Below are positions 1-64,000 of a stretch of DNA of 64,000 bases, piece by piece; within the stretch, counting starts at the first letter, position 1; each line of letters opens with the position of its first letter. The notes beneath the pieces were generated by a model. The model had not been told where the DNA came from, did not search any database, and saw nothing but the letters and a program-made list of their open reading frames with translations. This DNA comes from Calditerrivibrio sp. (GTDB lineage: Bacteria; Chrysiogenota; Deferribacteres; Deferribacterales; Calditerrivibrionaceae): positions 1 through 64,000 of the forward strand of contig JAOAHS010000026.1 of NCBI GenBank assembly GCA_026415135.1, read 5' to 3'. Both the position numbers and the translations under genes were made by a program.

Positions 1-464
1 TTATCCAAAATCGGTTTGTCGTATTCATCGATTAATATTACGACCTTTTGATTGTATTTTTCTGAAGCCTGTTTTATAAGATCTTTGAAAAATAGTGCAA
101 TATCATCCCTGTATTTGCATCTAACAGATAGCTTTTCTTCAATGTTTTCAAGAAGTGGTGTAATCATTTTGTTTAATTCTTGAGTATTTCTGGATCCACC
201 AAAGGTTAGTTTGATCACAGGGTATTTCTTTCCCCAGTCCCATTTGTCGTAGATATATAGATTTATAAAGAGCTCTTTGTTTCCTTCAAAGATGTTTCTT
301 AGTGTATCAAGAAAAAGGGATTTACCAAACCTTCTTGGTCTTGATAAAAAAACATATCTGTAGTTGTTTATGAGATCATAAGCTAATGGAGTTTTATCTA
401 CATATACATAGTTATCACTTCTTATGTCTGTAAATGTCTGAATACCTATGGGTAGTTTTTTCAT
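1..464 (-). CDS. AAA-ATPase-like protein, N-terminal part, cut by the window edge
   Basis: The minus-strand reading begins MKKLPIGIQTFTDIRS, continues with VDKTPLAYDLI and a P-loop-like FLSRPRRFGKSLFLDTL, and ends near an acidic VVILIDEYDKP stretch (Walker B-like). This is the layout of the PF09820 AAA-ATPase-like domain, whose full proteins usually carry a DUF1703 PD-(D/E)XK nuclease domain at the C-terminus. That end lies outside the window, so 154 codons are visible. The start is set by a GAGG motif just upstream of the ATG at 464. These genes are common, often multicopy and of unknown role. It stands divergent to the sugar operon, separated by 146 bases. Confidence 0.8.
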   Translation of the reverse strand, partial: MKKLPIGIQTFTDIRSDNYVYVDKTPLAYDLINNYRYVFLSRPRRFGKSLFLDTLRNIFEGNKELFINLYIYDKWDWGKKYPVIKLTFGGSRNTQELNKMITPLLENIEEKLSVRCKYRDDIALFFKDLIKQASEKYNQKVVILIDEYDKPILD

Positions 465-543
465 AGATGCCTCATTAGTAATTTTACATAATTTATACTA
501 ATTTTGCAATAAATTACAATTTTAAAATTTATGATATTGACTA

Positions 544-570
544 TTGAAATATTTTTTTATCAATGATAAT
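544..570 (+). promoter_or_regulatory. possible sigma-70 promoter for the sugar operon
   Basis: TTGAAA (544-549) lies 15 bases from GATAAT (565-570) in the AT-rich divergent gap upstream of the gene starting at 611. The spacing is short and the gap is AT-rich, so this is only a candidate. Confidence 0.25.
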
Positions 571-610
571 TTTTGTTTATTAGTTTGAAAGAGTTATAAA
601 AGAGATATAA

Positions 611-2341
611 ATGTGTGGGATTTTTGGTATAAATTATTTTCTTGATGATAGAATCATAAATGAGGTAAAAAGATTCCTTTATCATAGAGGTCCAGATGAT
701 AATGGTTTTTATAGAGATGAATATGTGACTTTGGTTCATACGAGATTATCTATTATAGATCTTTCTGTTTCAGCTCATCAACCTATGAGAGTTGGAGATA
801 AGGTAATTGTTTATAACGGAGAAATTTACAACTATATAGAAATCAGAAAGATACTTTTGGATGAAGGCATAAGTTTTACATCTAATTCTGATACAGAGGT
901 GTTGTTAAAGGGTTACATTAGATATGGTGAAAAGATTTTAGATTATTTGAATGGTGACTTTGCTTTTTGTATTTACGATATAAAATCTAAGTTTTTTTTT
1001 CTGGCGAGGGATAGATTAGGTAATAAGCCTCTTTATTATTATTTGAAAAATGGGACATTTATTTTTGCCTCGGAAATAAAAGTTTTTGGTGAATTTATTG
1101 ATTTTGAGTATGATATACAGGCTTTAGGTGATGCAATTTTGTTTAATATAAATGACTATTCTTCTAAAACTATATTCAAGGACATTCTTAATTTTCCACA
1201 AGCCCATTATGGTTTTTTGGATACAAATAATCAAAGAATTGTAACTAAAAGATATTGGAATGTAAACATAGACAATGGTGCTGTTCATTCTGAAAAATTT
1301 TCCGAAAGAAAATTTAATGATTATTTAGAAGAGTTTGAAAATTTAATCATCAATTCTATAAAATTGAGGTTTAGGTCAGAAGTACCGATAGGTGTATTGT
1401 TATCTGGAGGTATAGATAGCACTTTGATTGCTATAATAGTAAAAAAATTATGTTATAATGTGGATTTTTATAGTGCATTGTTTCCTGATTTCAAAGAGAT
1501 AGATGAAACATGTTATGTGGAAAAAGTATCTGATTTTTTGAATATACTTGTTAATAAGCTTATTGTTCCGTATGAGGATGTAGATGATGATATAAAAGAT
1601 TTGGTCAAGACACATTTTGATATAATTAGAAATTTTTCCATTTATGCTCAATACTGTGTTTTCAGAGAATTATCGAAAAAAGTCAAAGTTTCTATAAGTG
1701 GTCAAGGTTCTGATGAACTTTTTGGAGGGTATTATCATCATGTTGCTCGCTATATAGTAGTTGATGATGAGTTTTTATTGAAAAGAAGGATACTATATGG
1801 GGATGGGGTACTAAAAGAAATAGAGCTTGGTATGAGTATGTTAAAGGGTAGAGAATTCTTTTTTGAATACAATCAAAAATTTGTTGCTAAAATTCGAAAG
1901 GTAATTAAAGAATATGAACCAAATTATGATATTTTGTTAGAAAAATTTGAGTTCAATTTGGAGAGGGCTTTATATTTTGATACAACTAAATTTATATTGC
2001 CTACCTTATTAAGATATGAAGATCGTAACTCAATGCGATTTTCTGTTGAGAGTAGAACGCCTTTTACTGATTATAGAATAGTTGAGTTTGCTCTTAAACT
2101 ACCACTTGTTTACAAGATGAAAGATGGTTACACTAAGTTTATTTTAAGAAAGCTAATCGAAAAATATGGTTTGAAGGATGTTGCTTTTAGGTTAAATAAA
2201 ATAGGCTTTGAGGCACCTAACAAAAAAATAATGGAGTGTTTTAATGTACAAGAAGCAGATGATGTAGATATCAGACTATTGATTTTTAAAATTCTTGATG
2301 ATACAATAAAAAAATTTGCACAAAAAAGGAGATCCCGTTAA
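611..2341 (+). CDS. asnB: asparagine synthase (glutamine-hydrolysing)-like amidotransferase
   Basis: The protein has 576 residues and begins MCGIFGI, giving the N-terminal Cys2 nucleophile of class II glutaminase domains. NGEIYN is at 69-74, and the ATP-pyrophosphatase loop SGGIDS at 265-270 begins the synthetase domain. Both halves look intact. Family members amidate aspartate. In O-antigen and capsule clusters, paralogues such as WbpS are thought to amidate uronic acids instead. The first position in a nucleotide-sugar operon favours that second role, but the substrate cannot be read from sequence. The next gene starts immediately after the stop, so the two are probably co-transcribed and coupled. 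Confidence 0.9.
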   Translation: MCGIFGINYFLDDRIINEVKRFLYHRGPDDNGFYRDEYVTLVHTRLSIIDLSVSAHQPMRVGDKVIVYNGEIYNYIEIRKILLDEGISFTSNSDTEVLLKGYIRYGEKILDYLNGDFAFCIYDIKSKFFFLARDRLGNKPLYYYLKNGTFIFASEIKVFGEFIDFEYDIQALGDAILFNINDYSSKTIFKDILNFPQAHYGFLDTNNQRIVTKRYWNVNIDNGAVHSEKFSERKFNDYLEEFENLIINSIKLRFRSEVPIGVLLSGGIDSTLIAIIVKKLCYNVDFYSALFPDFKEIDETCYVEKVSDFLNILVNKLIVPYEDVDDDIKDLVKTHFDIIRNFSIYAQYCVFRELSKKVKVSISGQGSDELFGGYYHHVARYIVVDDEFLLKRRILYGDGVLKEIELGMSMLKGREFFFEYNQKFVAKIRKVIKEYEPNYDILLEKFEFNLERALYFDTTKFILPTLLRYEDRNSMRFSVESRTPFTDYRIVEFALKLPLVYKMKDGYTKFILRKLIEKYGLKDVAFRLNKIGFEAPNKKIMECFNVQEADDVDIRLLIFKILDDTIKKFAQKRRSR

Positions 2342-3445
2342 ATGGCAGAATTTATTTGGTTTGATATTGCTACTCCTAAATATGCAGTTTTTTTCTCAAA
2401 GATAATAAAGCTTTTAGAACGAAAAGGTATCAATATAGTAGTTACTTCAAGATATAGCGAAGACTACACTGAGGTTGTTGCCTTGTTAGATCTTTTTGGT
2501 ATAGAGCATAAGATAATCGGTTCTTACGGTGGGAATACACCATATGGTAAGTTTAAATCGAGATTAGAAAGACAATACGGTTTTTTAGAATTATTTGATA
2601 ATATAGGTATGCCTTTGTGTTGTTTTTGCGGTTGCGTAGTTGATTCTATACAGTTTAGTTTTGGGGTGGGAATACCGGTGATAAATTTTTCTGATACGCC
2701 ATCATATGATGTGGTTGGTTACTTTGGTGTTCCGAAAAACTTTACTGCTGTATCTAAATTGACATTGCCAATATCTAACTATATTTTTTATCCATTTGTT
2801 TTGCCTAAGGAGATCTATAGAGGAATTGTAGTTGATGAAAATGTTTTGCATTCTTATGATTTCATAGATGTACATCTTTGGATGAATGAAATATATGGAG
2901 GAAAAAGAGGTGATGATTTCAGAACAAAATTTGGAATTCCTAAACACAAACCCACAATATTATTACGGGAAGAGGAATATAAGGCAAACTATGTAAAAGA
3001 GAAAATAGATATTATTTATAAGGTAATACCTTTTTTAAAAGAATTTGATGTTAACGTTGTGATTATGCCAAGATATGACAAAGAATCGTTAAAGAGCAAT
3101 TTTGGTGATATAGCTTATGTCCTTGAAGAAAAAGTTTTGCCCCATGAGTTTTATCCTTACGTGGATATGATTATTGGTGGTGGAGGAACAATGAATCTTG
3201 AGGCATGTTATTTAGGAATACCAACGATATCCACAAGGTCAATTTGGTTATATCATGATCAATATCTAATTAAAAATAATATCATGTATTGGTCACATGA
3301 TATTAAAGAGATTTTAAATATTGTCGATAAAAATATTGGTAAAAAATTTGACAACAGAGATTACTTTATAAAAGATCCTAATGCTGTAGAAAAGCTAATT
3401 GATGAGATTTTTAAAATAATAGAAGGGATAAGATGTCGTCGTTAA
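2342..3445 (+). CDS. DUF354 family protein (GT-B-like)
   Basis: The 367-residue protein starts MAEFIWFDIATPKYAVFF and continues with RKGINIVVTSRY, the typical opening of DUF354 (PF04007), a family with a GT-B fold resembling UDP-GlcNAc 2-epimerases and glycosyltransferases. A C-terminal IIGGGGTMNLEACYLGIP stretch matches the nucleotide-sugar-binding half of such folds. It directly follows the amidotransferase and overlaps the oxidoreductase gene by 13 bases. In this setting it is either a glycosyltransferase or an epimerase-like enzyme. The exact reaction is unknown. Confidence 0.75.
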   Translation: MAEFIWFDIATPKYAVFFSKIIKLLERKGINIVVTSRYSEDYTEVVALLDLFGIEHKIIGSYGGNTPYGKFKSRLERQYGFLELFDNIGMPLCCFCGCVVDSIQFSFGVGIPVINFSDTPSYDVVGYFGVPKNFTAVSKLTLPISNYIFYPFVLPKEIYRGIVVDENVLHSYDFIDVHLWMNEIYGGKRGDDFRTKFGIPKHKPTILLREEEYKANYVKEKIDIIYKVIPFLKEFDVNVVIMPRYDKESLKSNFGDIAYVLEEKVLPHEFYPYVDMIIGGGGTMNLEACYLGIPTISTRSIWLYHDQYLIKNNIMYWSHDIKEILNIVDKNIGKKFDNRDYFIKDPNAVEKLIDEIFKIIEGIRCRR

Positions 3446-4506
3446 AGGTTGCCATTGTAGGATGTGGAAGAATTGGGTTTAAGCATTGTCAGATAATTTC
3501 AAAAGGGATGATAAAAGGTTTAGAGTTGGTAGGAGTTTGTGATATTAATCCATTAAGAGCTAAGGAATTCGGAAATAGTTTTAATGTCCCTTATTTTTTA
3601 GATTATTTTCAAATGTTAAGTAAGATAAAATGTGATATTGTTTCGATCCTAACCGAGAGTGGTAATCATGCAAAACATACGATAGATATTTGTAAGTATG
3701 TAAAAAATATTGTTGTTGAAAAGCCCATGTGTCTTACCTTAGATGATGCTGATAGTATAATTGAAGCATGCGATAAACATGGCTGTAGACTTTTTGTAGT
3801 CAAACAGAATAGATTTAATCTGCCTGTATTGAAACTAAAAGAAGCTATTGATAAAGGTAGATTTGGAAAGATTTTCTTAGCCACTGCAAGAGTGAGGTGG
3901 TGTAGAACACAGGAATATTATGACATGGATGCATGGAGGGGGACATGGGCTATGGATGGTGGTGTGTTAGCTAATCAAGCAAGTCATCATATCGATTTAC
4001 TTCAGTGGCTAGCTGGTGATGTAGAATCAGTTTTTGCAAAAGCATCCACTACTTCGGTAAACATAGAGACAGAGAATACAGCTATAGCTACTATAAAATT
4101 TAGTAGTGGAGCTTTAGGGGTCATAGAGGCAACAACTGCTACGAGACCAAAAGATTTAGAAGGATCGATATCTATTTTGGGAGAAAAAGGATCTGTTGTT
4201 ATAGGTGGTTTTGCTGTCAATAAAATAGAACAATGGGAGTTTGTGGAAAAGATTACAGAAGATGAAGAAGTTTTCAGTAAATATTCGGAAAATCCTCCAG
4301 ATGTGTATGGATTCGGTCATATAAAATTTTATGAACATGTAGTTGACTGTATAAATAATAATAAAAAACAACTTATAGATGGTTTGGAAGGTAGGAAAAA
4401 TATTGAGCTAATTACAGCATTGTATGAGTCTATAGAGACGGGTAAGGAAGTTTTTCTGAAGTTTAGGCCTAAAAGATGCAAATTGGGAGTTAAAAATGGA
4501 ACTTAG
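3433..4506 (+). CDS. Gfo/Idh/MocA family NAD(P)-dependent sugar oxidoreductase
   Basis: The 357-residue protein has an N-terminal Rossmann fold with GCGRIG at 10-15, the family EKP motif at 96-98, and a DGGV...SHHIDLL segment (175-190) contributing catalytic residues. In glycan clusters such enzymes oxidise C3 of a UDP-amino-sugar to a 3-keto form (the WbpB/WlbA role), ready for transamination. The acetyltransferase and DegT aminotransferase that follow complete the same three-step set. It overlaps both neighbours by 11-13 bases, so translation is probably coupled. The family is certain and the substrate is inferred. Confidence 0.88.
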   Translation: MSSLKVAIVGCGRIGFKHCQIISKGMIKGLELVGVCDINPLRAKEFGNSFNVPYFLDYFQMLSKIKCDIVSILTESGNHAKHTIDICKYVKNIVVEKPMCLTLDDADSIIEACDKHGCRLFVVKQNRFNLPVLKLKEAIDKGRFGKIFLATARVRWCRTQEYYDMDAWRGTWAMDGGVLANQASHHIDLLQWLAGDVESVFAKASTTSVNIETENTAIATIKFSSGALGVIEATTATRPKDLEGSISILGEKGSVVIGGFAVNKIEQWEFVEKITEDEEVFSKYSENPPDVYGFGHIKFYEHVVDCINNNKKQLIDGLEGRKNIELITALYESIETGKEVFLKFRPKRCKLGVKNGT

Positions 4507-4969
4507 TTATATACCTACGATTAAAAAAGTTATGATAAGAGATGTTGTTTTTGGGAGAAACTGTGTTGTTGTGGAACCTGTAAATCTTTATGAATGTACA
4601 TTAGGAGATAATGTTTTTGTTGGTCCTTTCTGTGAGATACAAAGGGGGGTAATAATAGGTGATAATACAAGAATACAAAGCCACACTTTTATTTGTGAGT
4701 TGGTTACTATTGGTAGAAATTGTTTTATAGCACATGGTGTTATGTTTGTAAACGATCTGTTTGAAGAGGGAAAGCCGGCATCTGGTGATAAGAGTAAATG
4801 GAAAGATACTTTTATAGGAGATAATGTGAGTATTGGTTCGAATGCTACTATTCTACCTATTAAAATCTGTTCAAATGTTGTTATTGGTGCTGGAAGTGTT
4901 GTAACAAAGGATATTGTTACTTCTGGCATATATGCAGGAAATCCTGCAAGGCTATTAAGAAAACTATGA
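4496..4969 (+). CDS. hexapeptide-repeat acetyltransferase (WbpD/WlbB-like)
   Basis: The 157-residue protein is made of left-handed beta-helix hexapeptide repeats (for example IGDNVSIGSNATIL near the C-terminus) and ends YAGNPARLLRKL, the usual tail of this family. An FIAHGVMFVND segment carries the likely catalytic His. WbpD/WlbB enzymes N-acetylate a 3-amino group on a UDP-sugar. The order oxidoreductase-acetyltransferase-aminotransferase matches wlbA-wlbB-wlbC of Bordetella, which supports that role. A GGGAG ribosome site precedes the ATG inside the upstream gene. Confidence 0.85.
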   Translation: MELSYIPTIKKVMIRDVVFGRNCVVVEPVNLYECTLGDNVFVGPFCEIQRGVIIGDNTRIQSHTFICELVTIGRNCFIAHGVMFVNDLFEEGKPASGDKSKWKDTFIGDNVSIGSNATILPIKICSNVVIGAGSVVTKDIVTSGIYAGNPARLLRKL

Positions 4970-5227
4970 ATGTAGTTCTGATCGGTTATGGGGGTTGGAA
5001 GAGGAGAATTGATAAATATTATGATGCCAATGTTAATATGTTAATTGTTTGCAATATTGGAATAGTAATTAAATAAATTTTATAGAGGGATGGATTGTAT
5101 TTAAAAATAGTTCAGTATAATTATGGTAAAAATTTTGTATCTTTTTGTCAAATTTTGTATAAGGAAAAGATTATTGCTGATAGATGGATATGATCAAAAC
5201 TTTGGTGATTATAAGTGAGTGAGATAA
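4966..5227 (+). pseudogene. decayed gene remnant, probably a second Gfo/Idh-type Rossmann gene
   Basis: This stretch separates the acetyltransferase and aminotransferase genes. An ATG at 4966 overlaps the upstream stop as ATGA, a normal operon junction, and opens a 36-codon frame starting MNVVLIGYGGW. That resembles the N-terminal Rossmann strand and glycine loop of a sugar oxidoreductase, but the frame soon stops. Further along, short frames such as one reading IVQYNYGKNFVSFC have no start or complete domain. I read this as a gene that lost most of its body. The identity is inferred from a short match only. Confidence 0.4.
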
Positions 5228-6376
5228 ATGGTAAAATTTTTAGACTTAAAAAAACAATACTTTGAGATCAAAGAAGAGATCGACAGAAAGATTGAAGAAG
5301 TGTTGATCACCTCATCTTTTGTTGGAGGCAAATATGTGGAGAAATTTGAGGAGGAGTTTGCTGCATATATTGGGACCAAATACTGTATAGGTGTCGGAAA
5401 TGGCACTGATGCATTAGAGATTGTTTTGGAGTCTTTAGATCTATACAAAGGTGCAAATGCTATAGTACCGGCTAACACTTTTGTTGCTACAGCAGAGTCG
5501 GTAGTTAGAGTAGGTTATAATCCTGTTTTTTGTGATTGCGATGATTATTATCTTTTATCAGTGGAAGCTTTGAAAAGAATATCTCATGATATTGATATAG
5601 TTATACCAGTTCATCTTTACGGCCAACCTTGCGATATGGATGATATCTTGGATTTTTCAAAGAAAAAAGGTTCGATTATAATTGAAGACTGTGCTCAAGC
5701 TCATGGAGCTGCTTATAAAGGTAGGAAAGTTGGTAGCTTTGGTATTGCTGCAACATTTAGTTTTTATCCTGGAAAAAATCTTGGAGCTTACGGAGATGCA
5801 GGTGCTATAGTGACAAATGATGAAGTTATTGCTAAAAAAGGTAGATTGATTGCAAATCATGGTAGAGTGTCCAAGTATGAACATATTATGATTGGTAGAA
5901 ATTCTAGAATAGATGGTTTGCAAGCCGCGGTACTGTCTGTCAAGCTCAAATATTTAGATATCTGGAACAATATAAGAAATCAGTTAGGTGCTTATTATAC
6001 GAATCTCTTAAGTGAAGTTGATTATATAACGCCACCTCTTGTTAAAGAGAACATTTTTCATGCGTATCATTTGTACGTGATAAAGACAGATAGTAGAGAT
6101 AAACTACAGAAATATCTTAAAGAGAAATGTGTAGAAACTGGGATCCACTATCCAGTCTCATTACCAGAATTAGAACCTTTTAGAAGATTTCCCCACGAAA
6201 ATTGTTATAAAGCTAAAGCAAATTGCAGAAGAATTTTGAGTTTGCCAATAGGTGAACATATGACGGAAAGAGACGTGGAGTATGTTGTTGAAATGATAAA
6301 GAAGTTTTTTGAAGAGAATTTGGAAAGAGATGAGAGTACAAGTTTAATGATTTCTGACAAAAGGTTGGTATTATGA
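5228..6376 (+). CDS. DegT/DnrJ/EryC1/StrS-family sugar aminotransferase
   Basis: The 382-residue protein is a PLP-dependent nucleotide-sugar aminotransferase. FLDLKKQY at the N-terminus, GNGTDAL at 58-64, EDCAQAHG at 153-160 (the Asp binds the PLP ring) and FYPGKNLGAYGD with Schiff-base K183 are all present. Members such as WbpE/WlbC transfer an amino group from glutamate to a 3-keto UDP-sugar, which fits the adjacent oxidoreductase and acetyltransferase. Its ribosome site is weak. The stop overlaps the next start as ATGA. Confidence 0.9.
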   Translation: MVKFLDLKKQYFEIKEEIDRKIEEVLITSSFVGGKYVEKFEEEFAAYIGTKYCIGVGNGTDALEIVLESLDLYKGANAIVPANTFVATAESVVRVGYNPVFCDCDDYYLLSVEALKRISHDIDIVIPVHLYGQPCDMDDILDFSKKKGSIIIEDCAQAHGAAYKGRKVGSFGIAATFSFYPGKNLGAYGDAGAIVTNDEVIAKKGRLIANHGRVSKYEHIMIGRNSRIDGLQAAVLSVKLKYLDIWNNIRNQLGAYYTNLLSEVDYITPPLVKENIFHAYHLYVIKTDSRDKLQKYLKEKCVETGIHYPVSLPELEPFRRFPHENCYKAKANCRRILSLPIGEHMTERDVEYVVEMIKKFFEENLERDESTSLMISDKRLVL

Positions 6377-6936
6377 AAATTGGAGTTGCCCAGGGGAGAT
6401 TTCATATCATTCATTACGGTCATATGGAGTATTTGATTGAATCATATAAAAGATGTGATTATCTTTTGATTGGTATTTCCGATATGGATCCTTCTTTATC
6501 GTATTTTGATTATTCTCATTTTGAAGATATTGATAAGATTTCAAAAACTCCTATGAGATTAGATAATCCTATTTATCCTTTTACATTTTACGAAAGGATG
6601 CAGATGATAAAACTATCTATGTTGGAATATGGTGTAGATACAGCAAAATTTGATATAACGCCTTTTCCAATACATAAACCATGGCTGATAAAATATTATA
6701 TACCATTAGAAGCAACGATATATGTGACCATTTATGATCAATGGGGTGAATCCAAGGTTGATATATTAAATAACTATGGCTTCAAAACAGAAGTGTTGTG
6801 GCGAAGAAGTATGGAGGAACGTTTAACCACAGGTACCGAGGTGAGAAGGCGGCTTTTAGCGGGTGAAGATATTTCTGATCTGGTTCCTGGATCTGTTTAC
6901 AGATATCTATGTGAATATTTATTAAAAAAATGCTAA
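6373..6936 (+). CDS. NadM-like / cytidylyltransferase-fold nucleotidyltransferase
   Basis: The 187-residue protein has the HxGH nucleotide-binding motif as HYGH at 14-17 and a C-terminal TTGTEVRRR (152-160), the equivalent of the (S/T)xTxxR signature. Overall it resembles archaeal-type NMN adenylyltransferase (NadM). An NAD-biosynthesis enzyme would be odd as the last gene of a sugar operon, so it may activate another phosphorylated compound with ATP or CTP. The fold call is firm and the substrate is open. The strong terminator at 7033-7071 lies downstream. Confidence 0.75.
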   Translation: MKIGVAQGRFHIIHYGHMEYLIESYKRCDYLLIGISDMDPSLSYFDYSHFEDIDKISKTPMRLDNPIYPFTFYERMQMIKLSMLEYGVDTAKFDITPFPIHKPWLIKYYIPLEATIYVTIYDQWGESKVDILNNYGFKTEVLWRRSMEERLTTGTEVRRRLLAGEDISDLVPGSVYRYLCEYLLKKC

Positions 6937-7032
6937 AGTTTTTTTATATTCGTTCGATAGTTAGGTTAAGAAAGATGAATAAGTAAAGCAGACAGGATAA
7001 AAAGGGCTGCTTTAAAGGGTACTGAGACAATC

Positions 7033-7071
7033 AGGCCGATGTTGGTAGTAATACCTTCATCGGCCTTTTTT
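7033..7071 (+). terminator. intrinsic terminator of the sugar operon
   Basis: AGGCCGATG (7033-7041) pairs with CATCGGCCT (7058-7066), with an inner GGTA/TACC stem (7044-7055), followed by six T. It separates the sugar operon from the flagellin transcript. Confidence 0.88.
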
Positions 7072-7076
7072 GTTGG

Positions 7077-7103
7077 TCAAAGGTTTTTATACACTACGGA
7101 TAG
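7077..7103 (+). promoter_or_regulatory. candidate sigma-28 (FliA) promoter for flagellin
   Basis: TCAA at 7077-7080 is separated by exactly 15 bases from ACGGATA at 7096-7102, against a sigma-28 consensus of TAAA-N15-GCCGATAA. It lies just after the terminator and upstream of a class of gene normally read by FliA. Several consensus bases differ, so confidence is moderate. Confidence 0.45.
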
Positions 7104-7273
7104 AATCCGGGTAAAAAGATAGATACAGGAGGTGCAAAAAAGGAAAGGTAGTAAGAATTACAAATTAAACCTAAGGTCTTATGTAAGATGTGGAGTTTGG
7201 TAACCTAATTTTAAAGTAAAAGTTAGAACACTGGGCAGGGAAGCCCAAATAAATAATAACACGGAGGTATATT
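7104..7273 (+). other. long flagellin mRNA leader
   Basis: About 160 bases separate the candidate promoter from the flagellin ATG. The leader contains an isolated GGAGGTG (about 7127) with no ATG in place behind it, a small TGGGC/GCCCA hairpin (7232-7236 with 7243-7247), and the true ribosome site GGAGGT at 7263-7268. No convincing leader peptide was found. Long structured leaders on flagellin mRNAs are often used for post-transcriptional control. That role here is inferred. Confidence 0.4.
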
Positions 7274-9619
7274 ATGCCAATGATAATTTACAACAACATA
7301 CCATCTTTGACAGCTCAAAGATACGTTGGAGTATCCAATTCTAATTTAGCAAAATCTCTTGAAAAACTTTCCTCAGGTTTGAGGATCAACCATGCATCAG
7401 ATGATGCGTCAGGGCTTGCTATTTCTGAAAAATTAAGGGGCCAGATAAGCGGCCTTAAAAGAGCAGCTATGAACGCCCAAGATGGTATCTCCATGCTACA
7501 AACAGCTGAAGGAGCAATGGGCGAAGTACACAGCATACTCCAGAGAATGAGGGAACTTGCTGTTCAGGCTTCAAACGGTATTTATACTACAAACGACCGC
7601 AAGTATATTCAGGATGAAATGGATCAATTAAAGGCTGAGATCAATCGTATTTCTGCCTCCACTGAGTTTAACACCAAAAAATTGTTAAACGGTGATTCTA
7701 CTGCCCTCTGGTCAGCTGATAGCAACAAGATAAATACCATAATAAGGGGCAGAGTAGCTGAAGGTAACTACAATATAAACATCGATGCAAATCCAGGGCA
7801 AAACTTTATCTACAAAACAGATGTGATGACAATGAAGGATGGCGCCTATGCTGCTGAATTTGTGGAAGGTCAAAATGGTATTTCTGCAAGAAAGATTACT
7901 GATGTAAGTGGCTTGAGGAGTACAATTAATAATACCAGTGTTTATACAGTTGAAGTTTATACTAATAACATAAATAGTTCTTCAGCAACAAACTACTCTG
8001 GAGTTGTAGGTATTTATAATTCTCAAACATCATCTACTATTGCCAATAATGATGTTGTGTTAGTTTCAGGTTCAAGTGCAATTAACAAATCTGGATATTA
8101 CGAGATTGAAGCACTTGCAAATTTTAGTTCAAGTACTACAGCATACACAGTAGGATCTGCTGTTAAAGTAAGATTTTATAATGCTGAAAATGGATCGTTG
8201 TCAGATTGGGTTAATGTAAATGTTACTGTATCTTCAGGTGGATCAACTATGTTTACAAACAGCATTTCCATTGGAGGTAATACAGCAGTTCTGAATTTGG
8301 GTGCTGCTGGTGGTGCTCGTGTTAGAAGTGGAGACAAAATATTGTTTTGGGTATCTAATGTAGGAGCTTTAAACGTTTCTGCCAATGCAAGTACTACTGG
8401 TGCTGCGCAGATAAGAATAAAAGACTCCTATAATAAAAATAATATAAGGATAGAAAGAGATAAATTTGTATCTTCTACCGAGTATAAAACTACTACTTTT
8501 TATATAGCTGAGATAAATACCGCTACTGGTTCTGTGAATATGGGTTCATTTAAGCTTGAGATGGGTAAAGTTTTACCAGCTCAGACAGGAACATTGCGAT
8601 TTGAGGTAGCGGGACCTGGTGATAGGGCAGCAGAGTTTGCTAAGCTATCCGATATTGCAAGGTTTATCAATGCTGATGGTAGAAACATTTTTGATAACAC
8701 CCAGGCTTTAACAATTTTTGGAAATGGTAAGCAGACTACAATATACCTTGAGGGTAGTGACACGTTGAAGGATTTTGAGGAGAAGCTTACAAATGCTATA
8801 AAAGATGGTTTGGGTATGGGTAGCGATGTTTCAAGCGTAAATGATCATCTTGTGGATTATGTAAAGGTTGCTACATCCAATTCACCACAGGCTGTTGCAG
8901 GTACGTTTGTGATACAGTCTGCACTATTGGGTGAAGATAGTAGACTGTCCTTCATCGGTGATCAGGCGCTTATAGATGGATTGTCTCTTGCGACTATACA
9001 ACAAGGTAGAAACTCCGAGCTCACAGTGAAAGTTTCAAACGCCCACACTGGTGAAGTTATCGGTTCTGATGTGGTAAATGACTATACTTTGAAAAATATT
9101 ATCAAGGGTGTTGATGTTAAAATCGATAGTACCGTTGATATCTCTGCTACTTGGAATAACACAACTAAGAAATTGGATTTCAGCAGCAAGAGTGGAAGTG
9201 TTGATATCAAGCTTCACCTTGTGGACAATGCCACTGAGCTTCAGATAGGTGCAAACGAAGGTCAGACTATTGAAGCCAATATTGGTCAGATGGATACTAC
9301 ATCTCTTGGCCTTGATGATGCTTATGTGGTAAGTCAAGAGCTTGCTCAAAAATCTATCACGAAGATAGATAGGGCTATAGAACTTGTATCTGCATCAAGA
9401 GCGACAATAGGTGCTCAGGTGAACAGACTTGAGTATGCTATCAGCAACCTGAATGTTACAAGAGAGAACTTGGTAGCTGCTGAATCCAGGATACGTGACC
9501 TTGATGTAGCTGCCGAGATGGCTACATTTACTAGGTGGCAAATACTTAACCAGTCTGGTACTGCAATGCTGGCTCAGGCTAATCAACTTCCACAACTGGC
9601 GCTTCAGTTATTGAGATAA
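7274..9619 (+). CDS. fliC: flagellin, with large variable central domain
   Basis: The 781-residue protein has conserved coiled-coil ends. The first about 140 residues include LEKLSSGLRINHASDDASG and LQRMRELAVQASNG (the D0/D1 domains). The last about 90 residues include SRIRDLDVAAEMATFTRWQI and end LPQLALQLLR. The roughly 550-residue centre is rich in Ser, Thr, Asn and Ala and would form the surface D2/D3 domains. At 781 residues it is well above the usual 280-500. A GGAGGT site six bases upstream fixes the start. The adjacent amino-sugar operon makes glycosylation of the Ser/Thr-rich surface plausible. It is followed by a hairpin and flaG. Confidence 0.96.
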   Translation: MPMIIYNNIPSLTAQRYVGVSNSNLAKSLEKLSSGLRINHASDDASGLAISEKLRGQISGLKRAAMNAQDGISMLQTAEGAMGEVHSILQRMRELAVQASNGIYTTNDRKYIQDEMDQLKAEINRISASTEFNTKKLLNGDSTALWSADSNKINTIIRGRVAEGNYNINIDANPGQNFIYKTDVMTMKDGAYAAEFVEGQNGISARKITDVSGLRSTINNTSVYTVEVYTNNINSSSATNYSGVVGIYNSQTSSTIANNDVVLVSGSSAINKSGYYEIEALANFSSSTTAYTVGSAVKVRFYNAENGSLSDWVNVNVTVSSGGSTMFTNSISIGGNTAVLNLGAAGGARVRSGDKILFWVSNVGALNVSANASTTGAAQIRIKDSYNKNNIRIERDKFVSSTEYKTTTFYIAEINTATGSVNMGSFKLEMGKVLPAQTGTLRFEVAGPGDRAAEFAKLSDIARFINADGRNIFDNTQALTIFGNGKQTTIYLEGSDTLKDFEEKLTNAIKDGLGMGSDVSSVNDHLVDYVKVATSNSPQAVAGTFVIQSALLGEDSRLSFIGDQALIDGLSLATIQQGRNSELTVKVSNAHTGEVIGSDVVNDYTLKNIIKGVDVKIDSTVDISATWNNTTKKLDFSSKSGSVDIKLHLVDNATELQIGANEGQTIEANIGQMDTTSLGLDDAYVVSQELAQKSITKIDRAIELVSASRATIGAQVNRLEYAISNLNVTRENLVAAESRIRDLDVAAEMATFTRWQILNQSGTAMLAQANQLPQLALQLLR

Positions 9620-9634
9620 CATTTAGCTTAAAAT

Positions 9635-9659
9635 AGAGGGTGGGTTAACCCCACCTTCT
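9635..9659 (+). terminator. stable hairpin between flagellin and flaG
   Basis: AGAGGGTGGG (9635-9644) pairs with CCCACCTTCT (9650-9659) around a five-base loop, giving ten pairs including one G-T. No T run follows, so it is more likely a partial terminator or a 3'-end stabiliser letting flagellin mRNA outnumber flaG mRNA than a full stop. Confidence 0.6.
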
Positions 9660-9684
9660 ACTCTTAAAAGGCAGGTGATGGTAT

Positions 9685-10029
9685 ATGATAGATGCTCTCA
9701 AATCTGTTGCTGTGGATACCGTAAAAGATCCACAATTATCGTCGGTGCAATCAAAAAAGCAGGTTGAGTTGATAAAAAATGATGAGCTTAAAGCGAAGAA
9801 TGTTCATGAGAAAGATTTGGAGAGTGCTTTGAAAGATATAAACGAAGCTTTCAAGGGGATGAACATAGCAAGGCAGTTTGTCATAGACAAGGATGTTGGT
9901 GTAGTAGTGGTGAAGATACTGGATACTGAAAAACAGGAAGTAATAAGACAGATACCTTCGGAGGATGCCCTCAGGATAAGTAAAAATATAAAAGAGATGA
10001 TAGGCTTACTTTTTGATAAGAAATCATAA
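9685..10029 (+). CDS. flaG: FlaG family flagellar protein
   Basis: The 114-residue protein has a variable, charged N-terminus and a conserved C-terminal half containing FVIDKDVGVVVVKILD and EVIRQIPSEDALRI, the FlaG (PF03646) signature. FlaG proteins influence filament length and usually sit beside flagellin or fliD, as here. It follows flagellin by 65 bases with a hairpin between them, so it is probably the low-abundance second gene of the flagellin transcript. The stop lies inside a large inverted repeat. Confidence 0.92.
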   Translation: MIDALKSVAVDTVKDPQLSSVQSKKQVELIKNDELKAKNVHEKDLESALKDINEAFKGMNIARQFVIDKDVGVVVVKILDTEKQEVIRQIPSEDALRISKNIKEMIGLLFDKKS

Positions 10030-10040
10030 GGTAAGCCTAT
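10000..10040 (+). repeat. inverted repeat spanning the flaG stop codon
   Basis: ATAGGCTTAC (10000-10009) is perfectly repeated in inverse at 10031-10040 (GTAAGCCTAT), with a 21-base loop containing the flaG stop. It has no T run. A terminator follows 28 bases later. Confidence 0.6.
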
Positions 10041-10067
10041 GGATGCTAACAAGCCCAATAAATCATG

Positions 10068-10109
10068 ACTCCCCGAAATGACATTGGATGCATTTCGGGG
10101 AGTTTTTTT
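10068..10109 (+). terminator. intrinsic terminator after flaG
   Basis: A perfect 13-base inverted repeat, ACTCCCCGAAATG (10068-10080) with its complement at 10091-10103, is followed by seven or more T. It ends the flagellin-flaG transcript. The converging elbB gene stops at 10108, so the hairpin may also act on that strand, where a T run is lacking. Confidence 0.92.
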
Positions 10110-10779
10110 ATTTTAAAAGCTCAAAAAGCTTTTTAACCATATCTTCTATCCCTTCGGCAATCTCTGAGATACTTTTACCAAGCATATAGGCTGGGGTGGT
10201 AACAATTTTATTCTCTTTATCAACCACTGCTTCTTTTACAGGGCAGTTTATGTGCTTACCACCTAATTGCCCTATAGCTGAGGCTACCCCTTCATCGTTA
10301 CCTATGGTGAGTTTTGGGTCTATTTTTACATCGGTCAGTGCTTTGGCAAGCAGCACTGGAGCAATACAGACAGCTGCAACTGGCTTTTTGGCTTTTACAG
10401 CTTCTTGTACTACTCTTTTTACTTCTGGATTTATACTGCAATTGGATCCTTCAAAGGCAAAGGTGGTCAAGTTTTTAGCCGCTCCAAATCCACCCGGGAA
10501 AACCACAGCGTCCACGTCTGAAATATTAAGATTTTTAAGGTCGATAATTTTGCCCCTTGCAATTCTGGCGGACTCCACAAGAACATTTCTTTTTTCACCT
10601 TTTGCCTCTTCACCGGTGAGATGGTTAACTACATGGTATTGGGGTATGTCTGGCGCTGCCATGACAAGCTCTGCACCATATTTGTCTAAGAAGTACATGG
10701 TAAGTACAGCTTCGTGGATTTCGCTACCATCATAAACTCCGCATCCGCTCAAAACTACCGCAACTTTTGGTTTTGACAT
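10108..10779 (-). CDS. elbB: ElbB/ES1-type DJ-1/PfpI superfamily protein (glyoxalase-like)
   Basis: The 223-residue protein begins KVAVVLSGCGVYDGSEIHE and contains FPGGFGAAKNL and AAVCIAPVLLAKAL, with the nucleophile-elbow Cys at 138. This is the ElbB (isoprenoid biosynthesis protein with amidotransferase-like domain) group of the DJ-1 superfamily. E. coli ElbB has weak glyoxalase activity and an unclear cellular role. It follows the hemY gene on the same strand by 33 bases with an AGGAGGT ribosome site, so the two are likely co-transcribed. Confidence 0.92.
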   Translation of the reverse strand: MSKPKVAVVLSGCGVYDGSEIHEAVLTMYFLDKYGAELVMAAPDIPQYHVVNHLTGEEAKGEKRNVLVESARIARGKIIDLKNLNISDVDAVVFPGGFGAAKNLTTFAFEGSNCSINPEVKRVVQEAVKAKKPVAAVCIAPVLLAKALTDVKIDPKLTIGNDEGVASAIGQLGGKHINCPVKEAVVDKENKIVTTPAYMLGKSISEIAEGIEDMVKKLFELLK

Positions 10780-10812
10780 AATCTACCTCCTATTTTTTAT
10801 ATTGAAAGATCA

Positions 10813-12183
10813 TTATGTAGACTCAAGAAGTTTTTTTAATCTTTCCACGTTCATAAAACTTGTCCTGGTGCAGTCATTTAGCCCTACACCGTATAAAATA
10901 TTTCCTCCGATGAAGATATTGGGATTTTTGTTACAAAACTCTTCCACAGCTTCTACAACTTTGTGATGACCCAGATAATATTGGGGTATTGCTTTATGCC
11001 ATCTAAACGTTTTTATCCTGTATGGGGTATTTTTGATCTGGAGTGTTTCTTTTATATCGTCGTATGCCATACGGATTAAATCGTCGTCTTGTTTTTCTAT
11101 AATCCAACGATTTTTGTCTCCCCCCATGATAACACGAATAATTTTGTAACCATTTCTTGTTCTATCAGGAAATATCGATGAGTCGTAGAGTACTCCCAAG
11201 ATCCTCTTTTTTTCTGAGTGGGGGATGAGGTAACCAAAACCATCCAATTGGTCCTTTAAATCCTCTGATTTAAATACAAAGCCGATGACAAAGGCAGGGG
11301 CATAGGTTATCTTTTCAAGGGATATGGCAATATTTTCATCAAGACCCTTTATCAGTTTTGAAGTGGTGTAAGATGGGGTGTTTATGAAGACCTTGTCAGC
11401 GATGAGATCCCCAGAGGTAGTAGAGATAATGTATCTTTTACCTTCTTTCGTAATTGAGCAGGCTTCGCAGTTTGCCAATTTATTTATATCCATCATTTGA
11501 TCAAGGAGGTCTATTATCATCTGTTCTAACCCGTTTTTGTAAGATGTTAAAATCCCTCCAGGGCCAGCTGGACCACTTTTTTTCCCTTTTTTCTTAAACA
11601 TACCTTTAAAAAGTCCTCCATAGTTAATCTCTAAATCCCTTATCACAGGGAAACAGGACCTAAGACTCATCTTTTCAGGATCACCAGCGAAGATACCAGA
11701 TACCATAGGACCTATGAGATATTCAAGGGCTTCTTTTCCAAGTCTTCTTCTAGCAAAATCTGCGACGGTTTCATCTTCCAATTCTTTTTTTGATATGAAA
11801 AACTCTGAGATGATTCTCATTTTCGCTCCAAATGATAAAAGACCAGAGCTGAAGAACATCGGTGGATTTTCTGGTAATCGGTGTAATGTTCCATTTCGCA
11901 TAATATATCTTTTCCTTGCCAAATCGTTGCTTCTGATTATGTTTGGATTCAGACCTGCAAGGTTTAGTAGCTCTAAGGTATGGGGTTTGCTATCTAAAAA
12001 TCCGTTTGGTCCTGCTTCTATGATAAATCCATCCTCTCTTGAGGTTTCTATTGATCCGCCCCATCTTAGATTTTTTTCTAACAGAGTAATGTTTAGGTCC
12101 AACCCTTGTGTATCTTTTAACTTTTTTAATAAAAATGCAGTGGAAATACCTGAAATACCTCCACCTATTACCGCTATATCCAT
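10813..12183 (-). CDS. hemY: HemY-type protoporphyrinogen/coproporphyrinogen oxidase
   Basis: The 456-residue flavoprotein begins MDIAVIGGGISGIS (FAD-binding GxGxxG), followed by LEKNLRWGGSIETSRE and EAGPNGFLD. The C-terminal GGNILYGVGLNDC segment closes the FAD site. This is the oxygen- or quinone-linked oxidase of late haem synthesis (HemY, often annotated hemG). Sequence alone does not decide between protoporphyrinogen IX and coproporphyrinogen III as substrate. It is transcribed away from the Cys-rich gene and ispF through closely overlapping promoters. Confidence 0.9.
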   Translation of the reverse strand: MDIAVIGGGISGISTAFLLKKLKDTQGLDLNITLLEKNLRWGGSIETSREDGFIIEAGPNGFLDSKPHTLELLNLAGLNPNIIRSNDLARKRYIMRNGTLHRLPENPPMFFSSGLLSFGAKMRIISEFFISKKELEDETVADFARRRLGKEALEYLIGPMVSGIFAGDPEKMSLRSCFPVIRDLEINYGGLFKGMFKKKGKKSGPAGPGGILTSYKNGLEQMIIDLLDQMMDINKLANCEACSITKEGKRYIISTTSGDLIADKVFINTPSYTTSKLIKGLDENIAISLEKITYAPAFVIGFVFKSEDLKDQLDGFGYLIPHSEKKRILGVLYDSSIFPDRTRNGYKIIRVIMGGDKNRWIIEKQDDDLIRMAYDDIKETLQIKNTPYRIKTFRWHKAIPQYYLGHHKVVEAVEEFCNKNPNIFIGGNILYGVGLNDCTRTSFMNVERLKKLLEST

Positions 12184-12199
12184 ACGTGACCTCTTTTCA

Positions 12200-12228
12200 T
12201 TGACATTTTTCTATATCAATTATATCAT
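12200..12228 (+). promoter_or_regulatory. sigma-70 promoter for the small Cys-rich gene and ispF
   Basis: TTGACA (12200-12205) is followed after 17 bases by TATCAT (12223-12228). It lies 20 bases ahead of the ATG at 12249, with a strong AGGAGG ribosome site between. Confidence 0.7.
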
Positions 12229-12247
12229 AAATAAACAGAGGAGGCAA
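12219..12247 (-). promoter_or_regulatory. sigma-70 promoter for hemY, overlapping the divergent promoter
   Basis: On the minus strand TTGCCT (12247-12242) is followed after 17 bases by TATAAT (12224-12219). Its -10 box shares bases 12223-12224 with the -10 box of the opposing promoter. Confidence 0.6.
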
Positions 12248-12248
12248 C

Positions 12249-12425
12249 ATGAATAGAAATATAAAGCCATCTTGTTCCATTTGTGCCTGGAGAGGAACGT
12301 GTAATAAGAAGTTTTCCATAAAAGATCCTTCAAAATGTCTGGATTTTTCCTTTGATGTCACTTTGGATATTCCTTGTAATGATGAAAAAGATCCTGATCT
12401 AAAGAGTAAAAAAGATGAAAATTAA
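12249..12425 (+). CDS. small Cys-rich protein, 58 residues
   Basis: An ATG at 12249 preceded by AGGAGG opens a 58-codon frame ending TAA at 12425. The protein has four cysteines near the front (CSICAW, then C18 and C30) and a fifth at about residue 43. The segment CSICAWRGTCNKKF resembles small conserved proteins seen in Geobacter-type genomes, possibly metal-binding. A promoter and a strong ribosome site support expression. It overlaps the ispF start by 11 bases, so the two are probably translationally coupled. Function unknown. Confidence 0.75.
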   Translation: MNRNIKPSCSICAWRGTCNKKFSIKDPSKCLDFSFDVTLDIPCNDEKDPDLKSKKDEN

Positions 12426-12894
12426 GACAGGCGTAGGTTTTGATGCCCATAGATTTGTAGAGGACAGAAAGCTGATCTTAGGGGGTGTTGAAATACCTTA
12501 TAAGTATGGGCTTTTGGGGCACAGCGATGCTGATGTAGTAATTCATGCCATAGTGGATGCTATCGTGGGGCCGGCTCTCGGCAAGGATATAGGTAACCTT
12601 TTCCCTGACAGCGATGATAGGTACAAGGGTATAGACTCGAAAATCCTACTTAGAGAATCGAGAAAGATGGTCTTAGATATGGGATATAAAATATCAAATA
12701 TCGATGTTACAGTCATTGCCGAGAAACCTAAACTCAAAGATTATATACCCCTTATGAGATCTGTTCTGTCTGAGGTCTTAGTGTTGGATCTGGATGATAT
12801 AACAATAAAAGCCACAACCACAGAAAAAATGGGTTTTACTGGTAGAGAAGAGGGTATAGCTGCACTGGCTGTGGCTACTATTGTGAAGTTTTAA
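12415..12894 (+). CDS. ispF: 2-C-methyl-D-erythritol 2,4-cyclodiphosphate synthase
   Basis: The 159-residue protein matches IspF in length. GFDAHRF supplies zinc ligands D10 and H12, and GHSDADVVIHA supplies H44, equivalent to D8/H10/H42 of E. coli. The C-terminal TTTEKMGFTGREEGIAALAV is the conserved CDP-binding end. It cyclises CDP-ME 2-phosphate in the MEP isoprenoid pathway. IspD is not next to it. Its last four bases overlap the end of the converging gene. Confidence 0.96.
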   Translation: MKIKTGVGFDAHRFVEDRKLILGGVEIPYKYGLLGHSDADVVIHAIVDAIVGPALGKDIGNLFPDSDDRYKGIDSKILLRESRKMVLDMGYKISNIDVTVIAEKPKLKDYIPLMRSVLSEVLVLDLDDITIKATTTEKMGFTGREEGIAALAVATIVKF

Positions 12895-13193
12895 GCTACT
12901 TTTGATTTGGGGCTTAACACTCGGGCGATGCTCTCCTTATAACTATTTATATTCCCGAGATAAGTGACATTGTCTGTCTCAGCTAAATAGTATAACTCTT
13001 CAGGGGTGATCCATGCCCTTTCAAACCTATTATCAACGGTTATTACTCTTTCGTTCCATGGTTCGAAAGAGCCAATGCTGATGAGATAAAAGTGTTCTTT
13101 TGTAATAATGGATCTGGCTAAAACTAATATTTTAGCAGTTGTGTACATTTTTGATTCAACCTCAAAAAGGTCTCCAGCGTAAAATCTGTCCAT
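12891..13193 (-). CDS. hypothetical protein, 100 residues
   Basis: The protein begins MDRFYAGDLFEVESKMYTTA and contains WNERVITVDNRF and WITPEELYYLAE. It has no signal peptide, membrane segment or motif I recognise and looks like a small alpha/beta cytoplasmic domain. A GGAGGTG ribosome site just upstream of the ATG supports it as a real gene. It converges on ispF with a four-base overlap. A possible TTGACT-16-TATTTT promoter lies in the 94-base gap upstream. Confidence 0.7.
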   Translation of the reverse strand: MDRFYAGDLFEVESKMYTTAKILVLARSIITKEHFYLISIGSFEPWNERVITVDNRFERAWITPEELYYLAETDNVTYLGNINSYKESIARVLSPKSKVA

Positions 13194-13287
13194 ATTGCAC
13201 CTCCGAAGAGTAAAATATAATCAATAGTTAAAAAGTCAATATATGATTAAACAATGTTTTTAAAATAAACCTGTTTTATTTTTGACT

Positions 13288-13923
13288 TTAGTAAACTAAA
13301 AAATTGTATATATCGTATGGGGTTTTAGCAACAAAATGGACTTTATTATAGTCGGATATTTTTCCAAAGCCCCAGCCTGCAAAAATCATTTCTATTTCTG
13401 CATTCAATGCTGCGAAGACATCTGTATGATTGTCACCTACCATTACTGTTCTATTTAATGGGTTGTGGTTATTCATTATATGATGGATCATATCAGGCTC
13501 TGGTTTAGGCCTGTTTACCCTGCATGAGCCAACTATATCCACAAAATATCTGTCAATACCCAAATGGGAAAGCATTTTTTCAGCAAATTTTGTGTAGGCG
13601 TTTGTAGCTACAGCCATTTTAAAACCTTTGGCTTTTAATTTGGCTAAAAGGTCTGGAATACCATCGTAAAGGTAGGTATTCTTGATACATTGCTCATAGT
13701 AGTGGGTTTCGAAAATATCTCTATGTTCTTTAGTGTATTCTTCGATACCATAAAGACCAAAGGCTAGTTTGCTTCTGTCCCCGTTTATCACGTCCACTAC
13801 CGATGTTTTGGAAAGAGGGGGCAACCCAAAATGGGATCTAACGTGGTTAACTGATATGGTTATATCTTCGCTGCTGTCTATTAGGGTACCGTCCATATCA
13901 AATATGATCAGATTATCCTTCAT
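13288..13923 (-). CDS. HAD-superfamily hydrolase, phosphoglycolate phosphatase-like
   Basis: The 211-residue protein has HAD motif I as FDMDGTLIDSS (D9 nucleophile, D11 acid/base), motif II in MAVATNAYTK, motif III with K in NRPKPEPDM, and motif IV as MVGDNHTDVFAA. This layout with an alpha-helical cap is that of Gph/PGP-like phosphatases, whose substrates include phosphoglycolate and other small phosphates. It overlaps the ybaK start by four bases. The gap below it (to 13194) holds only AT-rich inverted repeats. Confidence 0.88.
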   Translation of the reverse strand: MKDNLIIFDMDGTLIDSSEDITISVNHVRSHFGLPPLSKTSVVDVINGDRSKLAFGLYGIEEYTKEHRDIFETHYYEQCIKNTYLYDGIPDLLAKLKAKGFKMAVATNAYTKFAEKMLSHLGIDRYFVDIVGSCRVNRPKPEPDMIHHIMNNHNPLNRTVMVGDNHTDVFAALNAEIEMIFAGWGFGKISDYNKVHFVAKTPYDIYNFLVY

Positions 13924-14408
13924 CTGTATCCAACCTCTACCAATGTTGGGTTTAATAGTTTTATTAGATGTTTTGGGTCCAAAGAAACTAAAAACCCCCT
14001 TTTGCCACCATTTATATAAATTTTATCTAATTCTAAAATAGTCTTTTCCATGTAAATAGGCAACTGTTTTTTTGTACCAAAAGGGGATGTACCTCCCACA
14101 ATGTAACCTGTATGTTTTGTGACGGTTTCTGGAGAGCATGGGGTAATGGTTTTTACCCCAAGAAACCTTGCTAAATTTTTAGTGGATATCTCAAGATCAC
14201 CATGCATAAGAACGATAAGGGGCTTTTTATTTTCATCTTCTAAGACAATCGTTTTTATAACCATGTGTTCATCTACGCCAAGTTTTTGCGCTGAGACCCT
14301 CGTACCACCTTTTTCTTCGTATTCGTATAAGTAGGGCTCGTAAGGTATTTTTTGACTGTTTAAAAACCTTGTAGCTGGTGTGACTGGATACTTCTCTGCC
14401 ATCTTCAC
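13920..14408 (-). CDS. ybaK: YbaK/EbsC-type aminoacyl-tRNA deacylase
   Basis: The 162-residue protein matches the Cys-tRNA(Pro) deacylase YbaK family. TPATRFLNSQKIPYE at the N-terminus, SAQKLGVDEHMVIKTIV in the middle with the conserved Lys, and GYIVGGTSPFGTKK near the C-terminus are the family's landmarks. It hydrolyses mischarged Cys-tRNA(Pro). It overlaps trmI by four bases, forming a tRNA-related pair. Confidence 0.93.
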   Translation of the reverse strand: MKMAEKYPVTPATRFLNSQKIPYEPYLYEYEEKGGTRVSAQKLGVDEHMVIKTIVLEDENKKPLIVLMHGDLEISTKNLARFLGVKTITPCSPETVTKHTGYIVGGTSPFGTKKQLPIYMEKTILELDKIYINGGKRGFLVSLDPKHLIKLLNPTLVEVGYR

Positions 14409-15175
14409 GTCACCTTCATCTTTCTTGCTTTACAGATAAATGCGCTATGGTTGTATATCCACATCTCAGGTCTTACTGAAAGACCATCCACTTTCCACGG
14501 TCGCTTGATCAATTCGAATGACTCTATATCTGTGAAGAAAGCTAACTCTTTTAGTGTGTCAACATAAGTTTTAAGCTGTAAAACGGTGGGTATATAAGCT
14601 ACCACTATGCCACCAGCTCTAAGACCTGTCTCAAGGTATTTTAAAACATGCCAGGGTTCTGGTAGATCAAGAAAGACCCTATCATATTCCCCTTGAAATC
14701 CTTGATAGATGTTGCCTATTATTATTTCATGGTTTGGTTGTTCCCCTAAGAAGTCTTTTATAAATCTTTTTGATTGCTCTGCAAAGTCTTCTCTTATTTC
14801 GTAAGTAATTAGTTTGCCTTGACCAGCTAACGCTCTAAGAAGTGCTATGGATAAAGCTCCTTGACCGATACCTGATTCCAAAATCTCAAGACCCGGATAG
14901 ACATCCCCTTCCATGAGCATTGCTGCGGTATCTTTTGGATATATGATCTGGGCATTTCTTTTCAGGTGCATAACGTAGTCTATGTAAGTGGGCTTTAGTA
15001 CAGTGTATTTTATATTTTTGCTACTTAACACGATACCGCCATCACCAGTTTCAATTATTTTGTCATGTTCTATAAAGCCGTAGTTTGTGGAAAATTTTGC
15101 CCCTTCTTTTAGGGTAATGGTGTGTTTATTTTTTTTATGGTCTGTCAATATTACTTTGTCTCCATATTTTAGCAT
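14405..15175 (-). CDS. trmI: tRNA (adenine-N1)-methyltransferase TrmI
   Basis: The protein has 256 residues from the chosen start. The N-terminal beta domain begins MLKYGDKVIL. The SAM-binding domain has ESGIGQGALSIALLRAL followed by ITYEIREDFAE, and FLDLPEPW is the catalytic DxPxP-like motif. TrmI methylates A58 of tRNA and aids thermal stability. A longer frame reaches 15211, but a GGGAGA ribosome site lies just upstream of the ATG at 15175, and the extra 12 residues are not typical of the family. It follows priA by 32 bases. Confidence 0.93.
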   Translation of the reverse strand: MLKYGDKVILTDHKKNKHTITLKEGAKFSTNYGFIEHDKIIETGDGGIVLSSKNIKYTVLKPTYIDYVMHLKRNAQIIYPKDTAAMLMEGDVYPGLEILESGIGQGALSIALLRALAGQGKLITYEIREDFAEQSKRFIKDFLGEQPNHEIIIGNIYQGFQGEYDRVFLDLPEPWHVLKYLETGLRAGGIVVAYIPTVLQLKTYVDTLKELAFFTDIESFELIKRPWKVDGLSVRPEMWIYNHSAFICKARKMKVT

Positions 15176-15207
15176 TGTATCTCCCGTGAATATAATTCTA
15201 TATATTC

Positions 15208-17169
15208 TCACATAAAATTATAAGGGTCAACATCTAATGTAAATGTCATATTCCCTTTTTTTATGGTATTAAATAGACTATCTATTTTTTCTTTGTAAAA
15301 GGGTATGGTGGATACAGATTTTATTTTTATTATAACCTGTACTCTATATCTATTTTTTATTTTTGAAATTGGTGCTATGGATGGGCCTAACATGGTGTCT
15401 GATAAACGAATATTACTTTTCAAAATTCTTGCGATCTCTTGGGTGACCAACATGAGTTCGTTTAACTTTGGACCTTCGAACAGTACTCTGATGAGCCTGC
15501 AGAATGGTGGATAGTTTAAGGCTTTCCGTTTTTGCAACATAACTTTATAGAAAGTGTCCAGATCACCCATCTTTAGGATCTCGAAAATATAGTTTTCAGG
15601 GTTATAAGTCTGGATTAGCATTTTACAAGGTTTTTCAAATCTACCACCCCGTCCTAAAAACTGGGTAAGAATTTGAATACTTTTTTCCTCAATTCTGAAA
15701 TCTGGTATTGTAAACATATTATCTATATTTATCACACCTATGAGTGTTATGTCGGGGTAATTTAACCCCTTTGCTATAATCTGGGTCCCCACCAAAATCT
15801 TTTTCTTTTTTGATTCAAACTCTTTTAGTATATTATCTATTCTTGTTGCTGAGGTGAGTGTATCCTGATCAAGTCTTATAACTTCATCGGGAAAAAGATC
15901 GTTAAGTAGCTCATATATCTTTTCTGAACCTGTGCCGATGATTTTAAAATCCTTTTGGTTGCAGTTTGAACATATAAAAAAGGTGATCTTTTCATCGCAG
16001 TAATGACACCTGCCATGATTATTCTTTTTGTAGTAGGTAAGGGATACGTCACAGTTTGGGCATCTAAATATACTGCCACAGTGATTACATATTATATTGC
16101 TGGCATAGCCTTTTTTGTTGATCAACAGGAGGGTCTGTTCGTTGTTTTTTAAACGTTGGTGGATTTCATCATAGAGTTTTTTACTGAAGAATTCTTCTAT
16201 CAATTCCTCTTTTTTCATATCCAAAAGAACAATGTCGGTGGTGCTTTTAGGATAGAATTTCTGGTTTAGTCTGAGTAAGTGGTACTTTCCAGAGATGGCA
16301 TTTTGATAAGACTCAAGGGATGGAGTTGCTGAACCTAAGACAATGGGGATGTTGAGGATTTTAGCATATAAGATGGCCATATCCCTTGTATGATAATGGG
16401 GGATATCCTCTTGTTTGAAGCTGCTGTCATGTTCTTCATCGATGATGATCATCTTGATGTTTTTACCTGGGACAAATAGGGAGCTTCTTGCTCCTAATAG
16501 TACTTTAAGGTTACCATTGTTAAAATTTGAGAGGATTTGTTCCCTTTTTTTATCGGCTATCTTACTGTGATAAACGGCTACTTCATCTATGAGTCTGTTG
16601 CTTAGGCGTTCGTAGAGTTGAGATGTGAGGGCTATTTCTGGAACTATGTAGAGTACCTGACCACCTGCATGGATTATATCGTTTATAAGCTTACAATACA
16701 CTTCTGTTTTGCCACTTCCTGTTACACCGTATATCAAGAAAACACCAAACTGGCTTAATTGTTTTGATATCTCTTCGTATGCAACTTGTTGTTCATCATT
16801 TAATGTTATGGCTGTATAGGTATGTTTCTTTTCTTTGACGTTACCAAAGAATCTATCTATATATCTGGTAGGGACAATCTTATGGATCACTGTACCTAAA
16901 GGATAGCTGTAATACTGGCTGAGTTTCCTAATAAATTTAAGGTATTGTTCTGGAAATGTGATATGTTCGTTTACTGAAATTATATCTTTTATCTTACTTA
17001 GTTGATCATTTGAACTTGTTTCAAATACGATACCCTCTACGATTCTCCTACCAACCTCGATTTTTACGAGGGTGCCTGCATTCAACTTACAATTATATCT
17101 ATACGTCAAAAGATCAATATAGGGGACGGCAGGAGCTACTTTATAATAGTACATATCATTTTTAATCAA
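15208..17169 (-). CDS. priA: primosomal protein N' (PriA helicase)
   Basis: The 653-residue superfamily-2 helicase has Walker A GVTGSGKT at 148-155, a DEEH box, and a zinc-binding insertion with eight cysteines in CxxC pairs (CNHC, CPNC, CHYC, CSNC). The C-terminal domain reads KALNYPPFCRLIRV. It restarts stalled replication forks. The N-terminal DNA-binding region is somewhat shorter than in the 730-residue E. coli protein. It overlaps the upstream phosphotransferase gene by eight bases. Confidence 0.96.
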   Translation of the reverse strand: MIKNDMYYYKVAPAVPYIDLLTYRYNCKLNAGTLVKIEVGRRIVEGIVFETSSNDQLSKIKDIISVNEHITFPEQYLKFIRKLSQYYSYPLGTVIHKIVPTRYIDRFFGNVKEKKHTYTAITLNDEQQVAYEEISKQLSQFGVFLIYGVTGSGKTEVYCKLINDIIHAGGQVLYIVPEIALTSQLYERLSNRLIDEVAVYHSKIADKKREQILSNFNNGNLKVLLGARSSLFVPGKNIKMIIIDEEHDSSFKQEDIPHYHTRDMAILYAKILNIPIVLGSATPSLESYQNAISGKYHLLRLNQKFYPKSTTDIVLLDMKKEELIEEFFSKKLYDEIHQRLKNNEQTLLLINKKGYASNIICNHCGSIFRCPNCDVSLTYYKKNNHGRCHYCDEKITFFICSNCNQKDFKIIGTGSEKIYELLNDLFPDEVIRLDQDTLTSATRIDNILKEFESKKKKILVGTQIIAKGLNYPDITLIGVINIDNMFTIPDFRIEEKSIQILTQFLGRGGRFEKPCKMLIQTYNPENYIFEILKMGDLDTFYKVMLQKRKALNYPPFCRLIRVLFEGPKLNELMLVTQEIARILKSNIRLSDTMLGPSIAPISKIKNRYRVQVIIKIKSVSTIPFYKEKIDSLFNTIKKGNMTFTLDVDPYNFM

Positions 17170-18652
17170 AGTTTTTTAGATGTTCCTCCAGCTTGGTGCA
17201 GATTATTTTTAATACTTCTATGCGGGCGTACTTTTTGTCGTTTGCCGGGATAATATACCAGGGGGCTATATCTGTACTTGTCTTTGCCACCATATCATCC
17301 ACAGCATCTTTATAAAGATCCCATTTTTCCCTGTTCCTCCAGTCTTCTTCTGTTATCTTGTATTGCTTAAGAGGGTTTGATTCGCGTTCTTTGAACCTTT
17401 TTAACTGTTCTTCTTTTGATATGTGAAGCCAAAATTTAAAAAGGAGGATTTTTCCATACTGGGTGAGTTGTTCTTCAAAGTCATTTATCTCTGAGTATGA
17501 TCTGCCCCATTCTTCTGGGGTGGCAAAGTTTTCCACCCTTTCTACCAATACCCTGCCGTACCAAGATCTGTCGTAGATTGTGACAAAACCAAATCGGGGC
17601 ACATGTCTCCAGAATCTCCAGAGGTAGTGATGAGCTTTTTCTTCATCTGTGGGAGCTGCCACTTGTATAACCTGGTAGAGCCTTGAGTCTATACCTTTTG
17701 TTATCCTTCGAATACACCCACCTTTGCCGGCAGCGTCCCAGCCTTCAAAAAGGATGATCGTGGATACCTTTTTCTGATGGGCCTTCCATGTAAGCCCCCA
17801 AAGCTTTAACTGGAACTTTTCGAGCTCTTTATCATAGTCTTTTTTATTTATAGAAACATTTAGGTCCACATTGTCTAAAATAGAAGGGTAGTTGTATGAG
17901 ATGTTGATGTTAGTTGTTTCATGTTTGTGGGTCTGCTCTTTTTTCTGTTTTATTGCCCCTTCATACAGATTGACAAGGGTTTCTATAACGGTGAGGTTTC
18001 TGTTTCGAGGATCATAAGCATCGATCAATACCCATGGGGCTTCTACCCTGTCAGTTACCCTTATTGCCCTCGAAGCTGCATCTACTATCTCTTTGTAGTG
18101 CTTTACATTTTTGTTGTTTATCCTAAACTTTGCTATATCTTCACTGTACTCTTTTTTTATCTTTTTTACCTTTTTCTTTTGACCATCTTCTGACAGATGA
18201 AGCCAGAATTTGACAATATATGTACCGTTGTTAAATAGTGATCTTTCAAAGCGGATCCTGCGTTGCATTCTTCTATCAAACCTATCGATGTCGATTCTAC
18301 CATACGCTAAGTCCAAAAAAGTATTTTCATACCACCCACCAAAGAGTAATGAGGTAGTACCTGCAGCAGGCAGAGATCTCCAGTATCTCCAAAAAGGTGG
18401 TCTTTCCCGTTCTTCTTCGGTTTCTGCCCAGAAGGTATATGTTTTTAAGAATCTTGTATCCATGAATTCGGTGATAAGGTTTATTATTTCGCCTCTTCCT
18501 GCTCCATCTACACCTGCTATAAGAATTATGATGGGGATTTTTAGCTTTTTTGCTTCTAATTGGGCAAAAAAGAGCCTTTGACGGAGTTCGGCTATCTTCT
18601 TTTCGTAATAATCCTTTTCAACCTTTTTCTCCATCTCCACAACCTCAAACAT
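17162..18652 (-). CDS. pap: polyphosphate:AMP phosphotransferase, two fused PPK2 domains
   Basis: The 496-residue protein contains two PPK2-type P-loop domains. The first has a GVDGAGRGE loop with Arg in place of Lys. The second has the canonical GWDAAGKGG and YDRSWYGRVLVERVE lid motif. This fused form makes ADP from AMP and polyphosphate, and the C-terminal domain normally carries the activity. A longer frame reaches 18709, but GGAGGC just ahead of the ATG at 18652 sets the start and gives the family's usual length. It heads the priA-trmI-ybaK-HAD run. Confidence 0.93.
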   Translation of the reverse strand: MFEVVEMEKKVEKDYYEKKIAELRQRLFFAQLEAKKLKIPIIILIAGVDGAGRGEIINLITEFMDTRFLKTYTFWAETEEERERPPFWRYWRSLPAAGTTSLLFGGWYENTFLDLAYGRIDIDRFDRRMQRRIRFERSLFNNGTYIVKFWLHLSEDGQKKKVKKIKKEYSEDIAKFRINNKNVKHYKEIVDAASRAIRVTDRVEAPWVLIDAYDPRNRNLTVIETLVNLYEGAIKQKKEQTHKHETTNINISYNYPSILDNVDLNVSINKKDYDKELEKFQLKLWGLTWKAHQKKVSTIILFEGWDAAGKGGCIRRITKGIDSRLYQVIQVAAPTDEEKAHHYLWRFWRHVPRFGFVTIYDRSWYGRVLVERVENFATPEEWGRSYSEINDFEEQLTQYGKILLFKFWLHISKEEQLKRFKERESNPLKQYKITEEDWRNREKWDLYKDAVDDMVAKTSTDIAPWYIIPANDKKYARIEVLKIICTKLEEHLKNFD

Positions 18653-18680
18653 ATCCGCCTCCGATACAAATTGATATTTT

Positions 18681-18709
18681 ATTTTAACATCTGGGTTATG
18701 CAAAAGCAA
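18681..18709 (-). promoter_or_regulatory. sigma-70 promoter for the pap-priA operon
   Basis: On the minus strand TTGCTT (18709-18704) is followed after 17 bases by TAAAAT (18686-18681), 28 bases ahead of the chosen start codon. Confidence 0.5.
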
Positions 18710-18721
18710 GGGGAATTTGAG

Positions 18722-18749
18722 TTGACATCGATTTGTGTCAGATTACATA
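18722..18749 (+). promoter_or_regulatory. sigma-70 promoter for the small membrane protein gene
   Basis: A consensus TTGACA (18722-18727) is followed after 16 bases by TACATA (18744-18749). A second pair, TTGCAT (18757) and TATACA (18780) spaced by 17, would start transcription almost in the ribosome site and is less likely. Confidence 0.6.
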
Positions 18750-18802
18750 AAACCTCTTGCATAAAACATCATTTTATATTATACATAATTAAGAGGTGGA
18801 AG

Positions 18803-19192
18803 ATGAATAAAACATTGAATAGTTTTAGATTTTTTGGTTTAAAGTTAGAAACATTAGAACAAGCACACAAAATGTCTTTGCCAGCTGCTATTATGACTGG
18901 TATGATGGGGGTTGTATCTTTTGTACATTGTGTGACTGTTATACCTGATTTTCTATTTTTGGGTTTTCTTGATTTGGTGCTCTGGGGTGTTTTAGGTTTT
19001 GGGATATATAAAAATTCGAGGATTGCAGTGATAAATACATTTATTATGTATATATTAGGAGGAGCATATTTTAGATTGATCCCTATATGGCAAAGCAATA
19101 TTTTTGCAACAATTTATATCATCATATTAGTTTTTGCTTTATGGGGAACATTTTTATACAATAGGTTGCTTAAAGCTCAAAACAAAGGTTAG
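18803..19192 (+). CDS. small integral membrane protein, 129 residues
   Basis: The ATG at 18803 follows a GAGGTGG ribosome site. The frame is open further upstream, but that part overlaps the divergent pap gene and its promoter. The protein begins MNKTLNSFRFFGLKLE, has a short cytoplasmic start and then about four hydrophobic segments (roughly residues 28-48, 50-70, 75-95 and 100-122). I do not recognise a family. It converges on the CheW-CheZ gene with a four-base overlap. Confidence 0.7.
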   Translation: MNKTLNSFRFFGLKLETLEQAHKMSLPAAIMTGMMGVVSFVHCVTVIPDFLFLGFLDLVLWGVLGFGIYKNSRIAVINTFIMYILGGAYFRLIPIWQSNIFATIYIIILVFALWGTFLYNRLLKAQNKG

Positions 19193-20829
19193 TTTAGTCC
19201 AAAATCGCTTAAGAGCTTGTCTATATCCTCCTGGGAAGCTACTGGGCTATCTTCATCTGTGGATGATGTTACTACGTATCCAAGTATGGATCCGAGTCTT
19301 GCTCCTATTTCCTCTATGTTTTTTATCACCTTATTTATCTTTTGTTCTGTGATGTCCTGAAACTCCAAGGCTTGTAGTATATCGAAGCCAAGTTCCTCCG
19401 CTTTTTGAACAAGCTCTTCAATGTGCTCTATCTTTTTCATCGCAGAAGAGGTGTCCCTTGACTCAATAAATCTTTCCACATCCCTCAGGGCATCGCTTAT
19501 CTCGGTATATATAGAGGAAAGGTCATCTGAGTGTTGTAAAAGATTCGATGTGGCTTTTTCAGTGGTCTCATTTATAAATTCGAGGTTTTTGGCTACAGCT
19601 GGGACTTTTTCTGAGGAGTTTTCTATGTTATCTATCTTTTCTTTGGTGTTAAGGATCAATTTTATTATCTCACCTAACTCACCTTTTACATCTATGGAGA
19701 TATCTTTGGCTTCTCCATGTATGATTTTGCGGGCTATCTCTTTTATCTCTGAGATGGCATCAATCTCTATGCTTAATGTTTGGTGTTCGACTGACTCACT
19801 TTTTTTTTCTTCTTCTATGGCTGTTTCATTTTTTTTTTCCGCCTCTTTTTTCCTCCGGATCATCTCCTCGGTTTCTTTTTCCCTTTTAGCAAGTTCCATG
19901 GCTATGAGAGCATCAAGGTCGTTTTGATCTACATGAACAGCCTCGTGGTTTATCTTTTCCTCAGCTTGTTTGACTGCATCGTTTAGAATATCCTCTAAAC
20001 TCTCCTGCTGAACAGATTTTTTCTTTTTATTTATCTCCTCAGTTTCTTTTTCCCTTTTGGCAAGTTCCATAGCTATTAAAGCATCTATATCTTCAGTGGT
20101 ATCTGTAGTGTCAGTAAATTGTTTTTCTTCCTTGATCTCTTCGATAATAGTTTTAGTGGGACTTTTTAATTCCTGTTTAGATATTTGTTTTGTTTCTAAT
20201 GCATCTTTCTCTTCAATATCTTCCTCAAGGGAAGATGAAGTGGGTACATGGTATTCGGGCTCAAATCTTTCCCTTTCTGGTGTAAGTTCTGTTGTATTAC
20301 CAGAAGATCCACCTTTAGACCCAGTAAACTTTTTCTTAAGGTCACTTTCATAGTTTTTATCATCATAAATCAAGGAATCTATATCAAGAAGAATAATAAG
20401 CCTTTCATTGTATTTGCAAATACCCAGTATATACTCCTGTCCAATCGATCCCACTAAAGGTGGTGTTGGTTCGATGAGGGTTTTATTTATTCTGATTACC
20501 TGTGTAACTTCATCAACGACAAATCCTATATTTTCCTTTTCAAAACGAACGACAATTATTCTTGTTTTCTTATCAAAATCAGATTTATCAAGATTGAATC
20601 TTACCCTGAGATCAACCACAGGAATAACTTTACCCCTCAGGTTCATTACACCCATAATATAGTTTTCCGTTCTTGGTACGGATGTTATTTCAACAAGTCT
20701 AATTATCTCCTGAATCTTTAAAACATCTATGGCATACTCTTCTTCGCCGAGCTTAAAACCAACAAGTTGTAGAAGATCTTCGTCTTTTACTTCTTTTAAA
20801 TCTTCGATATAGACTTGTTGAGCGTTCAT
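19189..20829 (-). CDS. CheW-linker-CheZ fusion protein
   Basis: The 546-residue protein joins three parts. Residues about 15-155 are a CheW domain (GFKLGEEEYAIDVLKIQEII, GVMNLRGKVIPVVDLR). Residues about 160-400 are a charged linker with two near-identical copies of a D(I/L)DALIAMELAKRE repeat (247-265 and 304-322). Residues about 405-546 are CheZ-like, with FQDITEQ placing D492 and Q496 at the CheY-dephosphorylation positions (D143/Q147 in E. coli), and a C-terminal SQEDIDKLLSDFGLN like the CheY-binding peptide of CheZ. It would dock at receptor arrays and dephosphorylate CheY-P there. A GAGGTG site fixes the start. It follows a ParA-like ATPase gene by nine bases. Confidence 0.88.
   Translation of the reverse strand: MNAQQVYIEDLKEVKDEDLLQLVGFKLGEEEYAIDVLKIQEIIRLVEITSVPRTENYIMGVMNLRGKVIPVVDLRVRFNLDKSDFDKKTRIIVVRFEKENIGFVVDEVTQVIRINKTLIEPTPPLVGSIGQEYILGICKYNERLIILLDIDSLIYDDKNYESDLKKKFTGSKGGSSGNTTELTPERERFEPEYHVPTSSSLEEDIEEKDALETKQISKQELKSPTKTIIEEIKEEKQFTDTTDTTEDIDALIAMELAKREKETEEINKKKKSVQQESLEDILNDAVKQAEEKINHEAVHVDQNDLDALIAMELAKREKETEEMIRRKKEAEKKNETAIEEEKKSESVEHQTLSIEIDAISEIKEIARKIIHGEAKDISIDVKGELGEIIKLILNTKEKIDNIENSSEKVPAVAKNLEFINETTEKATSNLLQHSDDLSSIYTEISDALRDVERFIESRDTSSAMKKIEHIEELVQKAEELGFDILQALEFQDITEQKINKVIKNIEEIGARLGSILGYVVTSSTDEDSPVASQEDIDKLLSDFGLN
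19864..20091 (-). repeat. two copies of a 19-codon repeat inside the CheW-CheZ linker
   Basis: Codons 247-265 (20035-20091) and 304-322 (19864-19920) encode almost the same 19 residues, differing at one residue in the first few, with a 38-codon spacer. The DNA copies differ at several silent positions, so the duplication is not recent. Confidence 0.85.
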
Positions 20830-20838
20830 GTTACACCT

Positions 20839-21720
20839 CTAAAGTTTTTTCAAAATTAGGTCTCTGATTTCGTTAAAAAGCTCTCTATTGGTATCATTTG
20901 TATTTTCATAGTAAGGCTCAAGTTTTTTCACACTTTCACTTACATATAGATCATAAGGTAAAAAACCTAATTTTTCAACAGAAATTCTTAAATATTTTTT
21001 GGATACATTTTCGAAGCCATAAAAGATATTTAGTTCTTTTTTAAACTTTAGCATATTCAGTATAAGACCCACCTTATAGTTATCCACTATATTTATAACT
21101 TCTTCAGAAAGTCGTGGATCGATTTTGTTTAGCTCATTAAGGATATCATCGACCATCTGATAGTTCATACTTCTACTTCGTAATTTGTTGCAAATAGTTT
21201 CTAATCTTGGGTCTTTAAAAAGGTGTCTTTCTATCTTTCTATACAGCGCTATTTTCAAAAAACCGTATGAGTTTTCTATTGATGTGGGTTCACTGTTCAT
21301 AATAAGGATTTTTTTATCAGAGAAATTGAAAAAATCTATCATGTTGTAACTTGTCCCAGCACCTAAGTCCATAATTATGTATCTATAATTAGATCTCTTT
21401 AGGTTATTGAGGATCTTTAGTTTTTCAAAGTTGTTAATGTGGGCCATCCCTAATATATCACTGGAACCGCCTATAAAATCAACATTTGCAGGTGTTTTTA
21501 GGATGACATCTTCCATCCTAAAGTTTTCTTTTAAAAAATTATAGATACCTTTGCCCTGGGCTTTAAGACCTACAAAGGTATGAAGGTTTGCCCCACCTAG
21601 ATCTCCATCCACTAGGAGAATATCATCATAGACTCTTTTCATGGACATGGCAAGATTTGCGGCAAAAAAGCTTTTACCAACACCACCCTTGCCACTTGCC
21701 ACGGAAATAATCTCTGACAT
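20839..21720 (-). CDS. ParA/MinD/FlhG-family ATPase
   Basis: The 293-residue protein begins ISVASGKGGVGKSFFAANLA, the deviant Walker A of ParA/MinD ATPases, with VDGDLGGANLHTFVGL (switch I) and IIMDLGAGTSYN (Walker B). FlhG-type members place flagella, and ParC-type members place chemotaxis arrays at the pole. No clear C-terminal amphipathic membrane helix was identified. The next gene down is a CheW-CheZ fusion, so a role in chemotaxis or flagellar placement is the likeliest reading. Confidence 0.85.
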   Translation of the reverse strand: MSEIISVASGKGGVGKSFFAANLAMSMKRVYDDILLVDGDLGGANLHTFVGLKAQGKGIYNFLKENFRMEDVILKTPANVDFIGGSSDILGMAHINNFEKLKILNNLKRSNYRYIIMDLGAGTSYNMIDFFNFSDKKILIMNSEPTSIENSYGFLKIALYRKIERHLFKDPRLETICNKLRSRSMNYQMVDDILNELNKIDPRLSEEVINIVDNYKVGLILNMLKFKKELNIFYGFENVSKKYLRISVEKLGFLPYDLYVSESVKKLEPYYENTNDTNRELFNEIRDLILKKL

Positions 21721-21724
21721 TCCC

Positions 21725-22156
21725 TTAATAACCCCTGTATCTCATTAGTAAATATTTTACTACAAAATATGTAATCACTCCAAGTATCAAACCAACTACA
21801 TGGCACCCTACAAATACTGGCCATAAGATAGATTTAGCAAGCGATATAAGATCATTAAAGTTTTTAATACTCCATATGATCTCCTTTTCATTTGTATCGG
21901 TCAAAATGGTACCAACTTTATATAAAAATGCGTATATAGGTGGTACTGTTATCGGGTTTGTTATGTAAGCTCCAATCATCAAAGGATAAATAGGGAGTCT
22001 CAATCCAATACTGGTAACAGTAGCCAATAGGGTATGAAACCCTAAATAGGGGCTAAAACCAATCACCATGCCTAAGGCACTGCTTAGAGCTATTTTGTGG
22101 GCAGGTGCATTAATATTTAATACATACTTCAAACCTTCCCTGATCTTAGTTATCAT
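21725..22156 (-). CDS. DUF2062 membrane protein
   Basis: The 143-residue protein has the DUF2062 signature: APAHKIALSSALGMVIGFSPYLGFHT near the N-terminus, YITNPITVPPIYAFLYKVG, and hydrophobic segments at about 25-45, 55-80 and 112-135. The family is widespread and of unknown function. It overlaps lon by four bases and precedes the ParA-like gene by four, so it shares their transcript. Confidence 0.85.
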   Translation of the reverse strand: MITKIREGLKYVLNINAPAHKIALSSALGMVIGFSPYLGFHTLLATVTSIGLRLPIYPLMIGAYITNPITVPPIYAFLYKVGTILTDTNEKEIIWSIKNFNDLISLAKSILWPVFVGCHVVGLILGVITYFVVKYLLMRYRGY

Positions 22157-24495
22157 AAATCCTCAATGGCTATTCTTAGTACTTCCTCAAAACGTTCAAC
22201 GGGGAGCACTTTTATACCCTTTTTCATCTCTTTAGGAAGTTTTATAAGATCATTTTCATTTTTCTTTGGTATAATTACCGTTTTAATGCCTATTCTTTTG
22301 GCGGCAAGCAGTTTTTCTTTTAGTCCACCGATAGGAAGAACCTTGCCAGTGATGGTTATTTCACCGGTCATGGCTACATCTTTTTTGACCTTTTTTCCGC
22401 TGAAAAGAGAGAATATAGCGGTAGCCATAGTAATACCTGCCGATGGACCATCCTTTGGTATTGCACCAGCAGGGACATGTAAATGAATGTCTTTATCATC
22501 AAATTCCTTTGGATCGATGGAGTACTTTTCTGCAATCGATCTTACAAAGGTTAGGGCTGCTCTGGCAGATTCTTTCATAACATCACCCAATTGTCCTGTT
22601 AGGATCAGATTCCCTTTACCTTTGTATTTAGCCGATTCTATGAATAGTACATCACCACCATAAGGGGTCCAAGCAAGGCCTGTTACAATCCCTACCTCAT
22701 TTTCCTTTAACTCATCCTCTTCGAAATATTTTATTGGTCCTAAAAATTTTAGGATATTGTTTTTGGTTATTTTAAAACACTTATCTTCACCGGTGGCTAC
22801 CTTTCTTGCAATTTTTCTACAAACGGTGCCTATGAGTCTTTCAAGATTCCTCAGGCCAGACTCCCTTGTGTATCCAGAAATAATAAAAGATATTATTTTA
22901 TCAGGTATTATAATCTGGTTTTCCTTCAGGCCATTTTCTTGGATCTGACGTGGCACCAGGTACCTTTTTGCGATATTTATCTTCTCCTCTTCAATGTAAC
23001 CTGGAATATGTATGATCTCCATTCTGTCTTTGAGAGCTGGTGGAATTGGATCAAGATAATTTGCTGTAGTTATAAACATTATCTTTGAAAGATCATACGG
23101 TACACCTAAATAGTGATCTACAAAGGCATTGTTCTGCTCTGGATCCAGTACTTCCAACAGAGCAGATGCGGGATCACCCCTAAAGTCGCTACCAAGCTTG
23201 TCTATTTCATCCAGCATGAAAACTGGATTACTACTACCAGCATTTCTCAACCCCTGTATTATCTTTCCGGGTAAAGCACCTATATAGGTCCTTCTATGCC
23301 CCCTTATTTCTGCTTCATCCCTTAAACCACCTAAGGATATCCTAATAAACTTTCTACCCATAGCCCTTGCTATAGATCTTCCAAGCGATGTCTTACCCAC
23401 ACCTGGGGGGCCTACAAAACAGAGAATAGGGCTTTTCATCTTAGAATTGAGCTTTCTAACCGCCAAAAAGTCTAAGATTCTATCTTTAACCTCTTCAAGG
23501 CCATAATGATCCTCTTCCAGTACCTTTTTAGCATTATCTATATCCAGATTGTCCTTTGTGTATTTACCCCATGGAAGTTCCACAATCCATTCTAAGAATG
23601 TTCTTACTACTGTTGCTTCTGCAGAGTCGGAGTGCATTCTTGATAGTCTCTTGAGCTGTTTTGTGGCTTCCTCTTTTACCTCTTTGGGCATTTTGAGTTT
23701 TTTTAGTTTTTCTTCAAACTCTTCGATCTCTTTAGAGAGGTCATCCTCATCACCTAACTCTTTTCTAATCGCTTTTAACTGCTCTTTTAGAAAGTATTCC
23801 CTTTGACTTTTATCGATTTCACCACGGGCATCGTTTAAGATTTTGTTTTGTACCTCTAAAATAGATATCTCTCTTGTCAAAAACTGGCTTACTCTGTTCA
23901 ACCTTTCTATGAAATCGAGTTTTTCTAGTATCTCTTGTGCTTCGTTAGTTTTTAGACCAAGGTTTGCTACTATGATATCTGCCAATTTACCTGGTACGTT
24001 TATGGTTTCAATGACTGCAAGAAGATCAGGTAGCATTGGTTTACCAAGATTGACAGCTTTTGCAAGCTGCTCTTTCACATATCTGATAAGGGCTTCTACC
24101 TTTAGGTCTGATGAAGGCTCTTCCTCTTCATCCACAGGCTTTATCTTTACCTTGTAAAAAGGTGTTTCTTGGGTGTAATCCTCTAAAATAGCTCTTTTTA
24201 TCCCCTGCACAAGTATCTTAACTCTGCCATCAGGTAGTTTTAGCATCCTAAGGATCATGGCTACTACACCGGTGGTATAAATATCATCCTTTTGGGGATC
24301 TTCTATCATAGGGTCTTTTTGGGTAGCCAGGAAAATCATTCTTTTGGAATTTAGAGCTTCATCTACTGCTGCTATGCTCGATTCCCTACCTATGAATAGG
24401 GGGACTACCATGTATGGAAATACTACTATATCCCTAACTGGTAAAAGGGGTAGAATATCCGGGATATTTAATTCGTTTTCAATTTGCTGTTCCAC
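22153..24495 (-). CDS. lon: ATP-dependent protease Lon (LonA)
   Basis: The 780-residue protein has the N-terminal LON substrate-binding domain (LPLLPVRDIVVFPYMVVPLF), a coiled-coil region, the AAA+ module with GPPGVGKTSLGRSIA, and an S16 protease domain with catalytic Ser in KDGPSAGITMATA and Lys in GGLKEKLLAAKR. It degrades misfolded and regulatory proteins. Its position beside an Hsp20 gene (one-base overlap) makes a protein quality-control pair. Confidence 0.98.
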   Translation of the reverse strand: MEQQIENELNIPDILPLLPVRDIVVFPYMVVPLFIGRESSIAAVDEALNSKRMIFLATQKDPMIEDPQKDDIYTTGVVAMILRMLKLPDGRVKILVQGIKRAILEDYTQETPFYKVKIKPVDEEEEPSSDLKVEALIRYVKEQLAKAVNLGKPMLPDLLAVIETINVPGKLADIIVANLGLKTNEAQEILEKLDFIERLNRVSQFLTREISILEVQNKILNDARGEIDKSQREYFLKEQLKAIRKELGDEDDLSKEIEEFEEKLKKLKMPKEVKEEATKQLKRLSRMHSDSAEATVVRTFLEWIVELPWGKYTKDNLDIDNAKKVLEEDHYGLEEVKDRILDFLAVRKLNSKMKSPILCFVGPPGVGKTSLGRSIARAMGRKFIRISLGGLRDEAEIRGHRRTYIGALPGKIIQGLRNAGSSNPVFMLDEIDKLGSDFRGDPASALLEVLDPEQNNAFVDHYLGVPYDLSKIMFITTANYLDPIPPALKDRMEIIHIPGYIEEEKINIAKRYLVPRQIQENGLKENQIIIPDKIISFIISGYTRESGLRNLERLIGTVCRKIARKVATGEDKCFKITKNNILKFLGPIKYFEEDELKENEVGIVTGLAWTPYGGDVLFIESAKYKGKGNLILTGQLGDVMKESARAALTFVRSIAEKYSIDPKEFDDKDIHLHVPAGAIPKDGPSAGITMATAIFSLFSGKKVKKDVAMTGEITITGKVLPIGGLKEKLLAAKRIGIKTVIIPKKNENDLIKLPKEMKKGIKVLPVERFEEVLRIAIEDL

Positions 24496-24926
24496 TATCT
24501 CCCTCCGTCTTCTGTTAGTGTTATATAGACAAACTCTTTAGGTAGACGTTTGAAAATGACTTTAAAAACACCATCTTCGAACGATGCTTCAATATGCTTG
24601 GTATCAACTTTTACAGGTAACTTTACTATTCTTCTAAAGGGGTTTGAGTTCCTTTCAACCCTTAAATAGTTATAGTTGTCGGCTTTTGGGGGACGAACTA
24701 TCCCTTCTAATACCAACAAGTCCTCGTATAAATATATTTTGACATTTTCCCTTTTTACACCAGCAAGCTCCACCCAGACGACTACAGAATCGTTTCTAAG
24801 ACTAATATCCACAGGAGGGAAATGGCCATGTTCTAAAAGCTCTTTTGTTCTTTTAGTAAATTTTGTTACTTCATTTGCAAGACCATGAATAAGAACAATC
24901 TTTTCTATAGAGGAAAGCTCGTCCAT
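24495..24926 (-). CDS. Hsp20/alpha-crystallin small heat-shock protein
   Basis: The 143-residue protein has a central alpha-crystallin domain (VDISLRNDSVVVWVELAG, LYEDLLVLEG, RRIVKLPVKVD, ASFEDGVFKVIFKR) with the usual L-rich beta strands. The IxI-type tail is short or absent, ending YITLTEDGGR. It prevents aggregation of unfolded proteins. It shares its stop region with the lon start, and no CIRCE-like element was seen upstream. Confidence 0.88.
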   Translation of the reverse strand: MDELSSIEKIVLIHGLANEVTKFTKRTKELLEHGHFPPVDISLRNDSVVVWVELAGVKRENVKIYLYEDLLVLEGIVRPPKADNYNYLRVERNSNPFRRIVKLPVKVDTKHIEASFEDGVFKVIFKRLPKEFVYITLTEDGGR

Positions 24927-24933
24927 ATGAACC

Positions 24934-25791
24934 TCAACAGTATTTACTTAAAATCTTTTTAAAATCCTCTTTAATATCTTCTCTATTTAGGGCAAAATGT
25001 ACTGTGGCTTCCAAGTAACCCAATTTATTGCCACAGTCAAATCTTGTTCCTTCATAAATATATCCATAGCTACCTGATTTTTCGGTAACTTTTTTTATCG
25101 CATCGGTTAACTGAATTTCACCATGAGTCATATCACATTCGGCGATCGATTTCAATACTTCTTTGGTTAGTATGTATCGTCCAATGATGGCATAGTTTGA
25201 TGGTGGGTTTGCTTTGGGTTTTTCCACCATACCTTTTAGTCTAAAAAACCTCTCATCTATTTTTTCAGCTATATCCACAATACCGTATTTATATGTCTCT
25301 GATGGAGGAACCTCTGTTATGGCTAAAACAGGTGCTTTGATCTCTTCAAACTTTTCGATGAGCTGGGCTGTAACGGATCTCCTGTAGCTTATGATATCAT
25401 CTGGCAAAATAACAACAAAAGGGTCATCACCGAGAACATCCCTTGCGCAATAGATGGCATGGCCAAGCCCTTTTTGTTCTTTTTGCCTAACTGTTATGAA
25501 ATCACACATTTCACTTATTTTAGATAATATTTCGTATTCCCTCTCTTTTTTAGACTCCTTAAGAGCTATTTCAAGTTCGATGGACTTATCAAAGTGATCT
25601 TCTATGGCTCTTTTAAACCTCCCTGTTATAAATATTATCTCTTCTACACCTGCTTCTACAGCCTCCTCAACGGCGTATTGAATCAATGGTTTGTCGATGA
25701 GGGTTATCATCTCTTTTGGTATTGCTTTTGTAGCTGGTAGCATCCTTGTACCAAAACCTGCAACTGGAAAAACTGCTTTTCTTATCTTCAT
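24934..25791 (-). CDS. galU: UTP-glucose-1-phosphate uridylyltransferase
   Basis: The 285-residue protein begins RKAVFPVAGFGTRMLPATK, the nucleotide-binding signature of GalU, with IPKEMITLIDKPLIQYAVEE and FVVILPDDII following. It makes UDP-glucose for glycan synthesis. GalT and two GH57 glucan enzymes lie a few kilobases upstream on the same strand, in a separate transcript. A GAGGTG ribosome site precedes the ATG. Confidence 0.96.
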   Translation of the reverse strand: MKIRKAVFPVAGFGTRMLPATKAIPKEMITLIDKPLIQYAVEEAVEAGVEEIIFITGRFKRAIEDHFDKSIELEIALKESKKEREYEILSKISEMCDFITVRQKEQKGLGHAIYCARDVLGDDPFVVILPDDIISYRRSVTAQLIEKFEEIKAPVLAITEVPPSETYKYGIVDIAEKIDERFFRLKGMVEKPKANPPSNYAIIGRYILTKEVLKSIAECDMTHGEIQLTDAIKKVTEKSGSYGYIYEGTRFDCGNKLGYLEATVHFALNREDIKEDFKKILSKYC

Positions 25792-25799
25792 CCATCACC

Positions 25800-26600
25800 T
25801 CAAGAGTATTTTAGAATGATTCCAGCATAACCAACGACCCTATCATAGTCTCCGCTAACAGCGGCACTTGTTGTGTGTTTTAGTAGTTCTGCATTGGTAA
25901 TGTTGAGTTTCTTTGCTATGTATAAGGCTATAGTTGTTGGTATAAAGCCACACATACTTATCTCATTGGATTTAATAGTATTGTAAAGATTTTCTGGAGC
26001 TAAATTGAGAATCTCTTTGATAGCAAGGTTGTCCTTTTGAATAGTTGTTTTTTCATCTTCGAAATGATTGAAATCAGAACTGATAACAAAGGTGATTTCA
26101 TTAAGGATATCCTCTATGGCCTCATATATCTTTTCGGCTACAGTTTTACATTCTTCAAGGCTAAGGTGTGCAATGGTGATAGGTGTTATTGTTATATCGT
26201 TTCTAAGGTATTTTAGCATAGGGGTGATTACTTCTAAGGAATGCTCCTTGAGATGTGCAAGGGTATCTGTTTTAAATCCTTTTGATATGAGTCGTTCTAT
26301 TATTTCTGTATCAGTATCAATATTACCGAAAGGGGTCTCCCAGCTACCTGCAGGATAGATGGATACCCTTTGACCGAAACCTGTATGGTTTGGTCCCATC
26401 AATATGATCCTTTTTTTTAATGAGATGTTCGAAAGTGTCTGAAAAGCTACTTCACCAGAAAACACGTAACCTGCATGGGGAACAATGCAAATTGCAACAT
26501 CTTTTTTTGAAGAACCCCTTTGCCAATTTGTAAACATATTGGCTAATTTTTTGGGGTCAGAGGGGTAAAAATAGTTTTTTACTACAGCTTCCCTGTACAT
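25800..26600 (-). CDS. amrB: AmmeMemoRadiSam system protein B (MEMO1 family)
   Basis: The 266-residue MEMO-family protein begins MYREAVVKNYFYPSD. Typical landmarks are IVPHAGYVFSGEVA (metal-site His in bacterial and archaeal members), LMGPNHTGFG, and FVISSDFNHFED. Related to extradiol dioxygenases, it is named for genomes where it occurs with AMMECR1 and a radical SAM protein, neither of which is adjacent here. A longer frame reaches 26627, but AGGGGG ahead of the ATG at 26600 sets the start. It overlaps the upstream gene by 19 bases. Confidence 0.9.
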   Translation of the reverse strand: MYREAVVKNYFYPSDPKKLANMFTNWQRGSSKKDVAICIVPHAGYVFSGEVAFQTLSNISLKKRIILMGPNHTGFGQRVSIYPAGSWETPFGNIDTDTEIIERLISKGFKTDTLAHLKEHSLEVITPMLKYLRNDITITPITIAHLSLEECKTVAEKIYEAIEDILNEITFVISSDFNHFEDEKTTIQKDNLAIKEILNLAPENLYNTIKSNEISMCGFIPTTIALYIAKKLNITNAELLKHTTSAAVSGDYDRVVGYAGIILKYS

Positions 26601-27382
26601 ATATAACCCCCTATTGATTCGAACCATTTCTTACCAAGATTTATTGAAATATTAAAGAAACTAAAATCGTTTATAAGATAGAGATTGTTTTTTATTTTTT
26701 TTATCATTGGGGAATTGTTTGTGAAGAGTTTGATTTTATCCACTAACTCCATTTTTACATTCTTTAGGAAAGTCTTGGTTATTATATGTTCGAGATATTT
26801 TCCCTTTTCAGAAATAAGAAAAAGGTTTTCTTCATTTATAAAAAACTCTATAGTACTGTTTTCATATTTGACTATTGCATAATCGGTTCCAATAAATTTT
26901 TGTAGATTATCGGCAAGTTTATAAACATGTATAATTTTGTTAAATTTTAAATCTGGAATATCTCTATCTGTTAGATAAGAGGTGAGGTATAGTTTTTTAT
27001 TGTTAAGATACCTGAGGTTGTCTAACTCTTCTTTATAATATATCAAAGCTGGTTCAGAAAGGGGGAATCTGTTTTTTATCAAATAATCTAAAGCAGAGGT
27101 GATATTATTTTTTTTTAAAAAGTTTTTATACAGGAGTCTGTTTAGAAAATTATCGGAATATCTGTAGAATATATCTGGGGGGATAGTAGAGAGCATATCG
27201 AATCTAAAGACGGTATAAGACTCGTTATCTTTATATACCAAACGGTTACCTATTGTTTTAAAGTTTATGTTAGTTTTTACACGTTTTATATTGTAGCCAT
27301 AATTTTCTACATAAGAAGCAATTTTGTTAAGATTTACACTAGGGTTTACAAAAACTATTTCCTCAAATGTATCTAATTTCAT
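26582..27382 (-). CDS. hypothetical protein between mqnE and amrB
   Basis: The 266-residue protein begins MKLDTFEEIVFVNPSVNLNK. It is rich in Lys, Asn, Phe and Tyr and lacks a signal peptide, membrane segments and recognisable motifs. It overlaps mqnE by 20 bases and amrB by 19, which points to tight translational coupling and a genuine gene. The high Asn/Lys content and lack of conserved motifs suggest a fast-evolving lineage-specific protein. A link to menaquinone synthesis through mqnE is only positional. Confidence 0.75.
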   Translation of the reverse strand: MKLDTFEEIVFVNPSVNLNKIASYVENYGYNIKRVKTNINFKTIGNRLVYKDNESYTVFRFDMLSTIPPDIFYRYSDNFLNRLLYKNFLKKNNITSALDYLIKNRFPLSEPALIYYKEELDNLRYLNNKKLYLTSYLTDRDIPDLKFNKIIHVYKLADNLQKFIGTDYAIVKYENSTIEFFINEENLFLISEKGKYLEHIITKTFLKNVKMELVDKIKLFTNNSPMIKKIKNNLYLINDFSFFNISINLGKKWFESIGGYICTGKL

Positions 27383-28370
27383 TATAAAAAGAGTCCCTCT
27401 CTACTGGAGTGAAACCTGCAGATTTTATCATATCTATGAGATCCTGTTCTGTCAATCCCTCTTTAGATGTGGCTCCTGCGGAATGAGTTATTCTCTCTTT
27501 TACGATTGTACCGTCAAGATCATCGGCTCCAAAATAAAGGGCAATTTGGGACGTTCTTTCTCCAAGCATCACCCAATAAGATTTTATATGGGGTATATTA
27601 TCAAGTAAGATACGGGAAATGGCTGTGATTTTTAGGTCCTCTACACCTGTTGACTTTTTAATATTTGATAGAAAAGTATTTTCAGGATGAAAGGATAGAG
27701 GGATGAAAGCATTGAAACCGTTTGTTTTATGTTGTAGTTTTTTTATCCTTGTGAGATGATCGATGATATCATCTTCGGATTCGATATGACCATAAAGCAT
27801 TGTGGCATTTGTTTTTATACCGATATTATGGGCAATCTCCATAATCTCAAGCCACCTTTGGGAAGAGATCTTTTCAGGGCAGATAATCTTCCTTTTGTCT
27901 TCGGCAAATATCTCTGCTCCTCCACCCGGAAGCATATCCAGCCCATGATCTCTTAATCTTTTGAGTACTTTTTCAGTAGTAAAACCAGTTAGCTGTGTGA
28001 AGTAATCAATCTCTACTGCACTAAAAGCCTTTATGGAGATATTAGGAAAGTTTTCTTTGATAGTCTTAAGCATCATACAGTAGTAATCGAATTTTAACTT
28101 TGGGTGAAGACCTCCTACTATATGGACCTCTCTAAGATCGATATCGATGGATCTGATGTAATCCACAATCTCCTGGAGGGAAAACTCATAAGCGTCTGCA
28201 TCAAAATCATCCCTTGCAAAAGCGCAAAACTTACATTTATTTAAACATATATTTGTATAGTTTATGTGTATGTTTTTGATATAAAAGACCTTATCACCCC
28301 AAAGCCCCTTTTTTATTTGATATGCTTTTTGGCCTAAAGGGGTTAGCTCCTCTTTAAAAAGGGACTTCAT
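27363..28370 (-). CDS. mqnE: aminofutalosine synthase MqnE (radical SAM)
   Basis: The 335-residue radical SAM enzyme has the CxxxCxxC cluster site in NICLNKCKFCAF, then VHIVGGLHPKLKFDYY, IKAFSAVEIDYF, LPGGGAEIF and TNATMLYGHIE, the MqnE rather than MqnC pattern. It joins adenosine to the product of MqnA in the futalosine pathway to menaquinone, used for anaerobic or microaerobic respiration. MqnA/C/D are not in the window. It overlaps the upstream regulator gene by four bases. Confidence 0.93.
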   Translation of the reverse strand: MKSLFKEELTPLGQKAYQIKKGLWGDKVFYIKNIHINYTNICLNKCKFCAFARDDFDADAYEFSLQEIVDYIRSIDIDLREVHIVGGLHPKLKFDYYCMMLKTIKENFPNISIKAFSAVEIDYFTQLTGFTTEKVLKRLRDHGLDMLPGGGAEIFAEDKRKIICPEKISSQRWLEIMEIAHNIGIKTNATMLYGHIESEDDIIDHLTRIKKLQHKTNGFNAFIPLSFHPENTFLSNIKKSTGVEDLKITAISRILLDNIPHIKSYWVMLGERTSQIALYFGADDLDGTIVKERITHSAGATSKEGLTEQDLIDMIKSAGFTPVERDSFYNEIRYI

Positions 28371-29779
28371 ATGATCTTTGTCCTTTTAAGTGAGCTTTTA
28401 AAGGCTAATACAATCTCTTTATCAAACTGGGTACCTGTGCACCTATCCAGCTCTTCTATGGCTTGTATTGGTGTCCTTTTGGGTCTATAGCTTCTATCTG
28501 TGGTCATGGCGTCATAGGAGTCAGCTACAGCTAAGATCTTTGCCCCTATTGGGATCTCTTTGTCGGTAAGACCATATGGGTAACCAGTCCCGTCAAGTTT
28601 TTCATGATGAAACAAAACATAGTAAGGAACATCACCCAAAAATTTAATGGGCTCAAGGATCTCTTTTCCGTATATGGAGTGCTTTTTTATTTCCTCAAAT
28701 TCTGAACTAGACAGCTTATCTGGTTTTACAATTATATATGTATCTACTCCTATTTTACCAATATCGTGGAGAAGACCTGCATAAGTCATATATTTTGCAA
28801 ACTCGCTGTTAAACTTCATCTCTTCTACTATCATCATACTATAACGCTTGACATTTTCCGAGTGTCCCCTGGTGTAACTATCCTTTGCATCGACGGCATT
28901 AGATAGTGATAGGATTGTTTGAAGGTAACCATCAGATAGATCCAGAAACGATAATGAATTTTGCAGAGCTAAAGAGACCTGTCCCACATAGGTGTTTAGT
29001 AGATGTTTTTTGATGTTGCTAAATTTTTTCTTTGCGTCAAAGTATACTGTGAATATACCCCATAAACCTTGCTTTGCATACATCGGAAATACAATAGCAG
29101 TATAGAAGCCGCCTGTATCTCTTTTAATTATAAACTCGTAACTACTAGATGTACTAAATATCAAAAGTGCTTTTTTTGCATAAAGCTCTTCATCGATATA
29201 TTCGATTATTTTAGGGTCAGCATTTTGAAAACTGATTTTTCTATGGAAGAGCTTTATATAAAAACCTTCAAGGTTAAATTCACCAATCAGTTTTTTATGG
29301 ATTTCAAGTAGTATCTCCTCTTGGGATAAGGTGGAAGAGAGAAATTTGGCAGATTCATATATAGAAATCACATCCTGTAGAAGCGCCACTTCTTTTTTTA
29401 ATTTTTTCGATTCGAGTGCTCTGCTGATTTTGGAGTTTACGTCATTTACATTAAAAGGTTTTGTAATGTAATCGTCGGCTCCCATTCTGAGGGATTCTAT
29501 TGCTGTTTCAAGGCTTGGATATCCAGTGATGATGATTACAATCTTTTCTGGATACTTATCTTTTATCAGTTTTAGAAGTGTTATGCCATCCATGTCAGGC
29601 ATTTTTATATCTGTAAGGATTACGTCTATTGAATCTGCTTTATTGTCTAAGATTGCTAGTGCTTCAAATCCATTTGAGGCTTCTAAAAAACCATATTTCT
29701 CCTCTTCCAGAATAAGCCTGACACTATCCCTTATATAGTCTTCATCATCTACAACAAGTACATTTATTTCACTAGACAT
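28367..29779 (-). CDS. response regulator with HD-GYP c-di-GMP phosphodiesterase domain
   Basis: The 470-residue protein has an N-terminal receiver (D57 phospho-acceptor in VILTDIKMPDMDG), a middle region of about 150 residues that is GAF-like by position, and a C-terminal HD-GYP domain with TRGHSENVKRYS, LLHDIGKIG, HHEKLDGTGYPYGL and ADSYDAMTTDRSYR. All metal-ligand motifs are present, so active c-di-GMP hydrolysis is expected. It is the first gene after a strong promoter at 29803-29831 and leads the operon running to the CheW-CheZ gene. Confidence 0.93.
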   Translation of the reverse strand: MSSEINVLVVDDEDYIRDSVRLILEEEKYGFLEASNGFEALAILDNKADSIDVILTDIKMPDMDGITLLKLIKDKYPEKIVIIITGYPSLETAIESLRMGADDYITKPFNVNDVNSKISRALESKKLKKEVALLQDVISIYESAKFLSSTLSQEEILLEIHKKLIGEFNLEGFYIKLFHRKISFQNADPKIIEYIDEELYAKKALLIFSTSSSYEFIIKRDTGGFYTAIVFPMYAKQGLWGIFTVYFDAKKKFSNIKKHLLNTYVGQVSLALQNSLSFLDLSDGYLQTILSLSNAVDAKDSYTRGHSENVKRYSMMIVEEMKFNSEFAKYMTYAGLLHDIGKIGVDTYIIVKPDKLSSSEFEEIKKHSIYGKEILEPIKFLGDVPYYVLFHHEKLDGTGYPYGLTDKEIPIGAKILAVADSYDAMTTDRSYRPKRTPIQAIEELDRCTGTQFDKEIVLAFKSSLKRTKII

Positions 29780-29802
29780 AATTCACCACTTTATTTTTTA
29801 AA

Positions 29803-29831
29803 ATTATACAAAATTCCTGAAAAAGAATCAA
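29803..29831 (-). promoter_or_regulatory. sigma-70 promoter of the HD-GYP to CheW-CheZ operon
   Basis: On the minus strand TTGATT (29831-29826) is followed after 17 bases by a perfect TATAAT (29808-29803), 24 bases before the ATG at 29779. Confidence 0.75.
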
Positions 29832-29851
29832 CGATTTCTTGTATGATTGTC

Positions 29852-31426
29852 TTATTTGCTGTATATTCTGAAGTCCATCTCCTGAAAAATACTATTTTTA
29901 TGTTCCAGTTTTGTGAGATATTCAAAGTCTATTTCGGTGTTTAACATGTTTTCAAGTTTGAGAAAGTTAAAAATATGTTCCTTTTCCCTCAGTGTGGCAT
30001 ATTCAGTGGCTGTTCGGGTTGTCATTAGAAATGCCCAGTCGCTACTTTGTGCCAGTAATAGTTCTCTTGCCATCTGGTTCAAGACTCTTTGAATATTAGG
30101 GTCCGAAGAATGTTTGAATCTTGTAGCATAATCCACCATTTTATCGGCTATAATTTTCAGATGTTTGTATATCCACTCATTCCCCTCATTAAGCCAGACA
30201 CCATAGTACCCTTTATCACCCCAGGATGAGGGATTTATTTCTAAAACCTGGTTTGTGTTGTATTCATTTAAATATTCCATAGGCGTGATGGCTTTTACAA
30301 CATTACTCTTACTCATAAATCTGAACAGGTTGTACAAAAATTCTGGTCCTTCAAACCACCAGTGACCAAAAAGCTCTGCATCATAAGGAGAAACTACAAG
30401 GGGTTTTCTATCCATATAGTTTGTAAGTTCTAATACCTGCTTTTCTCTTTCTTTTAGGAAATGTTTAGCATGTTGTTCTACTTTGGCTAAAGCGTGTTCC
30501 CGTATGTAATATTCTTTATAATCACTTGTTCCTGTTACCCTGTGGTATTTGATACCAGTGAATACCCTTGTTCCATCCGGACATATGTAAGGTTTGATAT
30601 AGTCGTATTCCAGATCAAACCCTATATCCCTGTAAAAATCCCTATAATCGAAGTCTCCTGGATACCCTTCTTTAGAGCTCCAAACCTGCTTAGAGGAACT
30701 AAAGTCTCTAGCAAATACTGCAACCCCCGATTCAGTATAAACAGGTGCATATACACCATATCTGGGTTTAGGTTTGCCAAAGATTACCCCGTGGGTATCT
30801 GTAAAAAAGTATCTTATACCATATTCATCAAGTATTTTGTCTAAACCTTTGTAATAGGCGCACTCAGGTAACCAGATACCTTCAGGTTTACAGCCGAAGT
30901 GTTTGTTGTAGTTGTTTACGGCAATCTCTATCTGGGCACGAACTGCTTTTTCGTTAAAACTCATAAAGGGTAGAAAACCATGTGTGGCACCACATGTGGT
31001 TATCTCTATAAAACCGAGCTCTTTAAAACGCTTGTATTCCTTAAGGATATCCCAATTAAGATCTTCCAGAAAATGTTTGGTAAACTGGAAAAGGTCCCTG
31101 TAAAATAAGGATAATTTATTCAACTGATAATCATAGCTTGTTCTTTTTATCTCTTTGGAACTAAGTTCTATCATTCTATCTAAATGTTTTTGATATTTCT
31201 CTATCAAAATGGGGTCTCTTAGCATTTCACATAGAGGCGGTGTCATACTTATTGTTAGTCTGAAATCTATTTTGTTTGCTTCAAGTTGTCTTAAGTATTT
31301 TAAAAGGGGTACATAACATTCTGTAATAGCTTCAAAAAGCCAATGCTCCTCTAAAAAATAATCATACTCAGGGTGTTTTACGAAAGGTAAATGGGAATGA
31401 AGTACTAATAACCAATAACCATGCAT
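29852..31426 (-). CDS. GH57 1,4-alpha-glucan branching enzyme
   Basis: The 524-residue protein begins MHGYWLLVLHSHLPF. GH57 motif 3 is GIWLPECAYY with likely nucleophile E188. Motif 4 is SPYDAELFGHWWFEG with acid/base D349, matching the branching-enzyme subgroup (TK1436/DUF1957). It introduces alpha-1,6 branches in glycogen-like glucan. A GTG start at 31438 is possible, but GTGGAG lies just ahead of the ATG at 31426 and works better as ribosome site. It follows the DUF4912 gene by two bases. Confidence 0.92.
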   Translation of the reverse strand: MHGYWLLVLHSHLPFVKHPEYDYFLEEHWLFEAITECYVPLLKYLRQLEANKIDFRLTISMTPPLCEMLRDPILIEKYQKHLDRMIELSSKEIKRTSYDYQLNKLSLFYRDLFQFTKHFLEDLNWDILKEYKRFKELGFIEITTCGATHGFLPFMSFNEKAVRAQIEIAVNNYNKHFGCKPEGIWLPECAYYKGLDKILDEYGIRYFFTDTHGVIFGKPKPRYGVYAPVYTESGVAVFARDFSSSKQVWSSKEGYPGDFDYRDFYRDIGFDLEYDYIKPYICPDGTRVFTGIKYHRVTGTSDYKEYYIREHALAKVEQHAKHFLKEREKQVLELTNYMDRKPLVVSPYDAELFGHWWFEGPEFLYNLFRFMSKSNVVKAITPMEYLNEYNTNQVLEINPSSWGDKGYYGVWLNEGNEWIYKHLKIIADKMVDYATRFKHSSDPNIQRVLNQMARELLLAQSSDWAFLMTTRTATEYATLREKEHIFNFLKLENMLNTEIDFEYLTKLEHKNSIFQEMDFRIYSK

Positions 31427-31428
31427 TT

Positions 31429-32148
31429 TTATCTCCACTGACTGTTATTTGTGGAACTAATTTGTTTTTCTAATCTTTTGTATATGTCAAGACTGCTGTA
31501 ATGTCCATCAAAACCTGAAAGGGATAGATGAATAATCTTCTCAATATGGGATTTTACTGTCATGTACACAATGTCATCTTTATCAGAAATCCTTTCACAA
31601 GGCATTTTAAAACTATTGGATACCAATATCGGCTTAAAACCATCCTGATTCTCAATGCCAATCTCTGTCCACGCCTCCTGATCTTCTAATAAATGGTTTA
31701 CAAAAAAATAATTGCCAAAAAGGCCTACTTTTACCTTAGATAGTTCACCAATGTTTTTAGTGACCAATCTTAAGGTGAGTTTGAGGTTGTTTATATTATC
31801 TCCACCTATAAATTCTTCAAGCTTTGCTCGGGTTAATTCCCAGCATACGTAGGCGCGTTTGGCATCGATTGGTAAAAACATAATCATGTCGTAATCATAG
31901 GTCTGAGGCAGGGGGTAGTCTTCTGCTTTGGGAGTAACGACAGGTGTCTTCTGTTCCTTATACTCGTATCCAATATTAGAATCAGGTACAGGATCAAACT
32001 TAGATTGCTCTACTAACTGTTCCATATTTATTTCCTGTTTTAGAGAATTGATTAATTCTTCTTTTGACATTTTGGACCTTCCCTTGATATTTTTGCTTTT
32101 GGCAAGCTCGTAGAGTTCATTTTTACTTAGATTTTCTAAAGATCTCAT
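31429..32148 (-). CDS. DUF4912 protein with N-terminal Rho-N/SAP-like domain
   Basis: The 239-residue protein has an N-terminal helix-extended-loop segment (LSKNELYELAKSKNIKG...MSKEELINSL, about residues 4-40) like Rho-N/SAP motifs, a linker, and a DUF4912 domain (MIMFLPIDAKRAYVCWELT onward). DUF4912 is of unknown function and often sits beside GH57 genes, as it does here. The ATG at 32148 follows a GGAGTGGGAAG ribosome site and is preferred to an upstream GTG at 32157. Confidence 0.85.
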   Translation of the reverse strand: MRSLENLSKNELYELAKSKNIKGRSKMSKEELINSLKQEINMEQLVEQSKFDPVPDSNIGYEYKEQKTPVVTPKAEDYPLPQTYDYDMIMFLPIDAKRAYVCWELTRAKLEEFIGGDNINNLKLTLRLVTKNIGELSKVKVGLFGNYFFVNHLLEDQEAWTEIGIENQDGFKPILVSNSFKMPCERISDKDDIVYMTVKSHIEKIIHLSLSGFDGHYSSLDIYKRLEKQISSTNNSQWR

Positions 32149-32177
32149 TCTTCCCACTCCATTTTGTTTACATATAT

Positions 32178-32206
32178 ATTATAGCATATATTATTTTTTT
32201 TACCAT
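32178..32206 (-). promoter_or_regulatory. extended -10 promoter for the DUF4912-branching enzyme pair
   Basis: On the minus strand TGCTATAAT (32186-32178) is a textbook extended -10, about 30 bases ahead of the start at 32148. The -35 region (ATGGTA at 32206-32201) is poor. The 116-base gap from galT is otherwise AT-rich with no other feature seen. Confidence 0.55.
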
Positions 32207-32273
32207 ATTTTTATAAGAATTTAGCAAAAAATTTACCAGTCTATATTCTTGTAAATCTGTTTAATCTGTCTGT

Positions 32274-33290
32274 TTAAAGTGCATTTTTTAAGATATCTGC
32301 ACATCTTTCAGGCAAAAATGGGTTTATATATACCCCTGTTCCTTTTTCAATGCCCCCAATACGGTTTATTCTTGGTATTAATTCCACGTACCAATGGAAA
32401 AATCTATCGGCATATTTTGAATACTCCATATCTGGGCTATCTATATTGTGACATGTGTTTAGTAGGTTCATATTAAAAGGTGGTTGATCAAGGGCTGTCT
32501 TGTACCTTTGGAATATATCTTTTAATATATCAGAAAGGGCATTCTTTTCCACTTGACTCATCTTTAAAAAGTCGTTTGTATGTTTAAGCGGTATGATATC
32601 TACTTCAAAAGAATGTTTCGAAGCAAAAGGTGATATGGCTACAAAGAAGTCGTTTTTGAGAATGATTCGCTCATTTTTTTCCATTTCGAAATGGATGATA
32701 TCACATATCAGACATCTGTTATTGCTAAAGTAATAATTATACAGGTTTTGCCATATATGTTTTATGTCATTTGGAATAAATGGGAAAGCCAGTATCTGGG
32801 AATGGGGGTGAGACATGGTAGCACCAGCACCTTTGCCACTATTTTTTATCATGGTTATATATTTAAGTCTTATATCTCTTTTTAGGTCTTCTATTCTGAT
32901 AGAGGCAGCGTTTATTAGTCTTACAATATCCTCTTTTGAGTAATCGAAGATCTTTTTATTATGGTCTCTTGTATCTATAATGACCTCGTGGGCACCAAGT
33001 CTTGTACTGGCTGCATAGGGACCGTATTGTTTGATTGTATATTGCTCCTCGACTTTCATTATAGGGTATTTGTTTGGGATGACCCTAAGATGCCAGCTTT
33101 TTTTCCCGTCAATTAGCTCTGTTTCCTCATAAAGGCTATTTGCTGTGTAGTTCTCATTACCGGGGCAAAAAGGGCAGTATTCAGCTGGGTCCTCCTTTTC
33201 CTTGTGGAATACAATATAGTCTCCCCGTTCACCTCTTTCTGGGGCAAAAATAATCCATCTCTTTCTAATAGGATCGAATCTGAAGGACAT
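32274..33290 (-). CDS. galT: galactose-1-phosphate uridylyltransferase
   Basis: The 338-residue HIT-superfamily enzyme has zinc-site Cys in YCPFCPGNE and the active-site HxH in SHPHSQILAFP. Its start, MSFRFDPIRKRWIIFAPERG, is typical of GalT. It exchanges UMP between UDP-glucose and galactose-1-phosphate, or in such clusters may feed ADP/UDP-glucose into glucan. The ATG at 33290 lies 7 bases after GGGAGA and is preferred to a GTG two codons upstream. It follows the GH57 glucanotransferase gene by 11 bases. Confidence 0.94.
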   Translation of the reverse strand: MSFRFDPIRKRWIIFAPERGERGDYIVFHKEKEDPAEYCPFCPGNENYTANSLYEETELIDGKKSWHLRVIPNKYPIMKVEEQYTIKQYGPYAASTRLGAHEVIIDTRDHNKKIFDYSKEDIVRLINAASIRIEDLKRDIRLKYITMIKNSGKGAGATMSHPHSQILAFPFIPNDIKHIWQNLYNYYFSNNRCLICDIIHFEMEKNERIILKNDFFVAISPFASKHSFEVDIIPLKHTNDFLKMSQVEKNALSDILKDIFQRYKTALDQPPFNMNLLNTCHNIDSPDMEYSKYADRFFHWYVELIPRINRIGGIEKGTGVYINPFLPERCADILKNAL

Positions 33291-33301
33291 TATCACTCTC
33301 C

Positions 33302-35320
33302 CTACATTACTTTGATAAAACCTGAAACTGTTAGCTCTTTTCTAAATTTAAATGGTAATGCGACACATACTCCTTGTGTAGTAAAATCTACCCCCTGTTC
33401 ACTTTGATGGGCTGTATTAACTAAATATACTATTGCTTCAGTTTTTTTATCCAAATTGATTTCTAACATCGTATCACCGGCATCTATAATAAAGAGATTG
33501 TTTTTGTTCGATAATATGTCACCAACTTTTTTACCGTTTACTTTTAGTTTATTGTAGTTGAAAAAGTGAAAATTAAATTCAAGAATATAGTAAAGATTTT
33601 TAGTAAATGATGAATTTATTTCTATTTCAAAAGAGATACCCTTGTCTTTTAGTGAAAAACTCTTTTTTAAGTTGGTCTTATACATCTTATCGAGATAGAT
33701 ACCACCTTTTCTTTCAAATATTATCTGATCATCTTTTGGGATTAGTTCAAAGGGTTGGTTTGTGAAATCCCCTATCTCCTTGTATCTCGTATAAGCTATC
33801 TCTTCGGGGGTATAATTTTCCACGATGTGATCTACAAAGGAGTTTCTATCGTACCAATCGAAGGCGATTTTGTTTTTAACCTCTTCGGAAAGAGTGATAT
33901 TCATTTCATGGATAGTGGTTATTCCAGTAGTGGCTTCAGTACTCTCCTCTTTTGATCTCAGAAGGGTATCGTGATAACCTTCCCACCTTCTTGAGAGGGT
34001 ATTGCACAGATTTATTTCACTTTCCAACAGATCAAGAGACTTTAGCTGCCCTCCATGTTTGATCGTCCATAGTGTTGCCAAATTCCTATTTCTCAATGTA
34101 CAACACCCATAGCCATCAAACAAAAGATCACTGATTTTTATCTTTTCATCCCCTTCTAATGCTGTAATCCTTTTTTCAGCTTTTATGATGTATTTAAAGG
34201 TGTTATCCCTCAGATTTGGCAAATATATACCTCCAAATATACCATGCCACAGGACATCGTTGCATTCCCCTTTGAAAAGGTACTCATTCAATAATGGGTC
34301 ATTTAATGTGTAAGCTTTTTTCGATATTGCAAGCAACCTTTTGTGGATATGATTGCTTTCAGGATATTTTATAAAGAAGTTCTTCCAGTGGGCACCTTTT
34401 AAATAGGTTTTATAGATATTTTGAAATTCTGTTTTTTTAAGAAAGCTGGATAATCTTTCCATCTCAATGAATTTGTCGGCAAAAAGAGACCATTCACCCA
34501 TTTCGTAGTAAGAGGTAAGGGGTAGATAGGCGAGACCCATTGGTGGATTCTTCTCAACAAAGTCATAATAGTGCATAAACTGAAAATCTTTAGAGCTGGT
34601 AAATAGATCTAAAAATTTTTCAAGCCACCCTTTTTCGTATACCCATTCATAGGTTTTTGGCCAGACACCGAATTTTTCCCCATCATCAAACAAAATAGCC
34701 CCTTTGCCCCCTTTGTGGATAATTTCTTTTAGATATTGATCTATTTCATTTAGTTCTTTGAAGGGGATAAAGTATCTCAATGTTTGGTCTATCGGAAAGA
34801 TTTTTATTGCTAAACCATCCTGTTCAGAAATAAAATATCCGTAGAGATTATCTTTATGGAAACCCATTGAGATAAAGTGGTAATCATCAACAACAAGATA
34901 CTCAATGCCACATTCCACCACATCAGGTATGATTGAAGGATCCCAGACTCTTTCTGTAAGCCATAAACCTTTAGGTGAGACACCAAAGTTCTCATATATA
35001 AAACTGTTCAGCTTTTTAATTTGCAATATCCTATCTCTTTTAGGTATGGCAGATAGAATAGGTTCGTAGTAACCACCAGTAAATATCTCTATTTGTCCTT
35101 GATCTAAAAGTTTTTTGAAAAGTGAAAAGAGTTGAGGGTTTTTGTTTTTGATGTACTCAAATAGCCAGCCACTGTAATGGATTGCAAATTTGAAGTTTTT
35201 GTATCGTGATGCAATCTGGGCAAAGGGGAGGTAGCTTTTTTGTATTATTTCATCCACTATATTACTAAAATTATCAACAGGTTGGTGGCAGTGTATGCCA
35301 AAAAGTATAGGTAATTTCAT
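33302..35320 (-). CDS. GH57 4-alpha-glucanotransferase / alpha-amylase
   Basis: The 672-residue protein begins MKLPILFGIHCHQPVDN (GH57 motif 1, HQP). Motif 3, KGLWLTERVWDPS, puts the nucleophile at E123, the same number as in the Thermococcus 4-alpha-glucanotransferase. ILFDDGEKFGVWP carries the acid/base Asp (about 213). The C-terminal half corresponds to the DUF1925/DUF1926 beta-rich domains of that enzyme. It rearranges maltodextrins or storage glucan. It neighbours galT, DUF4912 and the branching enzyme. Confidence 0.93.
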   Translation of the reverse strand: MKLPILFGIHCHQPVDNFSNIVDEIIQKSYLPFAQIASRYKNFKFAIHYSGWLFEYIKNKNPQLFSLFKKLLDQGQIEIFTGGYYEPILSAIPKRDRILQIKKLNSFIYENFGVSPKGLWLTERVWDPSIIPDVVECGIEYLVVDDYHFISMGFHKDNLYGYFISEQDGLAIKIFPIDQTLRYFIPFKELNEIDQYLKEIIHKGGKGAILFDDGEKFGVWPKTYEWVYEKGWLEKFLDLFTSSKDFQFMHYYDFVEKNPPMGLAYLPLTSYYEMGEWSLFADKFIEMERLSSFLKKTEFQNIYKTYLKGAHWKNFFIKYPESNHIHKRLLAISKKAYTLNDPLLNEYLFKGECNDVLWHGIFGGIYLPNLRDNTFKYIIKAEKRITALEGDEKIKISDLLFDGYGCCTLRNRNLATLWTIKHGGQLKSLDLLESEINLCNTLSRRWEGYHDTLLRSKEESTEATTGITTIHEMNITLSEEVKNKIAFDWYDRNSFVDHIVENYTPEEIAYTRYKEIGDFTNQPFELIPKDDQIIFERKGGIYLDKMYKTNLKKSFSLKDKGISFEIEINSSFTKNLYYILEFNFHFFNYNKLKVNGKKVGDILSNKNNLFIIDAGDTMLEINLDKKTEAIVYLVNTAHQSEQGVDFTTQGVCVALPFKFRKELTVSGFIKVM

Positions 35321-35322
35321 AA

Positions 35323-36819
35323 CTACTCCTTTGTTGGACTGAATTCTATCTTAAAACCGGAAAACTCATCATTAGAGTATACTTTGTATCTTAGATTGTT
35401 TTTTTCACATATTTTAATTATAGCATAAAAACCTAATCCAGTGCCACTAGATTTTGTAGTAAAAAAAGGTTTGCCTATGCTGTGCAATATCGATCTGTCA
35501 ATACCTGGGCCGTTGTCTTGGTAAATGAGGAGATTGCCAATGGTGTAAATGGTTATTGTCGCATCATGTTTTATTTCGTAGCTGTTCAAAAGCAGGTTCC
35601 AGATGATCTGTTTGAATTCGTTTTCATCTATTATCAATGTAAAGTTATCGTCTATCTGAATGTTGAAAGAGAGGTTTTCGAATATGCCGCTTGTTTTTAT
35701 GTAAAAGATAAAATCGTCCAGGATATGTTTTATTTTTAGAGGGTTATTTTTATCACTTCTACCTTTTGTGATAATAAGCATGTTACCCAGAAATAGCTCA
35801 AGGCGACTTATTTCTCTAAAGATTATCTGAACTAATTTATTGTCAGGTGAAAAATTTTTAAACTGGATCTGTAAAGCTCCTTTGATTGCTCCCAAAGGGT
35901 TTTTTATTTCATGGGCCAAAACAGAAGAAAAACGACCTAAATCTGCGAGTCTTCTTTCTTCTTCTAATTTTTGTTTAAGTTGTTCCCTTTCTGAAACATC
36001 TTGGAAGATGAGGAGTTCACCATTTATTACACCGTTTGGATCTTTAAATGGAGTAAATTTAAAACCTATATATTTATTTTTAAAGTTGATAAGGTTACTT
36101 TTTTTGTCAATGTTGAAGATATTTTTTAAATTGTTGCCTATTAGCTCATCAACTTCGAGGATCTTTCTACTATAACTATTAGCTGATAAGATTATTCCGT
36201 TTGGGTCTATGAGTATTACGCCGAAATCGATATTTTCTAAGATTGCGCTGTGGATATTGGCTAACTCAAGTAATTTATTTTTATAAGATTCGCTTTCCAA
36301 AACCTGTTTTTTATATTTTTTATTGAGCAGACTTACGAGAAATACTATTAAAAGAAAAGATAATAGGTACTCGGTGAAGATCAGAAGGTACTTAAAGTTG
36401 TAATATCTTGTTATGAAGATATCATTTTTCATGATTGCCATACCAGAAAATATTATTAATACAGATAAAACACCACTTATGCCACCATTAAAACCGTCGT
36501 AAAAACTCATATAGATGATAATTATTGCATAAAAAAGTATATAGGGACTGTCAAGATAGCCGGTGTTTGAGATAAGAAATGAAGTGATAATAAGATCGAA
36601 TATGGCCTGTATATAAAAAATATATATAGGTGATAAGAACTTGGATAAAAAAACGGAAATAAGGGAGAAGAAAACTACCATTATGCCGATATTTGTAAAA
36701 AGCAAGATATCCAGTTCATTTTTGAAGAATTCTGCCAAAATGTTGCTAAAGAGAAATGTTGTTACATATATGAATAATCTTATGGATATTATGATGTAAT
36801 TGGTTTTATGATTAATCAT
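35323..36819 (-). CDS. membrane PAS sensor histidine kinase, PilS-like
   Basis: The 498-residue protein starts with about six membrane helices (to about residue 170), then a PAS domain (about 190-280), a HisKA domain with phospho-acceptor His in VLAHEIKNPLGAIKG, and a HATPase domain (NEFKQIIWNLLLNSYE, DNGPGIDR, GTGLGFYAI). This is the NtrB/PilS architecture. It overlaps the pilC start by four bases, which supports a role in pilus regulation. The matching NtrC-type regulator is not adjacent. The one at 50886-52226 is the only candidate in the window. Confidence 0.88.
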   Translation of the reverse strand: MINHKTNYIIISIRLFIYVTTFLFSNILAEFFKNELDILLFTNIGIMVVFFSLISVFLSKFLSPIYIFYIQAIFDLIITSFLISNTGYLDSPYILFYAIIIIYMSFYDGFNGGISGVLSVLIIFSGMAIMKNDIFITRYYNFKYLLIFTEYLLSFLLIVFLVSLLNKKYKKQVLESESYKNKLLELANIHSAILENIDFGVILIDPNGIILSANSYSRKILEVDELIGNNLKNIFNIDKKSNLINFKNKYIGFKFTPFKDPNGVINGELLIFQDVSEREQLKQKLEEERRLADLGRFSSVLAHEIKNPLGAIKGALQIQFKNFSPDNKLVQIIFREISRLELFLGNMLIITKGRSDKNNPLKIKHILDDFIFYIKTSGIFENLSFNIQIDDNFTLIIDENEFKQIIWNLLLNSYEIKHDATITIYTIGNLLIYQDNGPGIDRSILHSIGKPFFTTKSSGTGLGFYAIIKICEKNNLRYKVYSNDEFSGFKIEFSPTKE

Positions 36820-38027
36820 CCACCCACAACGCTTCCCATTTTGAAAATAGGTAGATACATGGCGATTATAACGAAACCAACAGCTCCACCAACAAATATC
36901 ATCAGCATTGGCTCCACAAGCTTTGTTAATCCTTCAACGGCTCTGTCAACTTCATCATCATAAAAATCTGCTATTTTGGTTAACATTTGATCCAATGCAC
37001 CGGTTTCTTCACCAACCGCTATCATTTGAGTAACCATAGGTGGAAATACACCGGCTTTTTCAAGGGGGTAAACGACAGTTTTGCCTGCCTCAATATCGAT
37101 TTTACTCTTTAATAAATGCTTCTCTATTACTTTATTACCACTTGTTTTGGCTACTATCTCAAGGGATTCCAGAATCGGTACGCCACTGCTTAATAGGGTA
37201 CCCAAAGTCCTAGAGAATTTTGATACTGATACTTTTCTCAGTAGGTCTCCTATCTTGGGTATTTTAAGTAAAAATTGATCTATGGCATAACGCCCCCGTT
37301 CAGATTTTTTATATACCAGTCTTATTGTTATCGATAATGCTACTAAAAAAGCAAAGATAAGTCCACCACCATACCAGCTGGATAAAAAATTGCTCAAATT
37401 GATAGTAAACTGAGTTAGAGCTGGTAACGAACCACCAAAGCCTTCATACATCTCCTTAAACTTTGGTATAATAAAAACCATTAATCCCCAAACAACTACT
37501 ACAGCTACAATCAAAACTACAGATGGATACATCATGGCAGATTTTACTTTTCTTTTTAGTGATATGGCTTTTTCCATGTAACCAGCCAATCTATCTAAGA
37601 TTGTATCCAATAAACCGCCTGCTTCACCAGCTCTAACCATGTTTATATAGAGATCACCAAAAATATCTCTATAACGCTCTAAACCTTTACTAAATTGTGA
37701 TCCTTGTTCTATTTGAGTTTTTATATCCTCAAACATCTCTTTGACGCTCTTCTTGCTAGCTTGGTTTGCGATGATATCCAGTGCTTTCATTATCGGTAAA
37801 CCTGCACTGATCATGGTGGCCAATTGGCGAGTAATAATAACTATATCTTCTTCTGTGATATTTTTACCAAAAGACAATTCTATACTTTTCCAGTCTCTTT
37901 TGACCTCTTTAACGGTCATTTTTCGCATTTTTAGAGACTTTATTACGTCTTCTTTATTTTTACCTTCTATAACCCCTTTTACTTCATTACCTGTGGCATC
38001 TACAGCTATATAATTGAACTTAGCCAC
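36816..38027 (-). CDS. pilC: type IV pilus inner-membrane platform protein PilC
   Basis: The 403-residue protein has two T2SSF repeats (about 70-195 and 270-395), each with the ARQLATMISAGLPIMKAL/FSRTLGTLLSSGVPILESL type of motif, and three membrane segments. It anchors the PilB and PilT motors at the inner membrane. It follows pilT by 26 bases in the order pilB-pilT-pilC. Confidence 0.96.
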   Translation of the reverse strand: MAKFNYIAVDATGNEVKGVIEGKNKEDVIKSLKMRKMTVKEVKRDWKSIELSFGKNITEEDIVIITRQLATMISAGLPIMKALDIIANQASKKSVKEMFEDIKTQIEQGSQFSKGLERYRDIFGDLYINMVRAGEAGGLLDTILDRLAGYMEKAISLKRKVKSAMMYPSVVLIVAVVVVWGLMVFIIPKFKEMYEGFGGSLPALTQFTINLSNFLSSWYGGGLIFAFLVALSITIRLVYKKSERGRYAIDQFLLKIPKIGDLLRKVSVSKFSRTLGTLLSSGVPILESLEIVAKTSGNKVIEKHLLKSKIDIEAGKTVVYPLEKAGVFPPMVTQMIAVGEETGALDQMLTKIADFYDDEVDRAVEGLTKLVEPMLMIFVGGAVGFVIIAMYLPIFKMGSVVGG

Positions 38028-38053
38028 GTTGACCTCCAGCTATAGTAATAAAT

Positions 38054-39163
38054 CTATCTTCTTCTTATCCCTGAACGCTCTATCATCTGTTTTACCTCTT
38101 CAGGATAAATGGCTCTATTTATTGCCTCATCATAGGTGATCAATCCTCTAGCATAAGCATTAAACAGCGATTGGCTCATAGTGATCATACCATGTTCTGC
38201 TTGTCCTGATTGCATCATTGAATATATCTGATGTAGTTTATCTTCACGTATAAGGTTTCGGATACCTGGGTTTGGAATGAGTACTTCACATACCATTACT
38301 CTACCTTTACCATCAGCTCTTTGAAGCAATTGTTGACAGACGACACCCTCTAAAACAAAAGATAGTTGGGCTCTTACTTGGGATTGCTGATGAGGTGGGA
38401 ATACATCTATAATCCTATTTATTGTTTGTATGGCACTATTAGTGTGAAGAGTTCCAAATGTGAGGTGACCTGTCTCTGCTACAGTTAGGGCTGCTTCAAT
38501 AGTTTCCAGATCTCTCATCTCCCCTATAAGTACAACGTCCGGGTCTTGTCTTAGTATATATTTTAAAGCTTTTGCAAAGGATTTAGTATCGGCGTTTACT
38601 TCCCTTTGGTTTACCATTGCCTCTTTGTGCTGATGTAGATACTCTATGGGGTCTTCTATGGTAATGATATGAACTTTTTGTTCTGAGTTGATTTTATCTA
38701 TCATAGCTGCAAGGGTTGTTGATTTACCACTACCTGTAGGGCCTGTTACAAGGACCAATCCTCTTGGTTTATCGCATAATGTTTTTAAAATAGGTGGAAG
38801 CCCCAACTCTTCAAAACCCAATACTCTATAAGGTATCCTTCTTATGGCGGCAGCAACTGCACCCCTTTGCATAAAAAAGTTGGCTCTAAAGCGGCTGACC
38901 CCTTTTATTCCAAATGAGCAATCAAGTTCCTGATCCTCTTCAAATCTTTTTTTCTGGGCTTCGGTCATTATGCCATAACAGATCTTTTTGGTATCGTTGG
39001 GTAATAAAATCTCTGTGCCTATTCTTACTAAGTCACCATTAATTCTATAAATGGGTGGTGTACCAACGGTGAGGTGTAGATCTGTAGCGTCTAATTCGAT
39101 CATTTTTTGTAGTAGTTCTTGTAATGAGTATTTTGTATCACTTGTTTCATTTATCTCTGGCAT
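38054..39163 (-). CDS. pilT: type IV pilus retraction ATPase PilT
   Basis: The 369-residue protein has Walker A GPTGSGKSTTLAAMID, the Asp box ITIEDPIEYLH, Walker B RQDPDVVLIGEMRD, and the C-terminal AIRNLIRE-like motif as NPGIRNLIREDK, diagnostic for PilT. It depolymerises pili for twitching motility. It follows pilB by 11 bases. Confidence 0.97.
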   Translation of the reverse strand: MPEINETSDTKYSLQELLQKMIELDATDLHLTVGTPPIYRINGDLVRIGTEILLPNDTKKICYGIMTEAQKKRFEEDQELDCSFGIKGVSRFRANFFMQRGAVAAAIRRIPYRVLGFEELGLPPILKTLCDKPRGLVLVTGPTGSGKSTTLAAMIDKINSEQKVHIITIEDPIEYLHQHKEAMVNQREVNADTKSFAKALKYILRQDPDVVLIGEMRDLETIEAALTVAETGHLTFGTLHTNSAIQTINRIIDVFPPHQQSQVRAQLSFVLEGVVCQQLLQRADGKGRVMVCEVLIPNPGIRNLIREDKLHQIYSMMQSGQAEHGMITMSQSLFNAYARGLITYDEAINRAIYPEEVKQMIERSGIRRR

Positions 39164-39174
39164 ATATTCCCCCT

Positions 39175-40875
39175 TTAATCGGCAAAAGTCACCCTTACGA
39201 CTTCTTCTAATGTGGTAATACCTTTTTTTATCTTCTCCAGCCCACTGCGTCTAAGGGTAATCATACCTTCTTCAATTGCAGCTTTTTTGAGCTCATTGGT
39301 GTTTGCACCTCTGAGTATCAGTTCTCTAATACCTTCGGTAATACTCATTACTTCATATAGAGCCACCCTACCTTTGTATCCTGTACCTCCACATTCATCA
39401 CATCCTTTCCCTTTCATTGGTACGAAACTGTTTAGTTCATCTTTTCTGAAACCAATTGATAACAGTGCTTCAGCGGGTATTTTTACTTTTTCTGAACATT
39501 TTGAGCATATCTTTCTGGCAAGTCTTTGGGCTAAAATTACAACAGTAGAGGATGCAACTAAAAAGGGTTCTATTCCCATATTGAGTAGCCTGTTTATTGT
39601 GCTTGGGGCATCATTGGTGTGAAGAGTAGAAAGTACAAGGTGACCGGTAAGAGCTGCTTTGATGGCTATTTCTGCTGTTTCGTAATCCCTAATTTCACCA
39701 ACCATTATAATATCTGGGTCCTGTCTTAAAAAAGATCTTAAAGCTGCAGCAAAGTTTAAGCCTATTTCGTCTTTTATCTGTACCTGATTGATACCAAATA
39801 GGTTGTACTCTACAGGGTCTTCTGCTGTCATGATGTTCACATCAACTTTGTTAAGACGACTCAAAGCTGAATATAGTGTGGTGGATTTACCGCTACCTGT
39901 TGGACCGGTAACAAGTACCATCCCATAGGGGCTTTCTATACCTGCAATAAACCTTTCTAAAGATGATGGCTCAAAACCTAATTTTTCAAGATCCAATTGG
40001 AGATTACTCTTGTCTAATAGCCTCAATACCACTTTTTCACCGAATAAAACAGGCAAAGTGGAGACCCTCATGTCTACAGTTTTGTTTTGGAGTTTCAATT
40101 TTATTCTACCATCTTGAGGTAACCTTTTCTCTGCAATATCTAACTCGGCTAATATTTTTAATCTGGAGATAACAGCATCTTTAACACTTTTTGGGGGCTT
40201 GATTAAGTCGTAAAGGACTCCATCTACCCTAAGTCTAACCCTAAACTCTTTTTCATAGGGTTCCACATGAATATCGGAAGCACCTCTTTTGATGGCTTCG
40301 TGGAGTATATAGTTTACCAGTTTTACGATAGGGGTATCTTCTACCTCTTTCTTAAGGGCATCTACAGAAACCTCTTTTTCAGAGACATCTTCAAATTCCA
40401 GTTCATCAAGTTCAAAGGTGTCTTCTACTGTTGATATTGTAGCGAGTTCGTTTACACTATCTGTTTCGAGTATTTTACTAATTGATGATTCCACAGCGAC
40501 GTAAGGTTTGATGGAATAACCTGTTATAAATCTTAGATCTTCGAGGGCGTATGCGTTTGAAGGATCTGCAATGGCAACATGCAATGTATTGCCCACTCTA
40601 TCAAAGGGAACAACAAGATATTTTCTACAAAGATCTTTTGGTATTAAAGAGACTATCTTTGGATCTAACTCTTTGCTTTTTAAATCCACGTATGGAACAT
40701 TGTACTGTTGACTCAAAAACTCCGCGATCTTTTTTTCGTCTATAAAACCTAATTTTACTAAAATAGATCCGAGCCTACCACCCTCTTTTTTCTGGATCTC
40801 AATGGCTTTGTTGAGCTGTTCTTGGGTTATTAGATTTTCACTGAGAAGAATGGCTCCAATTTTGGTGGAAATCAT
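39175..40875 (-). CDS. pilB: type IV pilus extension ATPase PilB
   Basis: The 566-residue protein has the N-terminal GSPII_E domain (about 1-150), the ATPase domain with GPTGSGKSTTLYSAL, DIIMVGEIRDYETAE, and the four-Cys zinc element with CSKC and CDECGGTGYKGR, all typical of PilB/GspE. It powers pilus assembly. Its start overlaps the aroE stop by four bases. Pilin genes are not in the window. Confidence 0.97.
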   Translation of the reverse strand: MISTKIGAILLSENLITQEQLNKAIEIQKKEGGRLGSILVKLGFIDEKKIAEFLSQQYNVPYVDLKSKELDPKIVSLIPKDLCRKYLVVPFDRVGNTLHVAIADPSNAYALEDLRFITGYSIKPYVAVESSISKILETDSVNELATISTVEDTFELDELEFEDVSEKEVSVDALKKEVEDTPIVKLVNYILHEAIKRGASDIHVEPYEKEFRVRLRVDGVLYDLIKPPKSVKDAVISRLKILAELDIAEKRLPQDGRIKLKLQNKTVDMRVSTLPVLFGEKVVLRLLDKSNLQLDLEKLGFEPSSLERFIAGIESPYGMVLVTGPTGSGKSTTLYSALSRLNKVDVNIMTAEDPVEYNLFGINQVQIKDEIGLNFAAALRSFLRQDPDIIMVGEIRDYETAEIAIKAALTGHLVLSTLHTNDAPSTINRLLNMGIEPFLVASSTVVILAQRLARKICSKCSEKVKIPAEALLSIGFRKDELNSFVPMKGKGCDECGGTGYKGRVALYEVMSITEGIRELILRGANTNELKKAAIEEGMITLRRSGLEKIKKGITTLEEVVRVTFAD

Positions 40876-41696
40876 TTTATACTCCCGATGATGTTAATTA
40901 TCTCATTATAGTCAATATCAAACTCGATATTATTCCATATCTTGAAAGCCTCAAAAGCCTGTCCTATCAGCATAATCAAACCATCTACTCCTACTTCATA
41001 CTCTGTATGATCTAAAAAAAATGTTTTACCATCGATCTTGTACTGCATGTCAAATACAAACTCAGATCTAAGGTTTCTTAAGTAATCTGAGTCTTCGATC
41101 GATGTTATTCCTATACTACTACTATTTATTATTATATCATACTTTTTCTTTTTATCAAATGTATTTAATGGTTTTATATCACATTTTTCTATGGAGAATT
41201 CCTCTATAAGTTTTTTTGCCTTGTCCAGTGTTCTACTGGTGATTGTTATATGTTTATAGCCAGATTTTTTTAGCTGATATAATAGACCTCTAGTTGCTCC
41301 ACCTGCACCTATTACCAAAATCTCCTTTGTTGATGTATCAATGTTGTAAAATTTGAATGTGTCTTGAATACCCTTTATATCAGTATTGTAACCTAAGAGT
41401 CTGTTGTCTTTTATTAAAACTGTATTAACAGATCTAATTTTTTCTGCATCTTCATCTATATCATCTAAGAACTTTATTACTGTTTCTTTGTAGGGTAGGG
41501 TAACATTAAAACCGTAAAAACTGTGGGACCTGAAAAAATCTAAAAGTTCAGATATTTCATCTGCTTCCACTTCAAAACAGCAGTAACCGCCATTTATTCT
41601 GTTTTTATATAGAAAAGTCGTATGTATTATGGGTGATAATGAATGTTTTAAAGGCTTTCCTATCAGAGCGAAGTTTCTAAAGGTTTTCATCGTCAT
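40872..41696 (-). CDS. aroE: shikimate dehydrogenase
   Basis: The 274-residue protein has the shikimate-binding KPLKHSLSP and NVTLPYKE (catalytic Lys) and the NADP-binding GAGGATRGLLYQL. It reduces 3-dehydroshikimate in aromatic amino-acid and chorismate synthesis. Chorismate is also the starting point of the futalosine pathway. It overlaps the DUF502 gene by 20 bases, and the ribosome site is weak, so translational coupling is likely. Confidence 0.95.
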   Translation of the reverse strand: MTMKTFRNFALIGKPLKHSLSPIIHTTFLYKNRINGGYCCFEVEADEISELLDFFRSHSFYGFNVTLPYKETVIKFLDDIDEDAEKIRSVNTVLIKDNRLLGYNTDIKGIQDTFKFYNIDTSTKEILVIGAGGATRGLLYQLKKSGYKHITITSRTLDKAKKLIEEFSIEKCDIKPLNTFDKKKKYDIIINSSSIGITSIEDSDYLRNLRSEFVFDMQYKIDGKTFFLDHTEYEVGVDGLIMLIGQAFEAFKIWNNIEFDIDYNEIINIIGSIK

Positions 41697-42360
41697 TTTT
41701 TATTTGGTAAACCTTTTCTGGTGGTAACAAAACACCTGCAGACATGATATATTTAAAGGCTGATTGTATAGAAATATCCAGAACAATAACCTCATTTTTA
41801 GGCACAATCACCACAAAACCAGAAGTTGGGTTTGGAGTGGTCACTATAAATATTGAATAAAACTGTTCCTCATTTCCATCGAATAAAATACTTTTGTTGT
41901 TAGTAACAAAGCCCACAGAGTAGACACCTTTGCGGGGGTATTCAACCAGAACTACCTTTTTAAAAGTGTCTGTTTTGGTGGACTGGAATGTCGCAATAAT
42001 CTGTTTTGTTGCATTATATGTAGTTTTAACCAGTGGAATTTTATCCACGAATCTTTCTATTCTAACGATCACCCTTTTGCCAAAATAGTTTCTGGTAAAA
42101 AGGCCTGTTATTAGTATTATAAATATGAATACGATAAACGAGACCACTTTTTTTATGAAAAGTGGTATGTTTAGGCTGTATCTTTCATCGATAAGATCAA
42201 AATATGGTAACAGAAAGCCTGTCATACTGTTTAAAAGAAATGACAGGAAATAGTAAGTGACCACCAGAGGAAGTAGAGCAAAAAGTCCAGTGATAAAAAT
42301 ATTTCTTAATTTGTGTAAAAAAGTCTGTTTTTTTTCATTTTGTTCCAAAAAGTCTGTCAC
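41677..42360 (-). CDS. DUF502 membrane protein
   Basis: The protein has about 227 residues, with two strong membrane helices ([20 protein letters not shown] and a second near [17 protein letters not shown]) followed by the conserved [21 protein letters not shown] block of DUF502. Function unknown. A longer frame reaches 42393 deep in upp. I favour the GTG at 42360, which has a GGGGG ribosome site six bases upstream, leaving a 26-base overlap with upp. The start is uncertain by a few codons. Confidence 0.8.
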
Positions 42361-42970
42361 CTGCGTCCCCCAAACCTGGTACAATATATCCATTTTCGTT
42401 TAATCTTTCATCCAATGCAGCAGCATAGACTTTTACATCTGGATGAGAAGTACATAGCTTTTTCACACCTTCAGGGGCGGCTATAAGGCACATAAATTTT
42501 ATGCTTTTGGCTCCAGATCTTTTAAGCATATCGACTGCAGCTACTGCAGAGCCCCCTGTGGCAAGCATTGGGTCAATTAGGATAAAATCCCTATTGTCTG
42601 TGTCTGAAGGTATTTTAAAATAGTAGCTTACAGGCTTTAATGTTTTTTCATCTCTGTAAAGACCAATGTGTCCGACTCTCGCTGAGGGTATGAGCTTTAA
42701 AATTCCATCCACCATCCCAAGTCCAGCTCTTAAAATCGGCACTAAGGCTACTTTTTTCCCTGATAGGATGTAGGATTTTGCTTCAGCTATGGGTGTTTTG
42801 ATTATAACTTCTTCTAAGGGGAAATCCCTTGTAATTTCATAAGCCATGAGCATGGCTACTTCGTCCACTAGTTCTTTAAATTCTTTTTTAGAAGTTTTTT
42901 CATCTCTTATAAATGTGAGTTTATGACTAATCAATGGGTGTTTAACAAGGATAAAATTTTCGTAGTTCAT
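42335..42970 (-). CDS. upp: uracil phosphoribosyltransferase
   Basis: The 211-residue protein has the PRPP-binding loop as [19 protein letters not shown] and the uracil-binding C-terminus [19 protein letters not shown]. It makes UMP from uracil and PRPP. It is two bases from the uracil permease gene, forming a uracil salvage pair. Confidence 0.97.
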
Positions 42971-42972
42971 GG

Positions 42973-44205
42973 TTATTTTCCTTCTGGTAATATAAAATTT
43001 AAAACAATACCAACGATACCAGCAAGACCTATCCCTCCAAGAGTGATTGGGCCTAAGCTGATTACAAGGTTACCTATTCCTATTACAAGAACCACAGATA
43101 CGATGACAAGGTTTTTTGATTTTGCCATATCGACTCTGTTCCTCACCAATGTACCTACACCGATTGCTGCTATCATACCAAAAAGTAGGATCAAAATACC
43201 GCCCATAACTGGTACAGGAATTGTTTTAAGGACTGCATTGAGCTTTCCGAAAAAGGCTAATATGATGGCTGTAAATGCTGCAATACGCATATAGACAACA
43301 TCAGTTGCTTTTGTAAGGGCAACAGCGCCTGTTACTTCTGAATAGGTGGTATTAGGTGGACCACCCAACAGACTTGCAATAGATGTTGCAAGACCGTCAC
43401 CTAACAGCGTTTTATGGAGTCCAGGTTTTTCAAGATAGTTTTTGCCGGTAACCGATGAAATGGCGAGTATATCACCCACATGCTCAATGGCAGGTGCTAT
43501 GGCAACAGGTAATATAAAAAGGATTGCATTTAGATCAAATACAGGTAAAGCGTAGCTTTTATTGTTTATTGCTTCTATCCAAGGGATGACGAACCAATCA
43601 GCCTTTGATATGGGGGACATATCAACTACACCCATGAGTAAAGAAACAATATACCCTACGATGACCCCCATGATAATTGGTATAAGGTTTAAAATCCTTT
43701 TACCATACATTACCACCAAAATAGCTGTGACCAAAGATATGAAAGATATAATCATGGCTCTACCATCGAAGTTACCTGATCCATCAAAACTCTTTGCCAT
43801 CTTTATTGCAACGGGAGCTAAATTTAATCCAATAACCATGATCACAGGGCCTGTAACCACGGGTGGAAGGAATCTCTCAATGGATTTTATGCCACCTTTG
43901 TAAACAAGAAATGCCAATAAAAAGTATGCAATGCCAGCAGCAGCTAAAGCACCAAATGTTTCACCAACACCAAAATTTTTTATAGAGTATTGAATAGGTG
44001 CTATAAAGGCAAAGGAACTGGCCAAAAAAACAGGAACAGTTGATCTTGTTATCAGCTGGAAAAGGAGAGTTCCTATACCGGCAGTGAATAAAGCGATAGA
44101 AGGATCCAAACCAGTTAATAGAGGAACCAAAACAAGTGCACCAAAGGCAACAAATAAAAACTGGATACCTAATAAAATTTTTCTAATACCTAAGCCTTCA
44201 TTCAT
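42973..44205 (-). CDS. uraA: uracil-xanthine permease UraA
   Basis: The 410-residue NCS2 transporter has about 12-14 hydrophobic segments and the family motifs [13 protein letters not shown] and [22 protein letters not shown]. It imports uracil by proton symport for the adjacent upp. Its start overlaps the YhaM-like gene by eight bases. Confidence 0.95.
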
Positions 44206-45133
44206 CTATGTCCTCCGAAACTATATTGTGATTATAGAGCTGTCTTTCCAATAGGCGATCATAATTACTCCATCCCCCATCGGCCACACTGTCTTTTATA
44301 AATATAGATCTGAATGTATTGACTTTTGCGTCCATATCATCTATGTGGTGCAGTATGATAGCTTCTAATGTTTTAGGTTTCTTAGGTGAACCATATTCCA
44401 ACATTCCATGATGACTTGCCACCATATGGTTTATTAAGTATCTGTAGTTGTCTGGAAAATCTTTTATCTTAAGACAATAATTGTTTACCAACTCTATACC
44501 AAGCAATAGATGTCCGATCAATTTACCACTATCTGTGTAATCAAACCCTTTGGATATATCCAGTTCAAAAACTTTACCAATATCGTGAAAAATGGCACCT
44601 GCTATAAGAAGATCTCTGTTAACTTTATAGAATTTGGCCATCATGACAGCTAATTTTACCACAGAAAAGGTATGTTCTAATAGACCACCGATGTATGCGT
44701 GATGAACATTTTTAGCTGCAGGAATCTTCTTAAACTTTTGTATTATCTCTTTATCTGATTTAAATTGACTAAAGAGCTCTTTAATGAATTTATCTTTTAG
44801 ATGATGGTCAACATAGGAAACAAATTCATCGAATAACAGATTTTCATCAAAATTTCCTTTGGGAAGGAAGTCAGCGGCTTCTTCAGAGGGGAGTTTTTCC
44901 ATGTTGCTGATCTTGATCTGAAATTGACCGTTGTAGCTTTGGATAGATCCTTGAACATAGACCACATCACCTTTTTCAGGTTCAAACTTTAGCTTGTTGC
45001 TATCAAACATGATCCCATGCATTTGGGAACCCTCTTTATCGATAAATACAGTCCTAAAGTAGGGTCTGTTATCCTTTGTAGTACTTTTTGAGATCTCAAG
45101 AATTAAATATTTTTTGTTAATATTCATTTCCAT
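44198..45133 (-). CDS. yhaM: YhaM-like 3'-5' exoribonuclease (OB fold plus HD domain)
   Basis: The 311-residue protein has an N-terminal OB-fold domain (about 1-90) and an HD phosphohydrolase domain with HHAYIGGLLEHT, IFHDIGKV and SHHGMLEYGSPK, the pattern of YhaM/CBF1 nucleases. These degrade short RNA or single-stranded DNA. A GGTGAT site precedes the ATG. It sits with DUF4911 upstream. Confidence 0.88.
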   Translation of the reverse strand: MEMNINKKYLILEISKSTTKDNRPYFRTVFIDKEGSQMHGIMFDSNKLKFEPEKGDVVYVQGSIQSYNGQFQIKISNMEKLPSEEAADFLPKGNFDENLLFDEFVSYVDHHLKDKFIKELFSQFKSDKEIIQKFKKIPAAKNVHHAYIGGLLEHTFSVVKLAVMMAKFYKVNRDLLIAGAIFHDIGKVFELDISKGFDYTDSGKLIGHLLLGIELVNNYCLKIKDFPDNYRYLINHMVASHHGMLEYGSPKKPKTLEAIILHHIDDMDAKVNTFRSIFIKDSVADGGWSNYDRLLERQLYNHNIVSEDIDE

Positions 45134-45139
45134 ATAATA

Positions 45140-45391
45140 TCACCAACTATCAACATTTTCACTAAACTCCCATGTTATACTTTCTATGTGTGTACCCTCT
45201 TTTTTAAGTGCTTTCAAGAGTTTTAAAACCTTTTCATATTGCGATTGAGTGGAGTATATTGCTATCTGCCCTTTGGATTTGTCTATTGTTCTCATTATAC
45301 CTATACCATCATAGGAGTCTAAAATACTATTTATATATAGGATCTGTTTTTGATTTGCAATAAATTTGATTTTCACGGTTTTATCCATCAC
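45140..45391 (-). CDS. DUF4911 protein
   Basis: The 83-residue protein (KIKFIANQKQILYINSILDS near the N-terminus, SYDGIGIMRTID, then an alpha/beta tail) matches DUF4911, a small family found in Geobacter-like genomes and of unknown function. The central IGIMRTIDKSKGQIAIYST with two beta strands suggests an ACT-like or ferredoxin-like fold. It overlaps its upstream neighbour by four bases. Confidence 0.8.
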   Translation of the reverse strand: MMDKTVKIKFIANQKQILYINSILDSYDGIGIMRTIDKSKGQIAIYSTQSQYEKVLKLLKALKKEGTHIESITWEFSENVDSW

Positions 45392-45780
45392 AAAAACTCC
45401 ACAACAAAGATATGTTTATTCAGTCTATCTGATAATTCCTTAAAATCTATAATGTTTGATTTTTCAAAGTAAAGATAGTGGTGCTCAAAGTCTTTGAGCA
45501 ACGTTATGTATTTATCGTTTTCTATGGATAACTTTAAAAAGTCGATTAAAAAAAAACCTTTCTCAAAGCATAGATCGTGTTTAAGAACGTATATTATCTC
45601 TTTTGGTTTTTTTATTTTGCTTATACAACTATACATTTTGCCAGGATTTAGTAGATCGATCTTGGCAGTTATACCTCTTGGCAAAAAGTTTTGAAAATCA
45701 AAATCCAAGAATATTGGAAAGAGGTCAAAACCTTTTTCGCTGTTTTCATTGGGATATGGTAAAGAGATATGTTTGGTCAT
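45388..45780 (-). CDS. hypothetical protein, 130 residues
   Basis: The protein begins [20 protein letters not shown], is rich in Phe, Lys and Ile, and has no recognised motif, signal peptide or membrane segment. It overlaps both neighbours (nusB and DUF4911) by four bases, which argues that it is translated. Its function cannot be read from sequence or context. Confidence 0.75.
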   Translation of the reverse strand: MTKHISLPYPNENSEKGFDLFPIFLDFDFQNFLPRGITAKIDLLNPGKMYSCISKIKKPKEIIYVLKHDLCFEKGFFLIDFLKLSIENDKYITLLKDFEHHYLYFEKSNIIDFKELSDRLNKHIFVVEFL

Positions 45781-46199
45781 TTTTTATTTAATCCAAAATC
45801 GTTTTTTATTTTTTCTAAAATGCCATTTATGTAAAAAGGGCTTGTATGATCTGAATATTTACTGGCAAGCGAAACGTAATCATCTATTACCTCTATTACA
45901 TCATCTGATCTGAACAATTCAAAAATGGCTAGTCTTAGTATTAAAAGATCTAAGACAGGTAGTCTGTCTATGGACCAGTCTTTTTTTAGATATTTTTCTA
46001 TCAGATCATCTGTAAAATCAACATTGCTCATGGCTTCCTTTAATAGGCCTATACTTTTAGTTAGTATATCTTTGTTATAATTTTGAAATTTTATAAGATT
46101 TTCAGCAACATATTCCATAAGATCACCAGTTTGGTTATGGATATAGTATAGATCGAGGGCATACTTTCGCATCTTTTTTTGTTTTTTACTAGACATCAA
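45777..46199 (-). CDS. nusB: transcription antitermination factor NusB
   Basis: The 140-residue all-helical protein has the NusB pattern, with [15 protein letters not shown] at the start, the central [22 protein letters not shown] block, and [11 protein letters not shown]...FINGIL near the end. It binds BoxA RNA with NusE in rRNA antitermination. It directly follows ribH with a four-base overlap, an arrangement seen in many bacteria. Confidence 0.94.
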
Positions 46200-46669
46200 A
46201 TATTTTGATCCTTTATAAGATTTACTATTTCCAAAGCACCCATTGCAGCTTCTGCTCCTTTGTTCCCAGATTTTGTTCCTGCTCTTTCGATGGCTTGTTC
46301 TATGGTGTCTGTGGTAAGAACTCCAAAGATAACGGGTATCTCTGTATCGTAACTGGCTTTGGCTACACCTTTTGATACTTCAGCAGCAACATAATCGAAA
46401 TGGGGTGTAGATCCCCTTATAACAGCTCCCAAGGCAATTACAGCATCGTACTTTCCAGTTTTAGCAAGTTTTTTGCAAAGCAGTGGGATTTCAAAAGCTC
46501 CAGGTGTTTTAAAAACATCTATATCCTTTTCGTCGACATTGTGCCTGATTAAAGCATCGACAGCACCGGAGATAAGGCTTTTTACGATAAAATCGTTAAA
46601 TCTTGAGGCCACGATTGCAAATTTTAATCCTTTACCATCATATTTACCTTCCAATACCTTTACAGCCAT
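46196..46669 (-). CDS. ribH: 6,7-dimethyl-8-ribityllumazine synthase
   Basis: The 157-residue protein has the lumazine synthase landmarks [48 protein letters not shown] (catalytic His in the ST-H motif) and [24 protein letters not shown]. It makes the riboflavin precursor lumazine and assembles as an icosahedral or pentameric shell. It is nine bases from ribBA. Confidence 0.97.
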
Positions 46670-46678
46670 AATGTTCTC

Positions 46679-47914
46679 CTATTTTTTTACTATCTTTTTT
46701 ATGTTTAATTTATGCCCTAATTTTTCCTCTTTGGTTTTCAGATAGTTTATATTTTCTGGAGTTATTTCGCAAACTATTGGAACTCTATCTACTACATCGA
46801 TCCCATAACCAGATAAAGCTTTTATTTTTCTGGGGTTGTTTGTTATGAGCTTCATTTTGTTTACGCCAAGAAACCTAAGTATCTGTGCACCAAATCCATA
46901 ATCCCTGAGGTCATCTTTAAAACCCAGATGAAGGTTTGCTTCTACTGTATCAAAACCGTGATCTTGAAGATCGTAGGCTTTTATTTTATTTAATATCCCT
47001 ATTCCTCTTCCTTCTTGAAACATATAAAGGAGTATACCTTTACCTTCTTTTTCTATCATCTGCATGGCACAATGAAGTTGAGATCTGCAATCACATCTCA
47101 AAGAACCGAAAACATCTCCGGTTAAGCATTGGGAGTGTACTCTAACGAGTACTGGATCGTCAGCTTTTATATCCCCTTTGATCAAAGCTATTGCTTCCTG
47201 TTCATCGATGATATTTCTAAACCCTTTTATTATAAACTTGCCAAAAATGGTAGGTAAATTTGCTGTGGCAGATTCTTCGACTACTGTTTCGTTCTTTAAT
47301 CGATATGCAATCAGATCTGCTATTGTGACTATTTTTATTCCATGTTCTTTTGCAAATATTTCGAGATCTGGCATGCGAGCCATTGTTCCATCATCTTTCA
47401 TAATTTCACAGATAACTGCTGCTGGGGTTAGTCCAGCTAATTTGCAAAGATCTACAGAACCTTCTGTCTGACCTGCTCGTACAAGAACACCCCCGTCTCT
47501 TGCCCTTAGTGGAAAAACATGCCCTGGTTTTACCAGATCAGATGGTTTTGTTTTGGGGTCTATGGCTACTTTTATTGTTCTTGCTCTATCGTAAGCTGAT
47601 ATACCAGTGGTGACACCCTCTTTGGCTTCAATGGATACTGTAAAGGCGGTACCAAACCTTGCTGAGTTACCCATTTCTGATACCATAAGGTTTAGTCCAA
47701 GTTCTTCACACCTTTTAGCTGTTAGACTCAGACAGATCAAACCTCTACCGTACTTGGCCATGAAGTTTATCGCTTCGGGGGTTACAAAGTCCGCAGCTAT
47801 GACAAGATCCCCTTCGTTCTCCCTATCTTCGTCGTCTACAAGGATGATCATCTTGCCTTGTTTAAGCTCTTGGATTGCTTCTTCAATACCTATTCTTACA
47901 TTTTCTGTCATCAA
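46679..47914 (-). CDS. ribBA: bifunctional DHBP synthase / GTP cyclohydrolase II
   Basis: The 411-residue fused protein has an N-terminal RibB domain ([36 protein letters not shown], about 1-205) and a C-terminal RibA domain with zinc-site Cys in [18 protein letters not shown] and [17 protein letters not shown]. It provides both branch inputs of riboflavin synthesis. All key residues I can see are intact. Confidence 0.97.
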
Positions 47915-47931
47915 GCTATCCTTGAAATTTT

Positions 47932-48567
47932 TTAAAGTTCAATATTTCTAAGCATATCAATTAATTTACTATTATTATCTTTATTTTGCAATAACCTTTC
48001 TAAGTATCTTGCTACTATATCAGCTTCGAGGTTTACTCTATCACCCACCTGTTTGTATTTTAGGTTTGTCATCTCAAAAGTATGGGGGATAATTGCAACA
48101 GTGAAGATGTTCTCTTTTATCTCTGCTACTGTTAGGCTAATACCGTTTAATGCTATTGAGCCTTTGTTAGCTATATACTGTTTTATGGGATTAAAATCTG
48201 AGATGTAGAGTTCAATGCTGTTACCTATATTTCTTATCTGCTTTATGATTCCAACACAATCCACGTGGCCTAAGACAATATGTCCACCTAATCTCGTCTG
48301 AAGTGTTAGAGCTCTTTCGAGATTCACTTTATCATCTGGTACCAATCTACTTAACGTAGTTTTATTAAGGGTTTCATAGGAGATATCTGCGGAAAAACTA
48401 CTTTTATCAAAGTTTTTTACAGTTAAGCACACTCCATCTACAGCTATGGAGTCCCCGATCATTGCATCTTCGAGCACCTTAAAACAATTGATTGAGATCT
48501 CGGCACTATTCCCTTTTTTGAGTATATATTTGACTGTACCTATCTCTTCTATTATTCCTGTGAACAT
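47932..48567 (-). CDS. ribE: riboflavin synthase, alpha chain
   Basis: The 211-residue protein begins [12 protein letters not shown] and has two lumazine-binding barrel repeats (first about 1-95, second about 96-195), with GHVDCVG marking the start of the second. It dismutates two lumazines into riboflavin. It overlaps ribD by 16 bases. Confidence 0.96.
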
Positions 48568-49709
48568 TTGTGTTTACACCTATTTCGTACTTTTTCTGTT
48601 AACTCAAGGGTATGTTTTGTATAATCATAAAATTTATATACATTTAAGATATCCTCTTCAAATCTTTTTGTGTATAACAAACTACAACTAATAGCACCTT
48701 CTATATTCTCTATACCTAAAGTATCAAACATCGATATACCATCTCCTCCTATTACTTTTGGTGCAATGAAATGATAGAGTTTGTCAGCAAGCCCATTTTT
48801 TAAAAATGAGCCAAAGATTCTACTACCACCTTCCACTAATATGTTTAGTAGGTTCATATTTATAAGTTTGTCTGAAAGATCTGATAGGTCTACTCTTCCA
48901 TCTTTATTGGCACATAAAAGGATTTTGACACCATATTTTTGTAGTTTCGATATTTTTATTTCATCTCTATTGGTTGTGGCTATGAGTAGATGTCTTCCAA
49001 ATTCTTTTACTAGTTTTGAGTTTTCATCTATGGATAGATGAGAATCAACAACTATTTTTATTGGCTCTTTATCCCTTCCAAAGCTTCTAACGTTAAGCAT
49101 GGGATCATCTTTGTGTACAGTGTTGATACCCACAAGTATGGCATCAGAAATGGTTCTTAGGTACTGGACGTAGATTCGTGAGGATTCGTTGGTGATCCAT
49201 TTAGAGTCTCCAGTAACAGTAGCTAATTTACCATCCAAAGTGGTGGCTGCTTTTAAAATAAAATATGGTTTTTTAAGTAGTATGAATTTGGTAAAATCCT
49301 CTATGATCTCTGCACATACTTTTTCGTTGTATCCAATGAAAACTTCTACGCCAGATTCTTTTAGAATATCAACAGCTTTACCACTATGATCGGGGTTTGG
49401 ATCTACAACGCCTATAAAGACCCTTTTTATACCACTTTTAATTATAGCCTCGGTACATGGAGGTGTCTTGCCGTAAGTGGAACAAGGCTCAAGGGTAACA
49501 TAAAGATCAGCACCCTCCGGTGACTCTTCACAATCTTTGAGTGCTTCGATCTCAGCGTGGGGCATACCAAAAGCTTTATGGTATCCTCTTCCGATTATTT
49601 TGCCATTTTTAACTACAATTGCTCCCACAACTGGGTTTGTTCCAGTGTATCCTTTTCCCATTAAGGCTAACTGTATTGCTTCGTCAAAGATCAGTAAAGG
49701 GTTAACCAA
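48552..49709 (-). CDS. ribD: bifunctional pyrimidine deaminase/reductase RibD
   Basis: The 385-residue protein has an N-terminal cytidine-deaminase-like domain with HAEIEAL and PCSTYGKTPPCTEAII (zinc ligands) and a C-terminal reductase domain with TLDGKLATVTGDSKWITNE and ILVEGGSRIFGSFL. It follows plsY with an eight-base overlap. No FMN riboswitch could be recognised ahead of the rib genes. Confidence 0.97.
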   Translation of the reverse strand: MVNPLLIFDEAIQLALMGKGYTGTNPVVGAIVVKNGKIIGRGYHKAFGMPHAEIEALKDCEESPEGADLYVTLEPCSTYGKTPPCTEAIIKSGIKRVFIGVVDPNPDHSGKAVDILKESGVEVFIGYNEKVCAEIIEDFTKFILLKKPYFILKAATTLDGKLATVTGDSKWITNESSRIYVQYLRTISDAILVGINTVHKDDPMLNVRSFGRDKEPIKIVVDSHLSIDENSKLVKEFGRHLLIATTNRDEIKISKLQKYGVKILLCANKDGRVDLSDLSDKLINMNLLNILVEGGSRIFGSFLKNGLADKLYHFIAPKVIGGDGISMFDTLGIENIEGAISCSLLYTKRFEEDILNVYKFYDYTKHTLELTEKVRNRCKHKCSQE

Positions 49710-50301
49710 TTTTTTCTCCTATCTTCTTTTCTGTACCGTTCATAATCCTTTTAATGTTATCTTTATGTTTGTATATAACAAATATAACAATTGTAAAAGT
49801 CACGGTTTTAACGACTATGGAATGTTCGATGAAAAGTATTGATACAAGAAGTGATATGGCAGCAATTATGGAACTTAGAGAAACCATTTTGAATATCCAT
49901 GCGACCAGGATAAAAACCAAAAAAGCTATAAACAAACTTATTGGGCTTACAGCAAGATAAACTCCAACTGCAGTTGCTACCCCTTTACCACCTTTAAAAT
50001 TTAAAAAAATGGTAAAGGAATGACCTAAAATAGAAATCATTCCAAAAATAAGTAGAAGTTCTTGATTTACGCTGTATACGTGCTTTAGTAAGATAAGAGG
50101 AACAAAACTTTTTAACATATCAAGCAAAAAAGCAACGACAAAACCCCAAAAACCCAATACTCTACCAGCGTTAGTGGCACCTACATTACCACTGCCTACA
50201 GTTCTGATATCTACCCCTTTTACCATTTTGACTAGTAAATAGGAAAAAGGTATTGCCCCGAGCAGATATACGATTATGGCTGATACCAAGTAAAAGATCA
50301 T
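49702..50301 (-). CDS. plsY: acyl-phosphate:glycerol-3-phosphate acyltransferase PlsY
   Basis: The 199-residue membrane protein has about five transmembrane helices and the three family motifs: SGNVGATNAGRVLG, GHSFTIFLNFKGGKGVATAVG and a third C-terminal stretch near KHKDNIKRIMNG. It makes lysophosphatidate for phospholipid synthesis. It overlaps pgsA by four bases, so phospholipid genes sit together. Confidence 0.96.
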   Translation of the reverse strand: MIFYLVSAIIVYLLGAIPFSYLLVKMVKGVDIRTVGSGNVGATNAGRVLGFWGFVVAFLLDMLKSFVPLILLKHVYSVNQELLLIFGMISILGHSFTIFLNFKGGKGVATAVGVYLAVSPISLFIAFLVFILVAWIFKMVSLSSIIAAISLLVSILFIEHSIVVKTVTFTIVIFVIYKHKDNIKRIMNGTEKKIGEKIG

Positions 50302-50879
50302 ACGCCGGTGTCCCCATGCTCAATATTTTTTATATCTTTGAAAAATTTTATATAATAGATTACACAGGAGTACAAGGATGTAAATAGTGCTGCATATATA
50401 AATATAATGCCTATAAAAAATATATCGAGCCCCAAAAGAGGCTGTTTAAAGATAAGACATCCTATCCCTATCATTTGTAAAACAGTTTTAAGTTTGCCAG
50501 AAAACCCAGCTGCAATCACAACTCCTTTACTGGCAGCAAAATTCCTTAGTGCACCTATAGCAAAATCCCTTGCAAGCATCAATATTACGATCCATCCGGC
50601 GAGTCTATTTAATTCCACCAATACAATCATACTGGCAGCAACAAGGATTTTATCTGCTATAGGATCCAGAATTTTACCAAAATCTGTTATGATTTTGTAC
50701 CTTCGAGCCAGGTATCCGTCTGCGTAGTCGGTTATGGATGCTAATACGAACAGGATTGTTGCTATGATGTTTGTAACCCCTTTGTCCATGTAGAGAAATA
50801 TAATAAAAAATGGGATTATTATTACCCTTAAAACTGTCAGCTGATTTGGTAAATTTAAAAAACTCTTATCAAATAACAT
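50298..50879 (-). CDS. pgsA: CDP-diacylglycerol-glycerol-3-phosphate 3-phosphatidyltransferase
   Basis: The 193-residue membrane enzyme has the CDP-alcohol phosphotransferase motif DYADGYLARRYKIITDFGK followed by ILDPIADK, with about four to five helices. It makes phosphatidylglycerol-phosphate. It is seven bases downstream of the sigma-54 regulator gene. Confidence 0.95.
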   Translation of the reverse strand: MLFDKSFLNLPNQLTVLRVIIIPFFIIFLYMDKGVTNIIATILFVLASITDYADGYLARRYKIITDFGKILDPIADKILVAASMIVLVELNRLAGWIVILMLARDFAIGALRNFAASKGVVIAAGFSGKLKTVLQMIGIGCLIFKQPLLGLDIFFIGIIFIYAALFTSLYSCVIYYIKFFKDIKNIEHGDTGV

Positions 50880-50885
50880 AATTCC

Positions 50886-52226
50886 TCAAGTAAGACCATG
50901 TTTATCCATTTTGTATCTCAACATCCTCAAGCTTATACCGAGGAGTTTTGCTGATTTACTCTGGTTATGACCGGTGAGCTGTAAGGCACAGCTTATGTAT
51001 CTCTTTTCTATGGAGTCCACGATCTTTTCCAAATTAATAGGGGCATCAAGTCTTAGTTCTGGTAGAAGTGGTGAATGTTCGGTGGTTTTCTGGGAAAAGT
51101 ATTCGAGGATACTTGCAGGTAAAAGACGGTCAGATTTCTCCAGGGCAACACCTCTTTCTATGATATTTTGTAGTTCCCTTACATTACCTTTGTAATCGTA
51201 AGATTTTAATATTTCAAGCACCGGGTAAGAGATTTCTTTAACACTTTTATTCATCTTTTCAGAAAACTTCTTTAAAAAGAATCTTGAAAGGGGTTCTATA
51301 TCTTCTACTCTCTCCCTGAGGGGCTTTAGATCAATATTTACAACATTTATCCTATAGTACAGATCACTTCTAAAATTACCTTTTTCAACCTCTAAAGCGA
51401 TGTTTTTATTTGTGGCAGATATCACCCTGATGTCTATAGGGAGCTCTTCAGTGGAACCTACTTTCATTACTTTTTTGTCTTGAAGTACTCTTAATAACTT
51501 TACCTGCAGATTTAGAGGTAGTTCTGTGATTTCATCTAAGAAAACTGTTCCCCCTGATGCTATTTCGAATAAACCTCTCTTATCTGTATATGCACCTGTA
51601 AAAGCCCCTTTTTTGTAACCAAAGAGCTCTGCTTCCACAAGTTCTGAAGGTATTGCACCACAGTTTATGGGGACAAATGGCGCAACCTTTCTATTGCTTA
51701 GATTATGGATAGCTCTTGCTACAAGCTCTTTTCCTGTCCCAGATTCGCCTGTTATAAGTACAGAGGAATCTCCTTTCGCAATATCTTTTATCTTCTTTTT
51801 TAAATCTTTTATAAATGGGCTGTTGCCAATGATGTCGTTGAGCTCTTCTATGGTTTCATCTTCGTTGTCCTTTTGGACAAGGTCTTTAACTATTTTTATG
51901 AGTTTATCATTATCAAAGGGTTTTGATATATAGTCTATGACACCAAGTTTTACAGATTCCATAGCTGTATCAGGACTAGCGTAAGCAGTTATAAGAAGAA
52001 AAGGTATGCTCATATTCTTATCCTTAGCATATCGCGCAAGATCCAGACCACTTTCTTTACCTATGACGAGGTCAGAAAGCACTATATCTACCTCAAACCT
52101 ATCTAAAATATTTTTTGCCTCTGATATATTTTTAGCAAGCAAAACGCTAAAGCCCTCAGCAGTAAAAAGTATCTCTAATACTTCACGAAAAGATTTTTCG
52201 TCATCAACAATAAGTATTGTTGGCAT
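50886..52226 (-). CDS. sigma-54-dependent NtrC-family response regulator, PilR-like
   Basis: The 446-residue protein has a receiver (D52 in VLSDLVIGKESG), a sigma-54 AAA+ domain with GESGTGKELVARAIH, ELFGYKKGAFTGAYTDKRG (GAFTGA loop intact) and a C-terminal Fis-type HTH (SKSAKLLGISLRMLRYKM). It should activate RpoN promoters on phosphorylation. No kinase gene is adjacent. The PilS-like kinase at 35323-36819 is the best partner in the window. Confidence 0.92.
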   Translation of the reverse strand: MPTILIVDDEKSFREVLEILFTAEGFSVLLAKNISEAKNILDRFEVDIVLSDLVIGKESGLDLARYAKDKNMSIPFLLITAYASPDTAMESVKLGVIDYISKPFDNDKLIKIVKDLVQKDNEDETIEELNDIIGNSPFIKDLKKKIKDIAKGDSSVLITGESGTGKELVARAIHNLSNRKVAPFVPINCGAIPSELVEAELFGYKKGAFTGAYTDKRGLFEIASGGTVFLDEITELPLNLQVKLLRVLQDKKVMKVGSTEELPIDIRVISATNKNIALEVEKGNFRSDLYYRINVVNIDLKPLRERVEDIEPLSRFFLKKFSEKMNKSVKEISYPVLEILKSYDYKGNVRELQNIIERGVALEKSDRLLPASILEYFSQKTTEHSPLLPELRLDAPINLEKIVDSIEKRYISCALQLTGHNQSKSAKLLGISLRMLRYKMDKHGLT

Positions 52227-52231
52227 ATTAT

Positions 52232-52705
52232 TTATTTTATAGAAATATCAAGTATTTCATATTCCTTATCACCACCAGGTGCTTTAACCAATACTGTATC
52301 ACCAACAGATTTCCCCATCAATGCTTTTGCGATAGGTGAAAGGACCGATATATACCCCTTTGATATATCTGCTTCATCGGGACCTACTATTCTATACCTT
52401 TTTGTTTCACCAGTTTCTATATTTTCGATTTCTACATAAGCTCCAAATACAACTTTGTCACCGCTAAAATTTGAGGGATCAATAACCTCAAAACGACCAA
52501 TTTTTGACTCAAGCTCCGCTATTTTGGCTTCTATCAGACCCTGTCTTTCCTTAGCTGCGTCATACTCTGCATTTTCACTGAGATCTCCATGGGCCCTTGC
52601 CTCTTTGATAGCCTCTATAACCTCTTTTCTTTCTACGGTTTTTAATCTCTCCAGTTCTTTTTTTATCTTTTCAAAACCTTCAGGTGTTATGGGAATTCTA
52701 TCCAC
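52232..52705 (-). CDS. greA: transcript cleavage factor GreA
   Basis: The 157-residue protein has the GreA coiled coil (LKTVERKEVIEAIKEARAHG, then DLSENAEYDAAKERQG with the acidic tip) and the C-terminal FKBP-like domain ending KEYEILDI. It rescues stalled RNA polymerase. It overlaps xseA by eight bases. Confidence 0.97.
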   Translation of the reverse strand: MDRIPITPEGFEKIKKELERLKTVERKEVIEAIKEARAHGDLSENAEYDAAKERQGLIEAKIAELESKIGRFEVIDPSNFSGDKVVFGAYVEIENIETGETKRYRIVGPDEADISKGYISVLSPIAKALMGKSVGDTVLVKAPGGDKEYEILDISIK

Positions 52706-54047
52706 GTTTGTCCTCCAATATCTTTTTACCCGTTACAAAACTTTGAATATACCCGTTTTTCATTTTTATTTCAAGTGTATCTTCTAAAGCCACATCGCGC
52801 ACATCAACAATAACTTTTTTATCTTTTGTTATGATACAGTAACCTTTTTTTATTATGTTGTCTGGGTCAAGGTTTCTAAGTATGGATTCTAAAGAGTTTA
52901 TCTTTAGATGAAGCTTTTCTATTCTGTTGGTTGGCAATCTATGTAATTTATTCTCAAGAAATATTATCTCCTTTTTTAACTGTTGGATTTTAATCGATGG
53001 ATTGTTTTTCAGTAGTAATGTTTCTAATTGTTCTATCTTGGTAGAGAATGAATATATCTTGGCTTTAATAAGGTATTGAATATTCTTGTGGGATTGGGAT
53101 ATCAAATCCTTAAGGCGATTTAGTTTCATCTGGGGGGAGTTTTTTAATATAATAGTGTACAGGTTATCCAGATATTGAGAGTTTTTGAATAAACTGTTAT
53201 TTATAATGTTAGTTAATTTTTCAGATTTTTTTTCTAAGGTTTCAATTATTCTCTTAAATATCTCCACAATTTTATTTGCTGCATCTGTAGGGGTAGATGC
53301 TCTTACATCAGCAACAAGATCAGCTATAGTTGTATCTCTTTCATGGCCAATGGCTGTTATTGTGGGGATGTCACAATTAAAAAGAGCTCTTGCTATAGAC
53401 TCTTCATTAAATACCGACAATTCATCAAGGGAACCACCACCCCTCATAAGGATTAAAAGGTCGTACTCTGAATTTTTGCCTGCTTGATTTAGTGCATTTA
53501 CTATCTCATATAAGGCTTCATTCCCCTGAACTCTAACCCCCCAAAGATCTATTTCTATATTTATCTTGTTTGCGTGGAGTATTTTTAGAAAATCTGTTAT
53601 TGCTGCACCCTGAGGGGATGTCAATACTGCTATCTTCTTGATAAAATTTGGTAGATCTTTTTTCTTTTTATGATCGAATAACCCTTCCTTTTCAAGCAGT
53701 GTTTTAGTGTTTATAAATTTTTTATAAAAGTCCCCTATAGCATCATATTCAATTTTTTTGGCTATTATCTGGTAATTACCTTCCTTTTCATAAACAGTAA
53801 TGTCCCCAGTTACATAAACTTTATCACCATTTTTGGGCTCATAATTTTCTCTTGGATTTCTGTACATTTTAAAAAAAACAACTTTGATTTGTGCAGAATC
53901 GTCTTTGAGATTAAAATATATGTGTTTGCTAGGAGATTCAGATAAATTAGATACCTCACCTACAACGGTGATTTGGGTATTAAAGTTTTTTTCAATCAAG
54001 TCTTTAATTCTTTTTGTTATCTCTTTTACTGTGTAAGCTGTCATCAT
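52698..54047 (-). CDS. xseA: exodeoxyribonuclease VII large subunit
   Basis: The 449-residue protein has an N-terminal OB fold (VGEVSNLSESPSKHIYFNLKD), a catalytic core with GGGSLDELSVFNEE and ATSPQGAAITDFL-like motifs, and a long coiled-coil tail. It cleaves single-stranded DNA with XseB, whose gene is not adjacent. It overlaps the ftsB-like gene by 44 bases, and the N-terminal residues are needed for the OB fold, so the overlap looks real. Confidence 0.95.
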   Translation of the reverse strand: MMTAYTVKEITKRIKDLIEKNFNTQITVVGEVSNLSESPSKHIYFNLKDDSAQIKVVFFKMYRNPRENYEPKNGDKVYVTGDITVYEKEGNYQIIAKKIEYDAIGDFYKKFINTKTLLEKEGLFDHKKKKDLPNFIKKIAVLTSPQGAAITDFLKILHANKINIEIDLWGVRVQGNEALYEIVNALNQAGKNSEYDLLILMRGGGSLDELSVFNEESIARALFNCDIPTITAIGHERDTTIADLVADVRASTPTDAANKIVEIFKRIIETLEKKSEKLTNIINNSLFKNSQYLDNLYTIILKNSPQMKLNRLKDLISQSHKNIQYLIKAKIYSFSTKIEQLETLLLKNNPSIKIQQLKKEIIFLENKLHRLPTNRIEKLHLKINSLESILRNLDPDNIIKKGYCIITKDKKVIVDVRDVALEDTLEIKMKNGYIQSFVTGKKILEDKRG

Positions 54048-54309
54048 GGTTGATTATGATATAAAGGTCCTCTTCATTTTTTTTATAGTTTAACTCTTTT
54101 CTGATATACATTTCTAGATAGTCTCTGTTCTTTTTTAAGAGTTCAATTTCTTCTTTAAGTTGGGATATCTTTTTATCGTACTCCATCGACTCTTTTCTGT
54201 ACTTTTCTCTTATATTTATCAATTCCTTATATTGTATAAGACCGTTTGTTGCAAACAAAAGATAAAACACAAGGCCAGCAACTATCAATAAGAATATAAG
54301 ATGTCTCAT
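54004..54309 (-). CDS. FtsB/DivIC-like septum formation initiator
   Basis: The 101-residue protein has a short cytoplasmic start, a membrane helix (LIFLLIVAGLVFYLLFATNGL, about 4-24) and a coiled coil (about 30-75), the FtsB/DivIC (PF04977) layout. The coil ends KNRDYLEMYIRKELNYKK, like the family's conserved end. It would join FtsL/FtsQ at the division site. It overlaps the upstream gene by four bases and xseA by 44. Confidence 0.8.
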   Translation of the reverse strand: MRHLIFLLIVAGLVFYLLFATNGLIQYKELINIREKYRKESMEYDKKISQLKEEIELLKKNRDYLEMYIRKELNYKKNEEDLYIIINHDDSLHSKRDNKKN

Positions 54310-55442
54310 TGTTTTTTACCAGTTTTTACTAGGAAAATCCTCAGTGCCTGGTTCTTTAGTGCACTTGGAATCTCTTTAGACTTGGACAGTTTTTCTAAAT
54401 CTGCAGTGGATATCTTTCCTATTAGATTCATAGAGATATCAAGGGGTGTTTTGGGATTAAATATCATATCTCTTACCACACTGTAGTTGTTAGACCAATT
54501 GTTGTTTTTGGCTATCTCTCGTATGATATGATCAGGTGTAGATTTGCTCTTAACAAGGAAGAGTATCTCATCTTCTGTGATCTTTGGGTTTTCAAGAACG
54601 GAAAGTGAAATCTGTTTGTTTGGATCCCTTATAAGATACATCCTTGCAGATTTGTTACCTTTAAGGGCAAGTTTAATCTTTTCAGGTGTTGTCATTTTTG
54701 AGATTCTTTGAGCTAAGTTTTCTTCTAATTCCCTCTTTAGGTTACTTGGTAGATGTTGGGTCTCTTTAAAAAGGGTTTTGATATCTTGGTTCTCTTCTTT
54801 CGATTCAGTTTCATGGGTTTCGACTTTTTCTTCTTCCTCAGTTTCTTGGTAGTTTAGTTCTACATACAGTTGTCTAAGATAAGTCAAAGCTTCATCAGGG
54901 GTGTAAGGGTTGGACAAAAGCTTTTTTACTATATTTAGATCATGTTGGATAATATGCCTCATGTGGGATATGCGGTACAGAACTTCTGGTTCGTTTGAGT
55001 TTGCCAGTATATCAACTATTTCTAAGTCGATCTTGTTTAAGGAGATCAGATGGGAAACAAATAAAGGATCATTTTTAAGGAGCTTGCATAAAAAAGTCAA
55101 ATATCCACCCTCGAAAAGAGGGAAGCTTGCTATATTTTTTTTAGAAGTGCTATCCAGTTTTATGATGAATTGAAAAATATCCTGAAAAAGGTGCTGGTAG
55201 TTTTTTACCAAAAGAAATGTTACGATGGGTAGATCCTTTGGGGCTATTGGTAATCCCCCTGAAAGAATCATTTTTACCTGCTCATCGGAGCTTTTTCTCA
55301 AAAGAAGCTCTTTGGTTATGAAGTTTACGATACCATGTTTTTCCAATATATCAAGATGTTCTTCAGTTATCTGATCTAATTTCAAAAGTTTTAGAAAACT
55401 GGTGGCCTCTTTCGAAAAAGCTAAGTTGTCCAAGTTAACCAC
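54306..55442 (-). CDS. conserved hypothetical repeat protein, 378 residues
   Basis: The protein has two helical repeat halves separated by a Glu-rich linker (about 210-235). The C-terminal half reads TTPEKIKLALKGNKSARMYL, then IRDPNKQISLSVLENPKITE and AKNNNWSNNYSVVRDM, very like a family frequent in Geobacter-type genomes and resembling HEAT/LRV (leucine-rich variant) repeats. No catalytic motif is visible, so a scaffold is possible. It overlaps the diguanylate cyclase gene by eight bases. Confidence 0.75.
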   Translation of the reverse strand: MVNLDNLAFSKEATSFLKLLKLDQITEEHLDILEKHGIVNFITKELLLRKSSDEQVKMILSGGLPIAPKDLPIVTFLLVKNYQHLFQDIFQFIIKLDSTSKKNIASFPLFEGGYLTFLCKLLKNDPLFVSHLISLNKIDLEIVDILANSNEPEVLYRISHMRHIIQHDLNIVKKLLSNPYTPDEALTYLRQLYVELNYQETEEEEKVETHETESKEENQDIKTLFKETQHLPSNLKRELEENLAQRISKMTTPEKIKLALKGNKSARMYLIRDPNKQISLSVLENPKITEDEILFLVKSKSTPDHIIREIAKNNNWSNNYSVVRDMIFNPKTPLDISMNLIGKISTADLEKLSKSKEIPSALKNQALRIFLVKTGKKQ

Positions 55443-56646
55443 CTATGACTCTGTTTTTACCTTCTCTTTTGGCTTTGAGCATAGCTAAATCAGCCCTTTC
55501 TATGAGTTGTTCTATCGATTCACCTTTTTTATATTCAGCTACACCTATACTTATAGTGATTTTTAGCTCCTCATTTTTATACCTAAAAACAGTGTTTCTC
55601 ACTGTTTCAAGAAGCCTATTGGCAAACTTGATGGCGTTTTCAAGGTTTGCTTCTGTTAGTAGAATAACCATCTCTTCCCCGCCATATCTGAAAGCATAAT
55701 CAACTTTTCTAAGCTCAGATTTGATTATATCAGCAAGGTATTTTAGTACAAAATCACCGACAATGTGACCATAAAAGTCATTGATCTTCTTAAAATCATC
55801 GATATCTGTAAAAACTAAAGAAAAGGTGGTATTGTATCTTTTTGTTCTTTCTACCTCTTCTGCTAATCTTTTGTTCATAAACTTTCTATTGAATAAGCCT
55901 GTCAAGGAGTCAGTGACAGATTCCATTTTGTATTTTTCAACTTCTTTTTTTAGTTTGACCAGTTCCTGCTCTTTGTTTTTGTATTCAGACAGCTCTTTAT
56001 TAACGGTGGCTCTTTTCTGTTCTATATTTTGTAGAGCGTCATTTTTAAATTCGATCTTTTTGGAGATATCTTTTGACAATTTATCTACCCTGCTTAGAAC
56101 CATCTCTTTTAGTATCTCCAGGGAGGATTCGTTTATGATCAGGTCATTAACAGTGGTAAGTTCTGATGCTATCTTTTGATCATCCTCTATGTCTTTCTTT
56201 AGAACCGTGCTGTTTTCTTCTAAAATGTTGTTTAATGTTATAGAAGTTTTATCAAACCTTATCACTATTTCGTCGATAATACTTTTCAGTCTACTTTGAA
56301 TGTTTATAGCTTTATCTAAGTATTCGGCTACAAGGGATATTGTTTTTATAGTATAATTTTTTATGTTTTCAGTGTTTTTATCCTTTTCAAGGTTTTCCTT
56401 GAGCTGTAAAAAATCCTGTATGTTAAGCACTGAGTAAAAGAATGTACATTTATCGATGAGGAAGTATTTTATCTCCTCTAATATCTCACTATCAGAAAAG
56501 TTTAAAAAAAGTTTGTTAAACTCCTCATTTTCTTTCAAAGAGTTAGCAAGGGTATTGGCAGTGAGGGGGATTTTTTTACTTCTGATGTCTTTTATAGCCT
56601 CGATAACAATAAGACCTATTGTGTTGGCGACTGTTTTTGTGTTCAT
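55435..56646 (-). CDS. GGDEF diguanylate cyclase
   Basis: The 403-residue protein has a helical N-terminal half with a coiled coil (about 190-240) and a C-terminal GGDEF domain, with DSLTGLFNRKFMNKRLAEEV and active-site GGEEM. The inhibitory I-site RxxD is present as RKVD five residues before GGEEM, so product feedback is expected. No membrane segment is seen. It is co-transcribed with the DUF4416 gene upstream by a four-base overlap. Confidence 0.94.
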   Translation of the reverse strand: MNTKTVANTIGLIVIEAIKDIRSKKIPLTANTLANSLKENEEFNKLFLNFSDSEILEEIKYFLIDKCTFFYSVLNIQDFLQLKENLEKDKNTENIKNYTIKTISLVAEYLDKAINIQSRLKSIIDEIVIRFDKTSITLNNILEENSTVLKKDIEDDQKIASELTTVNDLIINESSLEILKEMVLSRVDKLSKDISKKIEFKNDALQNIEQKRATVNKELSEYKNKEQELVKLKKEVEKYKMESVTDSLTGLFNRKFMNKRLAEEVERTKRYNTTFSLVFTDIDDFKKINDFYGHIVGDFVLKYLADIIKSELRKVDYAFRYGGEEMVILLTEANLENAIKFANRLLETVRNTVFRYKNEELKITISIGVAEYKKGESIEQLIERADLAMLKAKREGKNRVIGG

Positions 56647-57167
56647 AGGGCACCTTCCATAAGTAGTTTTCTTGCTCTTTCAAATAGTTCTAAGACATCT
56701 TTTTTTTTGTAATCCTCAAAGGTCCATGAATGTGGCTCGTATCTATTGCCTCTTCTTGAAAGTTGAAGATCTGCATAGATGCCTTTGCCCATGTAAATTC
56801 TATGGGTAAAATTTTTTGTGCTGGCTGCTACGACTTTTTCGATGGCAACATAACCCGGATCGATATTTATCGTTCTTCTGCCTTCTTTTTTGTATTGCTC
56901 TTCAAGCTGTATAGCTTTTAACTTCATTTCTACAATTCTGTCTGGTTGGATAAATAATCTATGAAGAACAAAAAACTTTCTGAGATCTTCCCCAAATTCT
57001 TTGTTATAATAGTCTGTATGATCAAAGGAGAAATGATCTGTTTGATCTATAATCTCCCCAAAAATATCTTTTAACTTTTCTAAATGATCCCCCAGTGCTG
57101 AATTGTACATTACTGCATTAAACAATATAACATTACGGGGTCTTCTTGCCCCGCCGCCAAACACCAT
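56643..57167 (-). CDS. DUF4416 protein
   Basis: The 174-residue protein has the DUF4416 pattern: NVILFNAVMYNSA near the front, FSFDHTDYYNKEFGEDL in the middle, and NIDPGYVAIEKVVAASTKN. The family is of unknown function. It starts one base after the hfq stop and belongs to the same transcript. Confidence 0.85.
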   Translation of the reverse strand: MVFGGGARRPRNVILFNAVMYNSALGDHLEKLKDIFGEIIDQTDHFSFDHTDYYNKEFGEDLRKFFVLHRLFIQPDRIVEMKLKAIQLEEQYKKEGRRTINIDPGYVAIEKVVAASTKNFTHRIYMGKGIYADLQLSRRGNRYEPHSWTFEDYKKKDVLELFERARKLLMEGAL

Positions 57168-57168
57168 T

Positions 57169-57396
57169 TTATTCTAAACTGGTTATATCCTGAATCTCTT
57201 CATTAGGTGCTATTGTGGAGATGGCATGTTTATAGATCATCTTTTGGGAATCGTCTTTGATCACTACAACAAAGTTGTCAAAGCCTTTTACCACCCCTTC
57301 CATTTTGACACCATTCATCAGATAGATGGTTACAGGTATCCTTTTTTTTCTAACAAAATTCAAAAAAACATCCTGGATATTAAGTTTTTTGCTCAT
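57169..57396 (-). CDS. hfq: RNA chaperone Hfq
   Basis: The 75-residue protein begins [17 protein letters not shown], with the Sm1 motif [19 protein letters not shown] and the Sm2 motif YKHAIST. It forms a hexamer binding sRNAs and mRNAs. A longer frame reaches 57549, but GAGGAG lies just ahead of the ATG at 57396, and the 75-residue form is the normal size. It lies divergent to the LUD gene, with promoters on both sides of the gap. Confidence 0.96.
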
Positions 57397-57429
57397 ATGC
57401 TCCTCTTGTTGATTTAGTAACTTTTTTAA

Positions 57430-57458
57430 ATTATAATTCATAATATCTGGTATTTCAA
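57430..57458 (-). promoter_or_regulatory. sigma-70 promoter for hfq and the genes downstream
   Basis: On the minus strand TTGAAA (57458-57453) is followed after 17 bases by a perfect TATAAT (57435-57430), 34 bases ahead of the hfq ATG. It may lead a very long run of minus-strand genes. Confidence 0.75.
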
Positions 57459-57469
57459 GAGAAATTTTT

Positions 57470-57498
57470 TTGACTATATTGTGGGAATGTACTATATC
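57470..57498 (+). promoter_or_regulatory. sigma-70 promoter for the LUD-domain gene
   Basis: TTGACT (57470-57475) is followed after 17 bases by TATATC (57493-57498), 20 bases ahead of the ATG at 57518. Confidence 0.6.
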
Positions 57499-57517
57499 TA
57501 AACTATTGGAGGTATGT

Positions 57518-58162
57518 ATGAATGATATTAGACGTTGGCATAACAGCATTTTAGCAGAAAAGACTGTCAGTGCATTACTAAAAAATGGTTTTGCTGCTTC
57601 GTATTACGAAAGTAGTGATACTGCATTGCACTATATCGACAGTGTGATTGCTGGTTACGAGACAATCGGCATAGGTGGGTCTATGACTGTATTAAGAGAC
57701 CTTAAGATTTTGGAGAGGGATGTTTGTAAGAACAAGGTTATTTTAAATCATAACTTGCCGGATATTTCTCCGGAAGAGAAGAATGATATCAGAAAGAGAC
57801 AACAGACTTGTGATCTATTTATCACTTCATCGAATGCTATAACAGAAGATGGAAAGCTGGTGAATATAGATGGTGTTGGTAATAGGGTAAACGCAATGCT
57901 CTTTGGCCCAAAAAAAGCACTCTTGATTGTGGGTATAAATAAGATTGTAAAGTGTGTAGATGATGGGATTAAAAGGATAAAAAGAATTGCATCGCCCATG
58001 AATGCTAAAAGGTTAGGTGTAAATACCCCATGTGCTAAATTGGGCTATTGTGTGGATTGTGATTCACCTCAGAGGATATGTAGGGTAATATCAATAATCG
58101 AAAAGAAACCTATTCCTTCGGATATAGAGGTGATTATAATAGGTGAGCATCTTGGTTTTTAA
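57518..58162 (+). CDS. LUD-domain protein (LutC/YkgG type)
   Basis: The 214-residue protein has the LUD core: [37 protein letters not shown] and [18 protein letters not shown]. It ends with a Cys-rich segment ([12 protein letters not shown]). LutC works with LutA and LutB in lactate oxidation, but those genes are absent here, so this is a stand-alone member of uncertain function. A longer frame reaches back to 57470, which is inside the promoter. GGAGG ahead of the ATG at 57518 sets the start. Confidence 0.88.
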
Positions 58163-58187
58163 TTTTTATCGTTTTATACAAAAAATA

Positions 58188-58196
58188 TGTTATAAT
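58188..58196 (+). promoter_or_regulatory. extended -10 promoter for the GAF/HD-GYP gene
   Basis: TG-T-TATAAT (58188-58196) is a perfect extended -10 box 28 bases ahead of the ATG at 58225. No matching -35 box is visible. Confidence 0.55.
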
Positions 58197-58224
58197 ATGG
58201 TATAGCAAAATATTTAGAGGATCT

Positions 58225-59598
58225 ATGGCACAACAGTTTATAGAGATAGTTTATGAACTCTTCAGTATAAAAGAACTTCATCAGTTTATGGATGTTGCTC
58301 TAAAGAGGGTGAGGAGGTTGTTAAATGCTGATGCTGGTAGTATCTTTTTGTATAACGATCAGGAAAAAACATTGGTGTTTAAGTATACCCAAAACGATTC
58401 TTTGGAAATCCCTTTTAGAGAGTTTTCTATACCCCTTGATGAGAGAAGTATAGCTGGTTATGTGGGTGTAAACAAGACTATTTTGAACATCAAGGATGCT
58501 TATCAGTTAGATCCGTCTTTACCTTATCGTTTTAATAGTGACTTCGATAGATTTTCTGGGTACAAAACAAAATCGATGATTACCATCCCCCTTACTAACA
58601 GGAAAGGTGATCTAATAGGTGTAATTCAACTTATAAATAAAAAATCTGAGCCTTTCTATTTTACTGAAAACGACGAACTGATATCTAATACGTTGGCTGG
58701 TATTGTGGGGATATCTTTGGAAAACAGTCTCTTATATAATGAAATTGAAAATATGTGGGAAGGTTTTATAAAAGCGAGTATTCAGGCAATCGAATCAAGG
58801 GATCCCATTACAAGGGGTCACACAGAAAGGGTTACCAACCTTACTCTGAAGATAGCTACTGAGATGTCTAAGGCAAAGGATATTTTCCCAGATTTTAACA
58901 TGGATAGTGACCAGTATACTATGCTTAAATATGCATGTCTGTTGCACGATTTTGGTAAGATAGGTGTAAGGGAACATATCTTGCAAAAAGCAAAAAAGAT
59001 ATCCAAAGATAAACTGGAAAAGATTAAATATAAGATTAAGTATTTAAAGACAATAGATAATGGTATTATACCTGAAAACTCTTTCGAGCTTATATGTAAG
59101 GCAAACGAGCCCACAGTGTTGGAGGGTGATGTGGCGCATATACTGGATATGCTAAAAGATGTTCATTTTGAAGTTGATGATGGCCAAAAAGTACCCCTCA
59201 TAGAAGAGGATGAATTTGTAGCCCTAAGCGTTAAAAGAGGATCCCTTACCGATGAAGAGCGACAAGAGATGGAGAAGCATGTTTTGTATACATACATTTA
59301 TCTTTCTGCAATACCTTGGACAAAGGAGCTAAAGGATGTGCCCAGGATTGCATGTATGCATCATGAAAAGCTTGATGGTAGTGGTTACCCTTTTGGTTTG
59401 AAAGGGGATGAAATACATTTTTATGGGAGGATTATGGCTATAGCAGATATATACGATGCTCTAACAGCTAAAGATAGGCCCTATAAAAAGGCTGTACCAA
59501 CGGATATTGCCCTTGATATAATAAAAAAAGAGGCAGAAAATAATAAGCTTGATATAAATATTGTGAACTTTTTTATAGAAAAAAGATTATATGAGTAA
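58225..59598 (+). CDS. GAF and HD-GYP domain c-di-GMP phosphodiesterase
   Basis: The 457-residue protein has an N-terminal GAF domain (about 20-165, ADAGSIFLYNDQEKTLVFKY) and an HD-GYP domain starting near 190 (TRGHTERVTNL, LLHDFGKIG). Roughly 90 extra residues lie between the HD motif and MHHEKLDGSGYPFGL, which is then followed by IADIYDALTAKDRPYK. HD and GYP motifs look intact, so activity is expected. No membrane segments are seen. It is followed after 12 bases by a single-domain response regulator, and the two may form one signalling unit. Confidence 0.9.
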   Translation: MAQQFIEIVYELFSIKELHQFMDVALKRVRRLLNADAGSIFLYNDQEKTLVFKYTQNDSLEIPFREFSIPLDERSIAGYVGVNKTILNIKDAYQLDPSLPYRFNSDFDRFSGYKTKSMITIPLTNRKGDLIGVIQLINKKSEPFYFTENDELISNTLAGIVGISLENSLLYNEIENMWEGFIKASIQAIESRDPITRGHTERVTNLTLKIATEMSKAKDIFPDFNMDSDQYTMLKYACLLHDFGKIGVREHILQKAKKISKDKLEKIKYKIKYLKTIDNGIIPENSFELICKANEPTVLEGDVAHILDMLKDVHFEVDDGQKVPLIEEDEFVALSVKRGSLTDEERQEMEKHVLYTYIYLSAIPWTKELKDVPRIACMHHEKLDGSGYPFGLKGDEIHFYGRIMAIADIYDALTAKDRPYKKAVPTDIALDIIKKEAENNKLDINIVNFFIEKRLYE

Positions 59599-59610
59599 TG
59601 GAGGAAGAGA

Positions 59611-59967
59611 TTGAAAACAGTTTTGGTTGTGGATGATGATCCTAATATAAGATTGTTATTGAGTGACGAACTATGGGATAGAGGGTATAATGTTATCACC
59701 GCGGTGGATGGGGATGAAGCCCTGGTTTCTTTTTCTGAGGAGTATGTAGATATTGTTATCCTTGATATTAGGATGCCTAAGGTAAGTGGGATCGATGTTT
59801 TAAGGAGTATAAGAAATGCTAAATCTGCTGTTCCCATCATCATCTATACTGCCAATCCAGATGATCTGCCAGATTTATCTGAGTATGGTAATACAGTAAA
59901 AATAACCAAATCATCGGACATCACACCAGTTATCAAACAGATTGAGTCTATGCTTAATGTATTTTGA
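59611..59967 (+). CDS. single-domain response regulator
   Basis: The 118-residue receiver-only protein has acidic pocket D8-D10, phospho-acceptor D52 (VILDIRMP), the conserved Thr in IIIYTANPD and the Lys in KITKSSD. Start codon TTG at 59611 follows GGAGGAAGA. It lacks an output domain and may deliver phosphate to a partner or bind a target directly. It precedes birA with an 11-base overlap. Confidence 0.88.
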   Translation: MKTVLVVDDDPNIRLLLSDELWDRGYNVITAVDGDEALVSFSEEYVDIVILDIRMPKVSGIDVLRSIRNAKSAVPIIIYTANPDDLPDLSEYGNTVKITKSSDITPVIKQIESMLNVF

Positions 59968-60688
59968 GTTACCCAGATGTAATTTATTTAAAAGGCTATT
60001 TCTGTTTGATGAAATAGATTCCACAAATTCAGAAGCTTTGGGTGGTAATTACCCTTTTTATTCTGTCATTCTTGCAAAAAAACAAAGAAGGGGGAAGGGG
60101 AGAAGTGGACGAGTTTGGTTATCGCAGGAAGACAATCTTTTTTTTAGTCTCGTTTTACCACCGCTGGAAATAGAGAATCTACTACCGTTGAATATTGTAT
60201 CTGGGTATTCTGTTTGTGAAGCGTTAAGGGGATACTGTGAGGCTTTTCTTAAGTGGCCCAATGATATAGTGATAAATGGAAAAAAGGTTGGGGGTATATT
60301 GATAGAAACCAAGTTTTCAGGTAATAACTTGGAAAAGGTTGTGGTAGGTATAGGTGTCAATGTGAATCAACGTTATTTTCCAGATGAGCTTAGCAATTTG
60401 GCGACATCTCTTTATCTTTCTAAAGGTACTGTCTATAATCTTGATGAGGTGTTTGGATCTATTTTGTTGAGTTTTGAATCTTTTTATGATCAACTCATTA
60501 AAAATAGTATTGATATTATAGAAAAATGGTGTAAATATAGCTATTGTGTGGGCAAAAAGATTAGAATTCATTATGGTGGTGAGAAAAAGGAGTTTACTGA
60601 GATCGGAATAAATAGGGCAGGTGAGCTTTTTGTAATCGATGAAGCCGGTGAAAAAAAATATTTGCTATTTGGAGATGTTTATTTATGA
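59957..60688 (+). CDS. birA: biotin-[acetyl-CoA-carboxylase] ligase
   Basis: The 243-residue protein has the biotin-AMP loop RGKGRSGRVWLS and the conserved KWPNDIVINGKKVGGILIE, then the C-terminal SH3-like domain. It lacks the N-terminal repressor helix-turn-helix, so it is a simple ligase. A longer frame begins TTG at 59942, but the ATG at 59957 overlaps the upstream stop in an operon-like way. Confidence 0.94.
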   Translation: MYFELPRCNLFKRLFLFDEIDSTNSEALGGNYPFYSVILAKKQRRGKGRSGRVWLSQEDNLFFSLVLPPLEIENLLPLNIVSGYSVCEALRGYCEAFLKWPNDIVINGKKVGGILIETKFSGNNLEKVVVGIGVNVNQRYFPDELSNLATSLYLSKGTVYNLDEVFGSILLSFESFYDQLIKNSIDIIEKWCKYSYCVGKKIRIHYGGEKKEFTEIGINRAGELFVIDEAGEKKYLLFGDVYL

Positions 60689-61455
60689 TCTTTGCAGTGG
60701 ATATAGGTAATACTAATATAGTGATTGGTGTGTTTTACAAGGAGGAGCTTGTTTTCAACTCTAGGTTAGCCACTGACTACCACAAAACAACTGATGAATA
60801 TGCTGCTATTATCATGTTACTTTTAAAAAACAGTAACATAGAGCCAACCAATATTAGAGGTGTAATAATATCCTCTGTTGTGCCACAACTGGTCTATACT
60901 TTTACCAAGTTTGCTAAAAAGTATCTCAATAAAGATGCCTTAGTTGTTGGCCCTGGTCTCAAAACGGGTGTTCCAATAAAGCTTGAAAATCCTAAGGAAG
61001 TGGGTTCGGATAGAATAGTAAATGCAGCAGCAGTCTTAAAACATTATCGATATCCAGCTATTATTGTTGATTTCGGTACTGCAACAACTTTTGACGTGAT
61101 CAATGAAAATGGTGAGTATATCGGTGGTGTGATTTGTCCCGGTGTAAGGCTTTCTGCTACTATTCTACATCAAAAGACAGCCAAGCTTCCCGAGGTGGAG
61201 ATAGAAAAATGTGATAAGGTAATAGGTACAAATACAATAAGTTCTATAAAATCTGGTATTTTCTTTGGATATCTTTCCCTTGTGGATGGGATCATACAGA
61301 GGATTATTGATGAGCGTTTTAGGGGGATTGATCCTTGTATAATTGCTACGGGAGGGCTTGGGTCGGTTTTTATGGGTGAATCAAAATTTTTAAAGCGATA
61401 TGATCCAAATCTTACTCTAAATGGTTTGAGGGTGATATATGAAAAGAATTCTTAA
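60685..61455 (+). CDS. coaX: type III pantothenate kinase
   Basis: The 256-residue ASKHA-fold kinase has FAVDIGNTNIVIGVF (phosphate 1), the VGSDRIVNAAAV block and IIVDFGTATTFDVI (phosphate 2). It carries out the first step of CoA synthesis. birA and coaX are adjacent in many genomes. It overlaps birA by four bases and the next gene by 17. Confidence 0.97.
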   Translation: MIFAVDIGNTNIVIGVFYKEELVFNSRLATDYHKTTDEYAAIIMLLLKNSNIEPTNIRGVIISSVVPQLVYTFTKFAKKYLNKDALVVGPGLKTGVPIKLENPKEVGSDRIVNAAAVLKHYRYPAIIVDFGTATTFDVINENGEYIGGVICPGVRLSATILHQKTAKLPEVEIEKCDKVIGTNTISSIKSGIFFGYLSLVDGIIQRIIDERFRGIDPCIIATGGLGSVFMGESKFLKRYDPNLTLNGLRVIYEKNS

Positions 61456-62179
61456 TGTTTTTATTTTAATTGTCCTCCTTTTGGGCTGCAGTACAAAGGA
61501 TAAGGAGCTTGCAGAATCCCATTACAGAATGGGGCTTGCATATTTAGGTTCTGAGACCGACTATCTGTCTATTGTTGAGTTTGAAAAGGCATTAGCCATA
61601 AATCCTGATGATGATCGTGTATATTATGCGATTTCAACATTTTATATTAAAAAGAATAGAGTATCAGATGCAGAACGCTATATAAAACGTGCAATAGAGC
61701 TAAAGCCCAATGAACTAGAATACCTAAACCTACTTGCAACTATCTATGCCACAAGAAATGAAACGTTAAGAGCAATCGATATTTGGAAAAAAATAGGAGA
61801 AGATCCAAAGTATCCTACACCTGAGGTGATTTTTTATAATATTGCATCTGCCTATATGCAGATCAGAAATTACAAAGAAGCTGAGTACTATTTTAAAAGG
61901 TCTATAGAAGCTAACCCGAGGGTATTAAGTACCTATATGGTACTTGCAGATCTCTATGTTCAGCAGAAAAGATTTGATGAGGCTGCAAATTTATATAGTC
62001 AGGTGATATCTCTTAACCCAACTTTCAATAATGCAAAACTTCAACTTGCAAAGCTTTATTTTTCAACTAATCAAAGTAATAAATCTATCCCTCTATTAAA
62101 GGAGATCATTACTTCAGAGCCAAATTCAAAAGAAGCCAAAGAGTCCATTGAATTACTCAAAGAGATAGGTCTAAGATGA
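61439..62179 (+). CDS. TPR-repeat lipoprotein
   Basis: The 246-residue protein has an N-terminal lipoprotein signal ending in lipobox LLGC (Cys about 16), then about six TPR-type helical repeats (for example LGSETDYLSIVEFEKALAINPDD and NYKEAEYYFKRSIEANP). The layout resembles PilW/PilF lipoproteins of type IV pili, but the call is only structural. It overlaps the rodZ-like gene by four bases. Confidence 0.85.
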   Translation: MKRILNVFILIVLLLGCSTKDKELAESHYRMGLAYLGSETDYLSIVEFEKALAINPDDDRVYYAISTFYIKKNRVSDAERYIKRAIELKPNELEYLNLLATIYATRNETLRAIDIWKKIGEDPKYPTPEVIFYNIASAYMQIRNYKEAEYYFKRSIEANPRVLSTYMVLADLYVQQKRFDEAANLYSQVISLNPTFNNAKLQLAKLYFSTNQSNKSIPLLKEIITSEPNSKEAKESIELLKEIGLR

Positions 62180-63024
62180 GTAGGCTTGGTGAGATTTTGA
62201 GAGCTAAAAGAGAAGAATTGGGGATAGAACTTCAAAAGGCTGCTAAAGATCTGAGGATCTCTATAACTTATCTTGAAGCCATTGAAAAGGGGGGTTACCT
62301 GCTCTTGCCATCTTACGTTCACTGCTATGGCTTTACAAAAAGTTATATTAGATATCTGGGTTTATCTGAACAGGAGATGATGGAGTTGTTCCATCTTGAA
62401 TGTAAGAAATCTATGTTTCAACCTGGTACTACTCAAGGGGATGAAGAGGTATATAAAGAGGTCAATAAAGAGGTGGATAAGGATCAATTGAAAAAAAGGA
62501 TTTATCTATATTTAGGTATCTCGATTCTTTTTTTGCTGGTTGCTTCAGCATATTTCTTTGTGGTAAAAAAGCCAGAAACCGATGATAACAGTGTCACAAT
62601 AAATATTACAAAAGATATTGATAATAGAGTTTTAGATAACCGTAGTGATAACAAAACCAGTGTTTCTGATAATTCTGTAATGGATAACAGTAATGTACTT
62701 GCTCAACTTGAAAGTATCGATTTATCAAAAGATAACAAATCTGATAATAAAGTTCTTGCTAAAACAATTAAGCTTACCTTTTACAATATCTGTTGGGTGA
62801 ATGTGAGAATTGATAATCAAACTGAACTTGATTTTATAGCTAAACCTGGTTATGTGAAAGAGTTTAGTTTTAAAGAGTTTTTCATAATAAATATCGGTGA
62901 TGCTTCTGCTATTGCTATCAACTATGAAGGACAAACAATAGCTGGTTTGGGCAAACCTAAGGAGTCAGTAAAAAATCTTTATTTCACTGTAAATAATGGT
63001 AAGCTTACCTATACAAAAAAATGA
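62176..63024 (+). CDS. rodZ: RodZ-like helix-turn-helix membrane protein
   Basis: The 282-residue protein starts with a cytoplasmic HTH (MSRLGEILRAKREELGIELQ, AAKDLRISITYLEAIEKG), then a membrane helix near residues 111-133, a low-complexity Asn/Asp/Ser-rich linker with repeated DN pairs, and a C-terminal DUF4115-like beta domain. This is the RodZ architecture, linking MreB to the envelope for rod shape. The C-terminal domain is divergent, so the assignment is at family level. Confidence 0.82.
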   Translation: MSRLGEILRAKREELGIELQKAAKDLRISITYLEAIEKGGYLLLPSYVHCYGFTKSYIRYLGLSEQEMMELFHLECKKSMFQPGTTQGDEEVYKEVNKEVDKDQLKKRIYLYLGISILFLLVASAYFFVVKKPETDDNSVTINITKDIDNRVLDNRSDNKTSVSDNSVMDNSNVLAQLESIDLSKDNKSDNKVLAKTIKLTFYNICWVNVRIDNQTELDFIAKPGYVKEFSFKEFFIINIGDASAIAINYEGQTIAGLGKPKESVKNLYFTVNNGKLTYTKK

Positions 63025-63035
63025 TAATTTTTAGC

Positions 63036-63063
63036 TTGAATTTTACTCATTAGAGTGTATATT
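63036..63063 (+). promoter_or_regulatory. sigma-70 promoter for the NifS-like gene
   Basis: TTGAAT (63036-63041) is followed after 16 bases by TATATT (63058-63063), in the 76-base gap. A GGGGG ribosome site precedes the ATG at 63101. Confidence 0.6.
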
Positions 63064-63100
63064 ATTAAGACAAAAATGGTATAAAAACGGGGGCCTTTTG

Positions 63101-64000
63101 ATGATATATTTAGATAATGTTGCTGGAACAAAGCCTGATAAGCGTGTAGTCGATAAGATGCTACCATTTATCACCGAGAAGTATGGTAACCCCAGTGCCC
63201 ATTTCTATCCATTAGGTAGGGAATCTTACTTGGCAATAGGTGAGGCTAGGGAACAGGTGGCTTCCCTTTTAAATGCTGATGTTGATGAAATTATTTTCAC
63301 CTCCTGTGGTACAGAATCCAATAACCTTGCCATTAAGGGTGTGGCAAACAGTTTCAAGTATGAGGGTAAAAACCATATTATCATATCTGAGATTGAACAT
63401 TTTTCTGTTCAAAATGTTTGTGTTAAGCTTTTAAACAATGGATATAGGGTCACAAAGATAAAGGTTGATAATTTTGGTAAGGTAAACCTGGATGATTTAA
63501 GAAGATCGATTTCTGATGATACACTGTTAGTATCTATAATGCATGCAAATCCAGAGATAGGAGTTATACAGGATGTGGAAACCATAGGTAGTATCTGTAA
63601 AGAAAGAGGGGTACTTTTTCATGTGGATGCTGTGGCTTCAGCAGGTCATGTTCCTATTGATGTTAAGCGGTTTAACTGTGATCTCCTGAGCATAGCTGGT
63701 CAGAATTTTTATGGTCCAAAGGGTGCAGGCGCATTATATGTGAAAAAAGGGGTTCATCTATCTCCACTTTTTGATGGTGGGTTTCAAGAAAATGGTTATA
63801 GAAGTGGTACAGAAAATGTGCCAGCAATAGTTGGTCTTGGTGAAGCAGCAAGGATTGCAAAAGAGGTGATGTCTGAATATACTGCAAAGATGATCAAGCT
63901 AAGGGATAAGCTGATTAATGAATTAAAGGGTATGTTTAGTTTCTTACATATTACTGGTGATGAAAAGGATAGGTTGCCAGGGCATGTCAGTTTCTGGATA
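63101..64000 (+). CDS. NifS/IscS-like class V aminotransferase fold protein, partial, without Schiff-base Lys
   Basis: About 300 codons are visible before the window ends, beginning MIYLDNVAGTKPD. NifS landmarks include TSCGTESNNLAIKG, IEHFSVQN, MHANPEIGVIQD, HVDAVASAGHVPIDV (PLP-ring Asp) and RSGTENVPAIVG. The normal SAHK-x-x-GPKG motif reads AGQNFYGPKG, so the His-Lys pair is Q201-N202, with Asn where NifS has its PLP-binding Lys202. The catalytic Cys lies beyond the window. It may be a divergent or inactive paralogue, or a distinct subfamily with another role. A ribosome site (GGGGG) and promoter precede it. Confidence 0.88.
   Translation, partial: MIYLDNVAGTKPDKRVVDKMLPFITEKYGNPSAHFYPLGRESYLAIGEAREQVASLLNADVDEIIFTSCGTESNNLAIKGVANSFKYEGKNHIIISEIEHFSVQNVCVKLLNNGYRVTKIKVDNFGKVNLDDLRRSISDDTLLVSIMHANPEIGVIQDVETIGSICKERGVLFHVDAVASAGHVPIDVKRFNCDLLSIAGQNFYGPKGAGALYVKKGVHLSPLFDGGFQENGYRSGTENVPAIVGLGEAARIAKEVMSEYTAKMIKLRDKLINELKGMFSFLHITGDEKDRLPGHVSFWI

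Follow-up and report, generated by a model that had tools for sequence, protein, structure and literature searches.

A CheW–CheZ fusion protein encoded beside an FlhG/MinD-like ATPase in Deferribacterota as a putative CheY-P phosphatase of the chemotaxis array

The window analysed here, a stretch of 64,000 nucleotides from a Calditerrivibrio sp. assembly (GCA_026415135.1, contig JAOAHS010000026.1, positions 1 to 64,000), carries on its reverse strand a gene in which a CheW domain, a charged linker and a CheZ-type region follow each other in one reading frame, preceded by a gene for an ATPase. The features of this locus are:

20839..21720, minus strand: FlhG/MinD-like ATPase of 293 aa, 9 bp upstream of the fusion gene (Pfam, NCBIfam)
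19189..20829, minus strand: cheW-cheZ fusion gene, 546 aa, ATG start (open reading frame and translation; phylum-wide orthologues)
20362..20769, minus strand: CheW domain, residues 21-156 (PF01584; 37% identity to E. coli CheW)
20032..20091, minus strand: linker repeat 1, residues 247-266, DIDALIAMELAKREKETEEI, in a predicted helix 246-271 (sequence; model pLDDT about 70-83)
19861..19920, minus strand: linker repeat 2, residues 304-323, DLDALIAMELAKREKETEEM, in a predicted helix 302-337 (sequence; model pLDDT about 77-85)
19192..19764, minus strand: CheZ domain region, residues 356-546 (PF04344, profile match to 1kmi_Z, AlphaFold2)
19342..19362, minus strand: phosphatase active-site motif FQDITEQ, residues 490-496 with D492 and Q496 (aligned to E. 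coli CheZ FQDLTGQ)
19192..19236, minus strand: C-terminal CheY-docking-type peptide SQEDIDKLLSDFGLN, residues 532-546 (likeness to the E. coli CheZ tail and to FliM of the same genome)

That CheW stands at the front and CheZ at the back of this protein, as the initial annotation had put forward, is borne out at both ends. The CheW domain is matched by PF01584 over positions 1-136 of 138 of the domain model (E 1.8e-41, cut-off passed), by the NCBIfam CheW model (E 9e-32) and, in a scan of the own genome, with an E value of 7.8e-43. It is identical to E. coli CheW at E38, G57, R62, G99, V105, V108 and G133, residues which we take to be the contacts of E. coli CheW with receptor and CheA (P5). 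A receiver domain (PF00072) was not matched in the fusion by Pfam. The CheZ part scores weakly as a single sequence, with PF04344 on residues 400-517 reaching E 5.7e-6 and 26.8 bits, short of the 30.7 that the curated cut-off demands, and the NCBIfam CheZ model reaching E 5e-4; phmmer with the CheZ tail region alone gave no relevant match in the PDB, so that a family profile was needed. A profile was therefore built from relatives of the fusion, and this profile settles the identity of the region as CheZ: hmmsearch against all PDB sequences returned E. coli CheZ (1kmi_Z) as top match (E 1.4e-9), in an alignment over 168 profile positions (27-194) that spans the hairpin, the FQDxTxQ motif and the C-terminal tail, and hhalign of the profile against E. 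coli CheZ gave E 1.1e-6.

The residue pair D492 and Q496, already picked out in the initial annotation, turns out to be invariant among 20 aligned orthologues and equally among 23 sequences of the CheZ region with the outgroup family included. The tail of the fusion, VASQEDIDKLLSDFGLN, is a near-copy of the E. coli CheZ tail, VASQDQVDDLLDSLGF, and also resembles the N-terminus of FliM from the same genome, MADILSQEEIDALLS; none of 5000 shuffles of the fusion tail reached the docking-tail score of the real one. For the CheZ region, AlphaFold2 predicts a hairpin (about 410-456 and 460-524), a short linker and a C-terminal helix (533-542) at a mean pLDDT of 64. A Foldseek search of the PDB with this moderate-confidence model returned 487 matches, mostly generic long-helix proteins and none below E 0.001, and in the full-length AlphaFold2 model, which was based on a shallow alignment, the CheW part is poorly modelled.

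The linker between CheW and CheZ is charged, acidic and roughly 200 residues long, and it holds a feature absent from the initial annotation, the two repeats, which share 18 of 20 residues and are conserved in the alignments (A1/A4). Further copies of the 20-residue repeat were not found in a search of the own genome. In the split genes of genus g13 the repeats go with the CheW half, and a CheZ-less protein of family f9 still has one, so that the repeats are more than a mere part of the phosphatase. Considered as extra FliM-like CheY-docking sites, they were compared with FliM N-termini against shuffled linkers and, with P values of only 0.03 and 0.10, retained as a weak lead. At two loci of family f9 (L113:4627-6081 and L114:4655-5776) the ATPase and the CheW-linker are kept and CheZ is gone, with the linker at L113 displaying an expanded DAST-type repeat.

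To delineate the distribution of the fusion, 51 genomes of the phylum were searched with CheZ, CheW and FliM profiles, the loci were read, and the 39 near-complete genomes were tallied by hand. The domain order noticed in this one stretch of DNA recurs in 28 of the 39 near-complete Deferribacterota genomes (counting G008, where a contig break had to be bridged by interpretation). Eight have CheW and CheZ as adjacent split genes; of these, G034 has the halves on different contigs and G018 has a broken CheZ frame; a CheW-linker protein without CheZ occurs in one (G005), and neither arrangement in two (G014 and G016), both 99% complete and both without FliM. The fusion is found in almost every flagellated member of the Deferribacterota. 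Its frame is unbroken in several families, including the single-contig assemblies G012, G022, G040 and G003, and the fusion family extends to the outgroup family f10 with proteins of 775-867 aa. A scan of genome contigs with the motif EFQDIT[EK]Q recovered 36 confirmed loci under Deferribacterota names, although divergent fusions elsewhere could escape this motif. Genomes of family f5 encode, among others, proteins of about 503-531 aa with several, up to three, tandem CheW domains (for example G017:C1:2887459-2888898). In Denitrovibrio BM701, the split-off CheZ gene (L128:5001-5573) contains in-frame stops, which might indicate a pseudogene or a sequence error of the metagenome-assembled genome; FliM of the same genome likewise shows a stop.

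Equally constant is the neighbouring gene. The ATPase, with FleN/FlhG as its closest solved relatives, is encoded directly upstream at all fusion and split loci that were read on that side, the outgroup family f10 included, and it is distinct from the FlhG of the flhF-flhG flagellar operon.

In a CheW tree built without the long-branched rows of f9, the domains of the fusion line, split genes and f10 included, are separated from solo CheW by one branch (87/95). In f5 and in f6, two separate families, the split genes are nested inside clades of fusions; genus g13 of family f7 adds a third lineage with split genes. Since the split genes are nested in this way and the fusion-line CheW domains fall on one side of the tree, the fusion is most simply considered ancestral and fission derived; the repeated fission implies that the covalent link of CheW and CheZ is dispensable. 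The proposal of the initial annotation that the phosphatase is held permanently inside the receptor array stands in part. A CheZ held at the array is reasonable, because the CheW contact residues are kept and the fusion occurs in a complete genome with a single CheA, but permanence is unsupported, given the free CheZ of the same genome, the solo CheW of most relatives and the splitting of the gene in several lineages. Fused and free CheZ from the same genomes share 25-30% identity. In the CheZ tree, the fused CheZ of f10 is placed near the solo CheZ of f10 on long branches (88/82), where the placement is ambiguous; the CheW tree, by contrast, has all fusion-line CheW on one side (87/95), so that the fused CheZ of f10 may stem from the same event as that of the other families or from a separate one.

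Which chemosensory system the fusion might serve can be approached from the gene content. The flagellar operon on contig C1 consists of flhF, flhG, a sigma-factor-like ORF, cheB, fliM, fliY, cheY, cheZ, cheA and a cheR-like ORF, several of these names having been assigned by reading the sequences; the free CheZ in its fliM-fliY-cheY-cheZ-cheA section is 210 aa long. Within this operon, CheA is the only product with a CheW domain. Elsewhere in the genome, CheW proteins are located in two separate che clusters, each with its own CheA, its own CheW and CheY or REC proteins, or are of the CheV type (CheW plus receiver). Most relatives also have a solo CheW. That of the genus-mates is about 152 aa long, and no direct orthologue of it was found in the 63-contig assembly, where a gap is possible; searched in the genome, this solo CheW retrieved the fusion as best match (E 7.8e-37, 45%). 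With an operon lacking cheW and a genome lacking the solo CheW of the genus-mates, the fusion is the best candidate for the coupling protein of the flagellar array. Its partner is most likely the flagellar CheA, as suggested by the missing operon cheW, the location of the other CheW proteins and the content of G040, where a single contig makes up the genome, CheA is present once, and the fusion and one solo CheW are accompanied only by proteins of CheA and CheV length. Fused or as a split pair, the two halves are also present in the single-CheA genomes G030 and G040.

On contig C6 of the own genome, a protein of 362 aa (L063:24-1112, plus strand) combines an MCPsignal domain (E 3e-26) with a CheZ-type FQDITRQ motif (CheZ E 3e-5), a second fused CheZ-like protein, in the neighbourhood of cheY, cheA, mcp, cheW, cheR and cheB. 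Besides three CheZ-type proteins there are two CheX-family matches (contigs C37 and C6), such that this 2 Mb genome encodes several putative CheY-P phosphatases. In family f10, a CheZ-like protein of 313 aa (L017:1399-2340, minus strand) with FQDISRQ has the FliM-like motif DQSDIDALLAQFED at its start and a similar one at its end.

The fusion can be compared with several known systems. E. coli CheZ (1kmi) and the fusion are alike in the FQDxTxQ motif, the catalytic Asp and Gln and the nearly identical sequence of the C-terminal docking tail, and a hairpin and a tail helix like those of E. coli CheZ are predicted for the fusion at moderate confidence; the CheZ of the fusion, however, forms the C-terminal part of a CheW protein. 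The CheZ of E. coli is recruited to the array by CheA-short via F97/W98 of the apical loop (PMC7750401); no obvious aromatic pair equivalent to F97/W98 is seen in the aligned loop of the fusion family. The initial annotation had regarded the fusion as an alternative to the CheA-short route, but an implied replacement of free CheZ does not hold, as free CheZ is encoded beside cheY and cheA in the same genome. With CheW (PF01584) the fusion shares a full domain including the presumed contact residues, to which it adds the linker and CheZ, on a branch of its own. CheV equally joins CheW to a second chemotaxis domain (PMC12691637), yet its partner is a receiver and not a phosphatase, and the genome has a separate CheV-type protein. 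The CheA-CheC/CheX fusions of Leptospirae (PMC10542144) likewise build a CheY phosphatase into a core component of the array; there, however, another phosphatase family is joined to the kinase, and here CheZ is joined to CheW. While CheW-receiver (CheV) and CheA-CheC/CheX fusions are thus already known, the CheW-CheZ variant appears to be new: no description of it was found in the open-access literature, although architecture lists of domain databases may already show one.

We consider it probable that the fusion is an array-embedded CheY-P phosphatase, for which incorporation into the array, catalysis, dimerisation of CheZ and an effect on signalling are inferred from homology. Through its CheW domain, the protein would take a place among receptors and CheA in the lattice of the flagellar chemotaxis system, as an ordinary CheW does, and the charged linker would tether the CheZ hairpin. 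The C-terminal SQEDIDKLL helix would capture CheY-P, and Gln496, together with Asp492, would serve to hydrolyse the phosphoryl group on CheY, so that CheY-P might be erased beside CheA, alongside a second, freely diffusing CheZ. The CheW and CheZ homology, the retained CheW contact residues, the invariant catalytic pair, the docking tail, the conservation across the phylum, the co-occurrence with FliM, the flagellar operon without a cheW, the single-CheA genome G040 and the rank of the fusion as best match among the CheW candidates for a partner of the flagellar CheA argue for such a function. Against it speak the CheZ score below the Pfam cut-off for the single sequence, the splitting of the gene in several lineages, and the structural models with their moderate confidence for CheZ, lack of a significant Foldseek match and poor CheW part; furthermore, with a free CheZ and CheX-family proteins present, the target of the fused CheZ may be a different one.

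Such a different target could be a non-flagellar CheY, or the fused CheZ could control the phosphate flow of another chemosensory cluster, as two further che clusters come with a CheA and with CheY or REC proteins of their own and the flagellar operon is already provided with a CheZ. This is unlikely, since single-CheA genomes keep the fusion or the split pair, the family tracks the presence of FliM and each of the other clusters is supplied with a CheW of its own. A catalytically dead CheZ that serves as a dimerisation module cross-linking CheW units is conceivable, as E. coli CheZ is a helical-hairpin dimer (PMC7750401) and arrays could gain rigidity from a CheW tail that dimerises, but it is quite improbable with D492, Q496 and the docking tail conserved family-wide, which is unexpected for a dead enzyme. 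Equally, two adjacent genes in eight genomes might raise the suspicion that a sequencing or annotation error had joined two genes; an artefact is, however, refuted by the continuous frame in 28 near-complete genomes from independent assemblies, single-contig ones included.

A different emphasis comes from Vibrio, where the CheW-like protein ParP and ParC, an ATPase of the ParA/MinD superfamily, position arrays (PMC5706961), the nearest known parallel, which supports positioning as a possible rival or added function. The fusion could accordingly be an adaptor that enters the array with its CheW domain, contacts the ATPase through its linker repeats or some other region and carries CheZ as cargo, with the ATPase positioning array and phosphatase at the pole; partly compatible with a phosphatase function, this can well be imagined and yet falls short of probable. 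In its favour are the invariable upstream position, at the loci read on that side, of an ATPase that is distinct from the operon FlhG, the ability of the CheW-like AIF domain of ParP to enter arrays with its N-terminus binding ParC (PMC5706961), and the conserved, predicted helical repeats that stay with CheW in the g13 splits and in the CheZ-less f9. On the other hand, the ATPase, a putative partner of the repeats, resembles FleN/FlhG/MinD more than plasmid-type ParA, and the adaptor part of ParP is N-terminal with an AIF domain nearer to CheA-P5 than to CheW, in contrast to the N-terminal and CheW-like domain of the fusion. Unlike ParP/ParC, the locus combines an adjacent gene for an FlhG/MinD-like ATPase, a putative partner, with a CheW protein that has a phosphatase attached. 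More tentatively still, and with some doubt, ATPase and CheW-linker-CheZ might form a conserved two-gene module that joins array assembly, positioning and signal termination, with the repeats as putative docking sites for the ATPase or CheY-P. If so, kinase output and its erasure would be locked to one location in the cell.

For the array-embedded phosphatase, the site where CheY-P is erased relative to its production matters as it shapes chemotactic signalling; in an E. coli-based model, the placement of CheZ is predicted to sharpen responses and to widen the detectable range (PMC1447658). The Deferribacterota would represent a whole phylum with the phosphatase on the coupling protein, with the split sister lineages and the CheZ-less CheW-linker lineage as natural controls, which renders the value of co-localisation experimentally testable.
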